This document shows, piece by piece, positions 1 to 64,000 of a stretch of DNA of 64,000 bases (its first letter is position 1; each line of letters begins with the position of its first letter). Both the position numbers and the translations under genes were made by a program. The notes below the pieces were generated by a model. It was given only the letters and a program-made list of their open reading frames with translations. It made no database searches and was not told the DNA's origin. Source of the stretch: Pirellulaceae bacterium (GTDB lineage: Bacteria; Planctomycetota; Planctomycetia; Pirellulales; Pirellulaceae); contig BPJV01000005.1 of assembly GCA_026004795.1 (NCBI GenBank), positions 186,001 through 250,000 on the forward strand, written 5' to 3'.

Positions 1-1
1 G

Positions 2-178
2 CGGTTTCGTGCGCTGTGGAAAGAAACATGGTGGCTATGGCTGGTTTTTCTCTCCGCCGCGGTGGGGCTGGGACTGTTTAGCCGTGTATTTTGGCTGCTG
101 GTTCCGATTTCGATCTTTACTTTCTTCTGGTTCGCCTTCATTCGCTATGACGAGGAGGGGAACTTCAAAGGTACATGA
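2..178 (+). CDS. Membrane protein, C-terminal fragment (5' end outside window)
   Basis: An open frame enters from the window edge and stops at TGA 176-178, giving the last 58 residues of a protein. They contain two hydrophobic segments: a Trp/Leu-rich one beginning WLWLVFLSAAVGLGLF, and VFWLLVPISIFTFFWFAFI. A short charged tail (RYDEEGNFKG) follows. This fits the end of an integral membrane protein with a cytoplasmic tail. I do not recognise the family and the start cannot be seen. The following 184 bases to position 362 hold no convincing gene. Confidence 0.6.
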   Translation, partial: RFRALWKETWWLWLVFLSAAVGLGLFSRVFWLLVPISIFTFFWFAFIRYDEEGNFKGT

Positions 179-362
179 ACCGGACCCCCGTTACCCCGCC
201 CGACCCTGCTGCTGGCATCTGTTGCTCAGGGTGGGGGAGAGGAGGGGCGGCGAGCGGAGGGGACGCCACAAGCCGCTTATCCAAGGCGATCAACATGGCG
301 AATCGGTCTCGCATGCATCGGGATCCGGCTCGACGACCCAGCCAGCCATCCTGTGGTTGCGT

Positions 363-1649
363 CTAATTGCGGAAAAAAATGCTTTCCACGTTGCCGCGCA
401 GAATCTGGACTCCGAACTCGACTGCTCTCGCTTCGCTCCACCCTCGGGTAATCACGAATTGTTCGGCTAGCACCTTGGCCAAAATGCGCTTGTACATGGC
501 AAACTTCGGCAAGGCAAACTCCAGCTTGTACATGTCGCTGTAATAACCGAGGATCTTATTGCGCGGCACTGCTTCGAGCCGTGCCTGCAAGTCTCGCTGG
601 ATGATGCTCGGTGTGTTGCTATACCACCAATGGCCATGGCACACTACATTGGGAAAGATCCAAGAGTAACTCACCAGCTCTTGGTTGGTAACACTAGCCA
701 ACACAGAGATCGGAAACGTGACGTCGGCAAAGGCGTTGAATAGCTCTTGGTATTGAATCAACGACACGCGGCTGTCGTAAAGGTCTTGTCCCTGAAATAC
801 CCCACCCGGGTACACGGAGCGATTGACTCCAATCATCAAGTCAAAGGGCAACTTGAAATCGGAGCACCGCTTGGCGAGTTGCCAGAAGACCCAGTAACCG
901 AGGGTAGCACGCGCCTCAGTTCCCGCGGACTCTCCCACGGCAGCGACTTCCAACCAGGCACTGTGCGCCTCAGCATCGTCCACTGCGCGAGGGGAAAACC
1001 AAGGCGGCAAGCTGATCGCGCACGCCCGAGCTCCCCGAGACACGAAGTATTGGAACCGCTGGCTAATGGCCGCGGTGATGTCGTCGATCGAGCCTACGTC
1101 GATTCCACTTGATTCAGCCAACCGTTGGCGAACAGCAGGTTTTGCCAGGTGAAATACCAATTCGTCAGTTCGCAAGCAAGGGACGTATCGCGACGTGTCG
1201 AAGCCTTCGAGCGGATCGTCGAAATCATTGGTGAGAAACACTGCTTCCAAACGCGACTTGGCCAGAACCTGGTCTTCCCAGTCGGGCTGATTCATCTTCG
1301 CTTGGGCGGCATCGAAAAGGGCTTCCCAGTTGGAGGCATCGAGACGGTCGATGTCCACTTCGAACAACTCCCGGGCCGCTTCGAACAACCAGCTGAGTTG
1401 AACCGTGTTGTCCAGGTGGGACATGGCCTCGACTAATACACTTACCTTCTCCTTCGGAGATAGAGTAGGATCCTCGATCTTTTCGCGAGGGATGCCGGCC
1501 GAGTGAGCCAACTCGGTGTAGTAATGGTATCCAAGGATATCGGCCAACGAGCTGCTGGCAGGCGCATGGGGGTTGATGTGGGTGTGGGGATCGATCAGCA
1601 CGATCTCGTTGAGTTGTTCGAACAGTCGCTGTTGCAAACTATCGGTCAT
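363..1649 (-). CDS. Uronate isomerase-like amidohydrolase
   Basis: This 428-residue protein resembles the glucuronate isomerase (UxaC) branch of the amidohydrolase superfamily. These are TIM-barrel metal enzymes that interconvert uronate aldoses and ketoses. The N-terminal metal motif is DPHTHIN (H22, H24). Later hallmarks are GHWWYSN and a YYSDMYKLEF...KRIL segment, comparable to the C-terminal part of UxaC. It is slightly shorter than typical UxaC (about 470 residues) and divergent, so the substrate may not be glucuronate. The start is supported by AGGTGG seven bases upstream of ATG. No other uronate pathway gene is nearby. The amidohydrolase fold is secure; the exact reaction is inferred. 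Confidence 0.7.
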   Translation of the reverse strand: MTDSLQQRLFEQLNEIVLIDPHTHINPHAPASSSLADILGYHYYTELAHSAGIPREKIEDPTLSPKEKVSVLVEAMSHLDNTVQLSWLFEAARELFEVDIDRLDASNWEALFDAAQAKMNQPDWEDQVLAKSRLEAVFLTNDFDDPLEGFDTSRYVPCLRTDELVFHLAKPAVRQRLAESSGIDVGSIDDITAAISQRFQYFVSRGARACAISLPPWFSPRAVDDAEAHSAWLEVAAVGESAGTEARATLGYWVFWQLAKRCSDFKLPFDLMIGVNRSVYPGGVFQGQDLYDSRVSLIQYQELFNAFADVTFPISVLASVTNQELVSYSWIFPNVVCHGHWWYSNTPSIIQRDLQARLEAVPRNKILGYYSDMYKLEFALPKFAMYKRILAKVLAEQFVITRGWSEARAVEFGVQILRGNVESIFFRN

Positions 1650-1867
1650 CGATGCGCCACCTGTCAGGATTGGACTCCGGGAACTCAGTCACGGACGACG
1701 GGATAGAGAAAACACTGCCGCTAGTATGTTCCCTAATTGGCGTAGCATTACAAGAGTGGGATGGGACGGTGGCTCCGGTAATGCGGTTCAAACGGTAGTT
1801 GGTTGCACCACTTGGCAGTGTCTGACGTCTTCTTTCTTCCGTCCTATCCCATCCCGTTGATGGGGCC

Positions 1868-4288
1868 TTAATACCAGTCCTCCATTTCATTGATCAAACG
1901 CTCCCAATCGTTGCGAGAACCGCGAGTCACCTGGGCGAACCGCTCATTCATTGTGTTGGGGATCCGCGCTAAGACCTGTTTAGCAGTTGCCAAAACATGC
2001 TTCGCTTCGCGCGCACGCCCTAAACGATCGTAGCATGCAGCGATTTGAACAAGCGCTTCCAGCGATTCCGGCTCGTTGAGAAAACGAGCGGTGATATTCT
2101 GGTAGGCGTCGATCGCTTCCTCCCATCGCGCTTGGTCGAAAAGGGCGTCTGCTACGCCAAAGTAGGCAGAGCAGAGAAGTTTTTGAGCCCAATCGGCATT
2201 ATCCAGGGAGGTCAGGTTTTTGACCAAATCTTTGCTCAAGGCGCGGTAGTGTTCAAGTGCTTGGTCGAGCAGGTCACGCCTCGACTGCAACGACTTGCGG
2301 CGCGCGTGAAGAGATTGCTCCGGTTGCGCTTGCATCAGAAGTTGCTCGATTTCAGCAGCCTGTCGATAGGAAAGAGCAAGCAGGTGGCGAGCGTAGTAGT
2401 GAGCGTGGCCCGTCTCCCACCGCCTCGATGCCTCCGTTAAACGATACACGGCTTCTAGGAATCGCTGCTGGCTTTCCTCTAGGGATTTACGCTCGGTTTC
2501 TTTGTCTTGCGCTGGGTGCAATCGAGCTTCCAACACCAAACGTTCGCCCGATTGATAAAGCATTTTCCCCAGTTCCAACAGCGATTGCTGCCAGGTGGTA
2601 TTCGATGGATGCAGTTGGTGGTCGTACAAGTTTTCTTCGAGCAGTTCTATGGCTTCCGCTAAATCCCCCATTTCCGCATGGGTGCGCGCCGCCATGAGCC
2701 GCGCGTCGTAGCTGACCGGGTGTTCAGGGTATTCGATCAGACATCGATTCAACGGCTCTAACGCTTGAGTCCACTTGCCTTCACTCATCAGGTTGCTTCC
2801 TAGCGCAAGCAATGCCCGGGGCCGCTTGGTTCGGTCCTCGTATTGGAGGTATCGACGCAAAAGTTCGTTGGCACGCTGGAGGTCATTGGCACGTTCATAG
2901 TTGGTGATCGCATTCCACAGATTCTCGTTGTAATTGGGAGCGGCCCATTCGATCAGCGTCCATTGTTCATAGGTTTCCGCGGCGCGGAGAAACTTCTGCG
3001 TCACCAGTTGGCGATACTGCTCTCTCGGCATCCCCTGCGGAGGAGGCTGACTGGCCAAGGCTTCGGCCCAACGCTGCAAGATTTCACCTTGCAGTTGCAA
3101 CGAATCCGCTAACGGAAAGGCTATCGCTAGGTTTTGGGCATGCTGCAGTGCCAGTCCGAAATCTCCTAACTCCGCCAACCCGCGTCCGATGTCAATCAGC
3201 CGCTTTTTCAATGTTTTGCGCGGCAGCCAGAAATCATCGTACAGTCCAATGTCTTCGAGGTTGATCAGCAAGCTATGTAGAATCTCCACGGCATGGCTGT
3301 AGCTGTCCGTGTTGAGAAGGATCTCCGCCTCTTCCAGTCCCGCCGCGATTGCCTCCACCGATCGTGGGGCAATTTGACGCAAGGAGCTTAGAACGCCCAT
3401 CGCTTCCTGAGAATTGCCTTGCAACCGCAGGCATCTTCCATATAGAAACATCGCATGCCGCCGAATATCCTCGGGCGTCGACGCTGCGCTCCGCAGCTTC
3501 CGCAAGATTTCAGTGGCTTCCACCAAGCTTGGAGAATCGGGCAAAGGTGTCTGGGGCATCTCAAGCAACGCCTCGGCCAACCGTAGGCGGGCGCGCCATA
3601 GCTCCGCTTCTGGCCGCACTCGAGTATCGTCAGGAATCGATGTTAGTATTTGTTCTGCAGCGGCATAATGTTGACGACTGAATTCGAGAACGGCTCGCTC
3701 CAAAAGGTTTGCCGCCTGTTCCTCACGGGAAAGTCCCGGTACGCGTGACCAGGAGGCCAACTCACGACTGGCTGACTCGAAGTCTGGGGGGGCCAACCTC
3801 AGATAGGATCGTACCATCAATCGCCAAATGTCGCTCCGCTTCTCCGGCCATTGCTCAGCAAGCCCCGACAGCTCGTCAATCGCTTCTTGCCAGCGATTCA
3901 ATAGGAAGTAACAGTAGCCCAGGTAGTATCTGCCCTCGACCCGATAGCCAGGCGGAAAACCGATCTGTCGAGCTTTTTCCAGATGAGCAAGTGCTTTCGT
4001 TACCACCCGTCGAGCGTGAGGTGTGCCCAGCTCATTCTCAATCGAGCGCAGGGCTGAGGCAGCGGTAAGGTAGTGCCACTTGGCATTCGCATCGGGATCT
4101 ATGTGCGCTTCCAAATCATGAGCCAGCCGCACTGCGACATCTACTCGCCCTTCCTCGAGGAATTTGATGGCCAGGTCGAGCTCGTGTGTGTGTGGATCCG
4201 AAGTTGCGTAGAAGCTCCACACTCCTGCAAACAGCGCAGCAGCAGTGAGGACGCCGCCTAAGATCACTAGCTTTCTTTTACCCCACAT
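1868..4288 (-). CDS. Large membrane-anchored TPR protein
   Basis: The 806-residue protein starts with a single hydrophobic segment (about residues 8-29, KLVILGGVLTAAALFAGVW). The rest is almost entirely helical repeats with TPR spacing, for example GRYYLGYCYFLLNRWQEAI, YDARLMAARTHAEMGDLAEA and ALVQIAACYDRLGRAREAK. It is probably anchored in the membrane, with the repeats acting as a protein-interaction scaffold. AGGAAG precedes the ATG. It lies 218 bases upstream of the amidohydrolase on the same strand, which is too far to claim a tight operon. Its partner is unknown. Confidence 0.75.
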   Translation of the reverse strand: MWGKRKLVILGGVLTAAALFAGVWSFYATSDPHTHELDLAIKFLEEGRVDVAVRLAHDLEAHIDPDANAKWHYLTAASALRSIENELGTPHARRVVTKALAHLEKARQIGFPPGYRVEGRYYLGYCYFLLNRWQEAIDELSGLAEQWPEKRSDIWRLMVRSYLRLAPPDFESASRELASWSRVPGLSREEQAANLLERAVLEFSRQHYAAAEQILTSIPDDTRVRPEAELWRARLRLAEALLEMPQTPLPDSPSLVEATEILRKLRSAASTPEDIRRHAMFLYGRCLRLQGNSQEAMGVLSSLRQIAPRSVEAIAAGLEEAEILLNTDSYSHAVEILHSLLINLEDIGLYDDFWLPRKTLKKRLIDIGRGLAELGDFGLALQHAQNLAIAFPLADSLQLQGEILQRWAEALASQPPPQGMPREQYRQLVTQKFLRAAETYEQWTLIEWAAPNYNENLWNAITNYERANDLQRANELLRRYLQYEDRTKRPRALLALGSNLMSEGKWTQALEPLNRCLIEYPEHPVSYDARLMAARTHAEMGDLAEAIELLEENLYDHQLHPSNTTWQQSLLELGKMLYQSGERLVLEARLHPAQDKETERKSLEESQQRFLEAVYRLTEASRRWETGHAHYYARHLLALSYRQAAEIEQLLMQAQPEQSLHARRKSLQSRRDLLDQALEHYRALSKDLVKNLTSLDNADWAQKLLCSAYFGVADALFDQARWEEAIDAYQNITARFLNEPESLEALVQIAACYDRLGRAREAKHVLATAKQVLARIPNTMNERFAQVTRGSRNDWERLINEMEDWY

Positions 4289-5140
4289 CGACTTCCTGCT
4301 TTCTCACCCACTCACCCATCACTGCACAGCCGCATCAAAATTGTACGTTTCAAAAAACGAGAACTCCGTCATGCTTGAAAACTCGCGTCGGCTTGCCGTA
4401 GGTGGCCGTTCCGCTCCCCCCCCAGGCGCGGATCTTTTCAATATTGTCGAGATCACTTGCCAATCTCATCGTTGGTGATCATTGCCTTACACTCCATCCC
4501 GCCCGCTTAGTAACTTGGAATACAATGGCTAGAGGGGGCACTCATGCCCCTTCCTTTTCGATGTGACCATCACATTGCGATAATTGAGATAATTTGGTAG
4601 CACCCTCACCACTTGACGTGCCCTTCTCCTCCCTGCGACGCCTTGGCGTCAAGGAGGAGCGTACCCTCGCCTCATGCCGGGACCAATCCTCGTCAGATCG
4701 AGCGATATTCTCCAAACGAGGGGGAACAGCAGCCTGGCCGGTGCGCAAGCGCATGATGCCCAGAGAAGCAACTGTCACCCATGGTCTCGGGCGTCTCTTG
4801 GCCTCACTGAGCGCAGAGTGCCCATCATCACTATTTATCCCATAGTGGTCATCGTGCTTTCAGTTTCCTAACTTGCCTTTCAGGTCTTCGGCCCCCCCAT
4901 CCCTCCCAGCACAAAAACCTTCCAGCAATTCCTTCAGCTACAACTCTTAAAATCCAAACTCACGTGCCATAAAACACAAATTGTGCCACCCACCTTTTCA
5001 AAATACAAATTGTGCCACCCACCTTTTTACCCACTACAAATTGTGCCGCCTACTTTTTTGAACTCGCGAACTTCGACAACTTTGACCCATTCGGTACCAG
5101 TCAACGTCTTAAGAATCGAGAACTTCGGACACTTGAGGAG
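4289..5140. other. Gene-free stretch upstream of the TPR gene
   Basis: No frame here has convincing coding character. An imperfect hairpin lies at 4626-4659: CTCCTCC (4626-4632) pairs with GGAGGAG (4653-4659) around an inner GACGCC-TT-GGCGTC stem. No T-run follows, so it is not a standard terminator. The right end contains a three-copy short repeat (4976-5057). The stretch probably holds the promoter of the minus-strand TPR gene and the left edge of the accessory region. Confidence 0.6.
4976..5057. repeat. Three direct repeats of ACAAATTGTGCCACCCACC type
   Basis: Three copies of about 23 bases begin near 4976, 5005 and 5036, with a period of 29-31 bases. The first two are nearly identical (ACAAATTGTGCCACCCACCT followed by T-rich sequence). 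The third has decayed (GTGCCGCCTAC). The core GTGCCACCCAC recurs at other mobile-element edges in this window. Confidence 0.75.
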
Positions 5141-5193
5141 GGAAACTTGAGTGCCACCCACTGTTCGAAACTTGAGTGCCCCCCACTGTTCGG
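5141..5193. repeat. Pair of 26-base direct repeats, GAAACTTGAGTGCCACCC type
   Basis: Copies at 5141-5166 and 5167-5193 read GAAACTTGAGTGCC(A/C)CCCACTGTTC. They sit at the left edge of duplication block 1. Confidence 0.85.
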
Positions 5194-5433
5194 ATTCGAT
5201 TTGGTGCTGCCCCGTGGATGGCTGGGCTTTGTAGTTGGGGGTGATTCAAGGCCAGGGCAATAATAGCCACGGCCTGACTGTCCAGCAGCAGGCCGGTTCC
5301 ATGGGAGCTGGCTGTGGATTTGGGGTGCGGAGGGGGAAGGGAGACTGGGAGGGGGAGAATGCTGTGAGGGGTGGGGGTGGATGGAGGCCGATAAGGGGGA
5401 GACGGGGGGTGGGAGGCTGGCCGGAATGCCGCG

Positions 5434-5545
5434 GCTGGCTGGCATGATCCTCTTTGGTGAGCCAGCGGCCCGCAGTGAGATCCCTATAAGCTAGCAAGCA
5501 AAGAAACCTATCCATTAACCGCTCCTTGGTGAGCCGGGGCGGCTC
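5434..5545. repeat. REP-like hairpin doublet, copy 1
   Basis: There are two inverted repeats 3' of the truncated transposase. GCTGGCT (5434-5440) pairs with AGCCAGC (5460-5466) around a 19-base loop. GAGCCG (5531-5536) pairs with CGGCTC (5540-5545) around GGG. Both share the context TTGGTGAGCC, so they look like paralogous members of one small palindromic family, as expected near a REP-associated transposase. Confidence 0.55.
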
Positions 5546-5593
5546 GCAGCGCGATTTGGGGGAAGGGCGAAGGGATTAACTGGGCAGTTGCGC

Positions 5594-6622
5594 TCAGGTC
5601 GGCGGGGAGGAAAAACACTGATCGGCCAGCCGCTGGCCTCGAGCCCAGCGGCGACCAGTCCGCTCGGCATGCCGACTCATGCTCTCGGAGCGACCGGCAC
5701 ACGTGCTGCGGCCGAAGTAGCGACCAAAGTTCCACACCACGTCGCACCACAACCCAGCGTCTATCCCCAACTTCGCCAACACCCCCTGCACACCAGCAGG
5801 CGGCTTGCCAGACGCTCCCCCGCTGTTGACCGCCGACTCGGCTGACTTGGTCGAATCGGTCGACTGGCCGCCATGGCCACTGAGCGGGCTCTTCTGCGCG
5901 GCAACCCACTCCAGCAGCTTACGGTACTCCTCCCAGGAGAGCATCAAAAACCCCTTGTCGCTGGCTCGCACTCCGCCACGGTGCACTTGCGGGTCGGCCG
6001 CCGAAATGCTCGCATCGGCCGACAACGGCGCTAACCAACCGTCGCGGGCAATGCGCTGGCCGGTCGGATTGCGTCGCTGACGCTGCTTCCTCTGCTTGAT
6101 CTGCGCCGAGGTGTGCGTGCGGAGAATCTCCCCCGCCTGCTCGGTAGGGATCGATCGGATCGGATAAGCGGCCGAGGCTATCGTCTGACCCTGCTGCGCT
6201 TGGATCCGATCGTAGGCCGAAGTGAACGGGGCCTGGGAGGGCTGGCTGGCCATGGCAGCACGCACAGGGTTGAGGTCCACGTACATCGCGCAGGCCAATA
6301 AACCGGCTTCGTCGGTCAGCCGCTGCGCCTTGAATCGCCCCTCCCAAAATCGTCCGGTGACGTCGTCCTGGCGATTGGCCAAGCGGGCGATCGGCTCGCA
6401 CAGGGCACGCATCAGCCAGGAGATGTCCGACAGTCGCCGACGCACGATGTCCAGCCGCTGTGGATCGGCCAGCAGGGCTGCCACGTCGCTGTCGGTCGGC
6501 TCTCCCAGATGCTCTTCCAAGCGGTGCCCGGGGAACAGCCGTAGCCACCGGATGGCCACTTCCCGGTCGCTCCACTGAGCGACGACGTCGGGGCGGGTGC
6601 GGAGGATGACGTGCAAGTGGTT
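5594..6622 (-). pseudogene. RAYT/IS200-like transposase, 5'-truncated copy
   Basis: This is a near-identical copy of the intact gene at 7008-8246, lacking the first 70 or so codons. It begins inside the SNHLHV (HUH) motif. The codons immediately upstream come from a GTGCCACCCAC repeat and include an in-frame TAA. The remaining frame of about 340 codons is open, so the break is recent. The downstream helical and low-complexity parts match the intact copy apart from a few substitutions. It should not make an active enzyme because the N-terminal part of the HUH domain is gone. Confidence 0.85.
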
Positions 6623-6677
6623 GGAAACTTAAGTGCCACCCACTGTTCGGGAAACTTAAGTGCCACCCACTGTTCGG
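6623..6677. repeat. Pair of direct repeats, GAAACTTAAGTGCCACCC type
   Basis: Copies at 6623-6649 and 6650-6677 read GGAAACTTAAGTGCCACCCA followed by CTGTTCGG. They are the second occurrence of the pair at 5141-5193. They lie exactly at the 5' break of the truncated transposase and start duplication block 2. Confidence 0.85.
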
Positions 6678-6847
6678 ATGCGATTTGGTGCTGCCCCGGT
6701 GGATGGCTGGGCTTTGTAGATGGGGGTGATTCAAGGCCAGGTCAATAATAGCCACGGCCTGACTGTCCAGCAGCAGGCCGGTTCCATGGGAGCTGGCTGT
6801 GGATTTGAGGGCGTGAAGGCGGAAGGGAGGCTGGCCGGAATGCCGCG

Positions 6848-6959
6848 GCTGGCTGGCAAGATGCTCTTTGGTGAGCCAGCGGCCTGCAGTGAGATCGGTA
6901 CAATCTAGCAAGCAAAGAAACCTATCCGCATTTCGCTCCTTGGTGAGCCGGGGCGGCTC
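6848..6959. repeat. REP-like hairpin doublet, copy 2
   Basis: This has the same arrangement as the doublet at 5434-5545. GCTGGCT (6848-6854) pairs with AGCCAGC (6874-6880), and GAGCCG (6945-6950) with CGGCTC (6954-6959). Both stems are fully conserved while neighbouring bases differ slightly between the copies. Confidence 0.55.
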
Positions 6960-7007
6960 GCCGCGCGATTTGGGGGAAGGGCGAAGGGATTAACTGGGCA
7001 GTTGCGC

Positions 7008-8246
7008 TCAGGTCGGCGGGGAGGAAAAACACTGATCGGCCAGCCGCTGGCCTCGAGCCCAGCGGCGACCAGTCCGCTCGGCATGCCGACTCATGCTCTC
7101 GGAGCGACCGGCACACGTGCTGCGGCCGAAGTAGCGACCAAAGTTCCACACCACGTCGCACCACAACCCAGCGTCTATCCCCAACTTCGCCAACACCCCC
7201 TGCACACCAGCAGGCGGCTTGCCAGACGCTCCCCCGCTGTTGACCGCCGACTCGGCTGACTTGGTCGAATCGGCCGACTGGCCGCCATGGCCACTGAGCG
7301 GGCTCCTCTGTGCGGCAACCCACTCCAGCAGCTTACGGTACTCCTCCCAGGAGAGCATCAAAAACCCCTTGTCGCTGGCTCGCACTCCGCCACGGTGCAC
7401 TTGCGGGTCGGCCGCCGAAATGCTCGCATCGGCCGACAACGGCGCTAACCAACCGTCGCGGGCAATACGCTGGCCGGTCGGATTGCGTCGCTGACGCTGC
7501 TTCCTCTGCTTGATCTGCGCCGAGGTGTGCGTGCGGAGAATCTCCCCCGCCTGCTCGGTGGGGATCGATCGGATCGGATAAGCGGCCGAGGCTATCGTCT
7601 GGCCCTGCTGCGCTTGGATCCGATCGTAGGCCGAAGTGAAGGGGGCCTGGGAGGGCTGGCTGGCCATGGCAGCACGCACAGGGTTGAGGTCCACGTACAT
7701 CGCGCAGGCCAATAGACCGGCTTCGTCGGTCAGCCGCTGCGCCTTGAATCGCCCCTCCCAAAATCGTCCGGTGACGTTGTCCTGGCGATTGGCCATGCGG
7801 GCGATCGGCTCGCACAGGGCACGCATCAGCCAGGAGATGTCCGACAGTCGCCGACGCACGGTGTCCAGCCGCTGTGGATCGGCCAGCAGGGCCGCCACGT
7901 CGCTGTCGGTCGGCTCTCCCAGATGCTCTTCCAAGCGGTGCCCGGGGAACAGCCGTAGCCACCGGATGGCCACCTCCCGGTCGCTCCACTGAGCGACGAC
8001 GTCGGGGCGGGTGCGGAGGATGACGTGCAAGTGGTTGGACATGATGGCATAGGTGAGTACGTCGATGCCGAAGACCGAGGCGAGGGCCTCGAGGCGGCGT
8101 CGGATCCACTCGCGGCGGTAGCTGTAGTCTTGGCCGGAGAGGGGATCGACCCCAGCGAGAAAGGCACGGCGGACACAGCGTTGGACGCAGTGGACGATGG
8201 CGATTTCGTCGGGAGTCCACTGTTCGGCACGTTTGGGTCTTCCCAT
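7008..8246 (-). CDS. REP-associated (IS200-like, Y1 HUH) transposase
   Basis: The 412-residue protein belongs to the RAYT/Y1 transposase group, single-strand endonucleases that mobilise REP-type palindromes. Seen directly: the HUH-type motif MSNHLHVI near residue 70, the RFWEGRFKAQRL segment, and CAMYVDLNPVRAAM, a typical family signature. The open frame extends to 8654, but the ATG at 8246 is chosen because AGGAG lies eight bases upstream and MGRPKRAEQW fits family N-termini. The C-terminal 200 residues are a planctomycete-type extension with low-complexity basic stretches. The two hairpins 3' of the gene are plausible substrates. It is the intact partner of the pseudogene at 5594. Confidence 0.85.
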   Translation of the reverse strand: MGRPKRAEQWTPDEIAIVHCVQRCVRRAFLAGVDPLSGQDYSYRREWIRRRLEALASVFGIDVLTYAIMSNHLHVILRTRPDVVAQWSDREVAIRWLRLFPGHRLEEHLGEPTDSDVAALLADPQRLDTVRRRLSDISWLMRALCEPIARMANRQDNVTGRFWEGRFKAQRLTDEAGLLACAMYVDLNPVRAAMASQPSQAPFTSAYDRIQAQQGQTIASAAYPIRSIPTEQAGEILRTHTSAQIKQRKQRQRRNPTGQRIARDGWLAPLSADASISAADPQVHRGGVRASDKGFLMLSWEEYRKLLEWVAAQRSPLSGHGGQSADSTKSAESAVNSGGASGKPPAGVQGVLAKLGIDAGLWCDVVWNFGRYFGRSTCAGRSESMSRHAERTGRRWARGQRLADQCFSSPPT

Positions 8247-8396
8247 GGGGGCAACTCCTGGGGGAGGAGACGAAACAGGGCAGCAAATACCGTTGGCTGG
8301 CTTCCCTGCCACGGCAGGGCACCTCGACCGACGCAGGGCCACCAGGCCAATGGGCACAAGGCACACCGCCCAAGCGGCGGCAAGCGGGCAGACACC

Positions 8397-8500
8397 ATTA
8401 GAGCAGATCGGCCGACCGATGGCAAGAGAAAGGTGGGTGGCACTGATTGTGATTAGAGCAGATCGGGCGACCGGTGGCAAGATATAGGTGGGTAGTGTCT
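8397..8500. repeat. Two copies of a 48-base ATTAGAGCAGATCGG direct repeat
   Basis: Copies are at 8397-8444 and 8452-8500, with a third at 9890-9937. Each has ATTAGAGCAGATCGG, then CGACCG, TGGCAAGA and GGTGGGT. The first and third contain the perfect palindrome TCGGCCGA. Copies one and three end in the complement of GTGCCACCCAC. The complete IS110 lies between copies two and three. Confidence 0.8.
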
Positions 8501-8519
8501 TAGGGGTAGGCCCTCCTTG

Positions 8520-8604
8520 TTGCCTTCGTCGGAGCCAGCCGTCGGTCGCTCGCCCGGTTCGAGCGTAGCGAGTTGGCGACCGACGCTGGCGACTGACGAG
8601 GCAA
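8520..8604. repeat. Long imperfect stem-loop in the IS110 left end
   Basis: The arm 8520-8549 pairs with 8576-8604 over about 29 bases with a few mismatches and single-base bulges. The core GTCGGTCGC / GCGACCGAC is perfect. The 26-base loop contains a second possible stem, CGCTCG with CGAGCG. It may belong to the IS110 left end or be a separate small palindromic insertion. Confidence 0.6.
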
Positions 8605-8694
8605 CCGTTGCCTTTGTTGGTGAAGCCCGAGGGAGCGTCGCCAGGACGCACCACTGAACGCCTCCCAGAGAAAGGAGAATGGCCTGCCCCGTAG

Positions 8695-9855
<1,161 letters not shown>

Positions 9856-10126
9856 GACAGCCGATGGCACCATAGGCGGAGCGGCACCAATTAGAGCAGA
9901 TCGGCCGACCGGTGGCAAGATATAAGTGGGTGGCACCAAAGGCGATGGCATGAGGGCACCGAAGTAAAATGATTGGAAATATGTGGTCCAAAAAGTGTAA
10001 GTTGAGGCGAAATCGAAGTATCATAGAGTTTGGGTCGGGACAATGGTCTCGGCGATGCGCTTGGTGTCCCTCGTCAGTATCTCCTCGTTAGTTGGTTAGA
10101 AGATTCGCCAAGGAGTTTGATTGCCA
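9856..10126. other. IS110 right end, third direct repeat and promoter region
   Basis: Directly after the stop comes the conserved IS110 right end (to about 9872), then the third ATTAGAGCAGATCGG repeat (9890-9937). A comparatively AT-rich stretch follows at 9960-10025 and probably holds the promoter of the next gene. AAGGAG lies at 10110-10115. Confidence 0.55.
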
Positions 10127-11329
10127 ATGTCTAGTTTTGTACCGTTGGAAGAAGCCGCGAAGCGTCTGGGGGTCACGACCGATGAGCTGGTCGAAATGCG
10201 TTCCCGGGGTGAGATTTTTGGCTATCGAGACGGTGGAAGTTGGAAGTTTAAGCCAGAGGAGATTGAGCGGGTCCTTGCTGAGCGTGCCGGAGGTGAGGCG
10301 TTGGATGAAGATCCGGGGGGATCGTCGTTGGCATTGGGTGGGGATGAATTGACTGGTTCTTCTGCCCAGAGTGATGTGGCATTGGTAGCTGATTCGGGGA
10401 CCGGGAGCGACGTACGATTGGTTCCCAGTGGCGAGGAGCCAGATTTAGCGCTGGATGAAGACGATGATGATGAGTTGTCGTTGCTGGCTGAGGATGGGGA
10501 GGACTTGTTGGCCACTGTCAATGACAAGACTGCCGGTGCGGGAAGTGGCAGTGATATTCCCTTGGAAGGTTCGGATATTTTTGATCTGAAGCTGGCTGAG
10601 GGTTCGAACGTGCTTAGTGGGTCCGAGGTCGAACTAGGGAAAGAAGACGGTAGCGGGGGGCTGATTCAAGGTGATAGTGGCCGGACACCTGGGTCTGGGG
10701 ATTTGGATATCGAGGGGAGTGATCTGCAGTTGGCGGACGATGATCTCGATTTGGCCGACGGAAGCGATTTAGTATTGGGAGCCGACAGCGGTATTAATCT
10801 GATGAGCCCATCCGACAGTGGAATTTCGCTTGAGGATGAACCGCTCGATTTAGCCGCCAGCGGCATTTCAGGGTTGGACTTAGCGGAAGAAGGATCCGAT
10901 CCCGAGATTGCGGCGGCTGGAAGTGGCGTTGATTTTGCGCAGGATGAGGAGTTTCAGTTATCTCCCTCGGGTGCTTTGGATGTCGATGACGACAGTGGTT
11001 CCCAAGTTATCGAGTTGGAGGATTCGTCCGATTTTGGGGATCAGGCCGTTGCGCTCGATGACTCGGGACTGGAGGCGATTGAGGACATTGACGGTGGAGG
11101 GTTGGACGCTGCGGGGGACGAGTTGGCTGCGCCGGCGGCGGTTCCTGTGCAGGCTGAAGTCGGATTTGGTCTATTTGAAGTGCTTGGTCTGCTTACCATC
11201 CTTTTAATCATGGGATTGTCGGGCATCTTGGTTTCCGACATTGCCCGAAACATGTGGGCTTGGTCGGGGAACCACGATGCGCTTACAAGTGGGTTTGGCG
11301 AGATGATCATCAGTATTGTGAATCGTTAA
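10127..11329 (+). CDS. HTH DNA-binding protein with acidic repeat region and C-terminal membrane anchor
   Basis: The first 50 residues form a MerR/excisionase-type helix-turn-helix: VPLEEAAKRLGVTTDELVEM, then GEIFGYRDGGSWKFKPEEIERV. About 290 strongly acidic residues follow, with irregular repeats built on GSD(I/L/V) and SDSGI/DLA. A hydrophobic segment near the C-terminus (FEVLGLLTILLIMGLSGILV) is followed by about 30 residues. The protein could therefore be a membrane-tethered regulator. ATG 10127 has AAGGAG eleven bases upstream; a TTG at 10121 is closer to that site and is an alternative. The target is unknown. Confidence 0.75.
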   Translation: MSSFVPLEEAAKRLGVTTDELVEMRSRGEIFGYRDGGSWKFKPEEIERVLAERAGGEALDEDPGGSSLALGGDELTGSSAQSDVALVADSGTGSDVRLVPSGEEPDLALDEDDDDELSLLAEDGEDLLATVNDKTAGAGSGSDIPLEGSDIFDLKLAEGSNVLSGSEVELGKEDGSGGLIQGDSGRTPGSGDLDIEGSDLQLADDDLDLADGSDLVLGADSGINLMSPSDSGISLEDEPLDLAASGISGLDLAEEGSDPEIAAAGSGVDFAQDEEFQLSPSGALDVDDDSGSQVIELEDSSDFGDQAVALDDSGLEAIEDIDGGGLDAAGDELAAPAAVPVQAEVGFGLFEVLGLLTILLIMGLSGILVSDIARNMWAWSGNHDALTSGFGEMIISIVNR

Positions 11330-11576
11330 ATCCATCGCTTTCGACTTGTGGCGGGCAGGGAGTTTGCCACAGCGGGCTCGGGGCAGTTTACCTAGGCTTC
11401 TCTACTGCCTATCAGCCAGGGTGCATGAAGCAAATCGGCCTGTTGCTGGGCGACGCATCTTGTTAGCGTCAATAGCAAGGAACAAAGGATTAGATTGGGT
11501 GAATTCGTGTTCGCCCAGTTGGACCGAGCACGTGATACACGTCCTGTCATGGCGCCCGAATTGCAAGGAGGCTGGG

Positions 11577-12032
11577 ATGGCGCGGAGGCGACAAGATTTC
11601 CACATCAAACGACTTCCGCTTGGGGGGCAGGTCGGAAAGCTCATTTCGACTGAGCGAGATTTGCGTCACGGGCAACTCCGGGCGGCGCAGGCCGTATTGA
11701 TGGCGATGTGCCTGTTGATGGGGACACAAGGCGGTTGTCGAACGGTAGGCAAGGCTAAGTTGGTGCAGGAGTTACAGAGTGAGAATGCCCGGCTGCTTTC
11801 GGAGTATCGGGCTGAAAAGCAGCGCCGCCAAGAAATCGAAAATCGACTGGCCTTGATGGAACAACGATTGGCAGAAAGCGAGAAACTCCTGGCCAAACAT
11901 TACTCGGGCACTGGCCAGTTGGGGGCGCAATCACCGGTCATGTCAGCGCAGTTGCCATCAAGCCAATCGAATTCCTCGGCTTCTAGAGCGAACGATTCTC
12001 TGCAGTGGCAACGTCGCCCTGATGCCCGGTAA
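11577..12032 (+). CDS. Coiled-coil protein with N-terminal hydrophobic segment
   Basis: The protein has 151 residues. AAGGAG six bases before ATG 11577 fixes the start, well inside a longer open frame. After a basic N-terminus comes a hydrophobic stretch AVLMAMCLLMGTQGGC, which could be a poor lipoprotein signal (Cys preceded by QGG) or a membrane anchor. Residues of about 60-110 (LVQELQSENARLLSEY...ENRLALMEQRLAESEKLL) are a clear coiled coil. The tail is Ser/Gln-rich. The family is not recognised. It lies 247 bases after the HTH gene on the same strand. Confidence 0.6.
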   Translation: MARRRQDFHIKRLPLGGQVGKLISTERDLRHGQLRAAQAVLMAMCLLMGTQGGCRTVGKAKLVQELQSENARLLSEYRAEKQRRQEIENRLALMEQRLAESEKLLAKHYSGTGQLGAQSPVMSAQLPSSQSNSSASRANDSLQWQRRPDAR

Positions 12033-12600
12033 GGTCACATGGTTAAACTGCACTGAGCTTATTCCGTCTGGGCCGGTGGCATACGCGGATCCCCAGGGAG
12101 GAGGATGAGGAAATGGTTGGGTAGATGAAAGCTGACACCATGATTTTGGGCGTCCACTCGAAGTCTCGCTAATCGATTCCCACGGTGTCGAGTACAATAA
12201 GTCTGATCGGTTACCAGCATAAGGCTGCACCAATGGTCCCGGGCCGGCCGTGCGTTCCTACAAGCGATAAACAATGCGAACCAAGCGTTCGCGTGGTAAA
12301 ACGCCTGTGCCTGGCCGGGGATGCGTTGGCAAACCGAGAACTGGCTGAAGCTGAACTTGAACCGTAGCATGCGCTCGGTCGATCCGCCCTAGAGCCCACC
12401 GCCAGCGACCGATGCATGATTTTCCCACCTTTAGGCGCGTCGCCAGTAGCCCGCGTTTCATTTTCTGAGGAAGTGTTGAGCAGGGCTGGAATGAATCATC
12501 ACCGGCGGTCATGATGCTGCCATCGGGTCGAGAAATCGGTTACGAGATTGATGGTGGTATCCCCGGCGATAGGTCGCATCAGATTCATTTAGAGGATTCC
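12033..12600. other. Gene-free stretch
   Basis: No convincing gene is present. A minus-strand frame ending at 12059 encodes a protein-like tail (NHGVSFHLPNHFLILLP) but lacks a ribosome site and a credible start, so I leave it uncalled. The right end includes AGAGGA shortly before ATG 12601. Confidence 0.5.
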
Positions 12601-13809
12601 ATGACTGAACGTTCGAAACCGTGCTGTTTTTATAGCAAGTGGTGGAGGCCGTTGTCGCTGCCGGTTGCCCATAGAATTTGGGGCATTCTCGGTGGGATGA
12701 TGGTTGTTTTGCTCTTGACCGGTTGTGCGGGGGAGGAGGGCATTCGCACCTATCGCGTAGCCAAGGAAGATAGAACGCCTCGTCGTGTCCTTGAGCAGCC
12801 CACCGGTCAACGACAGCGGATGGTAGCCGCCATTGTGCCTCATGGAGAGGCAGCCTGGTTTTTCAAGTTCCAGGCAGCTCCCGAAGTGGTTCAGACGTTA
12901 GCTGGGGATTTTGATTTCATTTTGGCAAGCGTACATTTCGAACCGGACGGGGTACCGCATTGGGAGCTCCCCGATGAGTGGAGCCAAGTGCTCGAACAGG
13001 GCATTACCTATGCTCGAATTAGCCATCAAGGAAGTGGAGCGATGATCACGGTGACGCGCTTGCCTACGCGCGGCGGAGACGACGAAGCTGCTTGGCAGCG
13101 CTATGTAGCAGACAACATCAATCGATGGCGAGGCCAGTTAAGTTTGCCGCCTGCATCGTGGGAGGAGATTGCCGGGGCCGTACAGGAATTGTCCCGATTG
13201 ACCGAGGGCAAGCGGAAGGCCTATCGAGTGGAACTAGAGGGACAGTCCAGTGGAGGGGGGATGGCAGCGCCGTTTGTCGGGGCGATGGCTCCAGCGGGCC
13301 GTCCCACCAGTATTCCGGGGGCAGAAGGAGGTGAACCTGGCGCCCCACCGGCTGTATCGGCAACTACTGGTAGCTCGAAAGACAGCAATTCCCCATTGCA
13401 GTTTGAGATTCCGGAGGGATGGAGGTCTCAAGACGTATCCCATTCGGCGATGCGTTTGGCGGCGTTCGCCATCGATGGGGAGCACGGGGCAGGGGAAGTA
13501 ACCGTCATTCGTGCCGGGGGAGAAGCACGTGACAATCTGGGAATCTGGTTTGGGCAGATCGGTGTTCAACCGGACGCAGCGAAAATCGATGCAGTGATGG
13601 AAGCTGCCGAGACGGTTCAGGTCCAAGATCGTGTGGCAACCGTCTTCTGGGTCGATGGCCTGCAGTGGGGAAGTGATCAGGCGGTATTGGTGGCCATGAT
13701 TCCAGATGCTACGGGTGAGTCGCTGTTCGTTAAACTTAAAGGTGACGCCAAGCTGGTTGATGCCCATCGCGCGGCATTTCAGCGATTTGTGACATCGCTG
13801 AAATGGTAA
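12601..13809 (+). CDS. Secreted lipoprotein of unknown function
   Basis: The start at ATG 12601 follows AGAGGA and gives a 402-residue protein. A long N-region leads to the hydrophobic segment IWGILGGMMVVLLLTGC, whose lipobox LTGC puts the lipidated cysteine at residue 42. The mature part has two related stretches: HGEAAWFFKFQAAPEVVQTLAGDFDFILASVHFE and a later FEIPEGWRSQDVSHSAMRLAAFAI. They are separated by a Gly/Pro/Ala-rich linker. It lies 109 bases upstream of the ResB-CcsA gene on the same strand, so a role near the cytochrome c assembly machinery is possible but unproven. Confidence 0.7.
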   Translation: MTERSKPCCFYSKWWRPLSLPVAHRIWGILGGMMVVLLLTGCAGEEGIRTYRVAKEDRTPRRVLEQPTGQRQRMVAAIVPHGEAAWFFKFQAAPEVVQTLAGDFDFILASVHFEPDGVPHWELPDEWSQVLEQGITYARISHQGSGAMITVTRLPTRGGDDEAAWQRYVADNINRWRGQLSLPPASWEEIAGAVQELSRLTEGKRKAYRVELEGQSSGGGMAAPFVGAMAPAGRPTSIPGAEGGEPGAPPAVSATTGSSKDSNSPLQFEIPEGWRSQDVSHSAMRLAAFAIDGEHGAGEVTVIRAGGEARDNLGIWFGQIGVQPDAAKIDAVMEAAETVQVQDRVATVFWVDGLQWGSDQAVLVAMIPDATGESLFVKLKGDAKLVDAHRAAFQRFVTSLKW

Positions 13810-13918
13810 TGCCTGATTCTGTCGCACACCGGAGGTGAGGTGGTGCACAAGGCACGTGGCTTCACTTGAGTAAGATTTCATAAACACGGATTTGTCCGGA
13901 AAGCAACAACGAGGTGAT

Positions 13919-16900
13919 ATGATGGCAGTGGGGGCGGGAGCTCGAGGAACGGGACGTGCGGTGGCATGGGATGCTGTGGCGTCCCCTTACCGTATTCTCA
14001 AGTTGCTTGGGTCGCTCAAGATTACCGTGACCATGTTCGCCTTGGCCATGTTCCTGGTGTTGGTTGGAACATTGGCGCAGGATGAGATGGATCTGCCAAC
14101 GGTCAAACGCGAGTTTTTCACCTGTTGGATTGCCAACGTTCCGTTTGATGTTCTTTTTCCCATTACTCTGTTTCCGCACGACCAACCTTGGTTTGGTGGG
14201 CTGGGATTCTATTTCCCGGGTGGTGCTACCATTGGCTTGATCCTGTTGGTGAATTTGATCGCGGCCAAGACTACTCGCTTCCAGGTGCAAGCCAGAGGAT
14301 GGCGTCTGGGAGCCGGGGTACTCGTTTCGCTGCTAGGGGCCGGGCTGATCACCGCGGTGATTCTGTCCAGCCATGCGGCTGATGGTTTGCAAGGAGAGCC
14401 TCCAGTTTCCTATGACACCTTGTGGAAACTGTTGCAATTCGGCTTGGCTGGTTTGACTCTGCTGTTGATCGGATTTCTATTTGTTACCAAGCTGCCCAGG
14501 CTGGCGCGGGCGGTGGTGGGCACCGGTGCGGTGGTGGCCTTTATGCTCACGGCAGTAGTGCTCGGCGGTGGCGAGGCAGTGCGGTTGGATGATTCCGGAT
14601 TGCGCATTGTGTGGCAATTAGTGCAAGCAAGTGTTGCTTCATGGGTGACGCTGGCGGGATTATGGATCGTATTCGGCCAGCGTGGCGGCAATGTGCTTCT
14701 TCATGCCGGAGTGGGCCTGCTCATGGTGGGGCAATTCGTGTTCGGGGATCGGCAGATCGAGCAGCGCATCAGCCTGGCAGAAGGTGAGACGACCAATCTG
14801 GCGGTAGTTGAAGATGAGGTTGAGATCGCTTTGATTGATACGTCGAATCCTGAAGAGGATGTCGTGTATGCCATCCCCGAGGCGATGATTCGTCGTTACG
14901 CGAATACGGACCAGTGGATCGATGCTCCCGAGTTGCCCGTGAAGGTGCGCATCGTGCAGTGGATGCGCAATAGTCAATTGGAGCCGGCGCAGTCCTCTGA
15001 TGACAATCCAGCCACGGCTGGCATGGGACTGCGGATGGTGGCCAAGCCGCTCAAGCCCTACGGAGGAGCGATCAGCGACAAGGTGAATTTGGCGGCCGCG
15101 TATGTGGAATTGATGGACAAGAAGAGCGGTCAGTCCTTAGGGACTTACTTGCTCAGCCAAGAAGTAAACGACTTGGCCCAATTGACCGGGGGCAGGCAAC
15201 CGGACACCTACGAGCGTGTGGAAATCGATGGGAAGCCCTTCGATTTAGCGTTGCGATTTCGCCAGGAACGAAAACCCTACGAAGTTTACTTGAAAGACGT
15301 GCAGCGGCGAAACTACACCGGCACCGATACTCCCCGCGACTATTCCTCGCGCATCGTCATCACCGATCGTGCCACCGGTGAATCGCAGGAGGGGAAGACC
15401 TGGATGAACAACCCCATTCGCTATCGAGGGGAGACGTTTTATCAGAGCCGTTACAACCGAATTCGCGATGCACAGGGTAACCTCATCGAGACGACGGGAT
15501 TGCAGGTGGTGCAGAATGCCGGGTGGGTGATTCCGTATGTGGCTTGCATGATGGTGTTTTGGGGGATGGCGGCCCACTTTGGAGTAACTTTCCTCCGATT
15601 CGCGGCGCGTTACTCCCGAGGGGCGGTGCGCGGCGGTGTGGCGTCTCAGCGCTCGGCCGGTCGGACACGACGCGCTGTTACGCTGGTGAGCGGCTTAGCG
15701 ATCAGTGGCCTGACGGCTGCGTACCATGCGCTGCCTCCTAAAGTGGATTCCCATCAGGTCAATGTGCCCTTGCTGAAGCAGATACCGGCTCAGCATGAGG
15801 GACGGATCAAACCGTTTGACACGGTGGCGCGCAATGTCCTGCAGCGTATCAGCCAGCCGGTGTTCGGACGTACCGGAAAGATCAAGGTTTCCACGCAATC
15901 GACGGACGCCACGGAGGGCGCCGATCATTCCGGGAGCGGCGCTGCGAAGGGGGAAGCGTTGTTCATCTATCGTGAGCCGGTGGAATGGCTGCTGGGGGTC
16001 ATGGCCCATGCCCCGTGGACTCGCCAGGCGCAGGTGTTCCGCATATATGCTCCGGATGTGCGAGCATTCCTCGATCTGGAACAGCGACGCGGATATCGTT
16101 ACTCCTACGAAGAGATCGAACCGAAGTTGGAAGCCTTTCGGGCTGAGATCGACAAGTTGCGCGGGAAAGATCCCAACACACTCAGTTTTCGCGAAAAGAA
16201 GTTCGTAGAGCTGCATGGTAAATTGAATCTGTTCGATTTGATTTGGCTGGCTTATCAAGAGCCACCCTTCCCACCGGTGGATAACGTACAGACGGACGAG
16301 CAGCGGGAAGAGTTCTTCGCGCGCGTCATGCAGATTTTCGAGGTCATGCAGCAACTTGAAGCTGGAGGGCCACCGGCGCTGATTCCTCCTCTGGGAGATC
16401 CCACGCAGGATATCGTAGCGGATGCCAAGTGGCAGGCCTACGGTCCAGCGCGGTTCGCCGAGGTGATCGCACCATTAGTGGGAATGTCGGATCAACAACG
16501 CAACCCGATGGTTGGACGTTTGGCCGTGTTGTTGGACGCAGCTCGACGCGATGATGCTCAAGCGATCAACAAGGCATTGGAAGAATACCACGCCGCGCTG
16601 TTGCAAATGCCTGTGGCGGCTAAAGTGTTGAAGAAGGTAGACGCAGAAACATGGCTGAACCGCTTCAGTCCCATCACGCAAGGGGTGACGTTGTACCTGT
16701 TGGCACTGTGCCTCGGTTTTGCCAGTTTTCTCGTGCGGACTGATGATTTGCGTCGAGAAACCTTCTGGTTGTTGGTTGGTGTTTTCGTGATTCACACGAT
16801 TGCCATCGCGTCGCGGATCTACATTTCCGGGCGGGCGCCGGTCATCAATTTGTACTCCTCTGCCGTGTTCATCGGTTGGGCTTGCGTGTTGTTCGGTATC

Positions 16901-17611
16901 ATCCTGGAGCTGCTTTACCCCTTGGGAATCGCCAACCTGGTGGCCGCATTGACGGGAGCAGTGACATTGAGTGTCGCTGGCTTCCTGGACACGAGCGACA
17001 CGATGCCCGTATTGCAGGCAGTATTGGATACGCAATTCTGGTTGTCGACGCATGTGATCACGATCACGCTCGGTTACGCGACTACGTTTGTCGCCGGTAT
17101 TCTAGGGATCTGTGCGTTGGTCCACCGCATGGTCAACTCGTATGACGCCTACCCGGCGGAAGAGCGACCGCGTGAACTGGAGGATATTCAACAAGTTCTC
17201 TATCGCATGACCTACGGCGTCGTATGTTTCGCGTTGTTTTTCAGCTTTATCGGTACCGTGCTGGGAGGGCTCTGGGCCGACGATAGTTGGGGGCGATTTT
17301 GGGGGTGGGATCCGAAAGAAAACGGAGCGCTGATGATCGTCTTATGGAATGCGATCCTGTTGCATGCCCGTTGGGACAAGCAGGTTGGCCCGCGGGGCTT
17401 CGCGTTGCTCGCCGTGTTCGGCAACGTGGTCACCGCCTGGTCCTGGTTCGGTACCAATCAATTGGGCATCGGATTGCATAGTTATGGGTTTACCAGTGGA
17501 GCGCTGATGGGATTGATCACTTTCGCCTCGCTCAATATCCTGCTGGTCATCGCAGCGTGGACGGTAACGCGCGTGCAACGCTTGCGAGCGTCCGCTGCGG
17601 TGGCGTCCTAG
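13919..17611 (+). CDS. Fused ResB-CcsA cytochrome c biogenesis protein
   Basis: About 1,230 residues combine both halves of System II heme delivery to apocytochrome c. The N-terminal ResB part has membrane segments (ITVTMFALAMFLVLVGTLAQ, ATIGLILLVNLIAA) and a large soluble domain (MNNPIRYRGETFYQSRY). The C-terminal CcsA part carries the tryptophan-rich heme motif WGRFWGWDPKENGALM, the PVINLYSSAVFIGW segment and multiple helices. Between them is a soluble insert of about 300 residues (VNVPLLKQIPAQHEGRIKPFDT...). Two adjacent ATGs (13919, 13922) follow GAGGTGAT. A ResB-CcsA fusion is a known arrangement in some lineages; this one is unusually long because of the middle insert. Confidence 0.9.
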   Translation: MMAVGAGARGTGRAVAWDAVASPYRILKLLGSLKITVTMFALAMFLVLVGTLAQDEMDLPTVKREFFTCWIANVPFDVLFPITLFPHDQPWFGGLGFYFPGGATIGLILLVNLIAAKTTRFQVQARGWRLGAGVLVSLLGAGLITAVILSSHAADGLQGEPPVSYDTLWKLLQFGLAGLTLLLIGFLFVTKLPRLARAVVGTGAVVAFMLTAVVLGGGEAVRLDDSGLRIVWQLVQASVASWVTLAGLWIVFGQRGGNVLLHAGVGLLMVGQFVFGDRQIEQRISLAEGETTNLAVVEDEVEIALIDTSNPEEDVVYAIPEAMIRRYANTDQWIDAPELPVKVRIVQWMRNSQLEPAQSSDDNPATAGMGLRMVAKPLKPYGGAISDKVNLAAAYVELMDKKSGQSLGTYLLSQEVNDLAQLTGGRQPDTYERVEIDGKPFDLALRFRQERKPYEVYLKDVQRRNYTGTDTPRDYSSRIVITDRATGESQEGKTWMNNPIRYRGETFYQSRYNRIRDAQGNLIETTGLQVVQNAGWVIPYVACMMVFWGMAAHFGVTFLRFAARYSRGAVRGGVASQRSAGRTRRAVTLVSGLAISGLTAAYHALPPKVDSHQVNVPLLKQIPAQHEGRIKPFDTVARNVLQRISQPVFGRTGKIKVSTQSTDATEGADHSGSGAAKGEALFIYREPVEWLLGVMAHAPWTRQAQVFRIYAPDVRAFLDLEQRRGYRYSYEEIEPKLEAFRAEIDKLRGKDPNTLSFREKKFVELHGKLNLFDLIWLAYQEPPFPPVDNVQTDEQREEFFARVMQIFEVMQQLEAGGPPALIPPLGDPTQDIVADAKWQAYGPARFAEVIAPLVGMSDQQRNPMVGRLAVLLDAARRDDAQAINKALEEYHAALLQMPVAAKVLKKVDAETWLNRFSPITQGVTLYLLALCLGFASFLVRTDDLRRETFWLLVGVFVIHTIAIASRIYISGRAPVINLYSSAVFIGWACVLFGIILELLYPLGIANLVAALTGAVTLSVAGFLDTSDTMPVLQAVLDTQFWLSTHVITITLGYATTFVAGILGICALVHRMVNSYDAYPAEERPRELEDIQQVLYRMTYGVVCFALFFSFIGTVLGGLWADDSWGRFWGWDPKENGALMIVLWNAILLHARWDKQVGPRGFALLAVFGNVVTAWSWFGTNQLGIGLHSYGFTSGALMGLITFASLNILLVIAAWTVTRVQRLRASAAVAS

Positions 17612-17694
17612 GTAAACGAGGGAGGCGGGGTCAACCGGTCGAGCGAGTTGTTGCCGATGGTCGCTCGCCGGGGGAGAAGAAATCGCGAGGTCGT

Positions 17695-18777
17695 ATGACG
17701 AGCGGCGAATGTCGAACCGCAGCGGGAGCGGCGATGGGAAGGTGGCAGATCATCGCGGCATCCGTGTTGTGGAGTACCAGCGGTTTCTTCGCCAAAGCTC
17801 CGTGGTTCGACGGTTGGCCGAGTGAAGATCGCGGGACGTTGTTGGCGTTTTGGCGGAGCGCATTCGCCATCCTCATTCTGTTGCCGTTGGTACGCCGCCC
17901 CGATTTTCGCTGGCCGATGCTGCCGATGACCGCATGTTTTGCCGTCATGGTTTGGTCGTTCATGACCGCGATGGTCTATGGTCCAGCCGCCAACGCGATC
18001 TGGTTACAGTACCTTGCGCCGGCGTGGGTAGCGATGGGCTGTGTGTTGCTGCTGCGAGAGCCGCTGCAGTGGGTTGACCTCCGCTTGATCGCCTGGTGCC
18101 TGGCTGGTGTGCTGATCATTCTCACCGTGGAAGTGGTACGAGGATGGCTGCCAGCGGCCGAGAGTGGTGTTCAGGAAACGGTAGTGCTGGCTCGCCCCTG
18201 GTTAGCCACAGGGATGGGGCTCTTGTCGGGAGTGGCATTTGCAGGCGTCGTGCTGTGCATGCGGGCATTGCGGGATATGGATTCGGCGTGGTTGATCACT
18301 TGCAATCATGGAGCTACCGCTCTCCTGTTGCTTCCTTGGGTGATCGCTGCGGAGGGGAGCATCGCCTGGTCAGGATATCTTGCCCTGGCCTTGTTCGGGA
18401 TGCTGCAGATGTCCCTGCCCTACGTCTTGTTCGCGCGGGGATTGCGATCGGCTAGTACCGCTGAAGCGTCCGTGCTCACCCTTATCGAACCGTTGCTCGT
18501 GCCCGTTTGGGTCTACGTCGCCTGGCACGAACACCCTAGCTATGAGCCGCCGGGGTGGTGGGTATGGTGCGGCGCGGCGTTGATTTTCATCGGCCTGGTC
18601 CAGCGATACGGGTCCGCGATGCGGCTGCAGTGGCGCATGGGCCGGTATGCCGCACGTGGCAACGAAGGGACCGAGCGGGGATGTGCTACTGAGGTTGCTG
18701 TGGCGGGGGAGCGGAATTCGGTTTCAGATGCGAATCGAAGAATTTTACCGCCCGATTCAAATGTTCTTGACCGTTGA
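17695..18777 (+). CDS. EamA/DMT-family transporter
   Basis: This 360-residue protein with about ten hydrophobic helices has the duplicated EamA fold of drug/metabolite transporters. It begins QIIAASVLWSTSGFFAKAP, with a second repeat LLSGVAFAGVVLCMRAL and the family-typical AEASVLTLIEPLLVPVWVYV. The longer frame starts inside ccsA, so ATG 17695 with GAGG upstream is chosen. It lies 83 bases after ccsA and may be co-transcribed. The substrate is unknown. Its last 30 or so residues (from GNEGTERG) are unlike the family and overlap the convergent hydrolase gene by 92 bases. Confidence 0.8.
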   Translation: MTSGECRTAAGAAMGRWQIIAASVLWSTSGFFAKAPWFDGWPSEDRGTLLAFWRSAFAILILLPLVRRPDFRWPMLPMTACFAVMVWSFMTAMVYGPAANAIWLQYLAPAWVAMGCVLLLREPLQWVDLRLIAWCLAGVLIILTVEVVRGWLPAAESGVQETVVLARPWLATGMGLLSGVAFAGVVLCMRALRDMDSAWLITCNHGATALLLLPWVIAAEGSIAWSGYLALALFGMLQMSLPYVLFARGLRSASTAEASVLTLIEPLLVPVWVYVAWHEHPSYEPPGWWVWCGAALIFIGLVQRYGSAMRLQWRMGRYAARGNEGTERGCATEVAVAGERNSVSDANRRILPPDSNVLDR

Positions 18778-19684
18778 AAGGGCCATGACCACCGCCGGGA
18801 ACGATCACCAGCGCGCTTTCGACACCTGCCTGTTGCAAGGCCTCGTGCAACATTTGGCTTTGCTGATATGGCACCAAGGGATCGGCATCGCCGTGCACGA
18901 TGAGCATGGGAGGGTCCGCGGGATCGATGTAGGTAATCGGGTTGGCCATGCGGGCGCGATCGGGCACGGTTTGCACCGGAGCGCCGAGGAGCAGGGATTC
19001 AGGCGAGTTGGGGCCGTCATGGTCCAACCGGCTGTCGGGACCTGATTGAGCTCCCATCTGCAACAGATCGACTGGACCGAAATAATCGCAGACTGCTTGA
19101 ACCGCACTGGAGGCACTGGTCGTACCCAAATCTCCTTCCAGCTCAGTATGGTTACCGCTGGTGCCGACCAGTGCGGCGAGATGCCCGCCGGCGCTGGCTC
19201 CCCACGCACCGAAGCGCTGAGGATCCAGGCCCCATCGATTCGCATTGGCTCTCAAGAACCGAATCGCTGCCTTGCAATCGTGGATTTGCGCGGGAAATAT
19301 GGCGTCGCTGGAAAGGCGATAACCGATACTGGCCACGGCATAACCGTGTTCGGTCAAGTAAACGATGGGGCACGGAAAGCGGTCGCCACCCCGCCACGCG
19401 CCGCCATGGATCCAGATCACCAGTGGCCAGGGAGCTGACGCAGTAGTGTGGGCATCGCGTCGAGGAAGATACAGGTCGACTCGCTGGCGGGGATGCCCGT
19501 CGGGGACGTAAGGCAAGTCCCTTTCCACTCGCACTCCCTCGGGAATTCGGGCAGCGCGTCGCGGTCGTTCCTGCGGTCTGCCATCAGGGGGTTGCCCCCA
19601 CGAGATGTTCGCTGCGGAAGCGATCAGCAGCCAAGCGAGGTAGGCGCTAAGTTGCCGTTTCATGCGCAAGCAGGACCAGTGCAT
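18686..19684 (-). CDS. Secreted alpha/beta hydrolase (esterase/lipase-like)
   Basis: The 332-residue protein has a signal peptide (MKRQLSAYLAWLLIASAANISWG, after a short extra N-region) and a complete carboxylesterase-type catalytic set. The oxyanion motif is HGGAW, the nucleophile elbow GASAGGH, the acid lies in HGDADPLVP and the base in GGGHGPF. This is the BD-FAE/esterase family that removes acyl groups from substrates such as polysaccharides. The start at 19684 is preferred because GGAG lies nine bases upstream; ATG 19663 would also leave a complete signal peptide. The gene converges on the EamA gene. Confidence 0.85.
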   Translation of the reverse strand: MHWSCLRMKRQLSAYLAWLLIASAANISWGQPPDGRPQERPRRAARIPEGVRVERDLPYVPDGHPRQRVDLYLPRRDAHTTASAPWPLVIWIHGGAWRGGDRFPCPIVYLTEHGYAVASIGYRLSSDAIFPAQIHDCKAAIRFLRANANRWGLDPQRFGAWGASAGGHLAALVGTSGNHTELEGDLGTTSASSAVQAVCDYFGPVDLLQMGAQSGPDSRLDHDGPNSPESLLLGAPVQTVPDRARMANPITYIDPADPPMLIVHGDADPLVPYQQSQMLHEALQQAGVESALVIVPGGGHGPFNGQEHLNRAVKFFDSHLKPNSAPPPQQPQ

Positions 19685-19890
19685 CAGTGGAGACTCCCCG
19701 ATAAGAATGTAGTTTTCCCTTTCGCCCAGTACGCCCGCCGTTGGTCGCCACTGATTATACCGCGCGACTGGCGGCACGGGGCCTGCCAGGAACGTGGGAC
19801 CAACGGTTCAGGGGCCGCGCGAATGCGGCGTGAGCAGCAGGCTGCGGCACAGGGAGGTCGATGGTGTTCGTCGCTGAGGCATCGCGTTGT

Positions 19891-22395
19891 TCACAGCCAG
19901 CCCATCGCGACCAGAGAGTGACGGACGACGAGCCCGGCCACGACCACGCTGACCATGCTCATTAGTTTGATAAGGATATTCAAGCTCGGGCCGCTGGTGT
20001 CCTTGAACGGATCACCCACGGTATCGCCCACCACCGCGGCCTTGTGCGCTTCAGAGCCCTTGCCTCCTAGGTTGCCGCCCTCGATAAACTTCTTGGCATT
20101 GTCCCAACTTCCTCCGGAGTTTGCCATGAATACGGCGACACAAAAACCGCTGGCGAGCGAACCGGCCAGCAATCCGAGTACGCCACCTACTCCCAGCACC
20201 AACCCGGTGAGCACGGGAGTTAGTAACCCGAGCAAGGAGGGGAGAACCATTTCACGTTGCGCTGCCTTGGTGCTGATCTGAACCGGGCGGGCATAATCGG
20301 GCTTGGTGGTTCCTTCCAAGATGTCCGGATTGTCGCGAAGTTGGCGACGAACCTCCTCGACCATGCCGTGAGCGGCTCGACCGACCGCTTTCATGGTCAT
20401 GGCGCAGAAGACGAATGTCGCCATCGCTCCCAAAAACACTCCGATCAATACGCGGGGGTTCATTACCGTTGCCGCGTAGTAGTTGGCGAAATCGAGCAGC
20501 GTGGCGATACGCAGATTCACCAGCTCGGCATGGTTGGCCACGATCTCCACGCGCCAATGATCGGACTGCGTTGTATCCAGTGCCATCAGTTGGGGAGGGA
20601 TTCTGGCTGGTCCTTGCGTAAAGTCGAGCCCGTTCCACTGCTCGGTTAGGGTGGGTGAGGTTTTCAGGAGGTAAGGCATGGCCAGGAAACCTTGATGTTG
20701 CTCCCCCGATTTGGCCAGTACGAAGCCAGGGGACAGCTTGTACAATCCGTCCTCGACTAGCTCCACCACCGCGCTATCGGCCCATCGTTGGAAACCGATG
20801 CGTACCTCTTCCACGTAGGCTGCGAGCAAAGCCAAGGCGGTCAGGGCAGCCGAGCCGATGGCAAAACCTTTGCCTGTGGCCGCCGTGGTGTTCCCCAAGG
20901 AATCGAGGGCGTCAGTGCGCTGGCGAACCGTGGGCTCCAGTCCTGCCATCTCCGCATTGCCGCCCGCATTGTCGGCGATCGGTCCATACGCATCAGTGGC
21001 TAGCGTGATTCCCAAAGTGCTGAGCATGCCCACTGCAGCGATACCGACGCCATAGAGTCCAAGAGCGAAGTAGGGTGGGTTGTTCAGTTGCCATCCACAG
21101 GCGAAACCAAATGCTAAGAGCATGCCGATGCAGATGATCAGCACGGGAGCCCATACGCTCCCCATGCCATCGGCGATGCCGCCGATGATGATCGTGGCCG
21201 GCCCCGTTTCTGCTTCACGGGCCAATCGTCGCGTCGGAGCGTACTCGTCGCTGGTTACGTACTCGGTGTACTTGCCGATGAGCCATCCGGCCATCAGCCC
21301 CACGATGACACTGACGGCGATTCCCGGAATGGGGCCCAGTTGGGCCCCGGGAACCCGTGGCATCAACCACCAGCAAAGGGCCACCGTAGCGAGGCACACG
21401 GCGAACGAAGAAAAATTGATTCCACGACTGAGGGCGGCCAGCAGGTTCTTCTGACTCGTATCCTCATCCGTCCGCACCAGGTAGATGCCCGCGATGGAGA
21501 GGAGGATTCCGACGCCTGCCAAGGCCATGGGGAGGAGGACGGCATGGAGTTGATTCGCGTGGCGCTGTTCGGGAGTGAGGTCCGGGACCAGATAGGGACT
21601 GGCGAATGCCGCGACTCCCAAGGCGGCGCTGGCTAAGATCGAGCCGCAATACGATTCGTACAAGTCGGCTCCCATCCCCGCCACATCGCCCACATTGTCG
21701 CCTACATTGTCCGCGATTGTCGCCGGATTCATCGGGGAATCTTCGGACATGCTCTGTTCGACTTTGCCCACCAGGTCGGCGCCCACGTCGGCCGCTTTGG
21801 TGAAAATGCCGCCGCCGACTCGTGCAAAAAGCGCTTGAGCACTAGCCCCCATGCCGAAGCACAACATGGCCACGGTGATCGCTTCGAGGCTCATGCGATG
21901 TTCCTCCCCGGCCAAGGCAGGAACGATCCAAAAGAGGATGGCGAACCAAGTAGTAATGTAGGCCAGGCCCAAACCGACCACCGTCAGCCCCATCACTGCA
22001 CCACTGCGAAAGGCCACTCGTAAGCCCTGATTCAAGGAATGGCGAGCAGCCGCTGCTGTCCGCGGGCTGGCCTGGGTGGCAGTCTTCATTCCTAACCAGC
22101 CACTTAGACCGGAAAAGAATCCCCCGGTTAGGAAGGCGATGGGCACAAATTTGCTTTGCAAGCCGAACTGGAAAGCCGCTACTGCCAACAGTGCGGCGAT
22201 AACGAAGAACACCAGGGTAACCACCACGTATTGCTGGCGGAGATACGCATTGGCCCCATCCCGCACGGCGGCGGCGATCGACCGCATCTCCTCGGTCCCC
22301 TCATCCTGTTGCATCATCCAGCGGTAGAAAACCCACGCTTGAATCAAGGCGACCATCGAAGCAGCGAAAGCGATCCCCCAAATGAGCACGTCCAT
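19891..22395 (-). CDS. hppA: Membrane-bound ion-translocating pyrophosphatase
   Basis: This is an integral membrane PPase that couples PPi hydrolysis to H+ or Na+ pumping. Diagnostic motifs are [31 protein letters not shown] and [25 protein letters not shown] carries Ala where K+-independent enzymes have Lys, so the K+-dependent subfamily is expected. [17 protein letters not shown] lies near the C-terminus. At 834 residues it is longer than most bacterial members. About 100 residues between AAYVEEVR and [13 protein letters not shown] (about 535-645) form an extra soluble segment, replacing the usual short loop. The pumped ion cannot be decided from these motifs alone. Confidence 0.95.
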
Positions 22396-22966
22396 GGATG
22401 TCGTTTCCTATTGAGCGTCTTGAATCCGCACGATGCGTGTCTCGCGGTTTTGCCCCCTTGGCAGGGAAGCTGAATACGCCAGTTCGGTAAGGACGGTTGG
22501 CAAGCGAAAAGGCTCCGGCACTACCTCTTCCCGTTCATTCTCGGGTATTGTTGCCATGTTTTCCCTTGTCGTGGAATTCGTGGCAGGTTTCGTTCCCTTA
22601 GGATTAGACCAAAGTTTTTGGTGGGCGACAATCAGGGTTGCCAACCCTTTTGGCGATCACCCGATCGACCAATGGACCGGAGACGGAATGTCCAGTCGTC
22701 GAAGGTGCGCCAAGTCATGCAATCTCTGTGCCGTACGGCCATAGGGGAGGCGATGTGGTTGCCATTTTCCCAGCGACTGCCACCATAACATGCGCTGGGG
22801 GGGGCGGGCCCATTGGAACTGCGAGCTAGATGGCCCTTCGGGCTTTCGGGGGGCTGCTTCGGGCAGCGCGCAGCGAGGCCGCGAGTTGCATCCAGTATGA
22901 TGAGGGGCAGAGTTACCCATCGTGGGGTGCGAAAAATGGTGCCCGGTGTCTTGACGGAGGAAGAGC
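22396..22966. other. Divergent intergenic region
   Basis: This 571-base gap separates hppA (minus) from the nuclease gene (plus). It presumably holds both promoters. I see no convincing gene or RNA. The right end provides GGAGG before ATG 22967. Confidence 0.55.
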
Positions 22967-24238
22967 ATGCCAAGTTTTGTCCATGCTGCAGACCTGCATT
23001 TGGATAGCCCGTTGAGGGGGTTGGAGCGCCATGAGGGGGCTCCCGTTGCGGATATCCAGATCGCTACGCGTCGTGCGTTGGAGAACCTTGTGGAGTTGGC
23101 CATCGATCGGCGGGTCGACGCCGTCGTGTTGGCTGGCGACTTGTACGACGGCAATTGGGACGACTACCACACGGGGCTTTTTTTTACTCATCAGATGGGG
23201 CGGCTGCGCGAAGCAGATATTCCGGTGGTTGCCATCGCTGGCAACCACGATGCGATCAGCAAGATGACGCGTTCGCTACCTTTGCCCGACAATTTTCAAT
23301 TGCTCGGACACCAACAAGCGGAAACGGCATCCTTGCCGAAACTGCGTCGAGCCGGTTTGGCCATTCACGGGCGTTCCTTTGGCAAGCAAGCGGAACGGGA
23401 ACGGATAGTGGTCGAGTACCCGCCTGCAGTACCGGGGATGTTCAACATTGGTCTGCTCCATACCTCGCTCAGCGGCAGCGAAGGCCATGACCCTTATGCC
23501 CCCTGCACGATCGAGGATTTGCATGCCAAGCAATACGATTATTGGGCGCTGGGACATGTTCACCAGCGGCAAATCGTCTCTCGCGACCCGTGGGTGATAT
23601 ACAGTGGGAATACTCAGGGGCGGCATATTCGCGAAACGGGAGAAAAGGGATGCTATGTGGTGGAGGTCCATGCCGATGGCAGCGTTCATCCCACCTTTCA
23701 TGCGTTGGACGTGGTCCGTTGGGTACATTGCCAGGTGGACGCTGGCAGCTACGAGCGGCCAGAGGATGTGCTCGAGGATGTGGAGTCCAGGATTTGCGAA
23801 TTGTTGCCGCGCCATGAAGGGCGTTTGATGGCGCTGCGCGTCGAGGTGGGGGGGCCGTGTCGATTCCACGAGCGGTACGCGGCCGCGCGCACGCACTGGG
23901 ACCATCAGGTGCGGGGGTTGGCCGCCGGTCTGGCCCCGGGGCGGTTGTGGATTGAAAAGGTTCGCTGGACCACACGGCCGTGGCGAGAGCAGGATTGGGG
24001 TGGCGATGGCGATGGGCCAATTGCCGAATTGCTGCATGTCTTCCGCGAGGTGCAAGGGGATGAGGCGACGTTGCGCGAGTTGCGCACGGAGTTGCATGCG
24101 TTGAAACGGAGGTTGCCCCCGGAGGCGATGGGGGATGCCGACGGAATTCGGCTCGACGATTTGCACTGGTTGCGCACCATGCTGGGCGAAGTGGAGCCGA
24201 TGCTGGTGGGGCGCCTGCAGGGAGGAGTGGGGCAGTGA
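22967..24238 (+). CDS. SbcD/YhaO-like metallophosphoesterase (DNA repair exonuclease)
   Basis: The 423-residue calcineurin-like nuclease has the full Mre11/SbcD metal motif series: HAADLHLD (D9, H11), VVLAGDLYDG, IAGNHDA, IGLLHTSL and GHVHQRQ. It begins like YhaO (DLHLDSPLRGLERH). The C-terminal 180 residues form the capping and partner-binding part. GGAGG lies upstream of the ATG. It overlaps the ATPase gene by four bases (GTGA), so the two products are probably made in fixed ratio and form an SbcCD/Mre11-Rad50-like complex acting on DNA ends. Confidence 0.88.
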   Translation: MPSFVHAADLHLDSPLRGLERHEGAPVADIQIATRRALENLVELAIDRRVDAVVLAGDLYDGNWDDYHTGLFFTHQMGRLREADIPVVAIAGNHDAISKMTRSLPLPDNFQLLGHQQAETASLPKLRRAGLAIHGRSFGKQAERERIVVEYPPAVPGMFNIGLLHTSLSGSEGHDPYAPCTIEDLHAKQYDYWALGHVHQRQIVSRDPWVIYSGNTQGRHIRETGEKGCYVVEVHADGSVHPTFHALDVVRWVHCQVDAGSYERPEDVLEDVESRICELLPRHEGRLMALRVEVGGPCRFHERYAAARTHWDHQVRGLAAGLAPGRLWIEKVRWTTRPWREQDWGGDGDGPIAELLHVFREVQGDEATLRELRTELHALKRRLPPEAMGDADGIRLDDLHWLRTMLGEVEPMLVGRLQGGVGQ

Positions 24239-27200
24239 GAATCTCACGTCTGGAATTGTTGCGATACGGTCCTTTTGACAATCAAGTGCTCGAATTCGCG
24301 GATGACGGTCGCGGATTGCATTGTGTCTTTGGACCGAATGAGGCGGGGAAGAGTTCTGCCCTGGCCGCGGTGATCGATTTCCTGTTCGGCTTCGAGCGCC
24401 AGACACGAGCCAACTTTCGCTATGGCAATTCCGAATTGCGGATTGGGGCAGAGGTCGTGTGGGAGGATGGGCGGCGACTGCGCGCGGTGCGTCGCAAGGG
24501 GATCAAGCACACGTTGCTCGACCCGGAGAGCGGCAAGCCCCTGGATCCGCGATGGTTGCGCGAAAGCCTGGCCGGTCTGAGCCCCGAGGTTTTTCGGCGC
24601 CGCATGGGGATCGATTACGACATCGTCCGCGAGGGGCGTGTGCAGGTGCAGGCAGGAAAGGGGGAACTGGGGGAGGCGCTGTTTGCGGCCGGCAGCGGGT
24701 TGACCAACCTCCTGCGATTGCGGCAGGATCTGCAGCAGGAGATGGACGAGCTATTCAAGCCGTCGGGGACCAAGCCCGCACTGAATGCTGCCATTGCCGA
24801 ATACAAGAAGTTGCGAGAAGAACAGGCTGCCGCCTCCTTGCCCACCGACCGATGGGCAAGCAGCAAACGGGCGTTGGACGAGGTGCAGCGACGCCTCGAT
24901 GCGGCGCGTGCTGCAGTCAGAGAGCTGGACGCGGCCAGGCAACATTGGCAGCGCGCGGTGGATGCATTGCCGCTAGTCCGCCGACGTGATGAACTGATCG
25001 ATCGCCTGGCTGCAGTGAAGCACGTGCCCTTGTTGGACGGTCATTTTTCCGAGCGACGCCGGGAAGCGATCAGTCGCCGCTTGTTGGCCGAATCGCAGCT
25101 GCAGGAGGCCGCCGAGCGGCTCGACAAGTTGCGGGCCGAGCTCGAGCAGATCGCCGTGCCTAACAAACTGATGGCGCACGCAGAGGAGATCCGCGAACTT
25201 TCCCAAGAGCTAGGGGCCTATCGTCAGGCAGTGCAGCAGCGGACCCCTGTCCGCGACCGGTTGGAAGTCCTCGAACAGGAAATCGCCGGCTTGTGGCAGC
25301 AGTGGCAGCAGTTCAACAGGGGAGAATCTGCCGAGCCGCAGTGCGTTACCAGAGCCCAGCGCGAGCGCATCGCGGAGCTGGCCGAGCTGCGCACGCGCTA
25401 TGTTGCCGAATACCAACAGATCCAACAATCGGTCGATCGATTGCGAACTGAGGCTTGCGCGAGGAAAAACGCTCTCGATGCGCTTCCTTCCCCCCCGGAT
25501 ACCGGCGAGCTCGTGCGGCGGATCAATGCCGCTCGGCAACTGGGAGATGTGGAGGTACGACTCGACAGTTTGCGCAGCAAGTTGGCGCACCTGGAACAAC
25601 AGGCCGCAACGGAGTCGAGAAAGTTGCAGTTGAAGGACGCGACGCTTGATCGGCTAGCCGTGTTGCCGATCCCCGATGAGTCCATCGTGGAACGGTTTGA
25701 GCAGAGTTTGGAACGGTTGCAGCTGCAACGGACCCAGCTCCAGCAGCAGTGCACGGAGCTGGAGAAGAGGATCGCGGTTCGAGAAAGCGAACTCAGTACG
25801 TTGCAGGGCCAGGATGCATTGCCCACGGTGGCGGATTTGCAATCGGCGCGGCAGCATCGCGATGCGCTGTGGAAGCAGATTCTGCTCGTCAACCACCGCG
25901 AGGAGTCATTCGCCGAGGACGGGCCGGTCGACGGCGAGCCGACGGAGGACTGGACGAAGCTCGGGCAACAGTTCGAACGGGCGATGGCCCAGGCCGATGA
26001 AATCGCCGACCGGTTGTGGCGGGAGGCCGGCAAGGTGGCCGAGCGGGCAGGGCAGATTGCGGAGCTGGCCGGTTGGCGTACCGAACTAAGTAAGCTGCAC
26101 GAGGAACAGTGTCGATTGGATGCCGAGCTGCGTGTGGAAACCGAGCGGTGGCGCAGGCACTGGCAAGCCGCCGGTATTGAGCCCCGGGAGCCACGGGGCA
26201 TGCGGACCTGGCTGAGAAGGTATCACGAAGTGCTCATCAAGCTCGACCAGATTCAGGAGGTGCGCGCAGAGATCACCGCCGGGCAGCAGCGTATTGAGCA
26301 GACGCGAGAGCTCTTGGCTGCCGCCCTCCAAAACGTGGGACAGACGCTGGACGAAGCCGCAGGTCTGCGGGGGTGGGTCGAGCAAGCGGAGGCGGTGGCC
26401 GAGCATCTGGAGGAACAACGCCAGCAGCGACGGGCCGGCGAGACGGAATGGCGACGTGTCGAGAAGGATCTGGAGCGAGAGCAACGAAGATTGCAGCACG
26501 CCCAATCGCAACTCGATGCATGGGAGACTCAATGGCGGTCCGCCGTGGAGTCGCTGAACCTCTCCCCCGATCTCTCTCCCGCCGAGGCGCAGGCGGTGCT
26601 GGAAACGATTCGCGAGTTGGATCAACGCCAGCAGGCGACGGCAGAGTTGCGGCGCCAGTTGCAGCGCAACGAGGAGGTTTACCAGCGTTTTCAACGGGTG
26701 CTTGCAGCACTGCTTCAGAACATGGGTGAGCAAGCTGGGGGCAACGCGGCGGATACTCTGGTCATCCAGTTGCGTTCGCGTTTGGACGAGGCTGAGAGAC
26801 TCGTCGTCAAACGCGATGAATTGCAAAAGCGAATCGCCGAACAAGAGCGGATCCAGGAGCAGGCCAGAGCCGCATGGTTGCAGGCGGAGACGGAACTGCA
26901 TGCGCTGTGTGAGGAAGCAGGGTGTGATCGCCCGGAAGAACTTCCCGCAGTCGAGCAGCAGTCGCAGACACGGAAGGAGTTGGCCACCGAGTTGCGGTTG
27001 GTCGAGCAGCGATTGCACGAACTGGCCGGAGGGGGCCCGCTCGAGGAGTTGGTGGCGGACGTGCGGCCCATGAATGCCGAGGAGGCTCGCCGCCAATTGC
27101 AGCAGGTCGCCGAGCAGCTGGAGCGAGAGCGTCAGGAATGCGATACCTTGCATGTTCAACTGGGGAAGCTTCAGGAGGTGTTGAAGGCTTGGGATGGAAG

Positions 27201-27771
27201 CGCCGATGGGGCGCGGGCCGCCGCCGAGGCGGAGATGGTGTTGGCGAGAATCAAGGAACACGCCGCCCAATGGGTCCGCTTGAAATTGGCGACGTCTCTG
27301 CTACAGCGAGGCATCCAGCGGTACCGCGAGCAGAACCAAGGCGCGCTGCTCGAACGCGCCAGCCGCCTGTTTCAGCAGCTCACCTTAGGTTCGTTCGAGC
27401 ATCTTGATGTTGATTACGAGTCATCCCCCCAGCCTGTATTGGTCGGTGTACGGCCCAGCGGAAGGCGGGTAGGTGTTGAGGGGATGAGTGAAGGGACTTG
27501 TGACCAACTCTATCTCGCTCTGCGTTTGGCGGCCATGGAAACGTATTTGGAGGAGCATCCTCCGTTGCCGCTGATTGTCGACGACGTTTTGGTCATGTTC
27601 GACGATCGACGAGCGGAGGTGGCCTTGGAGATCCTCGCCCGCATCGCTCGACGCACGCAAGTGATCTACTTTACCCACCATGAGCACTTGATCGATATCG
27701 CCCGCAGCAAGTTGAAGGATGAGCAGTGGCACGAATTGCGGCTGACCGAAACTGCTGCCGTGGCGCAGTAA
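24235..27771 (+). CDS. YhaN-like SMC/Rad50-type ATPase
   Basis: This 1,178-residue ABC-type ATPase has its halves at the two ends and about 900 residues of coiled coil between. Walker A is GPNEAGKSS (residues 33-41). The C-terminal signature region is GMSEGTCDQLYLALRLAAM, followed by Walker B LPLIVDDVLVMFDD and a switch histidine in YFTHHEHL. I found no CxxC zinc-hook motif in the coiled coil, which places it with YhaN rather than SbcC or Rad50. It starts with GTG overlapping the stop of the nuclease gene. It is the predicted partner of that nuclease. Confidence 0.88.
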   Translation: MRISRLELLRYGPFDNQVLEFADDGRGLHCVFGPNEAGKSSALAAVIDFLFGFERQTRANFRYGNSELRIGAEVVWEDGRRLRAVRRKGIKHTLLDPESGKPLDPRWLRESLAGLSPEVFRRRMGIDYDIVREGRVQVQAGKGELGEALFAAGSGLTNLLRLRQDLQQEMDELFKPSGTKPALNAAIAEYKKLREEQAAASLPTDRWASSKRALDEVQRRLDAARAAVRELDAARQHWQRAVDALPLVRRRDELIDRLAAVKHVPLLDGHFSERRREAISRRLLAESQLQEAAERLDKLRAELEQIAVPNKLMAHAEEIRELSQELGAYRQAVQQRTPVRDRLEVLEQEIAGLWQQWQQFNRGESAEPQCVTRAQRERIAELAELRTRYVAEYQQIQQSVDRLRTEACARKNALDALPSPPDTGELVRRINAARQLGDVEVRLDSLRSKLAHLEQQAATESRKLQLKDATLDRLAVLPIPDESIVERFEQSLERLQLQRTQLQQQCTELEKRIAVRESELSTLQGQDALPTVADLQSARQHRDALWKQILLVNHREESFAEDGPVDGEPTEDWTKLGQQFERAMAQADEIADRLWREAGKVAERAGQIAELAGWRTELSKLHEEQCRLDAELRVETERWRRHWQAAGIEPREPRGMRTWLRRYHEVLIKLDQIQEVRAEITAGQQRIEQTRELLAAALQNVGQTLDEAAGLRGWVEQAEAVAEHLEEQRQQRRAGETEWRRVEKDLEREQRRLQHAQSQLDAWETQWRSAVESLNLSPDLSPAEAQAVLETIRELDQRQQATAELRRQLQRNEEVYQRFQRVLAALLQNMGEQAGGNAADTLVIQLRSRLDEAERLVVKRDELQKRIAEQERIQEQARAAWLQAETELHALCEEAGCDRPEELPAVEQQSQTRKELATELRLVEQRLHELAGGGPLEELVADVRPMNAEEARRQLQQVAEQLERERQECDTLHVQLGKLQEVLKAWDGSADGARAAAEAEMVLARIKEHAAQWVRLKLATSLLQRGIQRYREQNQGALLERASRLFQQLTLGSFEHLDVDYESSPQPVLVGVRPSGRRVGVEGMSEGTCDQLYLALRLAAMETYLEEHPPLPLIVDDVLVMFDDRRAEVALEILARIARRTQVIYFTHHEHLIDIARSKLKDEQWHELRLTETAAVAQ

Positions 27772-28018
27772 CCGGACGCTGGCCGGTGCCCTCCGCCGGC
27801 TCGTCGTCGCCATCGAGTCCGTTGGGGAAGGTGGGCTGGGAGGGGTAGTGGAGCCTTGATTGTCGGCTAGGGAAGAGGGGGAGTTGTGGGTGGTCGGTGG
27901 CCGGAATTGGCTCATAATAGAGGAGATGAGCAAACGGTCAGGCGACGCGGCATCGTGGAACCTGGCGCAGGGAGTGTCCTCCCCGCCCACCTAGGCAATT
28001 CGACAAGGCGATTTAGTG

Positions 28019-28984
28019 ATGGAAGTAATACTGGCGGCTCCACGCGGATTCTGTGCTGGGGTCCACATGGCGGTAAAGAGTCTCGAATTGGCTCTGCAAC
28101 GGTTTGGGGCACCCGTGTATGTTTACCACGAAATAGTGCACAACCGTCATGTGGTGGACCAGTTCACCCACCAAGGGGCGATCTTTGTCGACGATCTTCA
28201 GCAGGTGCCCGCCGGAGCCACCGTGTTGTTTTCGGCCCACGGCGTTGCGCCGGAGGTGCGTCAGGCGGCCAAGGAACGAAATCTAACGGCTATCGACGCC
28301 ACTTGTCCGTTGGTGACCAAGGTGCATCTCGAAGCGGTACGATTTGCCAAGGCGGGTTATACGATCCTTCTCATCGGCCATGCTGGTCATGACGAAGTGG
28401 TAGGGACGATGGGGGAAGCGCCCGAGGCCATCGTGCTGGTGGAGACCGCCGAGGATGTCGATCGATTGAATTTCTCCGCCGATACGAAGTTGGCCTATTT
28501 GACGCAGACGACCCTGAGTGTCGATGACGCCAACCGCATCATCGACCGCTTGCGGCAGCGATTTCCGTGGATCGAAGGGCCGCCGAAGGAGGACATCTGC
28601 TATGCCACGCAGAATCGTCAAGAAGCGGTCCGTTTGCTCAGCCAACGGGCGGATGTCGTCTTGGTCGTTGGGAGTCAAAACAGCAGCAACAGTCAACGGT
28701 TGCGCGAGTTGGCGGCCGAACGTGGCAAGAACGCCTACTTGATCGATGGACCTCAAGATATCGATCCCGCTTGGTTTACGCCCGATAGTCGAGTCCTGGT
28801 GACGGCTGGGGCCAGCGCGCCGGAGACGCTCGTTGCCGCGGTGGTGCAGTGGTTGCAGGAGCGGTACCAAGCGCGGGTGAGCGCTGAAACGGTGCGCGAG
28901 GAAAAAGTGGTCTTTCCGTTGCCACGTCCGCTGCGGGATGCAGCGAAGGACCCTGCAGTAGCCTCCTCCCCGGCGGCGAGCTGA
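28019..28984 (+). CDS. ispH: 4-hydroxy-3-methylbut-2-enyl diphosphate reductase
   Basis: This is the last enzyme of the MEP isoprenoid pathway, reducing HMBPP to IPP and DMAPP with a [4Fe-4S] cluster. The three ligand cysteines are visible in PRGFCAGV (C12), DATCPLV and DICYATQNR. The substrate-binding histidine and TQTTLS motifs (YHEIVHN, GHAGHDE, LTQTTLS) are intact, as is [11 protein letters not shown] near the end. It has 321 residues, normal length. ATG 28019 is preferred to the GTG one codon upstream. It is cytoplasmic and the first of a possible ispH-pyrB-pyrC run. Confidence 0.95.
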
Positions 28985-29066
28985 TGTCCTAGAATGGCCC
29001 CACAACGCCCGGCAAGAGCGTCCGTTGCCGGTTGTTGCTGAAATCGCGTGGTACCGGGGCAGGAGC

Positions 29067-30044
29067 ATGGTGGAGCTCGAGGGAAGACTGAGGGAACTGG
29101 CGGCCGCTTGGCGGTGTCGGCATTTGTTGGATCTGGAGAGCCTAGAGGCCAACGAGCTGACTACGCTACTGGAAGCGGCCGATTTGTTTGCCGAGCATTT
29201 TCGACGCCGGCGAGGCAAGCTGTCGCTGCTGGCCGGTCGCACCGTCGCCAACCTTTTTTTCGAAAACAGTACGCGGACGCGGAATAGTTTTTCTTTAGCG
29301 GCCAAGCGACTGGGGGCCGATACCATCGAATTCTCCTCGGCCGGTTCGTCGGTGGCCAAAGGAGAAACCTTCATCGATACGGCGAAAACCATCGAAGCGA
29401 TGGGGGTCGACGCCGTCGTCACGCGTCACTCGACGCCGGGCACCTCGCATCTGCTGGCCCGACATCTCCAGTGCAGCGTGTTGAATGCCGGAGATGGGCC
29501 GCACGAGCATCCCACCCAAGGGCTGCTGGATATTCTCACCATCCGCCAGCAGCGTGGACGCATTGAAGGGTTGACGGTTGCCTTGGTGGGCGATATCGCC
29601 CATTCGCGCACGGCGCGCAGCAACATATGGGGGCTCAAGAAGTTAGGGGCTCACGTGATCGTCTGTGGGCCGCGAACGTTGGTCTCCCCTCAATGGGCCG
29701 AGTTGGGGGTGGAGGTGGCCTACAACCTGGACGAAATCTTGCCGCGCTGCGATGTGCTGAATCTGCTGCGTATTCAGTTCGAGCGGCAAGCGACGAGGCC
29801 TTTTCCCTCGGTGCGCGAGTATGCCCTGCTTTATGCCATGAACGCCGACCGCATTGCACGCAGCAAGCCGGACATCTTGATCATGGCCCCGGGGCCCATC
29901 AATCGCGGCGTGGAGATTACTCCGGACGTGGCCGACGGTCCCCACTCGGTCATTCTCCAACAAGTAAGCAACGGCATCGCCGTGCGCATGGCCGCTCTGT
30001 GGCTCCTGTTACACAGCACTCGCGCCGACGATTGGGTGACCTAG
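29067..30044 (+). CDS. pyrB: Aspartate carbamoyltransferase catalytic chain
   Basis: This enzyme catalyses carbamoyl phosphate plus aspartate to carbamoyl aspartate in pyrimidine synthesis. The carbamoyl-phosphate motif FFENSTRTR, the mobile loop lysine in [28 protein letters not shown] and [12 protein letters not shown] are all present, so it should be catalytic. It has 325 residues from ATG 29067. AGGAG sits only one base before that ATG, so GTG 29070 may be the real start. The next gene begins 28 bases downstream. No pyrI regulatory subunit is in the window. Association with the dead dihydroorotase homologue next door is likely by analogy to Pseudomonas. Confidence 0.93.
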
Positions 30045-30072
30045 GAAGGATAGGCTTGGTAGGGGCGAAGCA

Positions 30073-31389
30073 ATGCAGCATGAGCGATGGTTGATTGAGC
30101 ATGGGCGGTTGGTGTCCCCGGCCGATGGCTTGGATCGTCCGGGGCGACTGTTGCTCGTCGACGGCAGGATCGCTGCCATCGATCCTGCCGATGGAGACTT
30201 GCCACCGGATGTCGCGCGTGTCGATGCGTCGGGGTGTTATGTGATCCCTGGATTGGTCGATATCGGCGCGGAGCTTGGTGAGCCAGGGCGGGAGGAGGAC
30301 GAAACGATCGAGACGGGGACGGCGGCGGCATTGGCCGGTGGATACACGTCCCTGGCGTGTGCCGCTAGCACCGATCCGCCGATCGACACCCCGGCTGGGG
30401 TCGAGTTCGTGCGGCAGAAGGCCGCTCGTGCCGACGGTTGCCGGGTATACGTCATCGGCTGCGTGAGCAAGGGACGGCAGGGGGACGAGTTGGCGGAGAT
30501 CGGAGGGCTGGTCGAGGCGGGGGCCGTGGCATTGAGCGATGCCCCCAAGCCATTGCATAACACGGCCTTGTTGCGACGTGCCCTCGAGTACTGCGCCATG
30601 TTTGATCGGCCGGTCCTCGACATGCCAGAAGTGCCCAGCCTGACGCGTGGCGGCGTGATGCATGAGGGGCTGACCCAACTGGTGCTCGCCTTGGCCCCGA
30701 TGCCTGCTGAAGCCGAGGATTTGGCCACTTCTCGCGACTTACGCCTATTGGAAACGACGGGCGGACGTTTGCACCTGACCAGTATTTCCACCAGCGGCGG
30801 GGTCGAATTGGTGCGTCGTGCTAAGGCACGGCACTCGCCCGTTACCGTCGGGGTGCATATCGCCAACCTCTGTTTTTGCGACCAGCAGATGCGCACGTTC
30901 GACTCGAGTTTGAAAGTCAATCCGCCGCTGCGCAGCCCAGAGCACATCGAAGCGTGTTTGGAGGCGGTCGCTGACGGCACCATCGATGTCATCGCCAGTG
31001 GCCATCAGCCACGATCGCTGGAGAAAAAAATGCAGGAATTGGATGCGGTGCCCTTTGGCATGACGACTCTGGATACCGCATTGGCTCAAGCCCACACCTA
31101 CTTGGTGCGGACTGGCAAGCTCGATTTCGCCCGTCTCGTGCAGTGCATGGCCACTGGGCCGGCACGTGTTCTCGATTTGCCAGCCGGCCGTCTAGCGCCG
31201 CAAGTGCCAGGCGACGTGGTGATTTTCGATCCACAGGCTCGGTGGACGGTCACCCCACAGACGATGGGTTCACGTAGTCGCAATACGCCGCTGCTCAATC
31301 AAGAGCTGGTAGGGCGAGTTCGTGATGTGTGGGTCGGTGGGCGCAGAAAAAAACCGCTTGACGACAGGACGTCGCCAAGCGGCAATTAG
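30073..31389 (+). CDS. Non-catalytic dihydroorotase homologue (pseudo-DHOase)
   Basis: The 438-residue protein aligns with type I dihydroorotase along its whole length (PGLVDI...GTAAALAGGYTS, DVICD-like region, EKKMQELDAVPFGM). However, every catalytic motif is changed. The metal pair and substrate Arg of DxHVHLREPG become DIGAELGEPG. The substrate Asn of MPNTxP is lost (AASTDP). The HAE metal motif reads DMPEV. HxxHVST reads HLTSIST. The DHAPH acid reads GHQPR. It should bind no zinc. Inactive DHOases that stabilise ATCase are known in Pseudomonas (PyrC'). The frame itself is intact, so it appears to be under selection as a structural subunit. Confidence 0.85.
   Translation: MQHERWLIEHGRLVSPADGLDRPGRLLLVDGRIAAIDPADGDLPPDVARVDASGCYVIPGLVDIGAELGEPGREEDETIETGTAAALAGGYTSLACAASTDPPIDTPAGVEFVRQKAARADGCRVYVIGCVSKGRQGDELAEIGGLVEAGAVALSDAPKPLHNTALLRRALEYCAMFDRPVLDMPEVPSLTRGGVMHEGLTQLVLALAPMPAEAEDLATSRDLRLLETTGGRLHLTSISTSGGVELVRRAKARHSPVTVGVHIANLCFCDQQMRTFDSSLKVNPPLRSPEHIEACLEAVADGTIDVIASGHQPRSLEKKMQELDAVPFGMTTLDTALAQAHTYLVRTGKLDFARLVQCMATGPARVLDLPAGRLAPQVPGDVVIFDPQARWTVTPQTMGSRSRNTPLLNQELVGRVRDVWVGGRRKKPLDDRTSPSGN
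31347..31382 (-). terminator. Candidate minus-strand intrinsic terminator
   Basis: Read on the minus strand, CCGCTTG (31382-31376) pairs with CAAGCGG (31360-31354), with further inner GACG/CGTC complementarity. Seven T residues (31353-31347) follow immediately. On the plus strand no T-run follows. It lies within the last codons of the dihydroorotase homologue. Confidence 0.45.
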
Positions 31390-31769
31390 CGAATCTTCCG
31401 TCAGGCGGCGGCAAAAACGGAGCCGCTGCGAGACTGGCGAAGGTCGGGCGTGCTACTGCACTCGCCGTTCATTGACCTTGGCCAACGCGAAATATTGGTC
31501 CCTCTGCCGGATAGTCCAGACGGAAGTTCAGATGGGGATTATCTGCCCCACACCTTCATCATAGGTCCTGAGGAGAGGACAGCAAGGTTCATCGGCCAAT
31601 TCTCCGTCCAGGATTGACCGTTTTTTCAAAAAGCGGAAGCTGAACCCTCGGTCCTACCCAATGGGGCTCCGCGCAGTGGAAATCTGGGCAAGAGAAGTGG
31701 TGGTCCCATGGGCAGTGCAGGCCGAGGATTCGGTAAGCCGGCGAGGTGGAGTCAGGGGAGAGATGCATC
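31390..31769. other. Intergenic region with a short open frame
   Basis: The frame of the upstream gene stays open for 75 codons after its TAG, ending at TGA 31615-31617. From GTG 31450 it would encode 55 residues with a protein-like run (HSPFIDLGQREILVPLPD, GPEERTARFIGQF). No ribosome site is evident, so it may be a gene remnant or chance. GGGGAG at 31755-31760 serves the next gene. Confidence 0.35.
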
Positions 31770-32786
31770 ATGTCAGGAGTGTGCGAAAGGAATGAGACGG
31801 CCGACGGTTTGAATGCCGCCGCGTGGAGGCTTGCTCAACATGCGATCGATCGTGCTGCAGCGCTAAACGCCGCTGTCCATCGCCTGGGCAACGGCGCGAC
31901 GTTGATCGACTGTGGGGTGCAAGCGCCCGGTAGTTTGGCGGCCGGGCTCGTCCTCGCCCGATTATGCCTGGCCGGGCAGGCGGAGGTGCAATTGGTTAAC
32001 GGTGATCGAACTGTTTGGCCGGGGCCATGGATTGAAGTGCGGACCGATGCGCCGGTCCGATCGTGCATGCTCAGCCAATATGCGGGGTGGCCGATTGAGA
32101 CGCCAGACGGCCAGTTCTTTGGCATGGGATCGGGGCCCATGCGCGTGCGGCGAGGAAAAGAGGAATTGCTTCGGGAATTGGGCGCAGAGGACCAAAGCTC
32201 TTGTGCTGTGGGCGTGGTGGAAGCGGACCAGTTGCCCGATGAGGCCCTCGTCGATCGCATGGCGAAAGAATGTGGAGTGGAGAGCGAACAGTTGATCCTA
32301 GCGGTGGCTCCCACGCGAAGCATCGCGGGGGTTGTGCAGGTGGTGGCCCGTTCCGTGGAGACTTGTTTGCATAAGCTGCATGTGTTGGGAGGGGACCTGA
32401 AGCAAGTAGTGGCCGGTTGGGGGCTAGCCCCTTTGGCGCCGCCGACCCCCGATCTCGTCGCTGGAATTGGCCGAACCAACGACGCCATTCTTTTTGCCGG
32501 ACAAGTGACGTTGTGGGTCCATGGAGATGATGCGCCGTGGGAGCAGTTGGTGGGGTTGCTACCAAGCGCGGCGTCTGGTGATTTCGGAGTTCCTTTCGCC
32601 GAGGTCTTTCGCAAGTACGACCTGGACTTCTACCGGATCGACCCCCACTTGTTTGCTCCCGCCGAAGTGATGGTGATCAATGGGCGTTCCGGCTCCAGTT
32701 GGCATGCTGGGAAGGTGCATCGAGAGCTGCTACGACGGTCGTTCGATTGGCGCGAATCCGACCTGGGGCGGGGAGGCGAGGGGTGA
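31770..32786 (+). CDS. mch: Methenyltetrahydromethanopterin cyclohydrolase
   Basis: This enzyme converts methenyl-H4MPT to formyl-H4MPT in the archaeal-type C1 pathway also found in methylotrophs and planctomycetes. Family signatures are clear: ATLIDCGVQAPGSLAAGL near the N-terminus, MLSQYAGWPI followed by FFGMGSGPMRV, IGRTNDAILFAGQVTL, and the C-terminal SGDFGVPFAEVFRKYDLDFYRIDP with LFAPAEV. It has 338 residues from ATG 31770, which has GGGGAG nine bases upstream. It is cytoplasmic. The stop overlaps the next start as GTGA, so translation is coupled to the ATP-grasp gene. No other H4MPT gene is certain in this window. Confidence 0.93.
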   Translation: MSGVCERNETADGLNAAAWRLAQHAIDRAAALNAAVHRLGNGATLIDCGVQAPGSLAAGLVLARLCLAGQAEVQLVNGDRTVWPGPWIEVRTDAPVRSCMLSQYAGWPIETPDGQFFGMGSGPMRVRRGKEELLRELGAEDQSSCAVGVVEADQLPDEALVDRMAKECGVESEQLILAVAPTRSIAGVVQVVARSVETCLHKLHVLGGDLKQVVAGWGLAPLAPPTPDLVAGIGRTNDAILFAGQVTLWVHGDDAPWEQLVGLLPSAASGDFGVPFAEVFRKYDLDFYRIDPHLFAPAEVMVINGRSGSSWHAGKVHRELLRRSFDWRESDLGRGGEG

Positions 32787-33727
32787 GTGTGATAGCAGGA
32801 GGGACACCTCGGGCCGGCATGCGTCTGGGAATCGTGGGGACGGCCGGCACGTATTACGTACGTCGCCTGTTGGAAGCGGGGGCGAGTGTGTTGGGGCCCG
32901 AGGCGGTGGCCGTAGTCGACTATGGTGAGTTGGCTTGTGGCATTGGTCGAGACGGGGAATTCTTATCGCCTCAGCGGCGGTTCGACGCCTTGATCGTCCG
33001 TTCCATGCCGCTGGGATCGTTGGAGCAGGTCATCTTTCGTATGAATTGCTTGCACGGTTTGCAACGGGCCGGCGTCGTGGTGCTCAACGCTCCCCGATGT
33101 TTGGAGATCGCCATCGACAAATGGTTGACCCTCGATCGGCTGCGCGAGGGGGGGATGCTGGTTCCGCCAAGCCGGGTAGTTCAGCATCGCCAAGCGGCCA
33201 TGCAAGCTTGGGAGGAGCTCGGAGGCGATGTGGTCGTCAAACCGTTGTTTGGAGGAGAGGGGAGGGGACTGCTACGTCTGCAGGATGCCGATATGGCCTG
33301 GCGCGCTTTCGGAACACTACAACAACTACGTGCGGTCCTTTATGTTCAGCAGTTCATTCCTCACTTGGGGTATGATGTACGAGTTCTCGTCCTGGGGGAT
33401 CGCACGTGGGCCATTCGGCGACAGGCGGCAGAAGGGCAGTGGCGCACCAATATCTCCCAAGGAGGGGCAGCGATGCGGGCCGAGCTAGGGGGAGGCGAAC
33501 TGGAGATTGCCTCCCGCTGCATGCGCCTCGTGGGGGGAGAGTTTCTCGGGGTCGATTTGTTGCCCGATCGGGACGGGCGTCTCTGGCTGTTGGAGGTGAA
33601 TGCCGTTCCTGGTTGGCGCGGTGTCGAATCGGCTTGGGGCGTGGACATCGCTCGCGCGGTAGTCGAACATGCCATTGCACAAGTAAAGGATTCTGTGGAT
33701 GAACGATCCGGCACGAAGATTGGCTGA
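32783..33727 (+). CDS. ATP-grasp ligase (RimK/H4MPT-associated OrfY-like)
   Basis: This 314-residue ATP-grasp protein has the nucleotide-binding segments VVVKPLFGGEGRGL and YVQQFIPH, and the metal/ATP site GVDLLPDRDGRLWLLEVNAVPGW. An N-terminal Rossmann-like start (MRLGIVGTAGTYYVRRLLE) precedes them. RimK-type alpha-L-glutamate ligases catalyse glutamylation of proteins or cofactors. An ATP-grasp gene (orfY) beside mch is a known companion in H4MPT-using bacteria, which suggests a role in cofactor modification. GTG 32783 is chosen because it overlaps the mch stop and follows GGGGAGG; ATG 32819 is the alternative. Confidence 0.82.
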   Translation: MSVIAGGTPRAGMRLGIVGTAGTYYVRRLLEAGASVLGPEAVAVVDYGELACGIGRDGEFLSPQRRFDALIVRSMPLGSLEQVIFRMNCLHGLQRAGVVVLNAPRCLEIAIDKWLTLDRLREGGMLVPPSRVVQHRQAAMQAWEELGGDVVVKPLFGGEGRGLLRLQDADMAWRAFGTLQQLRAVLYVQQFIPHLGYDVRVLVLGDRTWAIRRQAAEGQWRTNISQGGAAMRAELGGGELEIASRCMRLVGGEFLGVDLLPDRDGRLWLLEVNAVPGWRGVESAWGVDIARAVVEHAIAQVKDSVDERSGTKIG

Positions 33728-35450
33728 CCAGGCCGATGGTGAATTGTCTGCCAATGTCGCTAGTCGGTTGACCACCATGGCTTCGCAGATGCCCTCGGCG
33801 GCGGCGATTGCTGTGCCCGTTGGTCGGTACAAGGCGTCGCGTCCGCGGGACTATACGGTGATGAGCTTTGCCGATCTGGAACTGGCCAGTTCTTCCATCG
33901 CTGCGGGGCTGCAGCAGATGGGGATTGAGCCGGGTATGCGCATCGTGTTGTTGGTGCGTTTTGGTGCGGAGTTCATTACCTTGGTGTTCGCGTTGATGAA
34001 AGTCGGGGCGATCATTGTGTTGGTGGATCCGGGGATGGGGCGAAAGAACCTGATCCGTTGTTTGGAGGAAGCGCGGCCCGACGGATTCATCGGCATTCCC
34101 CTGGCGCATGTGGTGAGAATGGCCACACGGCACCGATTTCCCCAGGCGCGTTTCAATGTTACCGTGGGACGTCGTTACGGATTCCTGCCCCATCCGACGT
34201 TGGAGCAACTAAGTGGCACTCCCTCGGGAATGTATTGTCCACCACAGGTGGAATTGGATACCCCGGCGGCGATCATCTTTACCACGGGAAGCACCGGACC
34301 GCCGAAAGGTGTCCTGTACACGCATCGCACGTTTCATGGGCAAGTGGACGCAATCCAGCAGCATTACGGGATCGAGCCAGGGGGTGTCGATCTGTCAGGG
34401 TTCCCTCTTTTCGGCCTGTTCAACGCGGTAATGGGGACCACCACCGTGATTCCCGATATGGATCCCACTCGGCCGGCCGACGTGGATCCGCCGCGGATTC
34501 TGGATGCGATCGACCAGTGGCAAGTCGACCAGGCATTCGGATCACCGGCATTGTGGACGCGAGTCGGTAGGTATGCGCAAGAGGTGCAACGCACGGTACC
34601 TAGCTTGCGGCGAGTTTTCTCCGCCGGTGCTCCTGTCCCTCCCCAGGTGCTGCGGTGGGTACGGAGGATGATGCCCGAGGACGGGCAGATGTTTACCCCA
34701 TATGGAGCGACCGAAGCCCTGCCGGTGGCCTCGATCGAATCACGAGAAGTGCTCGAGCAAACGGCCTCGCTTGCTGAGCAGGGGGCTGGCACTTGCGTGG
34801 GGCGCAAATTCGACGGTATCCAGTGGAAGGTGATCGCCATCGATGATGGCCCTCTGCAGGATATCTCTCAGGTGCGCGAACTGGGGGTGGGAGAGATCGG
34901 GGAGCTAATGGTCCGAGGGGAGGTGGTCACCCAGCAATATGTCACCCGCTGCGACCAGAATGCTCTGCACAAGGTCGCCGATGGGGATCAGATGTGGCAT
35001 CGGATGGGGGACGTCGGCTACTTGGATGACCAGGGGAGGTTTTGGTGTTGTGGGCGGAAGAGCCAGCGTGTGCAGACCGCCGCGGGGACGCTGTTTACCG
35101 AACAGGTGGAAGCCGTGTTCAATAATCATCCGCGGGTGCATCGCACGGCGCTGGTGGGGACCGGATCACCTCCGCAGCAACGTCCTGTCCTGGTGATTGA
35201 AACTTGGCCCGAGCATCGTCCGCGGGATGACGAGCAGTTGAAGAAATTGATTGCCGAACTGAGGCAGTTGGGTTTGGGCTATCAACACACCAGATCGGTG
35301 GAGCAGATATTGCTCTACCCAGATCGGTTGCCCACGGACATTCGTCACAACTCGAAGATCTTTCGTGAGCAGCTTGCTCAGTGGGTGATGCGGCGGGCCG
35401 TCTCCCCATCGCTTCGGGGAAGTTGGCCTCGACGACTCTTCGGCCGCTGA
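33699..35450 (+). CDS. OleC-like AMP-dependent synthetase/ligase
   Basis: This 583-residue ANL-superfamily adenylating enzyme has the AMP-binding P-loop IIFTTGSTGPPKGVLYTH, the motif MFTPYGATEALPV, MWHRMGDVGYLDDQGRFWCCGRKS, and the C-terminal LPTDIRHNSKIFREQL. The HNSKIFRE ending and overall match resemble OleC, the beta-lactone synthetase of long-chain olefin biosynthesis; fatty acyl-AMP ligases are the close alternative. No oleA, oleB or oleD is nearby. ATG 33699 overlaps the ATP-grasp gene by 29 bases, implying one operon with mch. That link is unexplained, so the substrate should be treated as unknown. Confidence 0.8.
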   Translation: MNDPARRLADQADGELSANVASRLTTMASQMPSAAAIAVPVGRYKASRPRDYTVMSFADLELASSSIAAGLQQMGIEPGMRIVLLVRFGAEFITLVFALMKVGAIIVLVDPGMGRKNLIRCLEEARPDGFIGIPLAHVVRMATRHRFPQARFNVTVGRRYGFLPHPTLEQLSGTPSGMYCPPQVELDTPAAIIFTTGSTGPPKGVLYTHRTFHGQVDAIQQHYGIEPGGVDLSGFPLFGLFNAVMGTTTVIPDMDPTRPADVDPPRILDAIDQWQVDQAFGSPALWTRVGRYAQEVQRTVPSLRRVFSAGAPVPPQVLRWVRRMMPEDGQMFTPYGATEALPVASIESREVLEQTASLAEQGAGTCVGRKFDGIQWKVIAIDDGPLQDISQVRELGVGEIGELMVRGEVVTQQYVTRCDQNALHKVADGDQMWHRMGDVGYLDDQGRFWCCGRKSQRVQTAAGTLFTEQVEAVFNNHPRVHRTALVGTGSPPQQRPVLVIETWPEHRPRDDEQLKKLIAELRQLGLGYQHTRSVEQILLYPDRLPTDIRHNSKIFREQLAQWVMRRAVSPSLRGSWPRRLFGR

Positions 35451-35727
35451 GCCTGCCTGCTGATCGTATGGCAGTTGCGCGCGGGGCAAGCATGAAGGCG
35501 AGGCTGGGAGTTGACGTGGGGTCCGATGCATTTATTGGTTCCTGCGGTGGCCGGCCAGGGGCAGCGCAATAGGTGGATGTGCGAGCCAATGGTGGGGACC
35601 GCTTAGGGGAAAGTTGTGTCGCAAGGCGGGCAAGATGTGGGCAGGTCATAAGCCCCCGACCGCTTGCCTCTTCTTCACCACCACGTACAACATCCATGAG
35701 TCAGGTCAGGGGTAGCATGGGGCTCTG

Positions 35728-37068
35728 ATGGACAGTTACATGAATCTATTCGCACATCAAGAAGCCGAGAACGTGGAGCGGCACCGACCCTTAGCTGCGC
35801 GAATGCGCCCCCGTTCGCTGGACGAATTCGTGGGCCAACAACATATTCTTGGGCCCGGGAAGATGTTGCGTCGTATGATTGCAGCCGGCCGCCTGGGTTC
35901 GTTGATCTTCTACGGTCCACCGGGGACCGGCAAGACGACGCTGGCCAATTTGTTGGCCCAGGAGACCGGTGGAACGCTGAAAAAACTCAGCGCCGTCACC
36001 AGTGGTGTCAAGGAGTTGCGGGAGATTCTCGCTTGGGCCCAAAACGAAGTCGCCAGTGGAGGGCTTCCACCGCTACTGTTCATCGATGAGATCCATCGTT
36101 TCAACCGAGCGCAGCAGGATGCGCTGTTGCCCGATGTCGAGGAGGGGATCGTCAATTTGATCGGGGCGACGACCAGCAATCCCTATTTTGCGGTCAATGG
36201 TGCTCTACTCAGTCGCAGTCAGGTATTCCATTTCCAGCCTCTGAGCGAGGAGGATCTGGTCCAGTTGATGCAGCGAGCGCTGCGTGATCGGCAACGCGGG
36301 CTAGGGGCGATGGCCGTGGAAGTGGTCGCCGGATCGCTGGAGGCGTTGGCTCGTTGGTGCGAGGGAGATGCTCGCCGTGCTCTGACGGTCTTGGAAATCG
36401 CGGTGCGCAGCACTCCCGACCAGCCGGTCCGTTTGACCGTCGAGCTGCTCGGCGAATCCATGCAGCAAAAGACCTTGCAATATGATCCCACCGGCGATGA
36501 GCATTACGACGTGGCCAGCGCCTTGATCAAGAGTATTCGCGGCAGCGATCCCGACGCGGCGCTGTATTGGTTGGCCAGGATGTTGGAAGCGGGCGAGGAT
36601 CTACGTTTTCTCTGCCGTCGTCTGGTGATCCTAGCCAGCGAAGATGTCGGCAATGCCGATCCGCAGGCTTTACCGCTGGCGGTGGCTGCGGCTCAGGCAT
36701 GCGAATTGGTCGGTCTACCGGAATGCCAACTGACCCTGGCGCAGGCTGTTACCTACCTCGCTTGCACTGAGAAGAGCAATGCGGCCACCAAGGCCATCGC
36801 CGCGGCTCGTCGAGAAGTTCGTGAAGGAGCCTTGATACCAGTCCCCCTCCATTTGCGCGATGCTCATTATTCTGGGGCTGCTGAACTAGGGCATGGAAAG
36901 GGCTATCAATACGCACATGATGCTCCTGACGGGGTGGTTGATCAGGACTATTTGGGGGTCGATCGGGAGTTCTACCAGCCCACGGTACGTGGTTGGGAAG
37001 GAAAAATCGCTGCGCGCCTGGAGTCGTATCGGCAGCGGTTCCGGCAGGCCCGCGCTCGGGAGCAGTAG
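35728..37068 (+). CDS. rarA: Replication-associated recombination protein RarA (MgsA) AAA ATPase
   Basis: This clamp-loader-type AAA+ ATPase acts at stalled replication forks. It begins in the standard way (NLFAHQEAENVERHRPLAARMRPRSLDEFVGQ region). Walker A is GPPGTGKTT, Walker B LLFIDEIHRFN, sensor 1 GATTSNPYFAVN with the arginine in LLSRSQVF. The tetramerisation C-terminus includes GSDPDAALYWLARML and the KGYQYAHD motif. It has 446 residues, normal length. ATG 35728 or 35740 (MNLF) is the start. It is cytoplasmic and appears to be a single gene. Confidence 0.95.
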   Translation: MDSYMNLFAHQEAENVERHRPLAARMRPRSLDEFVGQQHILGPGKMLRRMIAAGRLGSLIFYGPPGTGKTTLANLLAQETGGTLKKLSAVTSGVKELREILAWAQNEVASGGLPPLLFIDEIHRFNRAQQDALLPDVEEGIVNLIGATTSNPYFAVNGALLSRSQVFHFQPLSEEDLVQLMQRALRDRQRGLGAMAVEVVAGSLEALARWCEGDARRALTVLEIAVRSTPDQPVRLTVELLGESMQQKTLQYDPTGDEHYDVASALIKSIRGSDPDAALYWLARMLEAGEDLRFLCRRLVILASEDVGNADPQALPLAVAAAQACELVGLPECQLTLAQAVTYLACTEKSNAATKAIAAARREVREGALIPVPLHLRDAHYSGAAELGHGKGYQYAHDAPDGVVDQDYLGVDREFYQPTVRGWEGKIAARLESYRQRFRQARAREQ

Positions 37069-37286
37069 CCATAGCTCTCATCGTTCGCATGGCGAACGGG
37101 AGCAACCTGCACCGCGGATGCGATATTTTACTTGTCCGCGTCGGTGGAAAATCAAAAAAATCGCATCGACGGGCGGTCCGTCTGGCACGCTGATGGGTTA
37201 AATCCCTGGGTGGTTGGGCTACCTATTGTCCCCCGATTCCTCTTGGGCACAGACTGCTTCATCCCACGTACAAGTTCCAGAACTCT

Positions 37287-38051
37287 ATGATTCACCTATT
37301 CATGAATGATATGCAAGCGTCGACGGCGAACGGTCGAGTCTTGGTGGTTGGGCCAGACGGTGAACAGGGGCAGACCATCTGCGAAGGATTGAGTCTGGTT
37401 AGTTACGAGCCCGAGTCTTGCACCACGGCTTCTGAAGTGCAAGAAATACTGGAGCAGGGACCTTGTCGCATCGCCATTGTAGACCTCGATCTGCCGGCTA
37501 GCCTGGATGTGATCCGCGCCGTAAGGACCTCCAGCGATAATACGGGGATCGTGTTTATCACTCGACCGGAGAATGTCCAGTTGCGGCGGTCGGCACTGAT
37601 GGCCGGCGCCGATGACTTTGTCCTCAAACCGCTGTCGATGCGCGAGTTGATGATTCGCTTGGAGGCGTTAGAGGTACGGGCAAGGTTGCGTCCCAAGACC
37701 CTGTTGGAGGCGGGCGATTTGCGCGTCGATCTGAGCACGCGTAAAGCGTTTCGTGGAGAACGCCAGTTGGCGTTGACTCCTACCGAATTCCGCATTCTCG
37801 AGATCCTGATGCAGAATCCGAATCGTGTAGTTTCTCGGCAGACGCTGTGTGAGTTGGTGTGGAGCCCTGAATGGGAAGGGATGACCAATGTGATCGAAGT
37901 CCACATGAATCGACTGCGTAATAAAATCGGACGCCGCGAAGCCCACCAGCTCATCGTGACCGTTCGTGGTCAAGGATATCTGTTCCGCGTTCCTGAAGAG
38001 GATGGTCATCTCGAATGGGCCAGTCGGGGCCTAGGGGGGAGTGGCCGCTAA
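37287..38051 (+). CDS. OmpR-type response regulator (orphan)
   Basis: The 254-residue protein has a receiver domain with phospho-acceptor D66 (IAIVDLDLP), and the conserved Thr/Lys region FITRPENV...FVLKPLSMREL. A winged-helix effector domain follows (LTPTEFRILEILMQNPNRVVSRQTL, then VIEVHMNRLRNKI and TVRGQGYLFRV). The usual acidic pair near the N-terminus is reduced to GPDGE (one Asp and a Glu), so Mg-dependent phosphorylation may be altered. No histidine kinase is adjacent. Several in-frame ATGs exist (37287, 37302, 37311); the domain starts after the last one. Confidence 0.88.
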   Translation: MIHLFMNDMQASTANGRVLVVGPDGEQGQTICEGLSLVSYEPESCTTASEVQEILEQGPCRIAIVDLDLPASLDVIRAVRTSSDNTGIVFITRPENVQLRRSALMAGADDFVLKPLSMRELMIRLEALEVRARLRPKTLLEAGDLRVDLSTRKAFRGERQLALTPTEFRILEILMQNPNRVVSRQTLCELVWSPEWEGMTNVIEVHMNRLRNKIGRREAHQLIVTVRGQGYLFRVPEEDGHLEWASRGLGGSGR

Positions 38052-39040
38052 CGCCGCTACCGAAGACCAGTACATGCTGGAGCACCGCATCATGGTGATA
38101 GGGGCCCTTCTCCACAACGACAAAGCGAGCATCGAATTGGTGTTTCGTGCGGGCAGGATCTTCCTGAAGGGGTAGGCTATGCTTGCCCGTCATCTCGGGG
38201 GCTCAGCGCGTCTCCGAGGCAAGATGCCGTCGGTGGGTAATGATGGCGGAGTGGTGCAGGAAGCAAGGAAGCAGATGCTAGGCCCCGATGGTCTGTCGGC
38301 CATGAGCCATGGTCACAGCCGCCGTGCTCGCAGGCTACTGGGTAGCTACTCAATCATACTGATAGCTAATCTACCTGCAGGTTCGCCTGCCGATAGCTTC
38401 GCGTGCTGTTTGTGGTGAGGGGAGTTCATCGTGGCGGCGCGCTGGGGGGATGGGAGGTTTGGGTGGAATAGATGGAGTGCTGCTGCGTGATCGCGGTGCT
38501 ACCGACTGCCTGTTTCAGCCAGGTGGCCCGCCACAGCTCAGATCCATGCCGCCATCACCTAACGGTTGCCGCTTGCCGGTAGAAAAAAGAGACGAAGGTT
38601 CCCGTGCTGAACACGATAAGATTCCCTTTGCTCTCCCCACCCTCGTGGTGGCGAAGAGAATACAATGAACTGAGGTGAGCAGACTGCCTCAAGGAGCATG
38701 GGCAGAACTGGGAACGAGTCCAGGCCACTGCTAAACCGATAGGTTGGTAGTAGCTGGGCGGATCTTCCCCCAGAGCCAGTCTTTCCGGGGGAATGACCAG
38801 TACAACAAATCAATCGAATACTTCCAAGGCAATCGGCATTTTGGCGGTCCGCATGCCAGCCGGATACCGACCGCTGGAGTAACGGATACTAGCTTCAGTT
38901 CTTTTCTTTCGGTCGGTTCCCGGAAGGTCTCGATGATTGGTCGTCAGTGATCGCGTTGGCGAGCGGTGAGAGGGCTGGAGGCTGAACTGCCGAGTGCACT
39001 GCGGGGAGGTGGCAGCGGTCGAGGTGAGCATTAAGATGGA
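38052..39040. other. Large gene-free stretch
   Basis: Nearly 1 kb holds no frame with coding character on either strand and no recognisable RNA. A short hairpin, TCCCCC with GGGGGA, lies near 38767-38794. The region may be degraded coding sequence or a long leader for the following gene. Confidence 0.5.
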
Positions 39041-42000
39041 ATGGCGAAGAAACTTCACGGGAGGGTGCTGAGCGGCGTGTCCAGTTCTCATCCGCACAAT
39101 AATCCGCCGCATGGGGTGCAGGAGTTTGCACGCCTGGCAGGCCAGGTGCGTCGTCGGCTGCGATGGCAGGCGGGGATGGCGTGGTCCGCGTGGGTTATTG
39201 GTACTTTGACCGCCGTTTCCTTGGTTGACGTGGTGGTACGGCGTGAGGAAACGGGGCTCCGCCTGCTCTCTTTTCTGACCGTAATAGGCGTAGCGATCGT
39301 TGGCGCATGGAAGCTGCTCCGCCCCGCGTGGCGAATCCGGCCTACCGCGGTTGACGTGGCGCGATGGATCGAAAGGCATCATCCTGAATTCGGGCAGCGG
39401 TTGTCGACGCTGATCGAGTTGCAGAGCGCGTCCGCGGAGGACGGGCGGTGGGGCAGTCTCGAATTCCGAGTCGAGGCCATGCGTCGCCTGGATCAAGAGA
39501 TTTCTGGTCGTCGCTGGCAAGATTTCCTGGAGTCAGGGCATCTGTATCGTGCAGCCTTCCTGCTGGCTGCGACGATGTTCCTTGCCGCCGGCATAGCAGC
39601 GTGGCGACCGCAGGACGTCGCCTTGGCTGCGCGACGCGTGCTGCTTCCTTGGGCGCCGGTCTATTGGCCGCGGGCGGATCAGTTGTTTTTCCGTGATTTG
39701 CCGACGGCGGTGGCCGCAGGCACCGAACTTCAATTGGAGATCGCTGATGCCATGCCCCCCCTGCCGTCTGACGTGTTGTTAGAAATGCGCCGTGGGGACG
39801 GCGAAACGGTGGAAACCATCCCGGCGACGCTGTTGGGGGAAATCGCAGTGGCCAATTTGCCCCCGCTCACTCAATCGGTGCAGGTACGAGCGGTCGGTGG
39901 AGAAGACCATTCGATGGCTTGGCATCCCCTTCAAGTCGTTGCACCGCCTCGTCTGGAAGAATCTAGTTTCCACGTGTCGCCGCCCGAGTATACGGCCAGG
40001 GAGCCTCATGAAATCGCCGGTCGCCAAATTCGCGTCCTGGCCGGCAGCACGGTCGAACTGCATGGGACGCTCAGTCATCCGGTGCACGCCATTTCCCTCA
40101 CCAATGCCCACAGCGCTTCGCCATTACCCCTTTCCTTGGTCGCCCGACTGTCGAGCGATCGCCAACAGTTCGTGGTAACCGCCACCGATGGGCCGTGGGT
40201 GGTTACCGAATCGCAGAGTTGGTACATGACGTTGCATCTGGACGAGGATCTGCAAGTACGTTTGCCGGACACCTGGACGATCGAGGCGGTGGCCGATCTG
40301 CCACCGAAGATCGCGATTCATTCACCTCCCAGTGCACTGGCCACGCGAGCGCTGGTCCTGCACCTGATCGGCGAAGCGACGGATGACATCGGCGTGGCTT
40401 CCATCGCCTTGATGGCTCGCGTGGCGGATTCTGCCACCGAGCAGGCGTTCGAGTCTGACGGCGATGCGGACGTTCCGGCGGCTGGCACAACCCCACACCG
40501 GGTGTCGATTTGGGACGCGGGGGAGCAGCAATCGTTGACGACCAGGCAGCCGTTTGTTTTTGACTGGGAGCCCGGGCAGCACCTGGCCTTGACTGACGAG
40601 CCGGCCATCGAATTCTGGTTGGAGGCGGTAGACCATGCGGGGCAGATCGGCAAGACGGACGTTTTTCGCATCGAGTTTCGTCCTGCTGAAGAGGTGTTGT
40701 TGGCGGCCGAGCAGCAACGACGGCGGTTGAGCGAAAGCGTTGCCGAGGCGTTGGACCTGCAACGGCGCAACACGCAGTTGCTGGAAAGGACGGTAGCGAA
40801 CGTTCACGAGAACCAAGAGATCGATGCTGCGGTCGTGGATGCCGCCGGCAGTATGGCTCACGCTATCCAAGCCATTGAGGAGCGGCTTTCCAGCGGCGAA
40901 AGCTCGGCACAACATCAACTCCGTGCCCTTGAGGAGCTGCTCGATCAGAACCATCTGGCCGATACGGACTTTGCCCGCGATTTACAAGGTGTTGCTGCAG
41001 AGCTCAGGGGGCTGATCGACGCGGAATTGGCTGAGGCACGACGTCGCGCCTTGGAACTGGCCCAAGCGACGCGTGCGGACATGGCATCCGGTGGAGAACC
41101 CGAGCAAACCAATGCCGCGTTGAGTGCCGACCGAAAAGCTCAGCAAGCGCTCAGCGATCGCCTGCAGGCGCTGCTGACTACGCTTTCTCATGGCGACGCC
41201 ATGCGGCAGATGGTGCGGGAGCTGACCCAATTGGCGCAGCAGCAGCAGCGGGTGGGGACCGATACGCGGCAATTGCAGGTGGAGGCCATTGGCGGGCTGT
41301 CGCCTGACGAATTTCAACGCCGCGTGGAGGATCTGGTAGCTGACCAGCAGTCCCTGGCACGCCTCACCGATGACCTGGCGGACCGTATGGATGGCTTGCC
41401 CCCTGCACCCAATGACGCCTTGCAGTCGCAACGAGATGCATTGCGCGCTGCAGCGGCATCGCTAGCGCGTGAGCAGGCGAGCAACTCGATGCGCTCCAGC
41501 GCCGACGCCTTGCAGCGAGGCGAGCTGGCCCAAGCTGTGAAGGCTCAGCGACAAGCAGAAGAAACATTACGCCAAGCGCTGCAGGCCACAGGGGCAGGTG
41601 ATCTGCAGAGTCGCCTGAGCAATCAGGCCCAACGCCTCCAAGAGGCCAGCCAAACGCTCTCCTCGCTGGCCGAACAACAGCGCACGCTGGCTCAGTCGCT
41701 CGATGCCGATGATGCCGATCAGGTGGTTGACGAAGCCCGCCGCGACCAACAGCAACAGCTTCGTGCGGCCGCTAGTCTAGAACAAGAGAAGCTTGCTTCG
41801 GCAGGTGATCATCGTACGGCGGCTGCCGTTGAGCAGGCAATCGGGGCTCAGGAAGACGCCCTGCGGGCGATGGAACAGCAACGGTCGAATGCCGCCTCGC
41901 AGGCAGCGCACCGCGCCGCGGCAGCGTTAGCGGAGGCTGCGGCACAATTGCAGGACCGGTCGCGGCAGTTGCAAAACGTCGCCTGGGAAGAAGAGTCCCA

Positions 42001-42643
42001 TCGGTTGGCGGATGAAGTGGAGAGCGTGGTCCAGCGGCAGCAGCCACTGCTCGCCGAGTGGGAATCCTTGGCGGCCGAACAATCGGTACGGCGGCATGAC
42101 GGTGACTGGCAAAGCAATGTTCGTGCTGCGGCAGCGCAGCAGGTCGCTCTGCACAACGAATTGCGCCAGATCCAATCACGTGTAGCCGATACACCTGCCT
42201 TCGGCTTGGCCTTGCAACAAGCTGGCGATGCGATGGAACTGGCGGCCCTAACCGCCCAACGCTACCGTGTCGCCCCGGAGACAGTGGAGTACGCACGAGC
42301 GTCGTTGCGGAAGCTCGAATTGGCTGCCGCCGCGCTCCGCCCCAACGCCGCGGAAGGCGATGAATCGCCAGGCGACGACACTTCCCCATCCGGGGAGGAT
42401 CCGGGGGAGCCGACGCCGCCTCCTCTCGTCTCACCGATCGCCAGCCTGAAGCTTTTGCGAGCACTGCAAGCTGACCTGAACGCGCGCACCGATGCCATCA
42501 TCAACCAGATAGAGGATCCAGCGACGCGCACACGATTGTTGACTCAAGTGGCTGCCGAGCAAGAGGCAATGGGCAAACAAGTAGCAGCGTTGATCGAATC
42601 CGTCGTACCTGCTCCATCTCCAGAATCGAAGGATGATCGATGA
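39041..42643 (+). CDS. DUF4175-like giant membrane/coiled-coil protein
   Basis: The protein has 1,200 residues. The N-terminus has hydrophobic segments around residues 45-90 and another (YRAAFLLAATMFLAAGIAAW) near 170. An Ig-like extracytoplasmic region follows (residues of about 200-520; VSPPEYTAREP). Then come about 500 residues of Gln/Ala-rich coiled coil (DLQRRNTQLLERTV, SRLSNQAQRLQEASQTLSSLAEQQRTL). This layout matches DUF4175-family proteins, commonly found with MoxR ATPase/vWA clusters in planctomycetes; none is in this window. The stop overlaps the next ATG (ATGA), indicating an operon. Function is unknown. Confidence 0.78.
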   Translation: MAKKLHGRVLSGVSSSHPHNNPPHGVQEFARLAGQVRRRLRWQAGMAWSAWVIGTLTAVSLVDVVVRREETGLRLLSFLTVIGVAIVGAWKLLRPAWRIRPTAVDVARWIERHHPEFGQRLSTLIELQSASAEDGRWGSLEFRVEAMRRLDQEISGRRWQDFLESGHLYRAAFLLAATMFLAAGIAAWRPQDVALAARRVLLPWAPVYWPRADQLFFRDLPTAVAAGTELQLEIADAMPPLPSDVLLEMRRGDGETVETIPATLLGEIAVANLPPLTQSVQVRAVGGEDHSMAWHPLQVVAPPRLEESSFHVSPPEYTAREPHEIAGRQIRVLAGSTVELHGTLSHPVHAISLTNAHSASPLPLSLVARLSSDRQQFVVTATDGPWVVTESQSWYMTLHLDEDLQVRLPDTWTIEAVADLPPKIAIHSPPSALATRALVLHLIGEATDDIGVASIALMARVADSATEQAFESDGDADVPAAGTTPHRVSIWDAGEQQSLTTRQPFVFDWEPGQHLALTDEPAIEFWLEAVDHAGQIGKTDVFRIEFRPAEEVLLAAEQQRRRLSESVAEALDLQRRNTQLLERTVANVHENQEIDAAVVDAAGSMAHAIQAIEERLSSGESSAQHQLRALEELLDQNHLADTDFARDLQGVAAELRGLIDAELAEARRRALELAQATRADMASGGEPEQTNAALSADRKAQQALSDRLQALLTTLSHGDAMRQMVRELTQLAQQQQRVGTDTRQLQVEAIGGLSPDEFQRRVEDLVADQQSLARLTDDLADRMDGLPPAPNDALQSQRDALRAAAASLAREQASNSMRSSADALQRGELAQAVKAQRQAEETLRQALQATGAGDLQSRLSNQAQRLQEASQTLSSLAEQQRTLAQSLDADDADQVVDEARRDQQQQLRAAASLEQEKLASAGDHRTAAAVEQAIGAQEDALRAMEQQRSNAASQAAHRAAAALAEAAAQLQDRSRQLQNVAWEEESHRLADEVESVVQRQQPLLAEWESLAAEQSVRRHDGDWQSNVRAAAAQQVALHNELRQIQSRVADTPAFGLALQQAGDAMELAALTAQRYRVAPETVEYARASLRKLELAAAALRPNAAEGDESPGDDTSPSGEDPGEPTPPPLVSPIASLKLLRALQADLNARTDAIINQIEDPATRTRLLTQVAAEQEAMGKQVAALIESVVPAPSPESKDDR

Positions 42644-43587
42644 GGTTTCGTATGCCACGCTTTGTCGCCATCGACTTGTTACGGAATCCGTGCCGCGCGT
42701 CGGATCTGGCGGCGGTACGGCGGTACGTCTTGCCCGCTTGCTGGCTGATGGTGATCGGCTGCTTGATGGCTGCGGCGCATGGGCAGCAGACGGAAGCTCG
42801 GCCCGACCCGGCCGCTACGGCTGCCACTGATTCACCCATCCTCGACGACCTGCTCGACCTGCTGGCAGACCCGGAACCGACACCGACCTCCTCGGCTCCC
42901 TCTCCCACCTCACCAGCCTCCCAATCACCAGGAACGTCCTGGGACGGCGAGGATATCGGTCAGCGGCGTACCAATCCTCTCGAACCGATTCAGCAGAGTA
43001 TGTTGGTAGCGGCCGAACGTCTGCATCGTGGTGCCGCCGACGAATCGACACGACAGTTGCAGCGGGATATCATTATGCGGCTCGATGAACTGATTGAGCA
43101 GTTGGAACAAAGCAGCCGAGAGCAGCAACGGCAGCAGCAGATGGCGGCAGAGGCGGAAAGGGAAGATTCCTCGCCCTCATCGGAGCCACAATCCGAACCA
43201 CCGACGGAAGAACAACGCAATGCGTCTAGCCGCGATTCCTCATCCTCGGCAGGGGAGAACGATGGCCAGATGCAGCAGGAGCCGTCCGCTTCGTCGTCGG
43301 CCAATGGTGAATCATCCGACTCCGAGACACAGGAATCTTCAGAGGAAGAATCGCCGGATTCCTCCGGCGAGCCGGCAACGCCCGGTAGCCGTCCGGGAGT
43401 TGCCGGAGAGCCGTTGCCCCTGAAAGTCGACTTGGCTGATCCGAAGGCTCTTCAACAGGGGGTTTGGGGCAGGTTGCCCGAACAGGTTCGGCAGCAGATG
43501 CAGTCCCGTATGGTTGAGGAGTTCCATCCAGTATTCCGGCAACAGATCGAGGCCTACTATCAGGCCTTGATGCAGCTACGACCATAG
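42640..43587 (+). CDS. Low-complexity protein with N-terminal membrane segment
   Basis: The 315-residue protein is translationally coupled to the DUF4175-like gene by ATGA overlap. After a basic start comes one hydrophobic segment (CWLMVIGCLMAAAHG), which looks like a signal peptide. Residues of about 160-250 are Ser/Glu/Gln-rich low complexity. The compact C-terminus (GVWGRLPEQVRQQMQSRMVE...FRQQIEAYYQAL) is what is conserved in such planctomycete proteins. It is probably a secreted partner of the upstream coiled-coil protein. The family is not named here. Confidence 0.7.
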   Translation: MRFRMPRFVAIDLLRNPCRASDLAAVRRYVLPACWLMVIGCLMAAAHGQQTEARPDPAATAATDSPILDDLLDLLADPEPTPTSSAPSPTSPASQSPGTSWDGEDIGQRRTNPLEPIQQSMLVAAERLHRGAADESTRQLQRDIIMRLDELIEQLEQSSREQQRQQQMAAEAEREDSSPSSEPQSEPPTEEQRNASSRDSSSSAGENDGQMQQEPSASSSANGESSDSETQESSEEESPDSSGEPATPGSRPGVAGEPLPLKVDLADPKALQQGVWGRLPEQVRQQMQSRMVEEFHPVFRQQIEAYYQALMQLRP

Positions 43588-43608
43588 GAGTTGACCACCA
43601 TCGCCCCC

Positions 43609-44670
43609 ATGTGCCACCGCATCATGAATCGCCGCTCCTTGTTCCATCAGGTTGCTGTAACCTGCGGAGCAGTATGGGCGCAGCGTTTCTCGACGGTGCG
43701 CGGAGAAACGTTCGCTGCCCGTCGCGATGTGGATGAACTGTACGACAATCGCGTGGACACAGCCATTCGTCGGGGACTGACCCTGTTGATCCGCCGTCAG
43801 AATGAGGACGGGTCCTTTGTCAGTCCACAGCAAGGCAAGTGGGTGGGGATCGTGTCGTTGGGCGGCTTGGCATGGCTCAGTCGCGGCGCGCGTCCTGGAA
43901 TGGGAGAAGCCGGTGAGGCCCTATTGCGCGCTGCCCACTACGTGTTGCGGCATACCCAGGCCAGCGGTTTCATCTCGGCCCGCGGAGAAACCAGCCACGG
44001 TCCAATGTACGATCATGGTTTTGGTACCCTCTTTCTGGCCGAGTTGCACGGTACCGGACCGGCGGTGGACGTGCGAGAACAGTTGGCAGCAGCCGTCGAC
44101 TTGATCGTCCGCACGCAGAACGATCAGGGTGGATGGCGTTACAATCCAGCGCCCGAGGATGCCGATCTGAGCGTGACGGTCTGCCAGATGATGGCGCTAC
44201 GTGCTGCTCGCAATGCAGGGATCGCCGTTCCCAAGGAGACCATCGATGGGGCCGTCGATTACGTCCGCCGCAGTCAGAATGCCGATGGCGGGTACATGTA
44301 CCGCCTCACCGGCGGCGAAAGCCGTTTTCCACTGACGGCGGCGGCAGTGGTCGCACTCTACAGCGCCGGCATCTACCAAGGGAACGAGATCGATGCGGCG
44401 ATCGCCTTTCTCAAGGCGAATGCAGCAGCCAATATGTCCTTCGATCGCAACAGTTTTTTCTATTATGCGCATTACTATTCAGCGCAAGCCTTCTGGCATC
44501 GGGGCGGGCAGGAATGGCGCCAGTGGTACAGTCAGTTGAAGCGAGCCATGTTGAACCTGCACAATGCGCAAGGCGGCTGGTTCGACTACACCAGTCTGGA
44601 GTATGGCACCGCCATGGCCTGTTTGGCGCTGAACATGCCTCGCAGTGTGCTTCCTATCTTTCAACGGTAA
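43609..44670 (+). CDS. Terpene-cyclase/prenyltransferase-fold repeat protein, probably exported
   Basis: The 353-residue protein has an alpha-alpha barrel of QW-like repeats: LLIRRQNEDGSFVSPQQGKWV, LIVRTQNDQGGWRYNP, YVRRSQNADGGYMYRL and LHNAQGGWFDY. It belongs to the squalene-cyclase/prenyltransferase fold. It lacks the DxDD protonation motif of squalene-hopene cyclases and is half their length, so enzymatic cyclisation is unlikely. The N-terminus NRRSLFHQVAVTCGAVWAQ resembles a Tat-type signal. ATG 43609 is used; ATG 43624 starts directly at the signal. It lies 21 bases after the previous gene. Confidence 0.75.
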   Translation: MCHRIMNRRSLFHQVAVTCGAVWAQRFSTVRGETFAARRDVDELYDNRVDTAIRRGLTLLIRRQNEDGSFVSPQQGKWVGIVSLGGLAWLSRGARPGMGEAGEALLRAAHYVLRHTQASGFISARGETSHGPMYDHGFGTLFLAELHGTGPAVDVREQLAAAVDLIVRTQNDQGGWRYNPAPEDADLSVTVCQMMALRAARNAGIAVPKETIDGAVDYVRRSQNADGGYMYRLTGGESRFPLTAAAVVALYSAGIYQGNEIDAAIAFLKANAAANMSFDRNSFFYYAHYYSAQAFWHRGGQEWRQWYSQLKRAMLNLHNAQGGWFDYTSLEYGTAMACLALNMPRSVLPIFQR

Positions 44671-44774
44671 GCGTTTCTTCCTGAGCTGATTGCAGGCCAC
44701 CTATAATGAAAGGAAGCGATGGAGGCCATTGCCCGTTGATCAGCATTTGCTTGCCTTTCTTGTGAGGACACGTC

Positions 44775-45899
44775 ATGCGCATGCCCATGCTCGTCCAGTT
44801 GGCGCTCGGACTCGCCCTGCTAAGTCCGACCTCCGGATCAGCGCAATTGGCCAACGCCGTTGCCGAGCGAAGTTGGTGGGGAGAGGCTCCGCCGGCGGTG
44901 GGTGAAGGGCGCTGGATGCGGCTGGCCATGCGCGGCAACGCAGCGGCAGGCTATCTCGGCATTCGTGGTGGCCAGGTCAACCTTCTGCGTGTCCCGCGTG
45001 GCGAGGAAACGTTATGGTACGTACGCAACTTGGGGCAAGATTGGATACGGATTGAATACTGGGACAGCAACGGCATCGTGGCTCTCACGGCAGATCCGAC
45101 AAGTGGTCTGCAGCTAGCTCCGATCACGGCCGACCTGCGGCAACTGTGGTCACCGATCGGTATCGCCGGGCGTGGTTGGGCGTTGCGATCGCTGGCTGAT
45201 TCCGCATGGTTGATGGTCCTGGAGGAAGGCCGTCCACGCCTCCATCGCTGGCCATGCTCGTTGCCAGTAGCCACATGGATACCATCGATCGTCGTTCGCC
45301 CGCCGGCCTTCCAGCCGCTGTTGCGCACCATCGACACGCGCATTGAGCCTCAACCGCCCCTACCGCCAGCTACCTTGCACTTGGTCAACTCCCATCGCAA
45401 CGATTTGTTAGTCCTCGTGGGCGACAGTCGCCGACCGCTGCAGGTCCAAGAGCTTGTTATTGCATCGGGAGAGGTGATCGACATCCAGGTGGAACGTCCC
45501 GCTGGAGCCACGTTGACCGAAATCATCGAGGTTTGGTCGCCTGGTGGCATCTGGCAGCGGCAAACGATAACCATGCCGGTCCAGGCCGCCTATGCACTCG
45601 ACTACTCTGTCTACGAAAAGCACTTGCAGTCGATCGCCATCGATGCCACGGGCAAGAGTCCTCATCCTATCGAAGATGTCAACTACGTCCCCAAGAGCGT
45701 TGGCTGGTTCAGCATGACCATCGACGCGAGCGTTCCCGATGGCGTCCGAGTCGATCTTTACCGCCAAGCCCGAGACGCAGACAATCCGGGAGCCGTGCGC
45801 AGGTTGGGTCGCAAAACGATGCAGCGCGAGGAGGAGGGGCTATCGCCGACAGAAGAAGTTCTCGAGAGATTTCAGCCGTCACGCCGAGGCAAGTTTTGA
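44775..45899 (+). CDS. Secreted protein of unknown function
   Basis: The 374-residue protein has a clear signal peptide (MRMPMLVQLALGLALLSPTSGSAQ) and GAGG before the ATG. The mature part is rich in Trp, Ile and beta-type segments (ETLWYVRNLGQDWIRIEYWDSNGIV; TLHLVNSHRNDLLVLVGDSRRPLQ). No catalytic motif is recognised. It ends 14 bases before the next gene on the same strand and about 100 bases after the previous one, so the secreted genes from 42.6 to 47.3 kb look like one transcription unit. Confidence 0.65.
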   Translation: MRMPMLVQLALGLALLSPTSGSAQLANAVAERSWWGEAPPAVGEGRWMRLAMRGNAAAGYLGIRGGQVNLLRVPRGEETLWYVRNLGQDWIRIEYWDSNGIVALTADPTSGLQLAPITADLRQLWSPIGIAGRGWALRSLADSAWLMVLEEGRPRLHRWPCSLPVATWIPSIVVRPPAFQPLLRTIDTRIEPQPPLPPATLHLVNSHRNDLLVLVGDSRRPLQVQELVIASGEVIDIQVERPAGATLTEIIEVWSPGGIWQRQTITMPVQAAYALDYSVYEKHLQSIAIDATGKSPHPIEDVNYVPKSVGWFSMTIDASVPDGVRVDLYRQARDADNPGAVRRLGRKTMQREEEGLSPTEEVLERFQPSRRGKF

Positions 45900-45913
45900 T
45901 CGTAAAGAAGCCA

Positions 45914-47308
45914 ATGAACTCACCTGTCAACCGAACCGGGAATGCGGACGGTATTTGTTCTCGCCGCCGCTGGATGGCCACGGGGGGCCTGTGGGCGTGC
46001 TGTGGGCGCTGGGCGATGGCGTCGACGCCGCATCCGGCTGAGGTGGATGCCGGAGCAACACTCCCCCTTTCCGCCATCACACTCCATCGTGCTGACGGTG
46101 AGCCAGGATTGGCGACCCTCGCCGACTGGTCCGAGCACGGCATGCTGTTTCATCCCCCGTCGGACGACGTTCCCAGCCCTCTTCGGCCGATTCCCGCCGC
46201 CACCGTATTTTCTCCTGAACGAATTGTTGCCTGGGCCTACTGGCCGGGATTGCGGCGGCGCGGGGGCGTCTGGCTGCTGGACGGCTCTTGGCTGTGCGGC
46301 GACGTGCATGTCAAGCCTGGTGGGGCTGTCGAAGTTATCTCCGATTGGTGGGATGCTCCGACCATTGCGCCTCAACTAGTGCGAGCCATCGTCTTCGCTC
46401 CACCGTATTCTCTGTCCGTCTGGGTGGAACGTTGGAAGACCATGCGCCAAGCGGAAGGAACAAGCGACACCGTGTGGCTGGCCAGCGGGAAAACTCTCGG
46501 CGGTGTGATTCGGTGGAGTGATGAACCAGGAGGCGGGAATACTTTCGAGGTCGAAGCCCAAGGTACTTCCACCGCTGTCTCGCTTTCCAGCGTCGAAGCA
46601 ATCCAATACGCCCCGCCACTCATCGGTCCCCTTCCTCGCAAAACGGCGGGCTTTTCGCTGGCCCTGAGCGATGGATCGCTGCTGCACTGCCGTGACGCCG
46701 AATTCGTCGATGAGGGAAATGGCGTGGTAGTTCAATTGGACAGCGGTATTGTTCTGCGCAGTTGGGAGACGCCGTCCAGGGTAGCATCAGCAGTCCGCGG
46801 TGTGTTCGGCAGTTGGCACCACAGTCGCTTCCTCAGCGACCTGCCGTATGCGGATTATCGCTTCTATGGCACAGGGACTCTTGCTTGGCCGCTGGGCATC
46901 GACACCGATGTCCGGGGGTGGCCATTGACGATCGACGATCAAGGATTGGCGCTTAAGGGGATCGGTATGCACGCGACCAGCCGCGTTGCTTATCGCCACG
47001 ACGGTGCTCCCGCGCGATTGAGGGCCGAACTGCGGTTTGCCCGACCGGAGAGTTCCGAACAACGCTTGGGTAGCGTCACCGCTCAAGTCCTTGTCGCTCG
47101 CCAGGGGCGGTTGAATTCCGCCGTTTCCGTTGATCTGCGTCGCACCGATTCTCCCGCAGTACGATGGATCGACGTCGACTTAACAGGGGCCCAGCTCTTT
47201 GTTCTCGTCGTATCGGAGTCCGACTACGAGCAGCTAGGCGATAGCGTGGTCTGGCTGCACGCCCGCATCGACCCGGTCACGGTGGCAGAGCAACAGTCAG
47301 TCCCCTAA
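45914..47308 (+). CDS. Exported protein with C-terminal NPCBM-like carbohydrate-binding domain
   Basis: ATG 45914 gives a 464-residue protein; the longer frame upstream overlaps the previous gene and is discarded. The N-terminus (CSRRRWMATGGLWACCGRW) resembles a Tat signal. The C-terminal 150 residues match the NPCBM-type beta-sandwich (LALKGIGMHATSRVAYRHDG...LRAELRFARPE, VTAQVLVARQGRL, IDVDLTGAQLFVLVVS). That fold binds glycans in glycoside hydrolases, but no hydrolase domain is seen here. The central part has repeated LSDGSLLHCRDAEF / LASGKTLGGVIRW strands. It is probably a cell-surface protein. Confidence 0.72.
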   Translation: MNSPVNRTGNADGICSRRRWMATGGLWACCGRWAMASTPHPAEVDAGATLPLSAITLHRADGEPGLATLADWSEHGMLFHPPSDDVPSPLRPIPAATVFSPERIVAWAYWPGLRRRGGVWLLDGSWLCGDVHVKPGGAVEVISDWWDAPTIAPQLVRAIVFAPPYSLSVWVERWKTMRQAEGTSDTVWLASGKTLGGVIRWSDEPGGGNTFEVEAQGTSTAVSLSSVEAIQYAPPLIGPLPRKTAGFSLALSDGSLLHCRDAEFVDEGNGVVVQLDSGIVLRSWETPSRVASAVRGVFGSWHHSRFLSDLPYADYRFYGTGTLAWPLGIDTDVRGWPLTIDDQGLALKGIGMHATSRVAYRHDGAPARLRAELRFARPESSEQRLGSVTAQVLVARQGRLNSAVSVDLRRTDSPAVRWIDVDLTGAQLFVLVVSESDYEQLGDSVVWLHARIDPVTVAEQQSVP

Positions 47309-47326
47309 TGCGTTGCTCTTCCCCGG

Positions 47327-48409
47327 TCACGGATCGAGTTGGGCTAAACGTTTCCGTGCGGCGTCCCGTGCCCGTTGAAGTACATCGTCGACGGCGATCA
47401 ATGCGCCGTGACGCTCTTTGGATTCCTCGGCGGCTTGCATGACCGCAAACATCTCGATCGTCTCCTGGGGAGAAACCGGTGGCTCCTCGCCCCAAAAGAA
47501 ATCGGCGATCTTGACCACCAGCGGCCCGTACCCTTCATAGCGGCTATCGGTGAAGATCTGTTTTTCCGTAAACACGATTAAGCCATAACCAGTTTTTCCG
47601 TCACGGATTCCGCGATAGGTGCCTACGCGCCCGTCTTTCCAGATGCCAGTGACTACATCGGCTCCCTCCGTGTGTACCCGCGATACGTGAGTGCACCCCG
47701 GGCCCATCGCCGTATACAAGGTTTCCATTCCATGAATTCCGTACCAGGTGAGGTCGGTATGCGTCGGATCGAGAGAACAAGGCGACCAACTGATGGCACC
47801 TCGCACCGAGCTGGCCAGAGCGGCATCACTGCGGAAGCGCTCGATCGACGGGCTGAAGCGGAGCGACGAGCTGCTAAACCAGCGGGCGTGGTACTTTTCT
47901 GCCGCCATCTCGATGGCTAGCGCGTCCACCAAATCGGCCGCCAACGGCTTGTCGATAAACACCGGTTTGCCCGAGCGAAAGACGGGCAACACCTGTTCCA
48001 GGTGGACGCGGCCGTCGACGCTCTCCAGCAGTACCGCATCGACGCGCTGCAACAAGTCGGGGATCGAATCGACGATCTCTACCCCCATCGCTTGCATCTG
48101 TTGCGTGTATCCTTCAACTCGATCCCGGCTGGAGGGGAGATCGCGGCTACCGCCGGGAAAAGCGGCCACCACTCGGATTTTCGCCAGTGTTCCTTGAGCG
48201 TCATCGGCGTTGATCAGTTTGGTGAACGCCGGTGCATGGGAGGTATCCAATCCAATCATTCCCACGCGTAGGCCTTCGATAGCGGTCTCTTTTCCTTGTC
48301 CCCACAGCGTTCTTGGCAGGCCGACAAGACCGACCACAGCAAGCACAAGCACCCCCACACGACCAGCCCGCAACACGGTCCCTAGATTCTTCTTGTCCCT
48401 GGTGCACAT
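47327..48409 (-). CDS. Gfo/Idh/MocA-family oxidoreductase, probably exported
   Basis: The 360-residue protein has an N-terminal hydrophobic segment (VGVLVLAVVGLVGLPRTLWG) before the Rossmann start LRVGMIGLDTSHAPAF. It continues with VDAVLLESVDGRVHLEQVLPVFRSGKPVFIDKPLAADL, the family EKP-like motif (here DKP). A C-terminal beta domain follows. The Lys of the dinucleotide motif is kept, but the glycine-rich loop is degenerate (GLDTSH instead of GxGxxG). GGGAG seven bases before ATG 48409 sets the start. Exported members are common in planctomycetes; substrate unknown. It is convergent with the preceding gene, 18 bases apart. Confidence 0.78.
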   Translation of the reverse strand: MCTRDKKNLGTVLRAGRVGVLVLAVVGLVGLPRTLWGQGKETAIEGLRVGMIGLDTSHAPAFTKLINADDAQGTLAKIRVVAAFPGGSRDLPSSRDRVEGYTQQMQAMGVEIVDSIPDLLQRVDAVLLESVDGRVHLEQVLPVFRSGKPVFIDKPLAADLVDALAIEMAAEKYHARWFSSSSLRFSPSIERFRSDAALASSVRGAISWSPCSLDPTHTDLTWYGIHGMETLYTAMGPGCTHVSRVHTEGADVVTGIWKDGRVGTYRGIRDGKTGYGLIVFTEKQIFTDSRYEGYGPLVVKIADFFWGEEPPVSPQETIEMFAVMQAAEESKERHGALIAVDDVLQRARDAARKRLAQLDP

Positions 48410-49017
48410 GATTATCTCCCTTTTCGTATTTGATGGCATCTCGATCGACGCATGCTGTCGTCACTATGATTGTAACTCCTCCCGCGACTCAGTCTCCGGC
48501 CTTGGAGATACCGCTTGCTGGAACTGCTGCCGATGGTCCAATAGGAGTGTTCCGAGTCGGCTGTCCATAAGCGAGCGAAGCGGTGAAGATGCCGGCCTGG
48601 AGACATGGCAACCGGTGGCGCGTCAGGGGACCCATACGGCACCGAGGTGGATATCGGTGGAAACCAGCGGCAATGGAGCTACGGCCGTGGGGAATGGAGC
48701 CGGTCGAGAGGATGGTGCGGGACGTCGCTGGGCGAATTACGAATAGCGTTACAAATCGGAATTACCCACCGTGGAGCAGCGGCAGTACAATTTTCCTGGG
48801 GGCCGGCCGCATGCGACCTGCTCGATGCCGCGGGGAGAGCCAGCAAGGCGCTGCCGTCGTATCTGCTTCCGGGAGGGGCGTTCGGCAGGTAGCCCCAACA
48901 GGATGCTCGCCAAGGGCCGACCCGCAAGGTCGTGCAGCTACCAGGCAAAGGGGCGACCGGCACTATCGCGCAGATCGGTCCGTCGAATTATCCTCAATTG
49001 CGTCTGAACCGAACATC
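48410..49017. other. Divergent intergenic region
   Basis: A frame on the plus strand is open through here into the next gene, but its translation is Arg/Gly-rich and unlike a protein. The region probably holds the promoters of the two divergent genes. Nothing else is recognised. Confidence 0.5.
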
Positions 49018-50166
49018 ATGATTGCTTATCCCCGACGACAACCGTTAATCGACCTGTTGCGGCATGGCGAAGCAGGCATCCGCATGGGCGCATTGCACCT
49101 GCTCAGTGAAAGTTATACCGATTCGCCTGAAATTTATGCCCGGGTGGTCGAAGGTTGGAAGGCGTGGGGAATTGACTCGGCGTTTACCGAACTGCCGATG
49201 CTCAGCTTTTTTCCCATTCCCGTGGCGGAGATCGAAGACTGCTACTGGCGTGCTGAGCGGATGGCTGTGGGCCAAGCCTTGACGTCGCCGCAGTCGCGTG
49301 CGGCGGGAAAGTTGCTTGAGCAACTCGTTACCCTGCCGGCGGTGGACCTTGCTGAACATGTCGAGGCGATTGCCGCCGCCAAACAGCGCAGCAAGATCTT
49401 CTTTCGCGTCGATATGGATACGCTGAGGATGCGGGTGGAGTTCTTACAGTACTCGGCCGACCAACTAGCACGCATTCTCGATGATTCCATCGACATGTTG
49501 ACGCGCCATCGTGAATCGGCAGAAGCCTTTCGACGGGCCAGTTCTGCGTTGGAATCGTTGCGCCTGCGTTTTCCAGACTACATCGATCTGCCATCGGTGA
49601 TACGGCAGGGAAGCAGCCCATCGCCGCACCACGAGATGAGTCTGCTGATGACGCTGCAGAGTCTGGTGCGGTTTCCCGACCCTGCCACCCTGGAGGCGAT
49701 GGTGGACCTGCTCAGCAGTGAGGAGGAAGGGATCGTCAGTACGGTAACCGAAGCATTGGTACGCGAGGGATCGCCCCAATCGCTGGAGGTGTTCTATCGA
49801 ACGTATCCGTCGAGCAAAGATCCAGCGCGGCAATGGATCGCCCGCGGCTTGCAACGCATGAATTCGTCGGATGCCGCCGATTGGATTGCCGAGTTGCGCA
49901 TGGCCGAGCCCGAACCGCATCTCTGGTTGATGTTACTGATTGCCGAAGTGCGTCAATTCGATGCTTCCTCCGCCCCGCGGCTGGCGCGGGAATTGGATCG
50001 ACTCATGTCTCCCTCCGAAATGTTGATCGATTCGCTATGCCTTTTCCTTTCCATGCATGAACCGCTGGAGGATGAGGGCGTGCGGGAGTTGGAGAAGGCG
50101 TTTACCGATTACTTGCAACGGATCGATCGACGGCTGGCCAAACGCCTCGGCGACCACTTGCGGTAA
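49018..50166 (+). CDS. Helical-repeat (HEAT-like) protein
   Basis: The 382-residue, apparently soluble protein is built of alpha-helical pairs (IDLLRHGEAGIRMGALHLLSES, ATLEAMVDLLSSEEEGIVSTVTEALVREGSPQSLEVFYRTY). They resemble HEAT or armadillo repeats. No signal peptide or catalytic motif is visible. ATG 49018 is chosen because the upstream 145 codons of open frame do not look like protein. The next gene is 88 bases downstream on the same strand, so co-transcription is possible. Confidence 0.65.
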   Translation: MIAYPRRQPLIDLLRHGEAGIRMGALHLLSESYTDSPEIYARVVEGWKAWGIDSAFTELPMLSFFPIPVAEIEDCYWRAERMAVGQALTSPQSRAAGKLLEQLVTLPAVDLAEHVEAIAAAKQRSKIFFRVDMDTLRMRVEFLQYSADQLARILDDSIDMLTRHRESAEAFRRASSALESLRLRFPDYIDLPSVIRQGSSPSPHHEMSLLMTLQSLVRFPDPATLEAMVDLLSSEEEGIVSTVTEALVREGSPQSLEVFYRTYPSSKDPARQWIARGLQRMNSSDAADWIAELRMAEPEPHLWLMLLIAEVRQFDASSAPRLARELDRLMSPSEMLIDSLCLFLSMHEPLEDEGVRELEKAFTDYLQRIDRRLAKRLGDHLR

Positions 50167-50254
50167 TGTTCTCGTTTCTGCTCGGATCGTTTTTCCACCC
50201 ACGTCCCGTCCACCTTGTGGATTGATCGTTTTTTGTTTCAGGCATCTATCAGGC

Positions 50255-52282
50255 ATGGCCATGAAGGCTTCTCCGACCATCGTCCGCTCGGTATGTCCTT
50301 TGGATTGTCCCGACACCTGCGCACTGCACATCACGGTCGCCGATAATCGGATGGTGCGTGTCACCGGCCAACGGCAGCATCCCATCACGCGTGGATTCGC
50401 TTGTGTAAAACTAGCCCATTATCCGGAACGTCAGCACCATCCCGATCGACTGCTCCACCCCATGAAGCGGATCGGCGCGAAGGGGGAAGGCCGGTTCACT
50501 CCAATCAGTTGGGAGGAAGCGATCGATGACATCGCGGCGCGGCTCCGCCAACGCATCGAACAATTCGGTGAACAAAGCATACTCCCGTATTGCTATGCCG
50601 GCACCATGGGCTTGATCCAGCGTGATCATCCTCTGGCATTTTTTCGTGCCTTGGGGGCAGCGGAACTGGACCAGACCATCTGTGCGTCGACCGGCAGTGC
50701 GGGTTGGGAGAGTCGGTATGGACCGCACAAATTCTCCACGCCACCCGAGAGTGTCCGCCACGCGCGATTGATCGTGCTCTGGGGAATCAACGCCGCGCGT
50801 TCCCACTCCCACCTCCTCCCCTGGATCAAGGAGGCGAAACATCGCGGTGCGAGGGTAATCCATATCGATCCCTACCGCAACGAAACCAGCCATTTGGCCG
50901 ACGAGCACTGGCCCATCGTGCCAGGAACCGACACCGCCTTGGCGCTGGCCCTGGGTGGCGAGATTCTCCGTCTCGGCGGTGAAGATCGGGAGTATCTAGC
51001 CCGCTATGCCAGTGGGCTCGACCAGTATCGACAAGCCTGTGTCCAATGGCCGGTGGAACGGGCGGCGGAATACTGCGGTATCGCCGCGGAGAGAATTCGT
51101 CATTTGGCGCAGCAGATGAGTCGGCATCGCCAGACGTACATCAAGATCGGTTACGGAATGACGCGCAACGAAGGTGGCGGCAATGCCACCAGTGCCATCG
51201 CGTTACTGCCGGCCTTGATCGGTGCCTGGCAGCACCTCGGCGGCGGAGGTGGAATTTCCACCAGCGGCGCGTTCCGCTTGAATACCACTCGCTACAGCGG
51301 CATGCACTTGTTGCGCCCTGGGCGACGACGCGTCAATCAGAATCAACTCGGCAAGGCACTCCTGTCCCACTCCCCACGCCTCTCCGCCCTCTTTGTCTTC
51401 AATTCCAATCCGGCCGTCGTCGCTCCCGATTCGTCCGCCGTCCGCCAAGGGCTGTTGCGGGAGGACTTGCTCACGGTCGTGTTGGAGCATTTTCAGACGG
51501 ATACCGCCGATTACGCCGATTACCTGCTGCCGGCGACGACGTTTGCCGAGCATGCGGATTTGTACGCTGCCTACGGGCATTACTATCTTCAATGGGCCGA
51601 GCCGATCCTTGCGCCGCCCGGGCAGTGCCGGCCGAACTCCTGGTTCTTTCAACAGTTGGCGCGACAGCTCGGTTTGCACGACCCGGTGTTCTCCATGACG
51701 ACCGAGGAGCTGGCCGCGGACTTGTTGGACACTGAGCATCCTTTTCTCGCGGGTATTTCTTTTGAGCAGTTGCGGGCACGGCGAAGCGTTCGACTGAACT
51801 TGCCCGAGCCGTTCTTGCCCTACTCTCGCGGTAGCAACTTTCCCGATGGGAAGATCCGATTCTCACCCCCGCCGCAACAAGTTGTCTTTCGCGACGGTAT
51901 CGATGAGGAGTTCCCTCTGCGGCTCATATCTCCTCCCGGTCCATTTGTCCTGAATACCACGATGGGAAACATCGAGTCGCTGTTGCGGGCATCAGGAAGC
52001 GAACCGCGGGTACTGATGCATCCGGATGACGCCTCCCGTTACGGAGTGCGTCATGGTCAGCGGATTGGTATCCGCAGTCGGCATGGGCGCATCGTACGCC
52101 GTGTGGGGATCACCGACACCGTACGGCCCGGAGTAGTAGTTGCCCTTGGCCAGTGGTGGGCCAAACTTGCACCGGACCGGCGAAGTTTGAATGAACTGAC
52201 CTCTCAAGAGCTGACCGATATGGGAGGCGGCAGTTTGTTCGGCAATCCGGCAGTGGCCGTGACTGCTGAACCTCCATGCTGA
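50255..52282 (+). CDS. Molybdopterin oxidoreductase with N-terminal [4Fe-4S] motif
   Basis: The 675-residue DMSO-reductase-family protein has four N-terminal cysteines for a [4Fe-4S] cluster (C14, C18 and C22 in SVCPLDCPDTC; C50 in RGFACVK). The bis-MGD binding blocks follow (VLWGINAARSHSHLLPWI, IDPYRNETSHLAD, PGTDTALALAL, KIGYGMTRNEGGGN, FVFNSNPAVV). The C-terminal pterin domain begins near FVLNTTMGNIESLLRASG. No Tat signal is present, so it is cytoplasmic. The substrate is undefined. No FeS or membrane subunit is encoded beside it, so electron partners must lie elsewhere. Confidence 0.88.
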   Translation: MAMKASPTIVRSVCPLDCPDTCALHITVADNRMVRVTGQRQHPITRGFACVKLAHYPERQHHPDRLLHPMKRIGAKGEGRFTPISWEEAIDDIAARLRQRIEQFGEQSILPYCYAGTMGLIQRDHPLAFFRALGAAELDQTICASTGSAGWESRYGPHKFSTPPESVRHARLIVLWGINAARSHSHLLPWIKEAKHRGARVIHIDPYRNETSHLADEHWPIVPGTDTALALALGGEILRLGGEDREYLARYASGLDQYRQACVQWPVERAAEYCGIAAERIRHLAQQMSRHRQTYIKIGYGMTRNEGGGNATSAIALLPALIGAWQHLGGGGGISTSGAFRLNTTRYSGMHLLRPGRRRVNQNQLGKALLSHSPRLSALFVFNSNPAVVAPDSSAVRQGLLREDLLTVVLEHFQTDTADYADYLLPATTFAEHADLYAAYGHYYLQWAEPILAPPGQCRPNSWFFQQLARQLGLHDPVFSMTTEELAADLLDTEHPFLAGISFEQLRARRSVRLNLPEPFLPYSRGSNFPDGKIRFSPPPQQVVFRDGIDEEFPLRLISPPGPFVLNTTMGNIESLLRASGSEPRVLMHPDDASRYGVRHGQRIGIRSRHGRIVRRVGITDTVRPGVVVALGQWWAKLAPDRRSLNELTSQELTDMGGGSLFGNPAVAVTAEPPC

Positions 52283-52630
52283 AGGGCTTCCGCGACCACG
52301 CTTCGCCATGGCGTCTGCCATGGTCGATGCTTGGCGGCAGGCGGGGAGCCACGCTCATGGCATCGTCAGCGAACTTGCGAAAACGTAACCGCATTTTTCT
52401 TGAGTCGGCTGCGCCGTTAGGGATAATGACGCGCAGATGGCGAAGGGCGACATGCGCTTTTCCACTTGGACCACGATTCGGTCCTCCCCATCGTGTTCCG
52501 GCATTGGCTGGACCTTGATGATGGACCGGTCGCGGCGTGGTTCATGCTTAACGGTTCGGCGCGAGAGTCCGGTATTTGCGCTCGCTTGCCACGGTTACCC
52601 AATTACTTTTGTTTGCATCGGAGGGCAGTC
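52283..52630. other. Intergenic region
   Basis: A plus-strand frame is open from 52466 into the next gene but precedes its signal peptide and has no ribosome site. GGAGG shortly before 52631 marks the real start. No other element is seen. Confidence 0.5.
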
Positions 52631-53719
52631 ATGTTCCGTCGGGTTTGTTGGTACACCGTTTGGGTATTGGTAGGTGCGATCTCTCCCGGGGTGGCGGCCT
52701 CTGCCGCGGACGGTTTTCGCACGGGCAAACCAGATTTGCAGCAGGCAGGGGTGCTCGCCTTCGCCCCCGACGGCATATTGCTGGTGGGCGACACGGTAGG
52801 TGCCGCCGTCTTTGCCATCGATACCGAAGATCGTGGGCCGGAGCATCAAGGGGCTCCAGTGCACATCGAGGGAATTAACAAACGCATCGCCGCACTGACC
52901 GGATCGACACCCGACGACGTGCTCATCAATGACCTGGCAGTCAACCCGGCCAGCGGGAAGGTTTATCTCTCCGCCTCGATTGGTCGAGGCCCTGATGCTG
53001 CCGCGGCCATCTTTTGCGTCGACCACTCGGGGCAACTGAGTGAGTTCTCATTGGATCAGGTGCGTTACGCCAAGAGCGTCTTTCAGGATGCCCCGGAGTT
53101 CATTGCTGGCCGTCGCAATCCACGCTTGAGCGCGATTACCGATATCCAATTCCTGGACGGTAAAGTGATCGTAGCCGGCTTGAGCAACGAGGAGTTTGCA
53201 TCGAAACTTCGTGTACTGGACTACCCGTTCAATGGCCAGCAGGTTGCCACCAGCATCGAGGTGTTCCACGGTGCTCATGGTCGGCTGGAAACCCACTCGC
53301 CCGTTCGCACCTTCATCACGTACGATAACGCCGTACTGGCTGCCTACACTTGTACGCCTCTGGTCACGATCCCTCTGGAAGACTTGCAGGGAGATAAGGT
53401 GCGAGGCAAGACCGTTGCCGAGCTGGGCAATCGCAACCATCCGCTGGACATGATCGTTTATCGCAAAGGTGATCAGGATTATCTGTTGTTGGCCAACAGC
53501 GCGCGAGGCGTGATGAAACTGAAGTTGAGCGCTGCGGAGCTGAACGCAGTGCCACCGATTACCGAGCATATTCCCGGTGGTGGTACGGCCGGCCTTCCCT
53601 TCGAGCAATTAAATGAGCTGGAAAATGTGGTCCAATTGGACAAGCTCGACGCGGCCCATGCCGTGCTCTTGGTCGATGTGGGTGACGCTCTCGACTTGCG
53701 GACCATTCCCTTGCCGTAA
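52631..53719 (+). CDS. Secreted beta-propeller-like protein
   Basis: The 362-residue protein has signal peptide MFRRVCWYTVWVLVGAISPGVAASAA and GGAGG upstream. The mature part alternates short strand-rich segments: VLAFAPDGILLVGDTVGAAVFAID, DLAVNPASGKVYLSASIGRG and ITDIQFLDGKVIVAGLS. This is the pattern of a beta-propeller. No catalytic residues are recognised. It is probably periplasmic or surface-exposed. It is followed 71 bases later by another secreted protein gene on the same strand, which suggests a joint function. Confidence 0.7.
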   Translation: MFRRVCWYTVWVLVGAISPGVAASAADGFRTGKPDLQQAGVLAFAPDGILLVGDTVGAAVFAIDTEDRGPEHQGAPVHIEGINKRIAALTGSTPDDVLINDLAVNPASGKVYLSASIGRGPDAAAAIFCVDHSGQLSEFSLDQVRYAKSVFQDAPEFIAGRRNPRLSAITDIQFLDGKVIVAGLSNEEFASKLRVLDYPFNGQQVATSIEVFHGAHGRLETHSPVRTFITYDNAVLAAYTCTPLVTIPLEDLQGDKVRGKTVAELGNRNHPLDMIVYRKGDQDYLLLANSARGVMKLKLSAAELNAVPPITEHIPGGGTAGLPFEQLNELENVVQLDKLDAAHAVLLVDVGDALDLRTIPLP

Positions 53720-53790
53720 AGGAAGACTGCGCAAAGAATTGCTCTACTGAAAACGCGCTTCAACATCCCGGTTCCACAGGAAAAGAGCTC

Positions 53791-54951
53791 ATGCGATTCC
53801 TTCATTGGATGGGGATCATCACGCTGGCGCTTGCCGCCGTAACGGTGACGAGCTTCGCCGCCGCGGTGGCCGACACCCGAGCAACACTCGATGCGCAAGG
53901 GACCGCAGAGGTCTACATTGACAAGGACGGTGAGCGCCCATGGATCGCGTTGCGGGGCGTGTCCATCGACCCGCAACGCGATGCCCACGAGTATTTTCAA
54001 GTAGTTGTTGCGCCAGAAGAAGCCGATGCGGACTCGGAACCGAACCCGCCAATGTTGGGGGAATTCGAAGTAGTCGAGGCAGAGATACGGTTCCTTCCCA
54101 AATACCCGTTGCACCCGCGTGTAGTGTATGAGGTTCGCTTGAGCCCCTGGCTGCGACGGCAGTTATCGCTTGCTCAGCAATCGGTTCAACTGAAGCTCGA
54201 CGAACCGCCGACCGCGCCGCGAGGCGAAGTCGTTGCGGTCTATCCTTCGGCCGACCTGTTGCCTGAAAATCTGCTGAAATTCTACATCCACTTCTCGGTT
54301 CCCATGAGTCGTGGAAACGCTTACCAGTGGATCGAGCTTTATCGTGGAGACGAACGGGTCAGCGAAGCGTTCCTTGAGCTGGGAGAAGAGTTGTGGGACC
54401 GACAGCAACAACGGTTTACATTGTTCGTCCACCCCGGCCGGTTGAAGCGCGGCGTGCGTCCCTATGAAGAGCTGGGCGCTCCCCTGCAACACGGTCAGGA
54501 ATATACGTTGAAGATTCGCCAGGAGTGGAAGGACGCCACGGGGAATCCCTTGCGGAGCGATTTTGTCAAACGCTTTCGTGTCGGCCCACCGGACCGAGAG
54601 CAGTTGAACCCTGAGCACTGGCGAATTGAAACGCCTAAGAGGAACACCACCGATGTGGTAGCCATTGTGTTCGACGAGCCGCTTGATCATGCGATGTTGC
54701 AGCGAGTACTGGAAGTTAAGGACGCTGAGGGGCGATCGATCGAGGGGCACATTGCCATTGAAGACCATCAGCGCCGATGGGAGTTTCGTCCAGATGCTTC
54801 CTGGAAGCCCGGTAATTATCGCATCGAAATCGCGGCCAACCTCGAGGATCTGTGCGGCAATAGTCTCGCGCGTCCGTTTGAGGTCAGGCTGCAGGACAAC
54901 CATGCGGTCGATCCGCGCGCTCGAATTGCCATCGAGTTTCTGGTGGAGTGA
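53791..54951 (+). CDS. Secreted protein with bacterial Ig-like (SbsA/Big_5) domains
   Basis: The 386-residue protein has an N-terminal signal peptide (MRFLHWMGIITLALAAVTVTSFAAA). The family pattern is visible twice: YPSADLLPENLLKFYIHFSVPMSRG, and VVAIVFDEPLDHAMLQRVLEVKDAEG with a closing WEFRPDASWKPGNYRIEIAANLEDLCGNSLA. The ending DLCGNSL is typical of SbsA_Ig/Big_5 modules in cell-surface proteins. No enzymatic motif is present. It probably works with the propeller-like protein upstream. Confidence 0.75.
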   Translation: MRFLHWMGIITLALAAVTVTSFAAAVADTRATLDAQGTAEVYIDKDGERPWIALRGVSIDPQRDAHEYFQVVVAPEEADADSEPNPPMLGEFEVVEAEIRFLPKYPLHPRVVYEVRLSPWLRRQLSLAQQSVQLKLDEPPTAPRGEVVAVYPSADLLPENLLKFYIHFSVPMSRGNAYQWIELYRGDERVSEAFLELGEELWDRQQQRFTLFVHPGRLKRGVRPYEELGAPLQHGQEYTLKIRQEWKDATGNPLRSDFVKRFRVGPPDREQLNPEHWRIETPKRNTTDVVAIVFDEPLDHAMLQRVLEVKDAEGRSIEGHIAIEDHQRRWEFRPDASWKPGNYRIEIAANLEDLCGNSLARPFEVRLQDNHAVDPRARIAIEFLVE

Positions 54952-55001
54952 ATGCCACGCAACTGGGCCAGGCGGAAGAAACGGCCGGTGCGAGTTGGGT
55001 A

Positions 55002-56894
55002 TCAAGATTCCTCGAACGGGCCTACGTCGAGGACGATGACGCTGATCCGTCCCATCGGCTGGGCCGGGGATCTGGGGACTACGGCCCATCGAGGAGCACA
55101 GATCCTTTCCAGTCGTTCGACTTGTTCGTCAAGCATTCTTCGCGGCCCTCGAAAAACGATCCACATGCGGCCGGGCACCGCACCCTCCGCCTCCCATTGC
55201 CGTCGCCAGTCGGCAGCGCCGCCTACCAGGGGGATGGGGTCGACACCCTGCGGTGCAGTAGCAGGGCGCACTTGATACATCCCCCGTAACGGAAAACTCA
55301 AGTATGCTCGCATCAAACCGTCGACGGGAACCGACTCCGTTTCCCCCTCAAGCAGTCCAGCCCAGCAACTCAGCCGATCCCCTGCTCGCCACTGACGAGA
55401 GATCAACCGCGACGCCGCTCGCCAGTCCTCTCCGCGTTGCCAGCCGAGCACGTATCCGTCGGCCCAGATGTTCAGCGTTCCCTGAGTAGCGAGCATCCCT
55501 ACGAGTCCGCCAAGAAACACTGTCGTGCGCAACCAAGAGGTGGGTAGATGCAGCCACAAGATGATTGAGAAAATTGCCAACGGCAGTTCGATGGGTAGCA
55601 GGTAACGGCTATGCAGCAGGGGAGCCACTCCTGCAGCCGTTAATCCCCAATAGACGACCAATGGAGCCAGCCAGGCGACGCCCCAAAAGGCGGCGGCGAA
55701 GCGATACTCCAGCGGTGGACGAGGCATCGCTGGGCGGTCACCGCAAAGCTGTCGCGCGATCATTGCGGAGATCGAAACCGCGTACCCCGCTCCCACGGCA
55801 CCGATCCACGGGAGAAAGGGAAAGATACTTACCAAGTGTCCTAGAGCCGTATCGCCGGCAAACGCATTCCATTGCCTGCGCCGTGCCCACACCTCGACGG
55901 CCAATCCGCGGACGTCCCAGGCGATGGCCCCCATCAGCAGCACCCCCAAGAACAGCACCCCGGCAGGGAGAAGCGCAGGAGGTACCGGGCGCCGCAGAGA
56001 TAGCCATCCCCAAGCCGCCAGTTGAATGGCGACGACCGGAACCGAGGCCAGGTGCAACCACACGGCTAGACCGCAGCAGACGCAGCCGCCTAGGGCAAGT
56101 CGTGCCAGTCGGACGTCTGGCCGCCCCCCGCCCCCAGCGGCCGACAGCGGTAAATTCCCTAACCGCCAGGCGCTCCACAGGAGATACCAACCCACGAGCA
56201 CCACCAATTGGACCATCGCATACGGCCGCGCCTCGGTCGAGTAAAACACTTGAATGCGATCAAGCCCCATCCACCCTAGCACAGCGAGTGTGGGCCAGAA
56301 AAACGCATGCTGGCAGACAGCCGCCGTGACACCCTTCCGCAAAAGGGGCCCTTCCTTCTTGGCGGCACCGCTCGATAAAGACGGCAGATACGTGGCAGCC
56401 AGGATGCAGTGAACCGCCAAGACGAGTGCCACCCACCAGGCGATGAGGCTAGGCATGCGCAGGGCGACTTCAGATTGTCCCGTCAGGCCAGTGAGAATCC
56501 AGAGGGCGAAGAAGTAGAGGGAAGTTTGATTGCCCATGGCCGCCCGAGGCGCCACCTCCTCCCATCGGCCTGATAGGACCCAACTGGAGTGCAGTTCATC
56601 CAACCAAAGTGGTTCGGTCAATCCTGCCGCAGCGTAGGTGATGGGCAGCAGGAGGGCCACTCCCCGCCAAAGGAACCATTTTGGTGGATCTTGCCTCAGA
56701 CAGCTTGACGTTGAATCGCTGGCGGTGTGCAATGGAATGGGTGGGGAGTAAAATAGGGTGCTTGGGAATTGGTCCGCGACCGCAATCGGATTTCTCAACA
56801 CGATCTTGTCGAAGTTCTTCAGTGGCCTAGAAACCGATTCCGACGCCGGTAGGCCGAGTTCGGTGCATCTCTGAGAGAGGAACCCCCATGCCAC
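55002..56894 (-). CDS. GT39-like membrane glycosyltransferase/mannosyltransferase-like protein
   Basis: The protein has up to 630 residues with about ten hydrophobic helices. An acidic motif lies in the first extracytoplasmic loop (LTEPLWLDELHSSWVL), as in dolichyl-phosphate-mannose/ArnT-type GT-C transferases. A soluble C-terminal part follows (GWQRGEDWRAASRLISRQW). Such enzymes transfer lipid-linked sugars. The first 70 or so codons (to about 56685) are unlikely to be protein and overlap the divergent pilin gene by seven bases, so the real start is probably inside. No in-frame ATG precedes the first membrane helix; a GTG near 56799 is a candidate. Confidence 0.7.
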   Translation of the reverse strand: MAWGFLSQRCTELGLPASESVSRPLKNFDKIVLRNPIAVADQFPSTLFYSPPIPLHTASDSTSSCLRQDPPKWFLWRGVALLLPITYAAAGLTEPLWLDELHSSWVLSGRWEEVAPRAAMGNQTSLYFFALWILTGLTGQSEVALRMPSLIAWWVALVLAVHCILAATYLPSLSSGAAKKEGPLLRKGVTAAVCQHAFFWPTLAVLGWMGLDRIQVFYSTEARPYAMVQLVVLVGWYLLWSAWRLGNLPLSAAGGGGRPDVRLARLALGGCVCCGLAVWLHLASVPVVAIQLAAWGWLSLRRPVPPALLPAGVLFLGVLLMGAIAWDVRGLAVEVWARRRQWNAFAGDTALGHLVSIFPFLPWIGAVGAGYAVSISAMIARQLCGDRPAMPRPPLEYRFAAAFWGVAWLAPLVVYWGLTAAGVAPLLHSRYLLPIELPLAIFSIILWLHLPTSWLRTTVFLGGLVGMLATQGTLNIWADGYVLGWQRGEDWRAASRLISRQWRAGDRLSCWAGLLEGETESVPVDGLMRAYLSFPLRGMYQVRPATAPQGVDPIPLVGGAADWRRQWEAEGAVPGRMWIVFRGPRRMLDEQVERLERICAPRWAVVPRSPAQPMGRISVIVLDVGPFEES

Positions 56895-58774
56895 GACGCT
56901 ATCGCGTTTCTTCAGCCCGTCGCCGCGGATTTACGCTCATCGAAGTCATGATTGCGACGGCCGTCACGCTGCTGATGATGATCGCCTTGGCTCAAATGTT
57001 CAAGATCATCGGTGACAGCATGAAGCGTGGTCGAGCAGCTCTGCAACTGAACAACCGCCTGCGCACCGTTGTCATGCGACTACAGCACGATTTGGAAAAC
57101 TTGACCGTCGTACCACGACCTCCTGCCACCGAAGGCGAAGGTTATCTGAAATACTTCGATGGGTCTACCACCGATTACACGGCAAGCACCATTTCGCCGC
57201 TTCTGAATCGTTTTGGTGATGTCGATGATATCTTGATGGGGACGGTTCGAGCGGGCGACGTATGGTTTACCGGTAAGGTGCCCAGATACTTCATCACTGG
57301 TATCGACGATCCGACCGATGTCGACGAGTTTACCATGGTTACTATCGCGGCGCAGCACGCCGAGTTCTGCGCTTTCTTGCAACCGATCGTGAGCAATGTC
57401 GGTAATCCAACGCAAGATCCTAGTTACTATTTGACCGCGTCGCCCAATGGGGCCGCGGCTTTTCAAGACGTCGATGGCCCGGGAGGGACCGCCAACGGTT
57501 TCCCCGATGGGTTTCGGCTGCATTACCGACGACTGTTGATTCGCCCAGACTTGAACACCATTCAAGATCCAACGACCGGTCAGTTGGTGCTTCCATTCGG
57601 CCGAGGTGTTAATGCGGGCGGAGCCGTTGATTGGACCATGGCCAGACCTCAGCCGGGTTTGCCCAGTCCATTGTGCGACATGACTGCGGCTCACCAGCAG
57701 TGCGATTTGTCGATCCGCCGAGTCTACGACGCCCCCATTCCCAACAACAGTGCGGCGGATCGAATTGCGGCCAATAGTTTGGAAGATCTGGCCCATCCGG
57801 CTAACCGTTTCGCTCATGTTCAGGTTCCTATTCCTGGAACCAGTTCTACGACGATGCCGGTCCTGGCCCTCGGCCCGCCGTTGTCGGTAAACACGTACGA
57901 TCCCGATGGGACTCTTGGGGGCAGCGGCTTTCGCGTCGGCTCTGGATTCCTCCATCCGGCTTTCGCCCTCTATGGAACGCGAGTTGGTGAGGATCTGTTG
58001 GCCAGCCAGGTGTTGGCCTTCGACGTCAAAGTGTTCGATCCGGCCGTGCCGTTGCTGCTAGCTCCGGGGCCCAATGGTACGCTGGACGGCGGAATCGATG
58101 GTTCGGACGATTTCGTGGTCGGCCCTAGTGATCCTGGTTTTGTCAGTCTGCTTGGTAATACTCCGCACAGTTACGGCGATTACGTCGACCTGTGTTGGGG
58201 AAGGAAAACAGCGGCGGCGATCCTGCAAACGACGGGAACAGCTCCTCCGCCATCGGACAATCTCGTCTCCCCTTTTAGTGGCTACTCCTCCACCAACTAT
58301 GCAAGTTTTGGTTTTTGGCGAGGCTTCACCGACCAACTTTATAAATCCGGTTTGGTCCTCACCACGCCCAACAACGCCATCCATTTGCTGCAACCGGCCT
58401 TCGATACCTGGACCACGGAGTTTGAGCGAGACGGCGTCCTCCAAGCCACGCGGGTGGGCCGCGAAGGTATCTGCCGGATTAGTGGGCTTCGGGACCTGTA
58501 TGGAGTCGGCGGCGACGATACCGCGTCTGCTCTGCCGGCGTGGCGTCAGATGTTCATCGACGGGGGAACGGATGGCGTTGATAACAATGACAATGGTCTG
58601 ACGGACGAAGGATACGGAAACTATCTGCCAGTGACTGCAGAAACGTGGGAGCGAGAAACTTCGCCTCCTTTCCCCGTCGATCTGCAGGGCATTCGGATCA
58701 CGGTCCGTATGGAAGATCCTGGTACGCGACAGATTCGCCAGATGTCGGTCACCAAAGAGTTTGTCTCGCGGTAG
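56888..58774 (+). CDS. Type II secretion/type IV pilin-like pseudopilin, very long
   Basis: The prepilin cleavage site is RRRGFTLIEVMIATAVTLLMMIALAQMF in phase: a basic leader, G/F junction, Glu at +5 (FTLIE), and a hydrophobic helix. A long extracytoplasmic domain follows. The total of 628 residues is much larger than GspG/H/I/J (150-250), as is common for planctomycete DUF1559-style or GspJ-like pseudopilins. The DIYD-like acidic repeats (GVDNNDNGLTDEGYGN) near residue 570 resemble calcium-binding motifs. The C-terminus LQGIRITVRMEDPGTRQIRQMSVTKEF resembles GspJ. No prepilin peptidase is nearby. Confidence 0.85.
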   Translation: MPRRYRVSSARRRGFTLIEVMIATAVTLLMMIALAQMFKIIGDSMKRGRAALQLNNRLRTVVMRLQHDLENLTVVPRPPATEGEGYLKYFDGSTTDYTASTISPLLNRFGDVDDILMGTVRAGDVWFTGKVPRYFITGIDDPTDVDEFTMVTIAAQHAEFCAFLQPIVSNVGNPTQDPSYYLTASPNGAAAFQDVDGPGGTANGFPDGFRLHYRRLLIRPDLNTIQDPTTGQLVLPFGRGVNAGGAVDWTMARPQPGLPSPLCDMTAAHQQCDLSIRRVYDAPIPNNSAADRIAANSLEDLAHPANRFAHVQVPIPGTSSTTMPVLALGPPLSVNTYDPDGTLGGSGFRVGSGFLHPAFALYGTRVGEDLLASQVLAFDVKVFDPAVPLLLAPGPNGTLDGGIDGSDDFVVGPSDPGFVSLLGNTPHSYGDYVDLCWGRKTAAAILQTTGTAPPPSDNLVSPFSGYSSTNYASFGFWRGFTDQLYKSGLVLTTPNNAIHLLQPAFDTWTTEFERDGVLQATRVGREGICRISGLRDLYGVGGDDTASALPAWRQMFIDGGTDGVDNNDNGLTDEGYGNYLPVTAETWERETSPPFPVDLQGIRITVRMEDPGTRQIRQMSVTKEFVSR

Positions 58775-58786
58775 ATTGGCAGTTCC

Positions 58787-59206
58787 ATGCATCGCATACG
58801 GCTGCGGAAGCCTTGGGAAGTCGCGTTGGCGCCAGGGCTACGTCGAATCGTCTACCGGAGGCGATTCAATCGCCCTACCGGCATCCAGGAGGACCAACGT
58901 ATGGTCGTGTGGATTGGCCGTACCGAAGGCGTCCCGGCAGGCGGCGTCCCTCAATTACGACTCAACGGTACGAGCGTGGACCTCTATGCGGTCGATTCGG
59001 CGTCGGCTTGGGTCAGTGCGCCGATCGACCACATGGTACGGCCTCATAATTCCCTAGAACTGTGTTTCAATGAGGGGGGCACGGGAATCGATGGGACCGA
59101 CGATGTTTTAGCGTTGCCCGTCGCACAGTTGCTCCAGCGCTTCTACCAACGATGGAACATTGCCCTTTGCATAGTCGACACGTCTGAGTCCCTTTCGACC
59201 TGCTAA
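58787..59206 (+). CDS. Small protein with galactose-binding-fold-like pattern
   Basis: The 139-residue protein begins MHRIRLRKPWEV, then YRRRFNRPTGI, RMVVWIGRTEG, PQLRLNGTSVDLY and DHMVRPHNSLELCF. This order resembles the sugar-binding beta-sandwich of glycoside hydrolase family 2, seen as short stand-alone proteins in planctomycetes. No signal peptide is present. It starts 13 bases after the pseudopilin stop, so probably the same operon. The function is unknown; the fold is inferred from pattern only. Confidence 0.6.
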   Translation: MHRIRLRKPWEVALAPGLRRIVYRRRFNRPTGIQEDQRMVVWIGRTEGVPAGGVPQLRLNGTSVDLYAVDSASAWVSAPIDHMVRPHNSLELCFNEGGTGIDGTDDVLALPVAQLLQRFYQRWNIALCIVDTSESLSTC

Positions 59207-59327
59207 CCGGCTGCTACTACCAGCAACTCAAATAGTTACCATCCGCCTCAGTTGCCCCCATTGGTCTATCAGGGGGCCGAGTATTGGTTCAGTAGCAGTT
59301 GATGGTGCGCCCTCTCAGCCGCAAAAC

Positions 59328-59376
59328 TTGGTGCCATCGGCTGTATTCGCAAATGTATTTTGGTGCCATCGGCTGT
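59328..59376. repeat. Duplicated 17-base IS110 right-end sequence
   Basis: TTGGTGCCATCGGCTGT occurs at 59328-59344 and again at 59360-59376, the second directly adjoining the IS110 remnant. The same 17 bases border the other two IS110 copies (near 9857-9873 and 62971-62987). Confidence 0.85.
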
Positions 59377-59377
59377 C

Positions 59378-60809
<1,432 letters not shown>

Positions 60810-62351
60810 GTGAGGCAGAGCCTCGGGTGCTGGGCGTTCCCAGGCAGAGCCTGGGAACGAGACGATATCCAAAACGGTGAGCAAACTCCCTTCGGCCCTG
60901 TCTTCAGTAAAGCCAACCGCAATAACAACTCGTCGCTCGAGTATTTTGCTGCCAGCTACGGCACCGGGCGGGGAGCCTACCAGTCGCTGGCCAGTGCATT
61001 GACCGGCGCCTCCGCCTCCCTCTCCGGCGATGGCGATAGTCAGGGCTTTGCGGTCCTGCTGATTGACCAGACCAGTGACTATGCCGGCTCGGAGCGGCAG
61101 CAGGCCGGTTTCAACGATGTCTGGGAGGGCTCTTCGACCAGCAACTCGTCCCTGCACTTAACACTCGTCGACCACTGGGACAGCACCGGCTCGCTGTCGG
61201 CCAGCCTGGCCGCTGATGGCACGTCCACGTGGAACGGTTCGGCATCCTCCTCGGCCACTTCGTCGGTCGATTACCAACAGCATTACGATTCGGTCGACCA
61301 GGCCATTATGTTGCTGGGCGAAATGGGTTGGGATTACCAATCGCTGCGCGATGCATCGTTCCAGCGCTCGGCCAACTGGAACGCCCTCTTCGATCCATCG
61401 ACCGGCCAGTTCGACGAGTCGTTCACGGTTTCGGGCGACGATGAAGTCCTTTTGAGCGGTTACGAGTACCATCCGACCAACACCAACCTCTGGAAAACCC
61501 CGCTGGAAGAAGCTCTTGAAGAACTTTTCCCGCTCGACTACCTCGACACCACCGGCGATCCACCTAGCAGCACCGACCCCTCCGCAAGTGACCAATCCGG
61601 CGATTCATCCGACGGCGGCGATCTCGATGGTTACGCCGGGGACTACCAAGGTGATCTGTTCGGCGAGGAGCAAGGCGGCTCGTCCGGCGGCGTCTACTAC
61701 ACCGCTTACTCTGGCTCGGGGCAATCGGAGACATATTCAAGCAGCTCGCCAAGCAGATCCGGTTGGGGTGGCTTTTGGGACAAAGTCCAACTGGGGCTAG
61801 ACGTAGTGGGCTGCATTCCCGTAATCGGTGAAGCGGCCGATGGAGTCAACGGAGTGATTTCATTGGCTCGCGGCGATCATGTGGGCGCCGGCCTGTCATT
61901 CGCATCCATGATCCCAGTCTACGGCGACATCGTCGGCAAGGGTGGAAAAGTTGCTCGCTACGCTGCAAAATACGGCGACGAAGCCGCCGAGGCCGGGAAG
62001 CGACTTGTCGACTCGCAAGTAAGTCGTTTTAACACCCGTTATGGAACGTATGCTCGGCGTATTGACGAGTACAAGCATGCGTTAGACATCGATCACGTTC
62101 GCGCGGCGGCTCGTGAAAAAGCCGGAGAGATTGTGGCAACAAAGAAAAGCGGAGTACCGTTTGACCACCTGAATGAAACACGCGAGGCGATGCACGGTGT
62201 TCACGAGAGAATCCCCCTTTTGAAAAAATACCTGTCCGATCCGAACCTGACTCCTGAGCAGCGGGCCGCGATTGAGGCTGAACTGAGTGAGGCCTCGAAG
62301 CTATTGGACCGAGCGGAACGAATCTTGGGGGAATCCGCACCAAGGAGATAA
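60810..62351 (+). CDS. Polymorphic toxin, N-terminally truncated, with type-28-like toxin domain
   Basis: The frame covers 513 codons, but the first 25 or so come from palindromic repeats and no good start is visible. Residues of about 45-170 are Ser/Gly-rich (SLSASLAADGTSTWNGSASSSATSS), like the end of a large surface protein. A pre-toxin TG-type segment follows (GCIPVIGEAADGVNGVISLARGDHVGAGLSFASMIPVYGD). The C-terminal 100 residues (KSGVPFDHLNETREAM, LLKKYLSDPNLTPEQRAAIEAELSEASKLLDRAE) resemble the polymorphic toxin type 28 domain, predicted to be an RNase. The delivery part is missing. The stop lies inside the ribosome site of the next gene. Confidence 0.65.
   Translation: MRQSLGCWAFPGRAWERDDIQNGEQTPFGPVFSKANRNNNSSLEYFAASYGTGRGAYQSLASALTGASASLSGDGDSQGFAVLLIDQTSDYAGSERQQAGFNDVWEGSSTSNSSLHLTLVDHWDSTGSLSASLAADGTSTWNGSASSSATSSVDYQQHYDSVDQAIMLLGEMGWDYQSLRDASFQRSANWNALFDPSTGQFDESFTVSGDDEVLLSGYEYHPTNTNLWKTPLEEALEELFPLDYLDTTGDPPSSTDPSASDQSGDSSDGGDLDGYAGDYQGDLFGEEQGGSSGGVYYTAYSGSGQSETYSSSSPSRSGWGGFWDKVQLGLDVVGCIPVIGEAADGVNGVISLARGDHVGAGLSFASMIPVYGDIVGKGGKVARYAAKYGDEAAEAGKRLVDSQVSRFNTRYGTYARRIDEYKHALDIDHVRAAAREKAGEIVATKKSGVPFDHLNETREAMHGVHERIPLLKKYLSDPNLTPEQRAAIEAELSEASKLLDRAERILGESAPRR
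60812..60859. repeat. Two palindromes with AGA loop
   Basis: GAGGC-AGA-GCCTC (60812-60824) is followed by CGTTCCCAGGC-AGA-GCCTGGGAACG (60835-60859), an 11-bp perfect stem. The second is a widespread interspersed repeat type in planctomycete-like genomes, and its translation FPGRAWER is not part of a real protein. Confidence 0.8.
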
Positions 62352-62355
62352 TCAG

Positions 62356-62925
62356 ATGGTGTCTACTCCCGAACAACGCCGCAGGGGACTGCAGGTCCTA
62401 AAAAACCCAGCGGCGTACAGTGATACCGAGGTGCACAATGCAGTTCTCGACGTACGGCGTCGACCGGAACCTGGGGATGAGAAGCTTCTGCTGCCGTTGT
62501 TGGAACATGCAGATGCCATGGTAGTTGCAGCAGTGCTGTATTCGTTGACCCACGTTTATGGGACTGTCGAACAGTACCGCGACTTGATCATGAAACTGGC
62601 GCAAGGTGATCCGCGCGATTGCATGGAGATGCCGATTCAATCGAGCGCTATATCGGACTTGGCCGAGCTAGCACAGCACGATCGCGAGGCGCTAGACTTG
62701 TTGCGTCGGATTGCAGAGGATTCGGGAACGGCTGAAGTGCCTCGGCAGCGCGCTTGGTTTTGTCTTGCGGGTCTATTTAATGTCCCGTGGTCGAAAGAGG
62801 ACAGCGAAGCGATGATCTGGGATCCGGACAGCCAGCGGTCCGAGCAGGCCAAGGCGAGAGTCCGTGAAGCCGCCGAGGGACTGAATTGGAAACCTGTCCA
62901 GCCGCCGCGAAAGTATTTCGTTTAA
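62356..62925 (+). CDS. Candidate immunity protein (HEAT-like)
   Basis: The 189-residue soluble protein starts at ATG 62356, with AAGGAG eight bases upstream and only four bases after the toxin stop. It is mostly helical pairs (DEKLLLPLLEHADAMVVAAVLYSL, SAISDLAELAQHDREALDLLRRIAEDSG), a HEAT-like pattern known in several immunity proteins. Its position directly after a polymorphic toxin gene makes an antidote role the simplest reading. It shows no membrane segment, as expected for neutralising a cytosolic toxin. The family is not recognised. Confidence 0.65.
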   Translation: MVSTPEQRRRGLQVLKNPAAYSDTEVHNAVLDVRRRPEPGDEKLLLPLLEHADAMVVAAVLYSLTHVYGTVEQYRDLIMKLAQGDPRDCMEMPIQSSAISDLAELAQHDREALDLLRRIAEDSGTAEVPRQRAWFCLAGLFNVPWSKEDSEAMIWDPDSQRSEQAKARVREAAEGLNWKPVQPPRKYFV

Positions 62926-62970
62926 CGTACTGGTCCACCCTGCGCTGCCGTGCCTCATAAGTTCAATATT

Positions 62971-64000
<1,030 letters not shown>

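Follow-up and report, generated by a model that had tools for sequence, protein, structure and literature searches.

Beside pyrB in a Pirellulaceae bacterium lies a gene for a dihydroorotase (DHOase) homologue whose catalytic motifs have all been replaced. This locus raises the question of what such a protein would do next to aspartate carbamoyltransferase (ATCase), and of how its active site came to be lost. The kind of protein is already known, and inactive DHOase subunits are well described (available portions of PMC4581275, PMC6022934 and PMC2770081); the interesting part is the repeated, replacement-linked origin to which our comparisons point. In the titles and abstract openings of the literature matches listed, with subscription papers mostly outside the scope, we found no report of an inactive DHOase in Planctomycetota or of its link with a second DHOase. 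Among the same matches we found no earlier report of a repeated, replacement-linked origin of a dead DHOase.

A full-length dihydroorotase homologue directly follows pyrB

We analyzed a window of 64,000 nucleotides in which ispH (28016-28984) is followed by the ATCase gene (29067-30044) and then by the open reading frame (ORF) at 30073-31389. This ORF starts with ATG and encodes 438 amino acids on the plus strand without a stop, 28 bases downstream of the end of pyrB at 30044. The pyrB product matches the ATCase models NF002032 (376 bits; cut-off 263) and TIGR00670 (305 bits), and its nearest PDB relatives are ATCases. The ORF product passed the DHOase family model TIGR00857, barely (281.0 bits; cut-off 279.05). 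Its best profile model was the dihydroorotase model NF006845 (E = 1e-101; 340.7 bits against a cut-off of 728), and its scores with the DHOase equivalog models shown were far under their cut-offs. A preliminary description of this DNA, made from the letters alone, had noted an intact reading frame for a DHOase homologue beside pyrB, and both points hold. A full-length DHOase homologue adjoining pyrB is one feature of the PyrC' proteins of class A2 ATCases. The features of the locus are as follows.

29067..30044, plus strand: pyrB, aspartate carbamoyltransferase catalytic chain (NF002032, TIGR00670); a longer TTG start is possible at 29025
30073..31389, plus strand: PyrC'-like DHOase homologue without catalytic residues (ORF, family matches, AlphaFold model, PDB matches)
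30265..30279, plus strand: HxHxR site erased, residues 65-69 being G-A-E-L-G (Aquifex H61, H63, R65; alignment)
30367..30369, plus strand: asparagine of MPNT (Aquifex N95) replaced by Ser99 (alignment)
30541..30543, plus strand: metal ligand D153 replaced by Ala157 (alignment)
30622..30624, plus strand: H180 replaced by Met184, in DMPEV (alignment)
30781..30783, plus strand: H232 of HVST replaced by Ser237, in SIST (alignment)
31000..31014, plus strand: DHAPH changed to GHQPR, with catalytic D305 replaced by Gly310 and H309 by Arg314, the middle His being retained (alignment)

Further out, the window encodes a 1178-residue SMC-like protein with an AAA_27 domain upstream of ispH (24235-27771). 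Downstream, at 31770-35450, lie genes for methenyl-H4MPT cyclohydrolase (MCH), a RimK-like ATP-grasp protein and an AMP-binding enzyme. MCH is part of the archaeal-type C1 pathway known in planctomycetes.

All nine catalytic positions are replaced on a predicted dihydroorotase fold

When the ORF product was aligned to the Aquifex DHOase, 9/9 catalytic positions were substituted (HHRNDHHDH to GEGSAMSGR). At Aquifex H61, H63, R65, N95, D153, H180, H232, D305 and H309, the window protein has G, E, G, S, A, M, S, G and R. R65, N95 and H309 are likewise catalytic positions. H61, H63, D153, H180, H232 and D305 are ligand or near-ligand residues according to the accessible text of PMC3880350. Every motif change in the preliminary description reappeared in the alignment (DIGAELGEPG, DMPEV, SIST, SGHQPR, and ACAAST replacing MPNT), and the loss of D153 and H309, which that description did not include, is added here. 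The protein lacks the metal site and the catalytic Asp of a catalytic dihydroorotase (TIGR00857, EC 3.5.2.3). Its zinc ligands and substrate residues are unconserved, with 0/9 positions kept, which is a second feature of PyrC' in class A2.

The closest relative, 81% identical, carries an equally erased pattern (GDGSSMSGR), and each of the 14 same-genus copies examined, counting the window copy and two fragments, has lost at least five positions. Sequencing error is therefore unlikely, and we rejected error or chance as the source of the erased site. The earlier suggestion that close relatives might keep the metal ligands finds no support within the genus, where 14/14 copies are degraded. Several other families of the same order retain all nine catalytic positions.

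Modeling of the protein had been proposed, and a single-chain AlphaFold model (mean pLDDT 85.7, pTM 0.89) predicts an intact DHOase fold, with residues 316-327 and the C-terminus poorly modeled. The top PDB matches of the model are 4bjh_A and 3d6n_A, both Aquifex DHOase complexed with ATCase (TM 0.88 on the query). The DHOase of this complex is the nearest solved structure to the window protein by sequence as well as by predicted fold.

The genome encodes a second, conventional dihydroorotase

The preliminary description predicted a second, active pyrC elsewhere in the genome, and a further DHOase gene with intact motifs is present. The sole other gene over the TIGR00857 cut-off lies on contig C9 (160224-161522), and its product scores 647-651 bits (650.6) with NF005751/PRK07575 'dihydroorotase' (cut-off 529). 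It carries the motifs DDQVHFREPG, EMPNT, KIFIGSSTGD, AHCED, HVST and ATDHAPH; HxH begins with Gln in place of His, a trait shared by the further over-cut-off PRK07575 members read. Among solved structures, its nearest relative is 2gwn, a Porphyromonas gingivalis entry deposited as DHOase (putative). A second conventional DHOase in the genome is a further feature of the PyrC'/class A2 arrangement.

Five genomes (G257, G058, G233, G116 and G040) have a PRK07575 gene over the cut-off, no strong pyrB-type copy and no TIGR00856 match. Since the PRK07575 gene appears to be the best DHOase candidate seen in these genomes, the PRK07575-type enzyme is likely functional.

Active-site loss accompanies a second dihydroorotase across the phylum

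We searched 40 close genomes and 234 phylum genomes and fetched pyrB-type copies from the matches. For the 217 phylum genomes with a pyrB-type match, all 140 listed matches of at least 228 bits were fetched, together with one of about 190 bits (G248). This gave 173 aligned copies, of which 171 were counted, G248 (allantoinase-like) and G089 (lysine-type DHOase) having been dropped before the count. Copies that had lost at least two of the nine positions were called degraded, and those with at most one change were called intact.

Degraded copies made up 68 of the 171, and another DHOase was present in the genome for 67 of these 68. The remaining 103 copies were intact (100 with no change, three with one), and another DHOase was found in 0/103. 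In the even phylum draw alone, another DHOase was present for 43/43 degraded copies; as a warning for annotation, these are 43 of the 139 pyrB-type 'dihydroorotase' copies in that draw. Where a second DHOase is present, D153 is kept in 2/67 genomes and H232 in 4/67; where none was found, retention at every position is 102 or 103 of 103-104. The lone exception, G001, has a degraded copy and no second DHOase in its assembly, an 86% complete draft of 890 contigs. Across the phylum, then, loss of the active site was observed almost exclusively in genomes carrying a separate, working-looking DHOase copy, and the erased copy therefore probably persists as a structural partner.

All 104 genomes without a second DHOase (the 103 and G001) were searched with NF005751, and 87 of them also with TIGR00857 and TIGR00856. 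Among the 103 intact-copy genomes, 86 were searched with all three models and the other 17 with NF005751 only, each of the 17 giving one NF005751 match at E <= 1e-30. The extra families were searched after the exceptions had been seen, and the same searches were applied to 85 intact genomes. These 85 genomes yielded 18 further TIGR00857 proteins. The 17 that were scanned proved to be 16 dihydropyrimidinases and one allantoinase, all over cut-off, and the 18th (G143) was assessed from its motif only; we therefore rejected the second TIGR00857 matches in intact genomes as DHOases. TIGR00856 gave weak matches in intact genomes (at most 43.5 bits, within the genome's own DHOase gene) or none at E <= 1e-20.

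The second DHOase belongs to one of three or more kinds, among them PRK07575, a TIGR00857-like protein that has no name, and TIGR00856. The second DHOase is of the PRK07575 type in 51 genomes; in G004 this gene is split across two contigs and hence falls below the cut-off. The unnamed kind occurs in 13 genomes (L258-L270: G191, G087, G136, G125, G145, seven g34 genomes and G219). Its proteins score about 242-256 bits, under the TIGR00857 cut-off, with the motifs HxHAR, MPNN, YMGPSxG, FHxEDP and ATDHAPH, and the three of the 13 scanned against NCBIfam were under the cut-offs of other DHOase models too. This protein seems to be the working DHOase of its 13 genomes. The E. coli-type TIGR00856 enzyme is the second DHOase of two genomes, G024 (443.8 bits, over cut-off) and G088, where it lies in two contig pieces (214.5 and 133.1 bits, each below the TIGR00856 cut-off). 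The second DHOase of G266 is of an HVHFRDP type (L277).

The simpler rule that presence of PRK07575 equals degradation proved insufficient, given that 20/105 copies without PRK07575 had fewer than nine residues. Another kind of DHOase is present in 16 of those 20 genomes (the 13 with the unnamed kind, G024, G088 and G266). The other four are G001, which is unexplained; G204, with one change of nine and counted as intact; and the dropped G248 and G089.

Degraded copies mostly share a locus with pyrB

PyrB was encoded in the same fetched locus for 59/66 degraded copies and for 38/86 intact copies. For the other 7/66 degraded copies, PyrB was missing from the stretch that was fetched, which in some cases stopped at a contig edge. 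The evidence tying the degraded copies structurally to PyrB is thus indirect. Six close genomes (G014, G015, G019, G022, G030 and G035) are without the PyrC copy and also without this PyrB type, G014 being only 73% complete and G022 7% contaminated and in 780 contigs; the other 12 close genomes searched have both. G015 encodes an ATCase of another type in a 522-residue frame (L076; TIGR00670 259 bits, over cut-off).

The 12 intact copies counted in families f20 and f72 lie mostly away from pyrB, with no PyrB-like ORF in the fetched flanks except in G202. The f20/f72 genomes with PRK07575 (G040, G064, G109 and G156, all of one genus, and G233) have no strong pyrB-type copy. In those five genomes the old DHOase gene seems to have been lost rather than kept as a shell, a contrast that is thin.

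The pyrB-linked copy of G253 (L127) is extremely diverged (228-232 bits, on a long branch), and its PyrB is diverged too. The pair may represent late-stage decay or fast evolution.

Losses center on the pocket of a gene under purifying selection

Forty-two columns are at least 97% conserved in intact copies, and 24 of them are still at least 90% conserved in degraded copies. Nine fall below 50% (H63, D153, G154, H180, H232, E255, D305, A307 and H309); seven of the nine are tracked positions or adjacent to them, the others being E255 and A307. This pattern indicates that the losses are aimed at the pocket. Five pairs of closely related degraded copies, in which dS was unsaturated, had dN/dS of about 0.05-0.12, and the window copy and its nearest relative gave pN 0.135 and pS 0.701 (dS was saturated in the window's own pairs). 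These values indicate purifying selection on degraded copies. The dN/dS of the DHOase-like gene exceeded that of pyrB in 5/5 close degraded pairs, and the constraint on it is therefore weaker than on PyrB.

In the genus together with G024 (13 copies), G69, P158 and G310 are present in 13/13, E67 and Q312 in 12/13, Arg184 (Met in the window) in 10/13 and Arg/Lys314 in 11/13. Such recurrent replacements could mean that the pocket has been rebuilt as an effector site, for a nucleotide for example, and that the protein is a regulatory ATCase subunit rather than a plain scaffold; class A2 enzymes are inhibited by nucleotides (available part of PMC7053772). However, the replaced residues are unlike between the two degraded clades compared, and positions 61, 153 and 309 drift within the genus, lying in the least conserved tenth of columns across the 13 copies. 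In P. aeruginosa, moreover, nucleotides are argued to destabilize the dodecamer and not to be allosteric effectors (same part of PMC7053772). A new conserved pocket among the replaced residues is only partly supported by the alignment, and we regard a rebuilt effector site as improbable.

Less probable again is catalytic activity, as a DHOase or as a different hydrolase, in the absence of the usual metal ligands. Lost ligands are no proof of inactivity, because a Pseudomonas DHOase (PyrC) paralogue lacking the conserved zinc ligands is reported to have DHOase activity (PMC2770081, in the portion available, citing Brichta 2004), and Gly69, Pro158, Gly310 and Gln312 are fixed or nearly so in the 13 copies above. 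In the window protein, however, the catalytic Asp, the metal ligands and the substrate Arg and Asn are all gone, three of the nine positions drift as just described, and 67 of the 68 degraded copies are accompanied by a conventional second DHOase. We take the window protein to be probably inactive in catalysis. A decaying, functionless pseudogene translated by accident was rejected as scarcely credible: although site loss accompanies a redundant DHOase, the frame is open beside pyrB in many genera and free of stops in the window copy, dN/dS shows purifying selection, and most of the invariant columns are kept.

The active site was probably lost several times

We built a PyrC tree with the nine catalytic columns left out. 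On this tree, the fewest changes were 6 for the degraded state and 7 for the second-DHOase state, and 6/6 independent pairs were concordant (P = 0.031). The result was 6/6 without G266 (P = 0.031), 5/5 without G266 and G253 (P = 0.0625), and 4/4 on starred branches without G266 and G001 (P = 0.125). A PyrB tree of 97 rows gave 8 and 9 changes with 5/5 pairs on starred branches (P = 0.0625), or 7 and 8 changes with 4/4 pairs (P = 0.125) when G266 was removed. No discordant pair appeared in any PyrC or PyrB tree run, and independent events were few; the sign test is fragile and depends on single rows.

A wider FastTree combined planctomycete copies with six copies from Proteobacteria and 79 named rows spanning many phyla. 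In this tree the degraded copies made up eight clades: six of planctomycetes, a proteobacterial one that takes in G266, and a verrucomicrobial one. The placement of long branches such as G253 is unsure. The planctomycete degraded clades sit among intact planctomycete copies. In this tree, which contains no Pseudomonas sequence, a seven-row proteobacterial-type clade (support 99) is separate from the 33-row clade (support 97) that holds the window copy. The preliminary description left a choice between an independent and a shared example, and these separate clades point to independence from the proteobacterial case; a shared origin with proteobacterial PyrC' is unsupported. A plasmid search returned Acinetobacter and alphaproteobacterial copies, with no Pseudomonas PyrC' among the 30 of 41 matches listed.

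Among the named loci (best 80 of 565 found), 70/80 keep 9/9 positions. Degraded copies there include a Rhodopirellula MAG (L293), strain K23_9 (L292) and a Gimesia MAG (L308), and a Thermogutta MAG copy (L295) is intact. As intact copies are present in many phyla, the intact state is likely ancestral.

The degraded copy of G266 (L201, CRRDAYQHL) groups with proteobacterial PyrC' (Acinetobacter CRRDAYLHL) and may therefore be a contaminant or transferred. The verrucomicrobial pyrB-linked copies L338 (HHRNGHQAH) and L354 (NRGDTHHDC) are degraded too and form their own clade.

A probable structural subunit left behind by a replaced enzyme

Building on what was observed directly (the erased site, predicted fold, purifying selection, pyrB linkage, second DHOase and phylum-wide association), we consider it highly likely that the window protein serves ATCase as a structural, catalytically inert subunit of the PyrC' kind (class A2), which arose repeatedly, and separately from the proteobacterial case, once a second DHOase had taken over catalysis. 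The structural role is suggested by two precedents, each taken from the accessible part of its source. The pDHO of P. aeruginosa lacks activity, but ATCase needs it in order to be active (PMC7053772), and disrupting the pyrB-adjacent copy in S. meliloti leads to pyrimidine auxotrophy (PMC5929573). By analogy with Pseudomonas and Sinorhizobium, the window protein would contact PyrB physically, as in 3d6n, and PyrB would depend on it. In a class A2 enzyme the two chains would form a dodecamer, for which the linkage with pyrB and the joint absence of both genes offer indirect support.

We propose an ancestral DHOase that was active and paired with PyrB in an ATCase-DHOase complex of the Aquifex kind (class A1), in a lineage that would also have had a second, free-standing DHOase (the PRK07575 family member on contig C9). 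The pocket of the copy beside pyrB would then no longer have been under selection, and its metal and substrate residues would have been lost. The chain itself would have persisted owing to a continuing need of PyrB for it in assembly, stability or control (class A2). We infer that the second DHOase came first and decay followed.

With moderate confidence, we extend this reading to the phylum. In Planctomycetota, the presence of a second DHOase, whatever its descent, would in every case turn an ATCase-bound DHOase into a dead structural subunit. This would have happened about 5-7 times and with at least three kinds of substitute, and DHOases untied to pyrB would tend to be deleted outright. If so, class A2 ATCases would not be peculiar to Pseudomonas but would be the outcome to expect of class A1 complexes whose catalysis has become redundant. 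Living species would then offer graded intermediates (7/9 down to 0/9 residues) for study. These would form a natural series from enzyme to indispensable pseudoenzyme, with the same gene and partner, several independent losses, intermediates and a likely trigger in the redundant enzyme. The proposal also offers an explanation, open to test, of the inactive DHOase long known from ATCases.

Comparison with known systems

The window protein resembles the pseudo-DHOase domain of fungal URA2/CAD-like proteins, which, as described in the available text of PMC7053772, has the fold without zinc ligands or substrate residues and lies next to ATCase. This likeness is by description only, and the fungal domain, unlike the window protein, is part of a fused multidomain protein. 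A counterpart in arrangement is PyrC'/pDHO of Pseudomonas (class A2), an inactive DHOase homologue beside pyrB with a separate DHOase elsewhere (available portions of PMC7053772 and PMC2770081). The two nevertheless appear to differ in origin, as six proteobacterial copies (Acinetobacter, Sinorhizobium and others) cluster apart from the degraded planctomycete clades in a tree without Pseudomonas itself. PyrX (smc01361) of Sinorhizobium meliloti is likewise pyrB-adjacent and proposed to be inactive, with an essential PyrC elsewhere (accessible part of PMC5929573), but it belongs to the proteobacterial lineage and has other replaced residues (RFGDGEESQ in a Sinorhizobium relative). By sequence and fold, the closest solved system is the Aquifex aeolicus DHOase-ATCase reactor complex (class A1; 3d6n, 4bjh). 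The Aquifex DHOase is active in that complex with H61, H63, D153 and D305, whereas the window copy has lost all of them.
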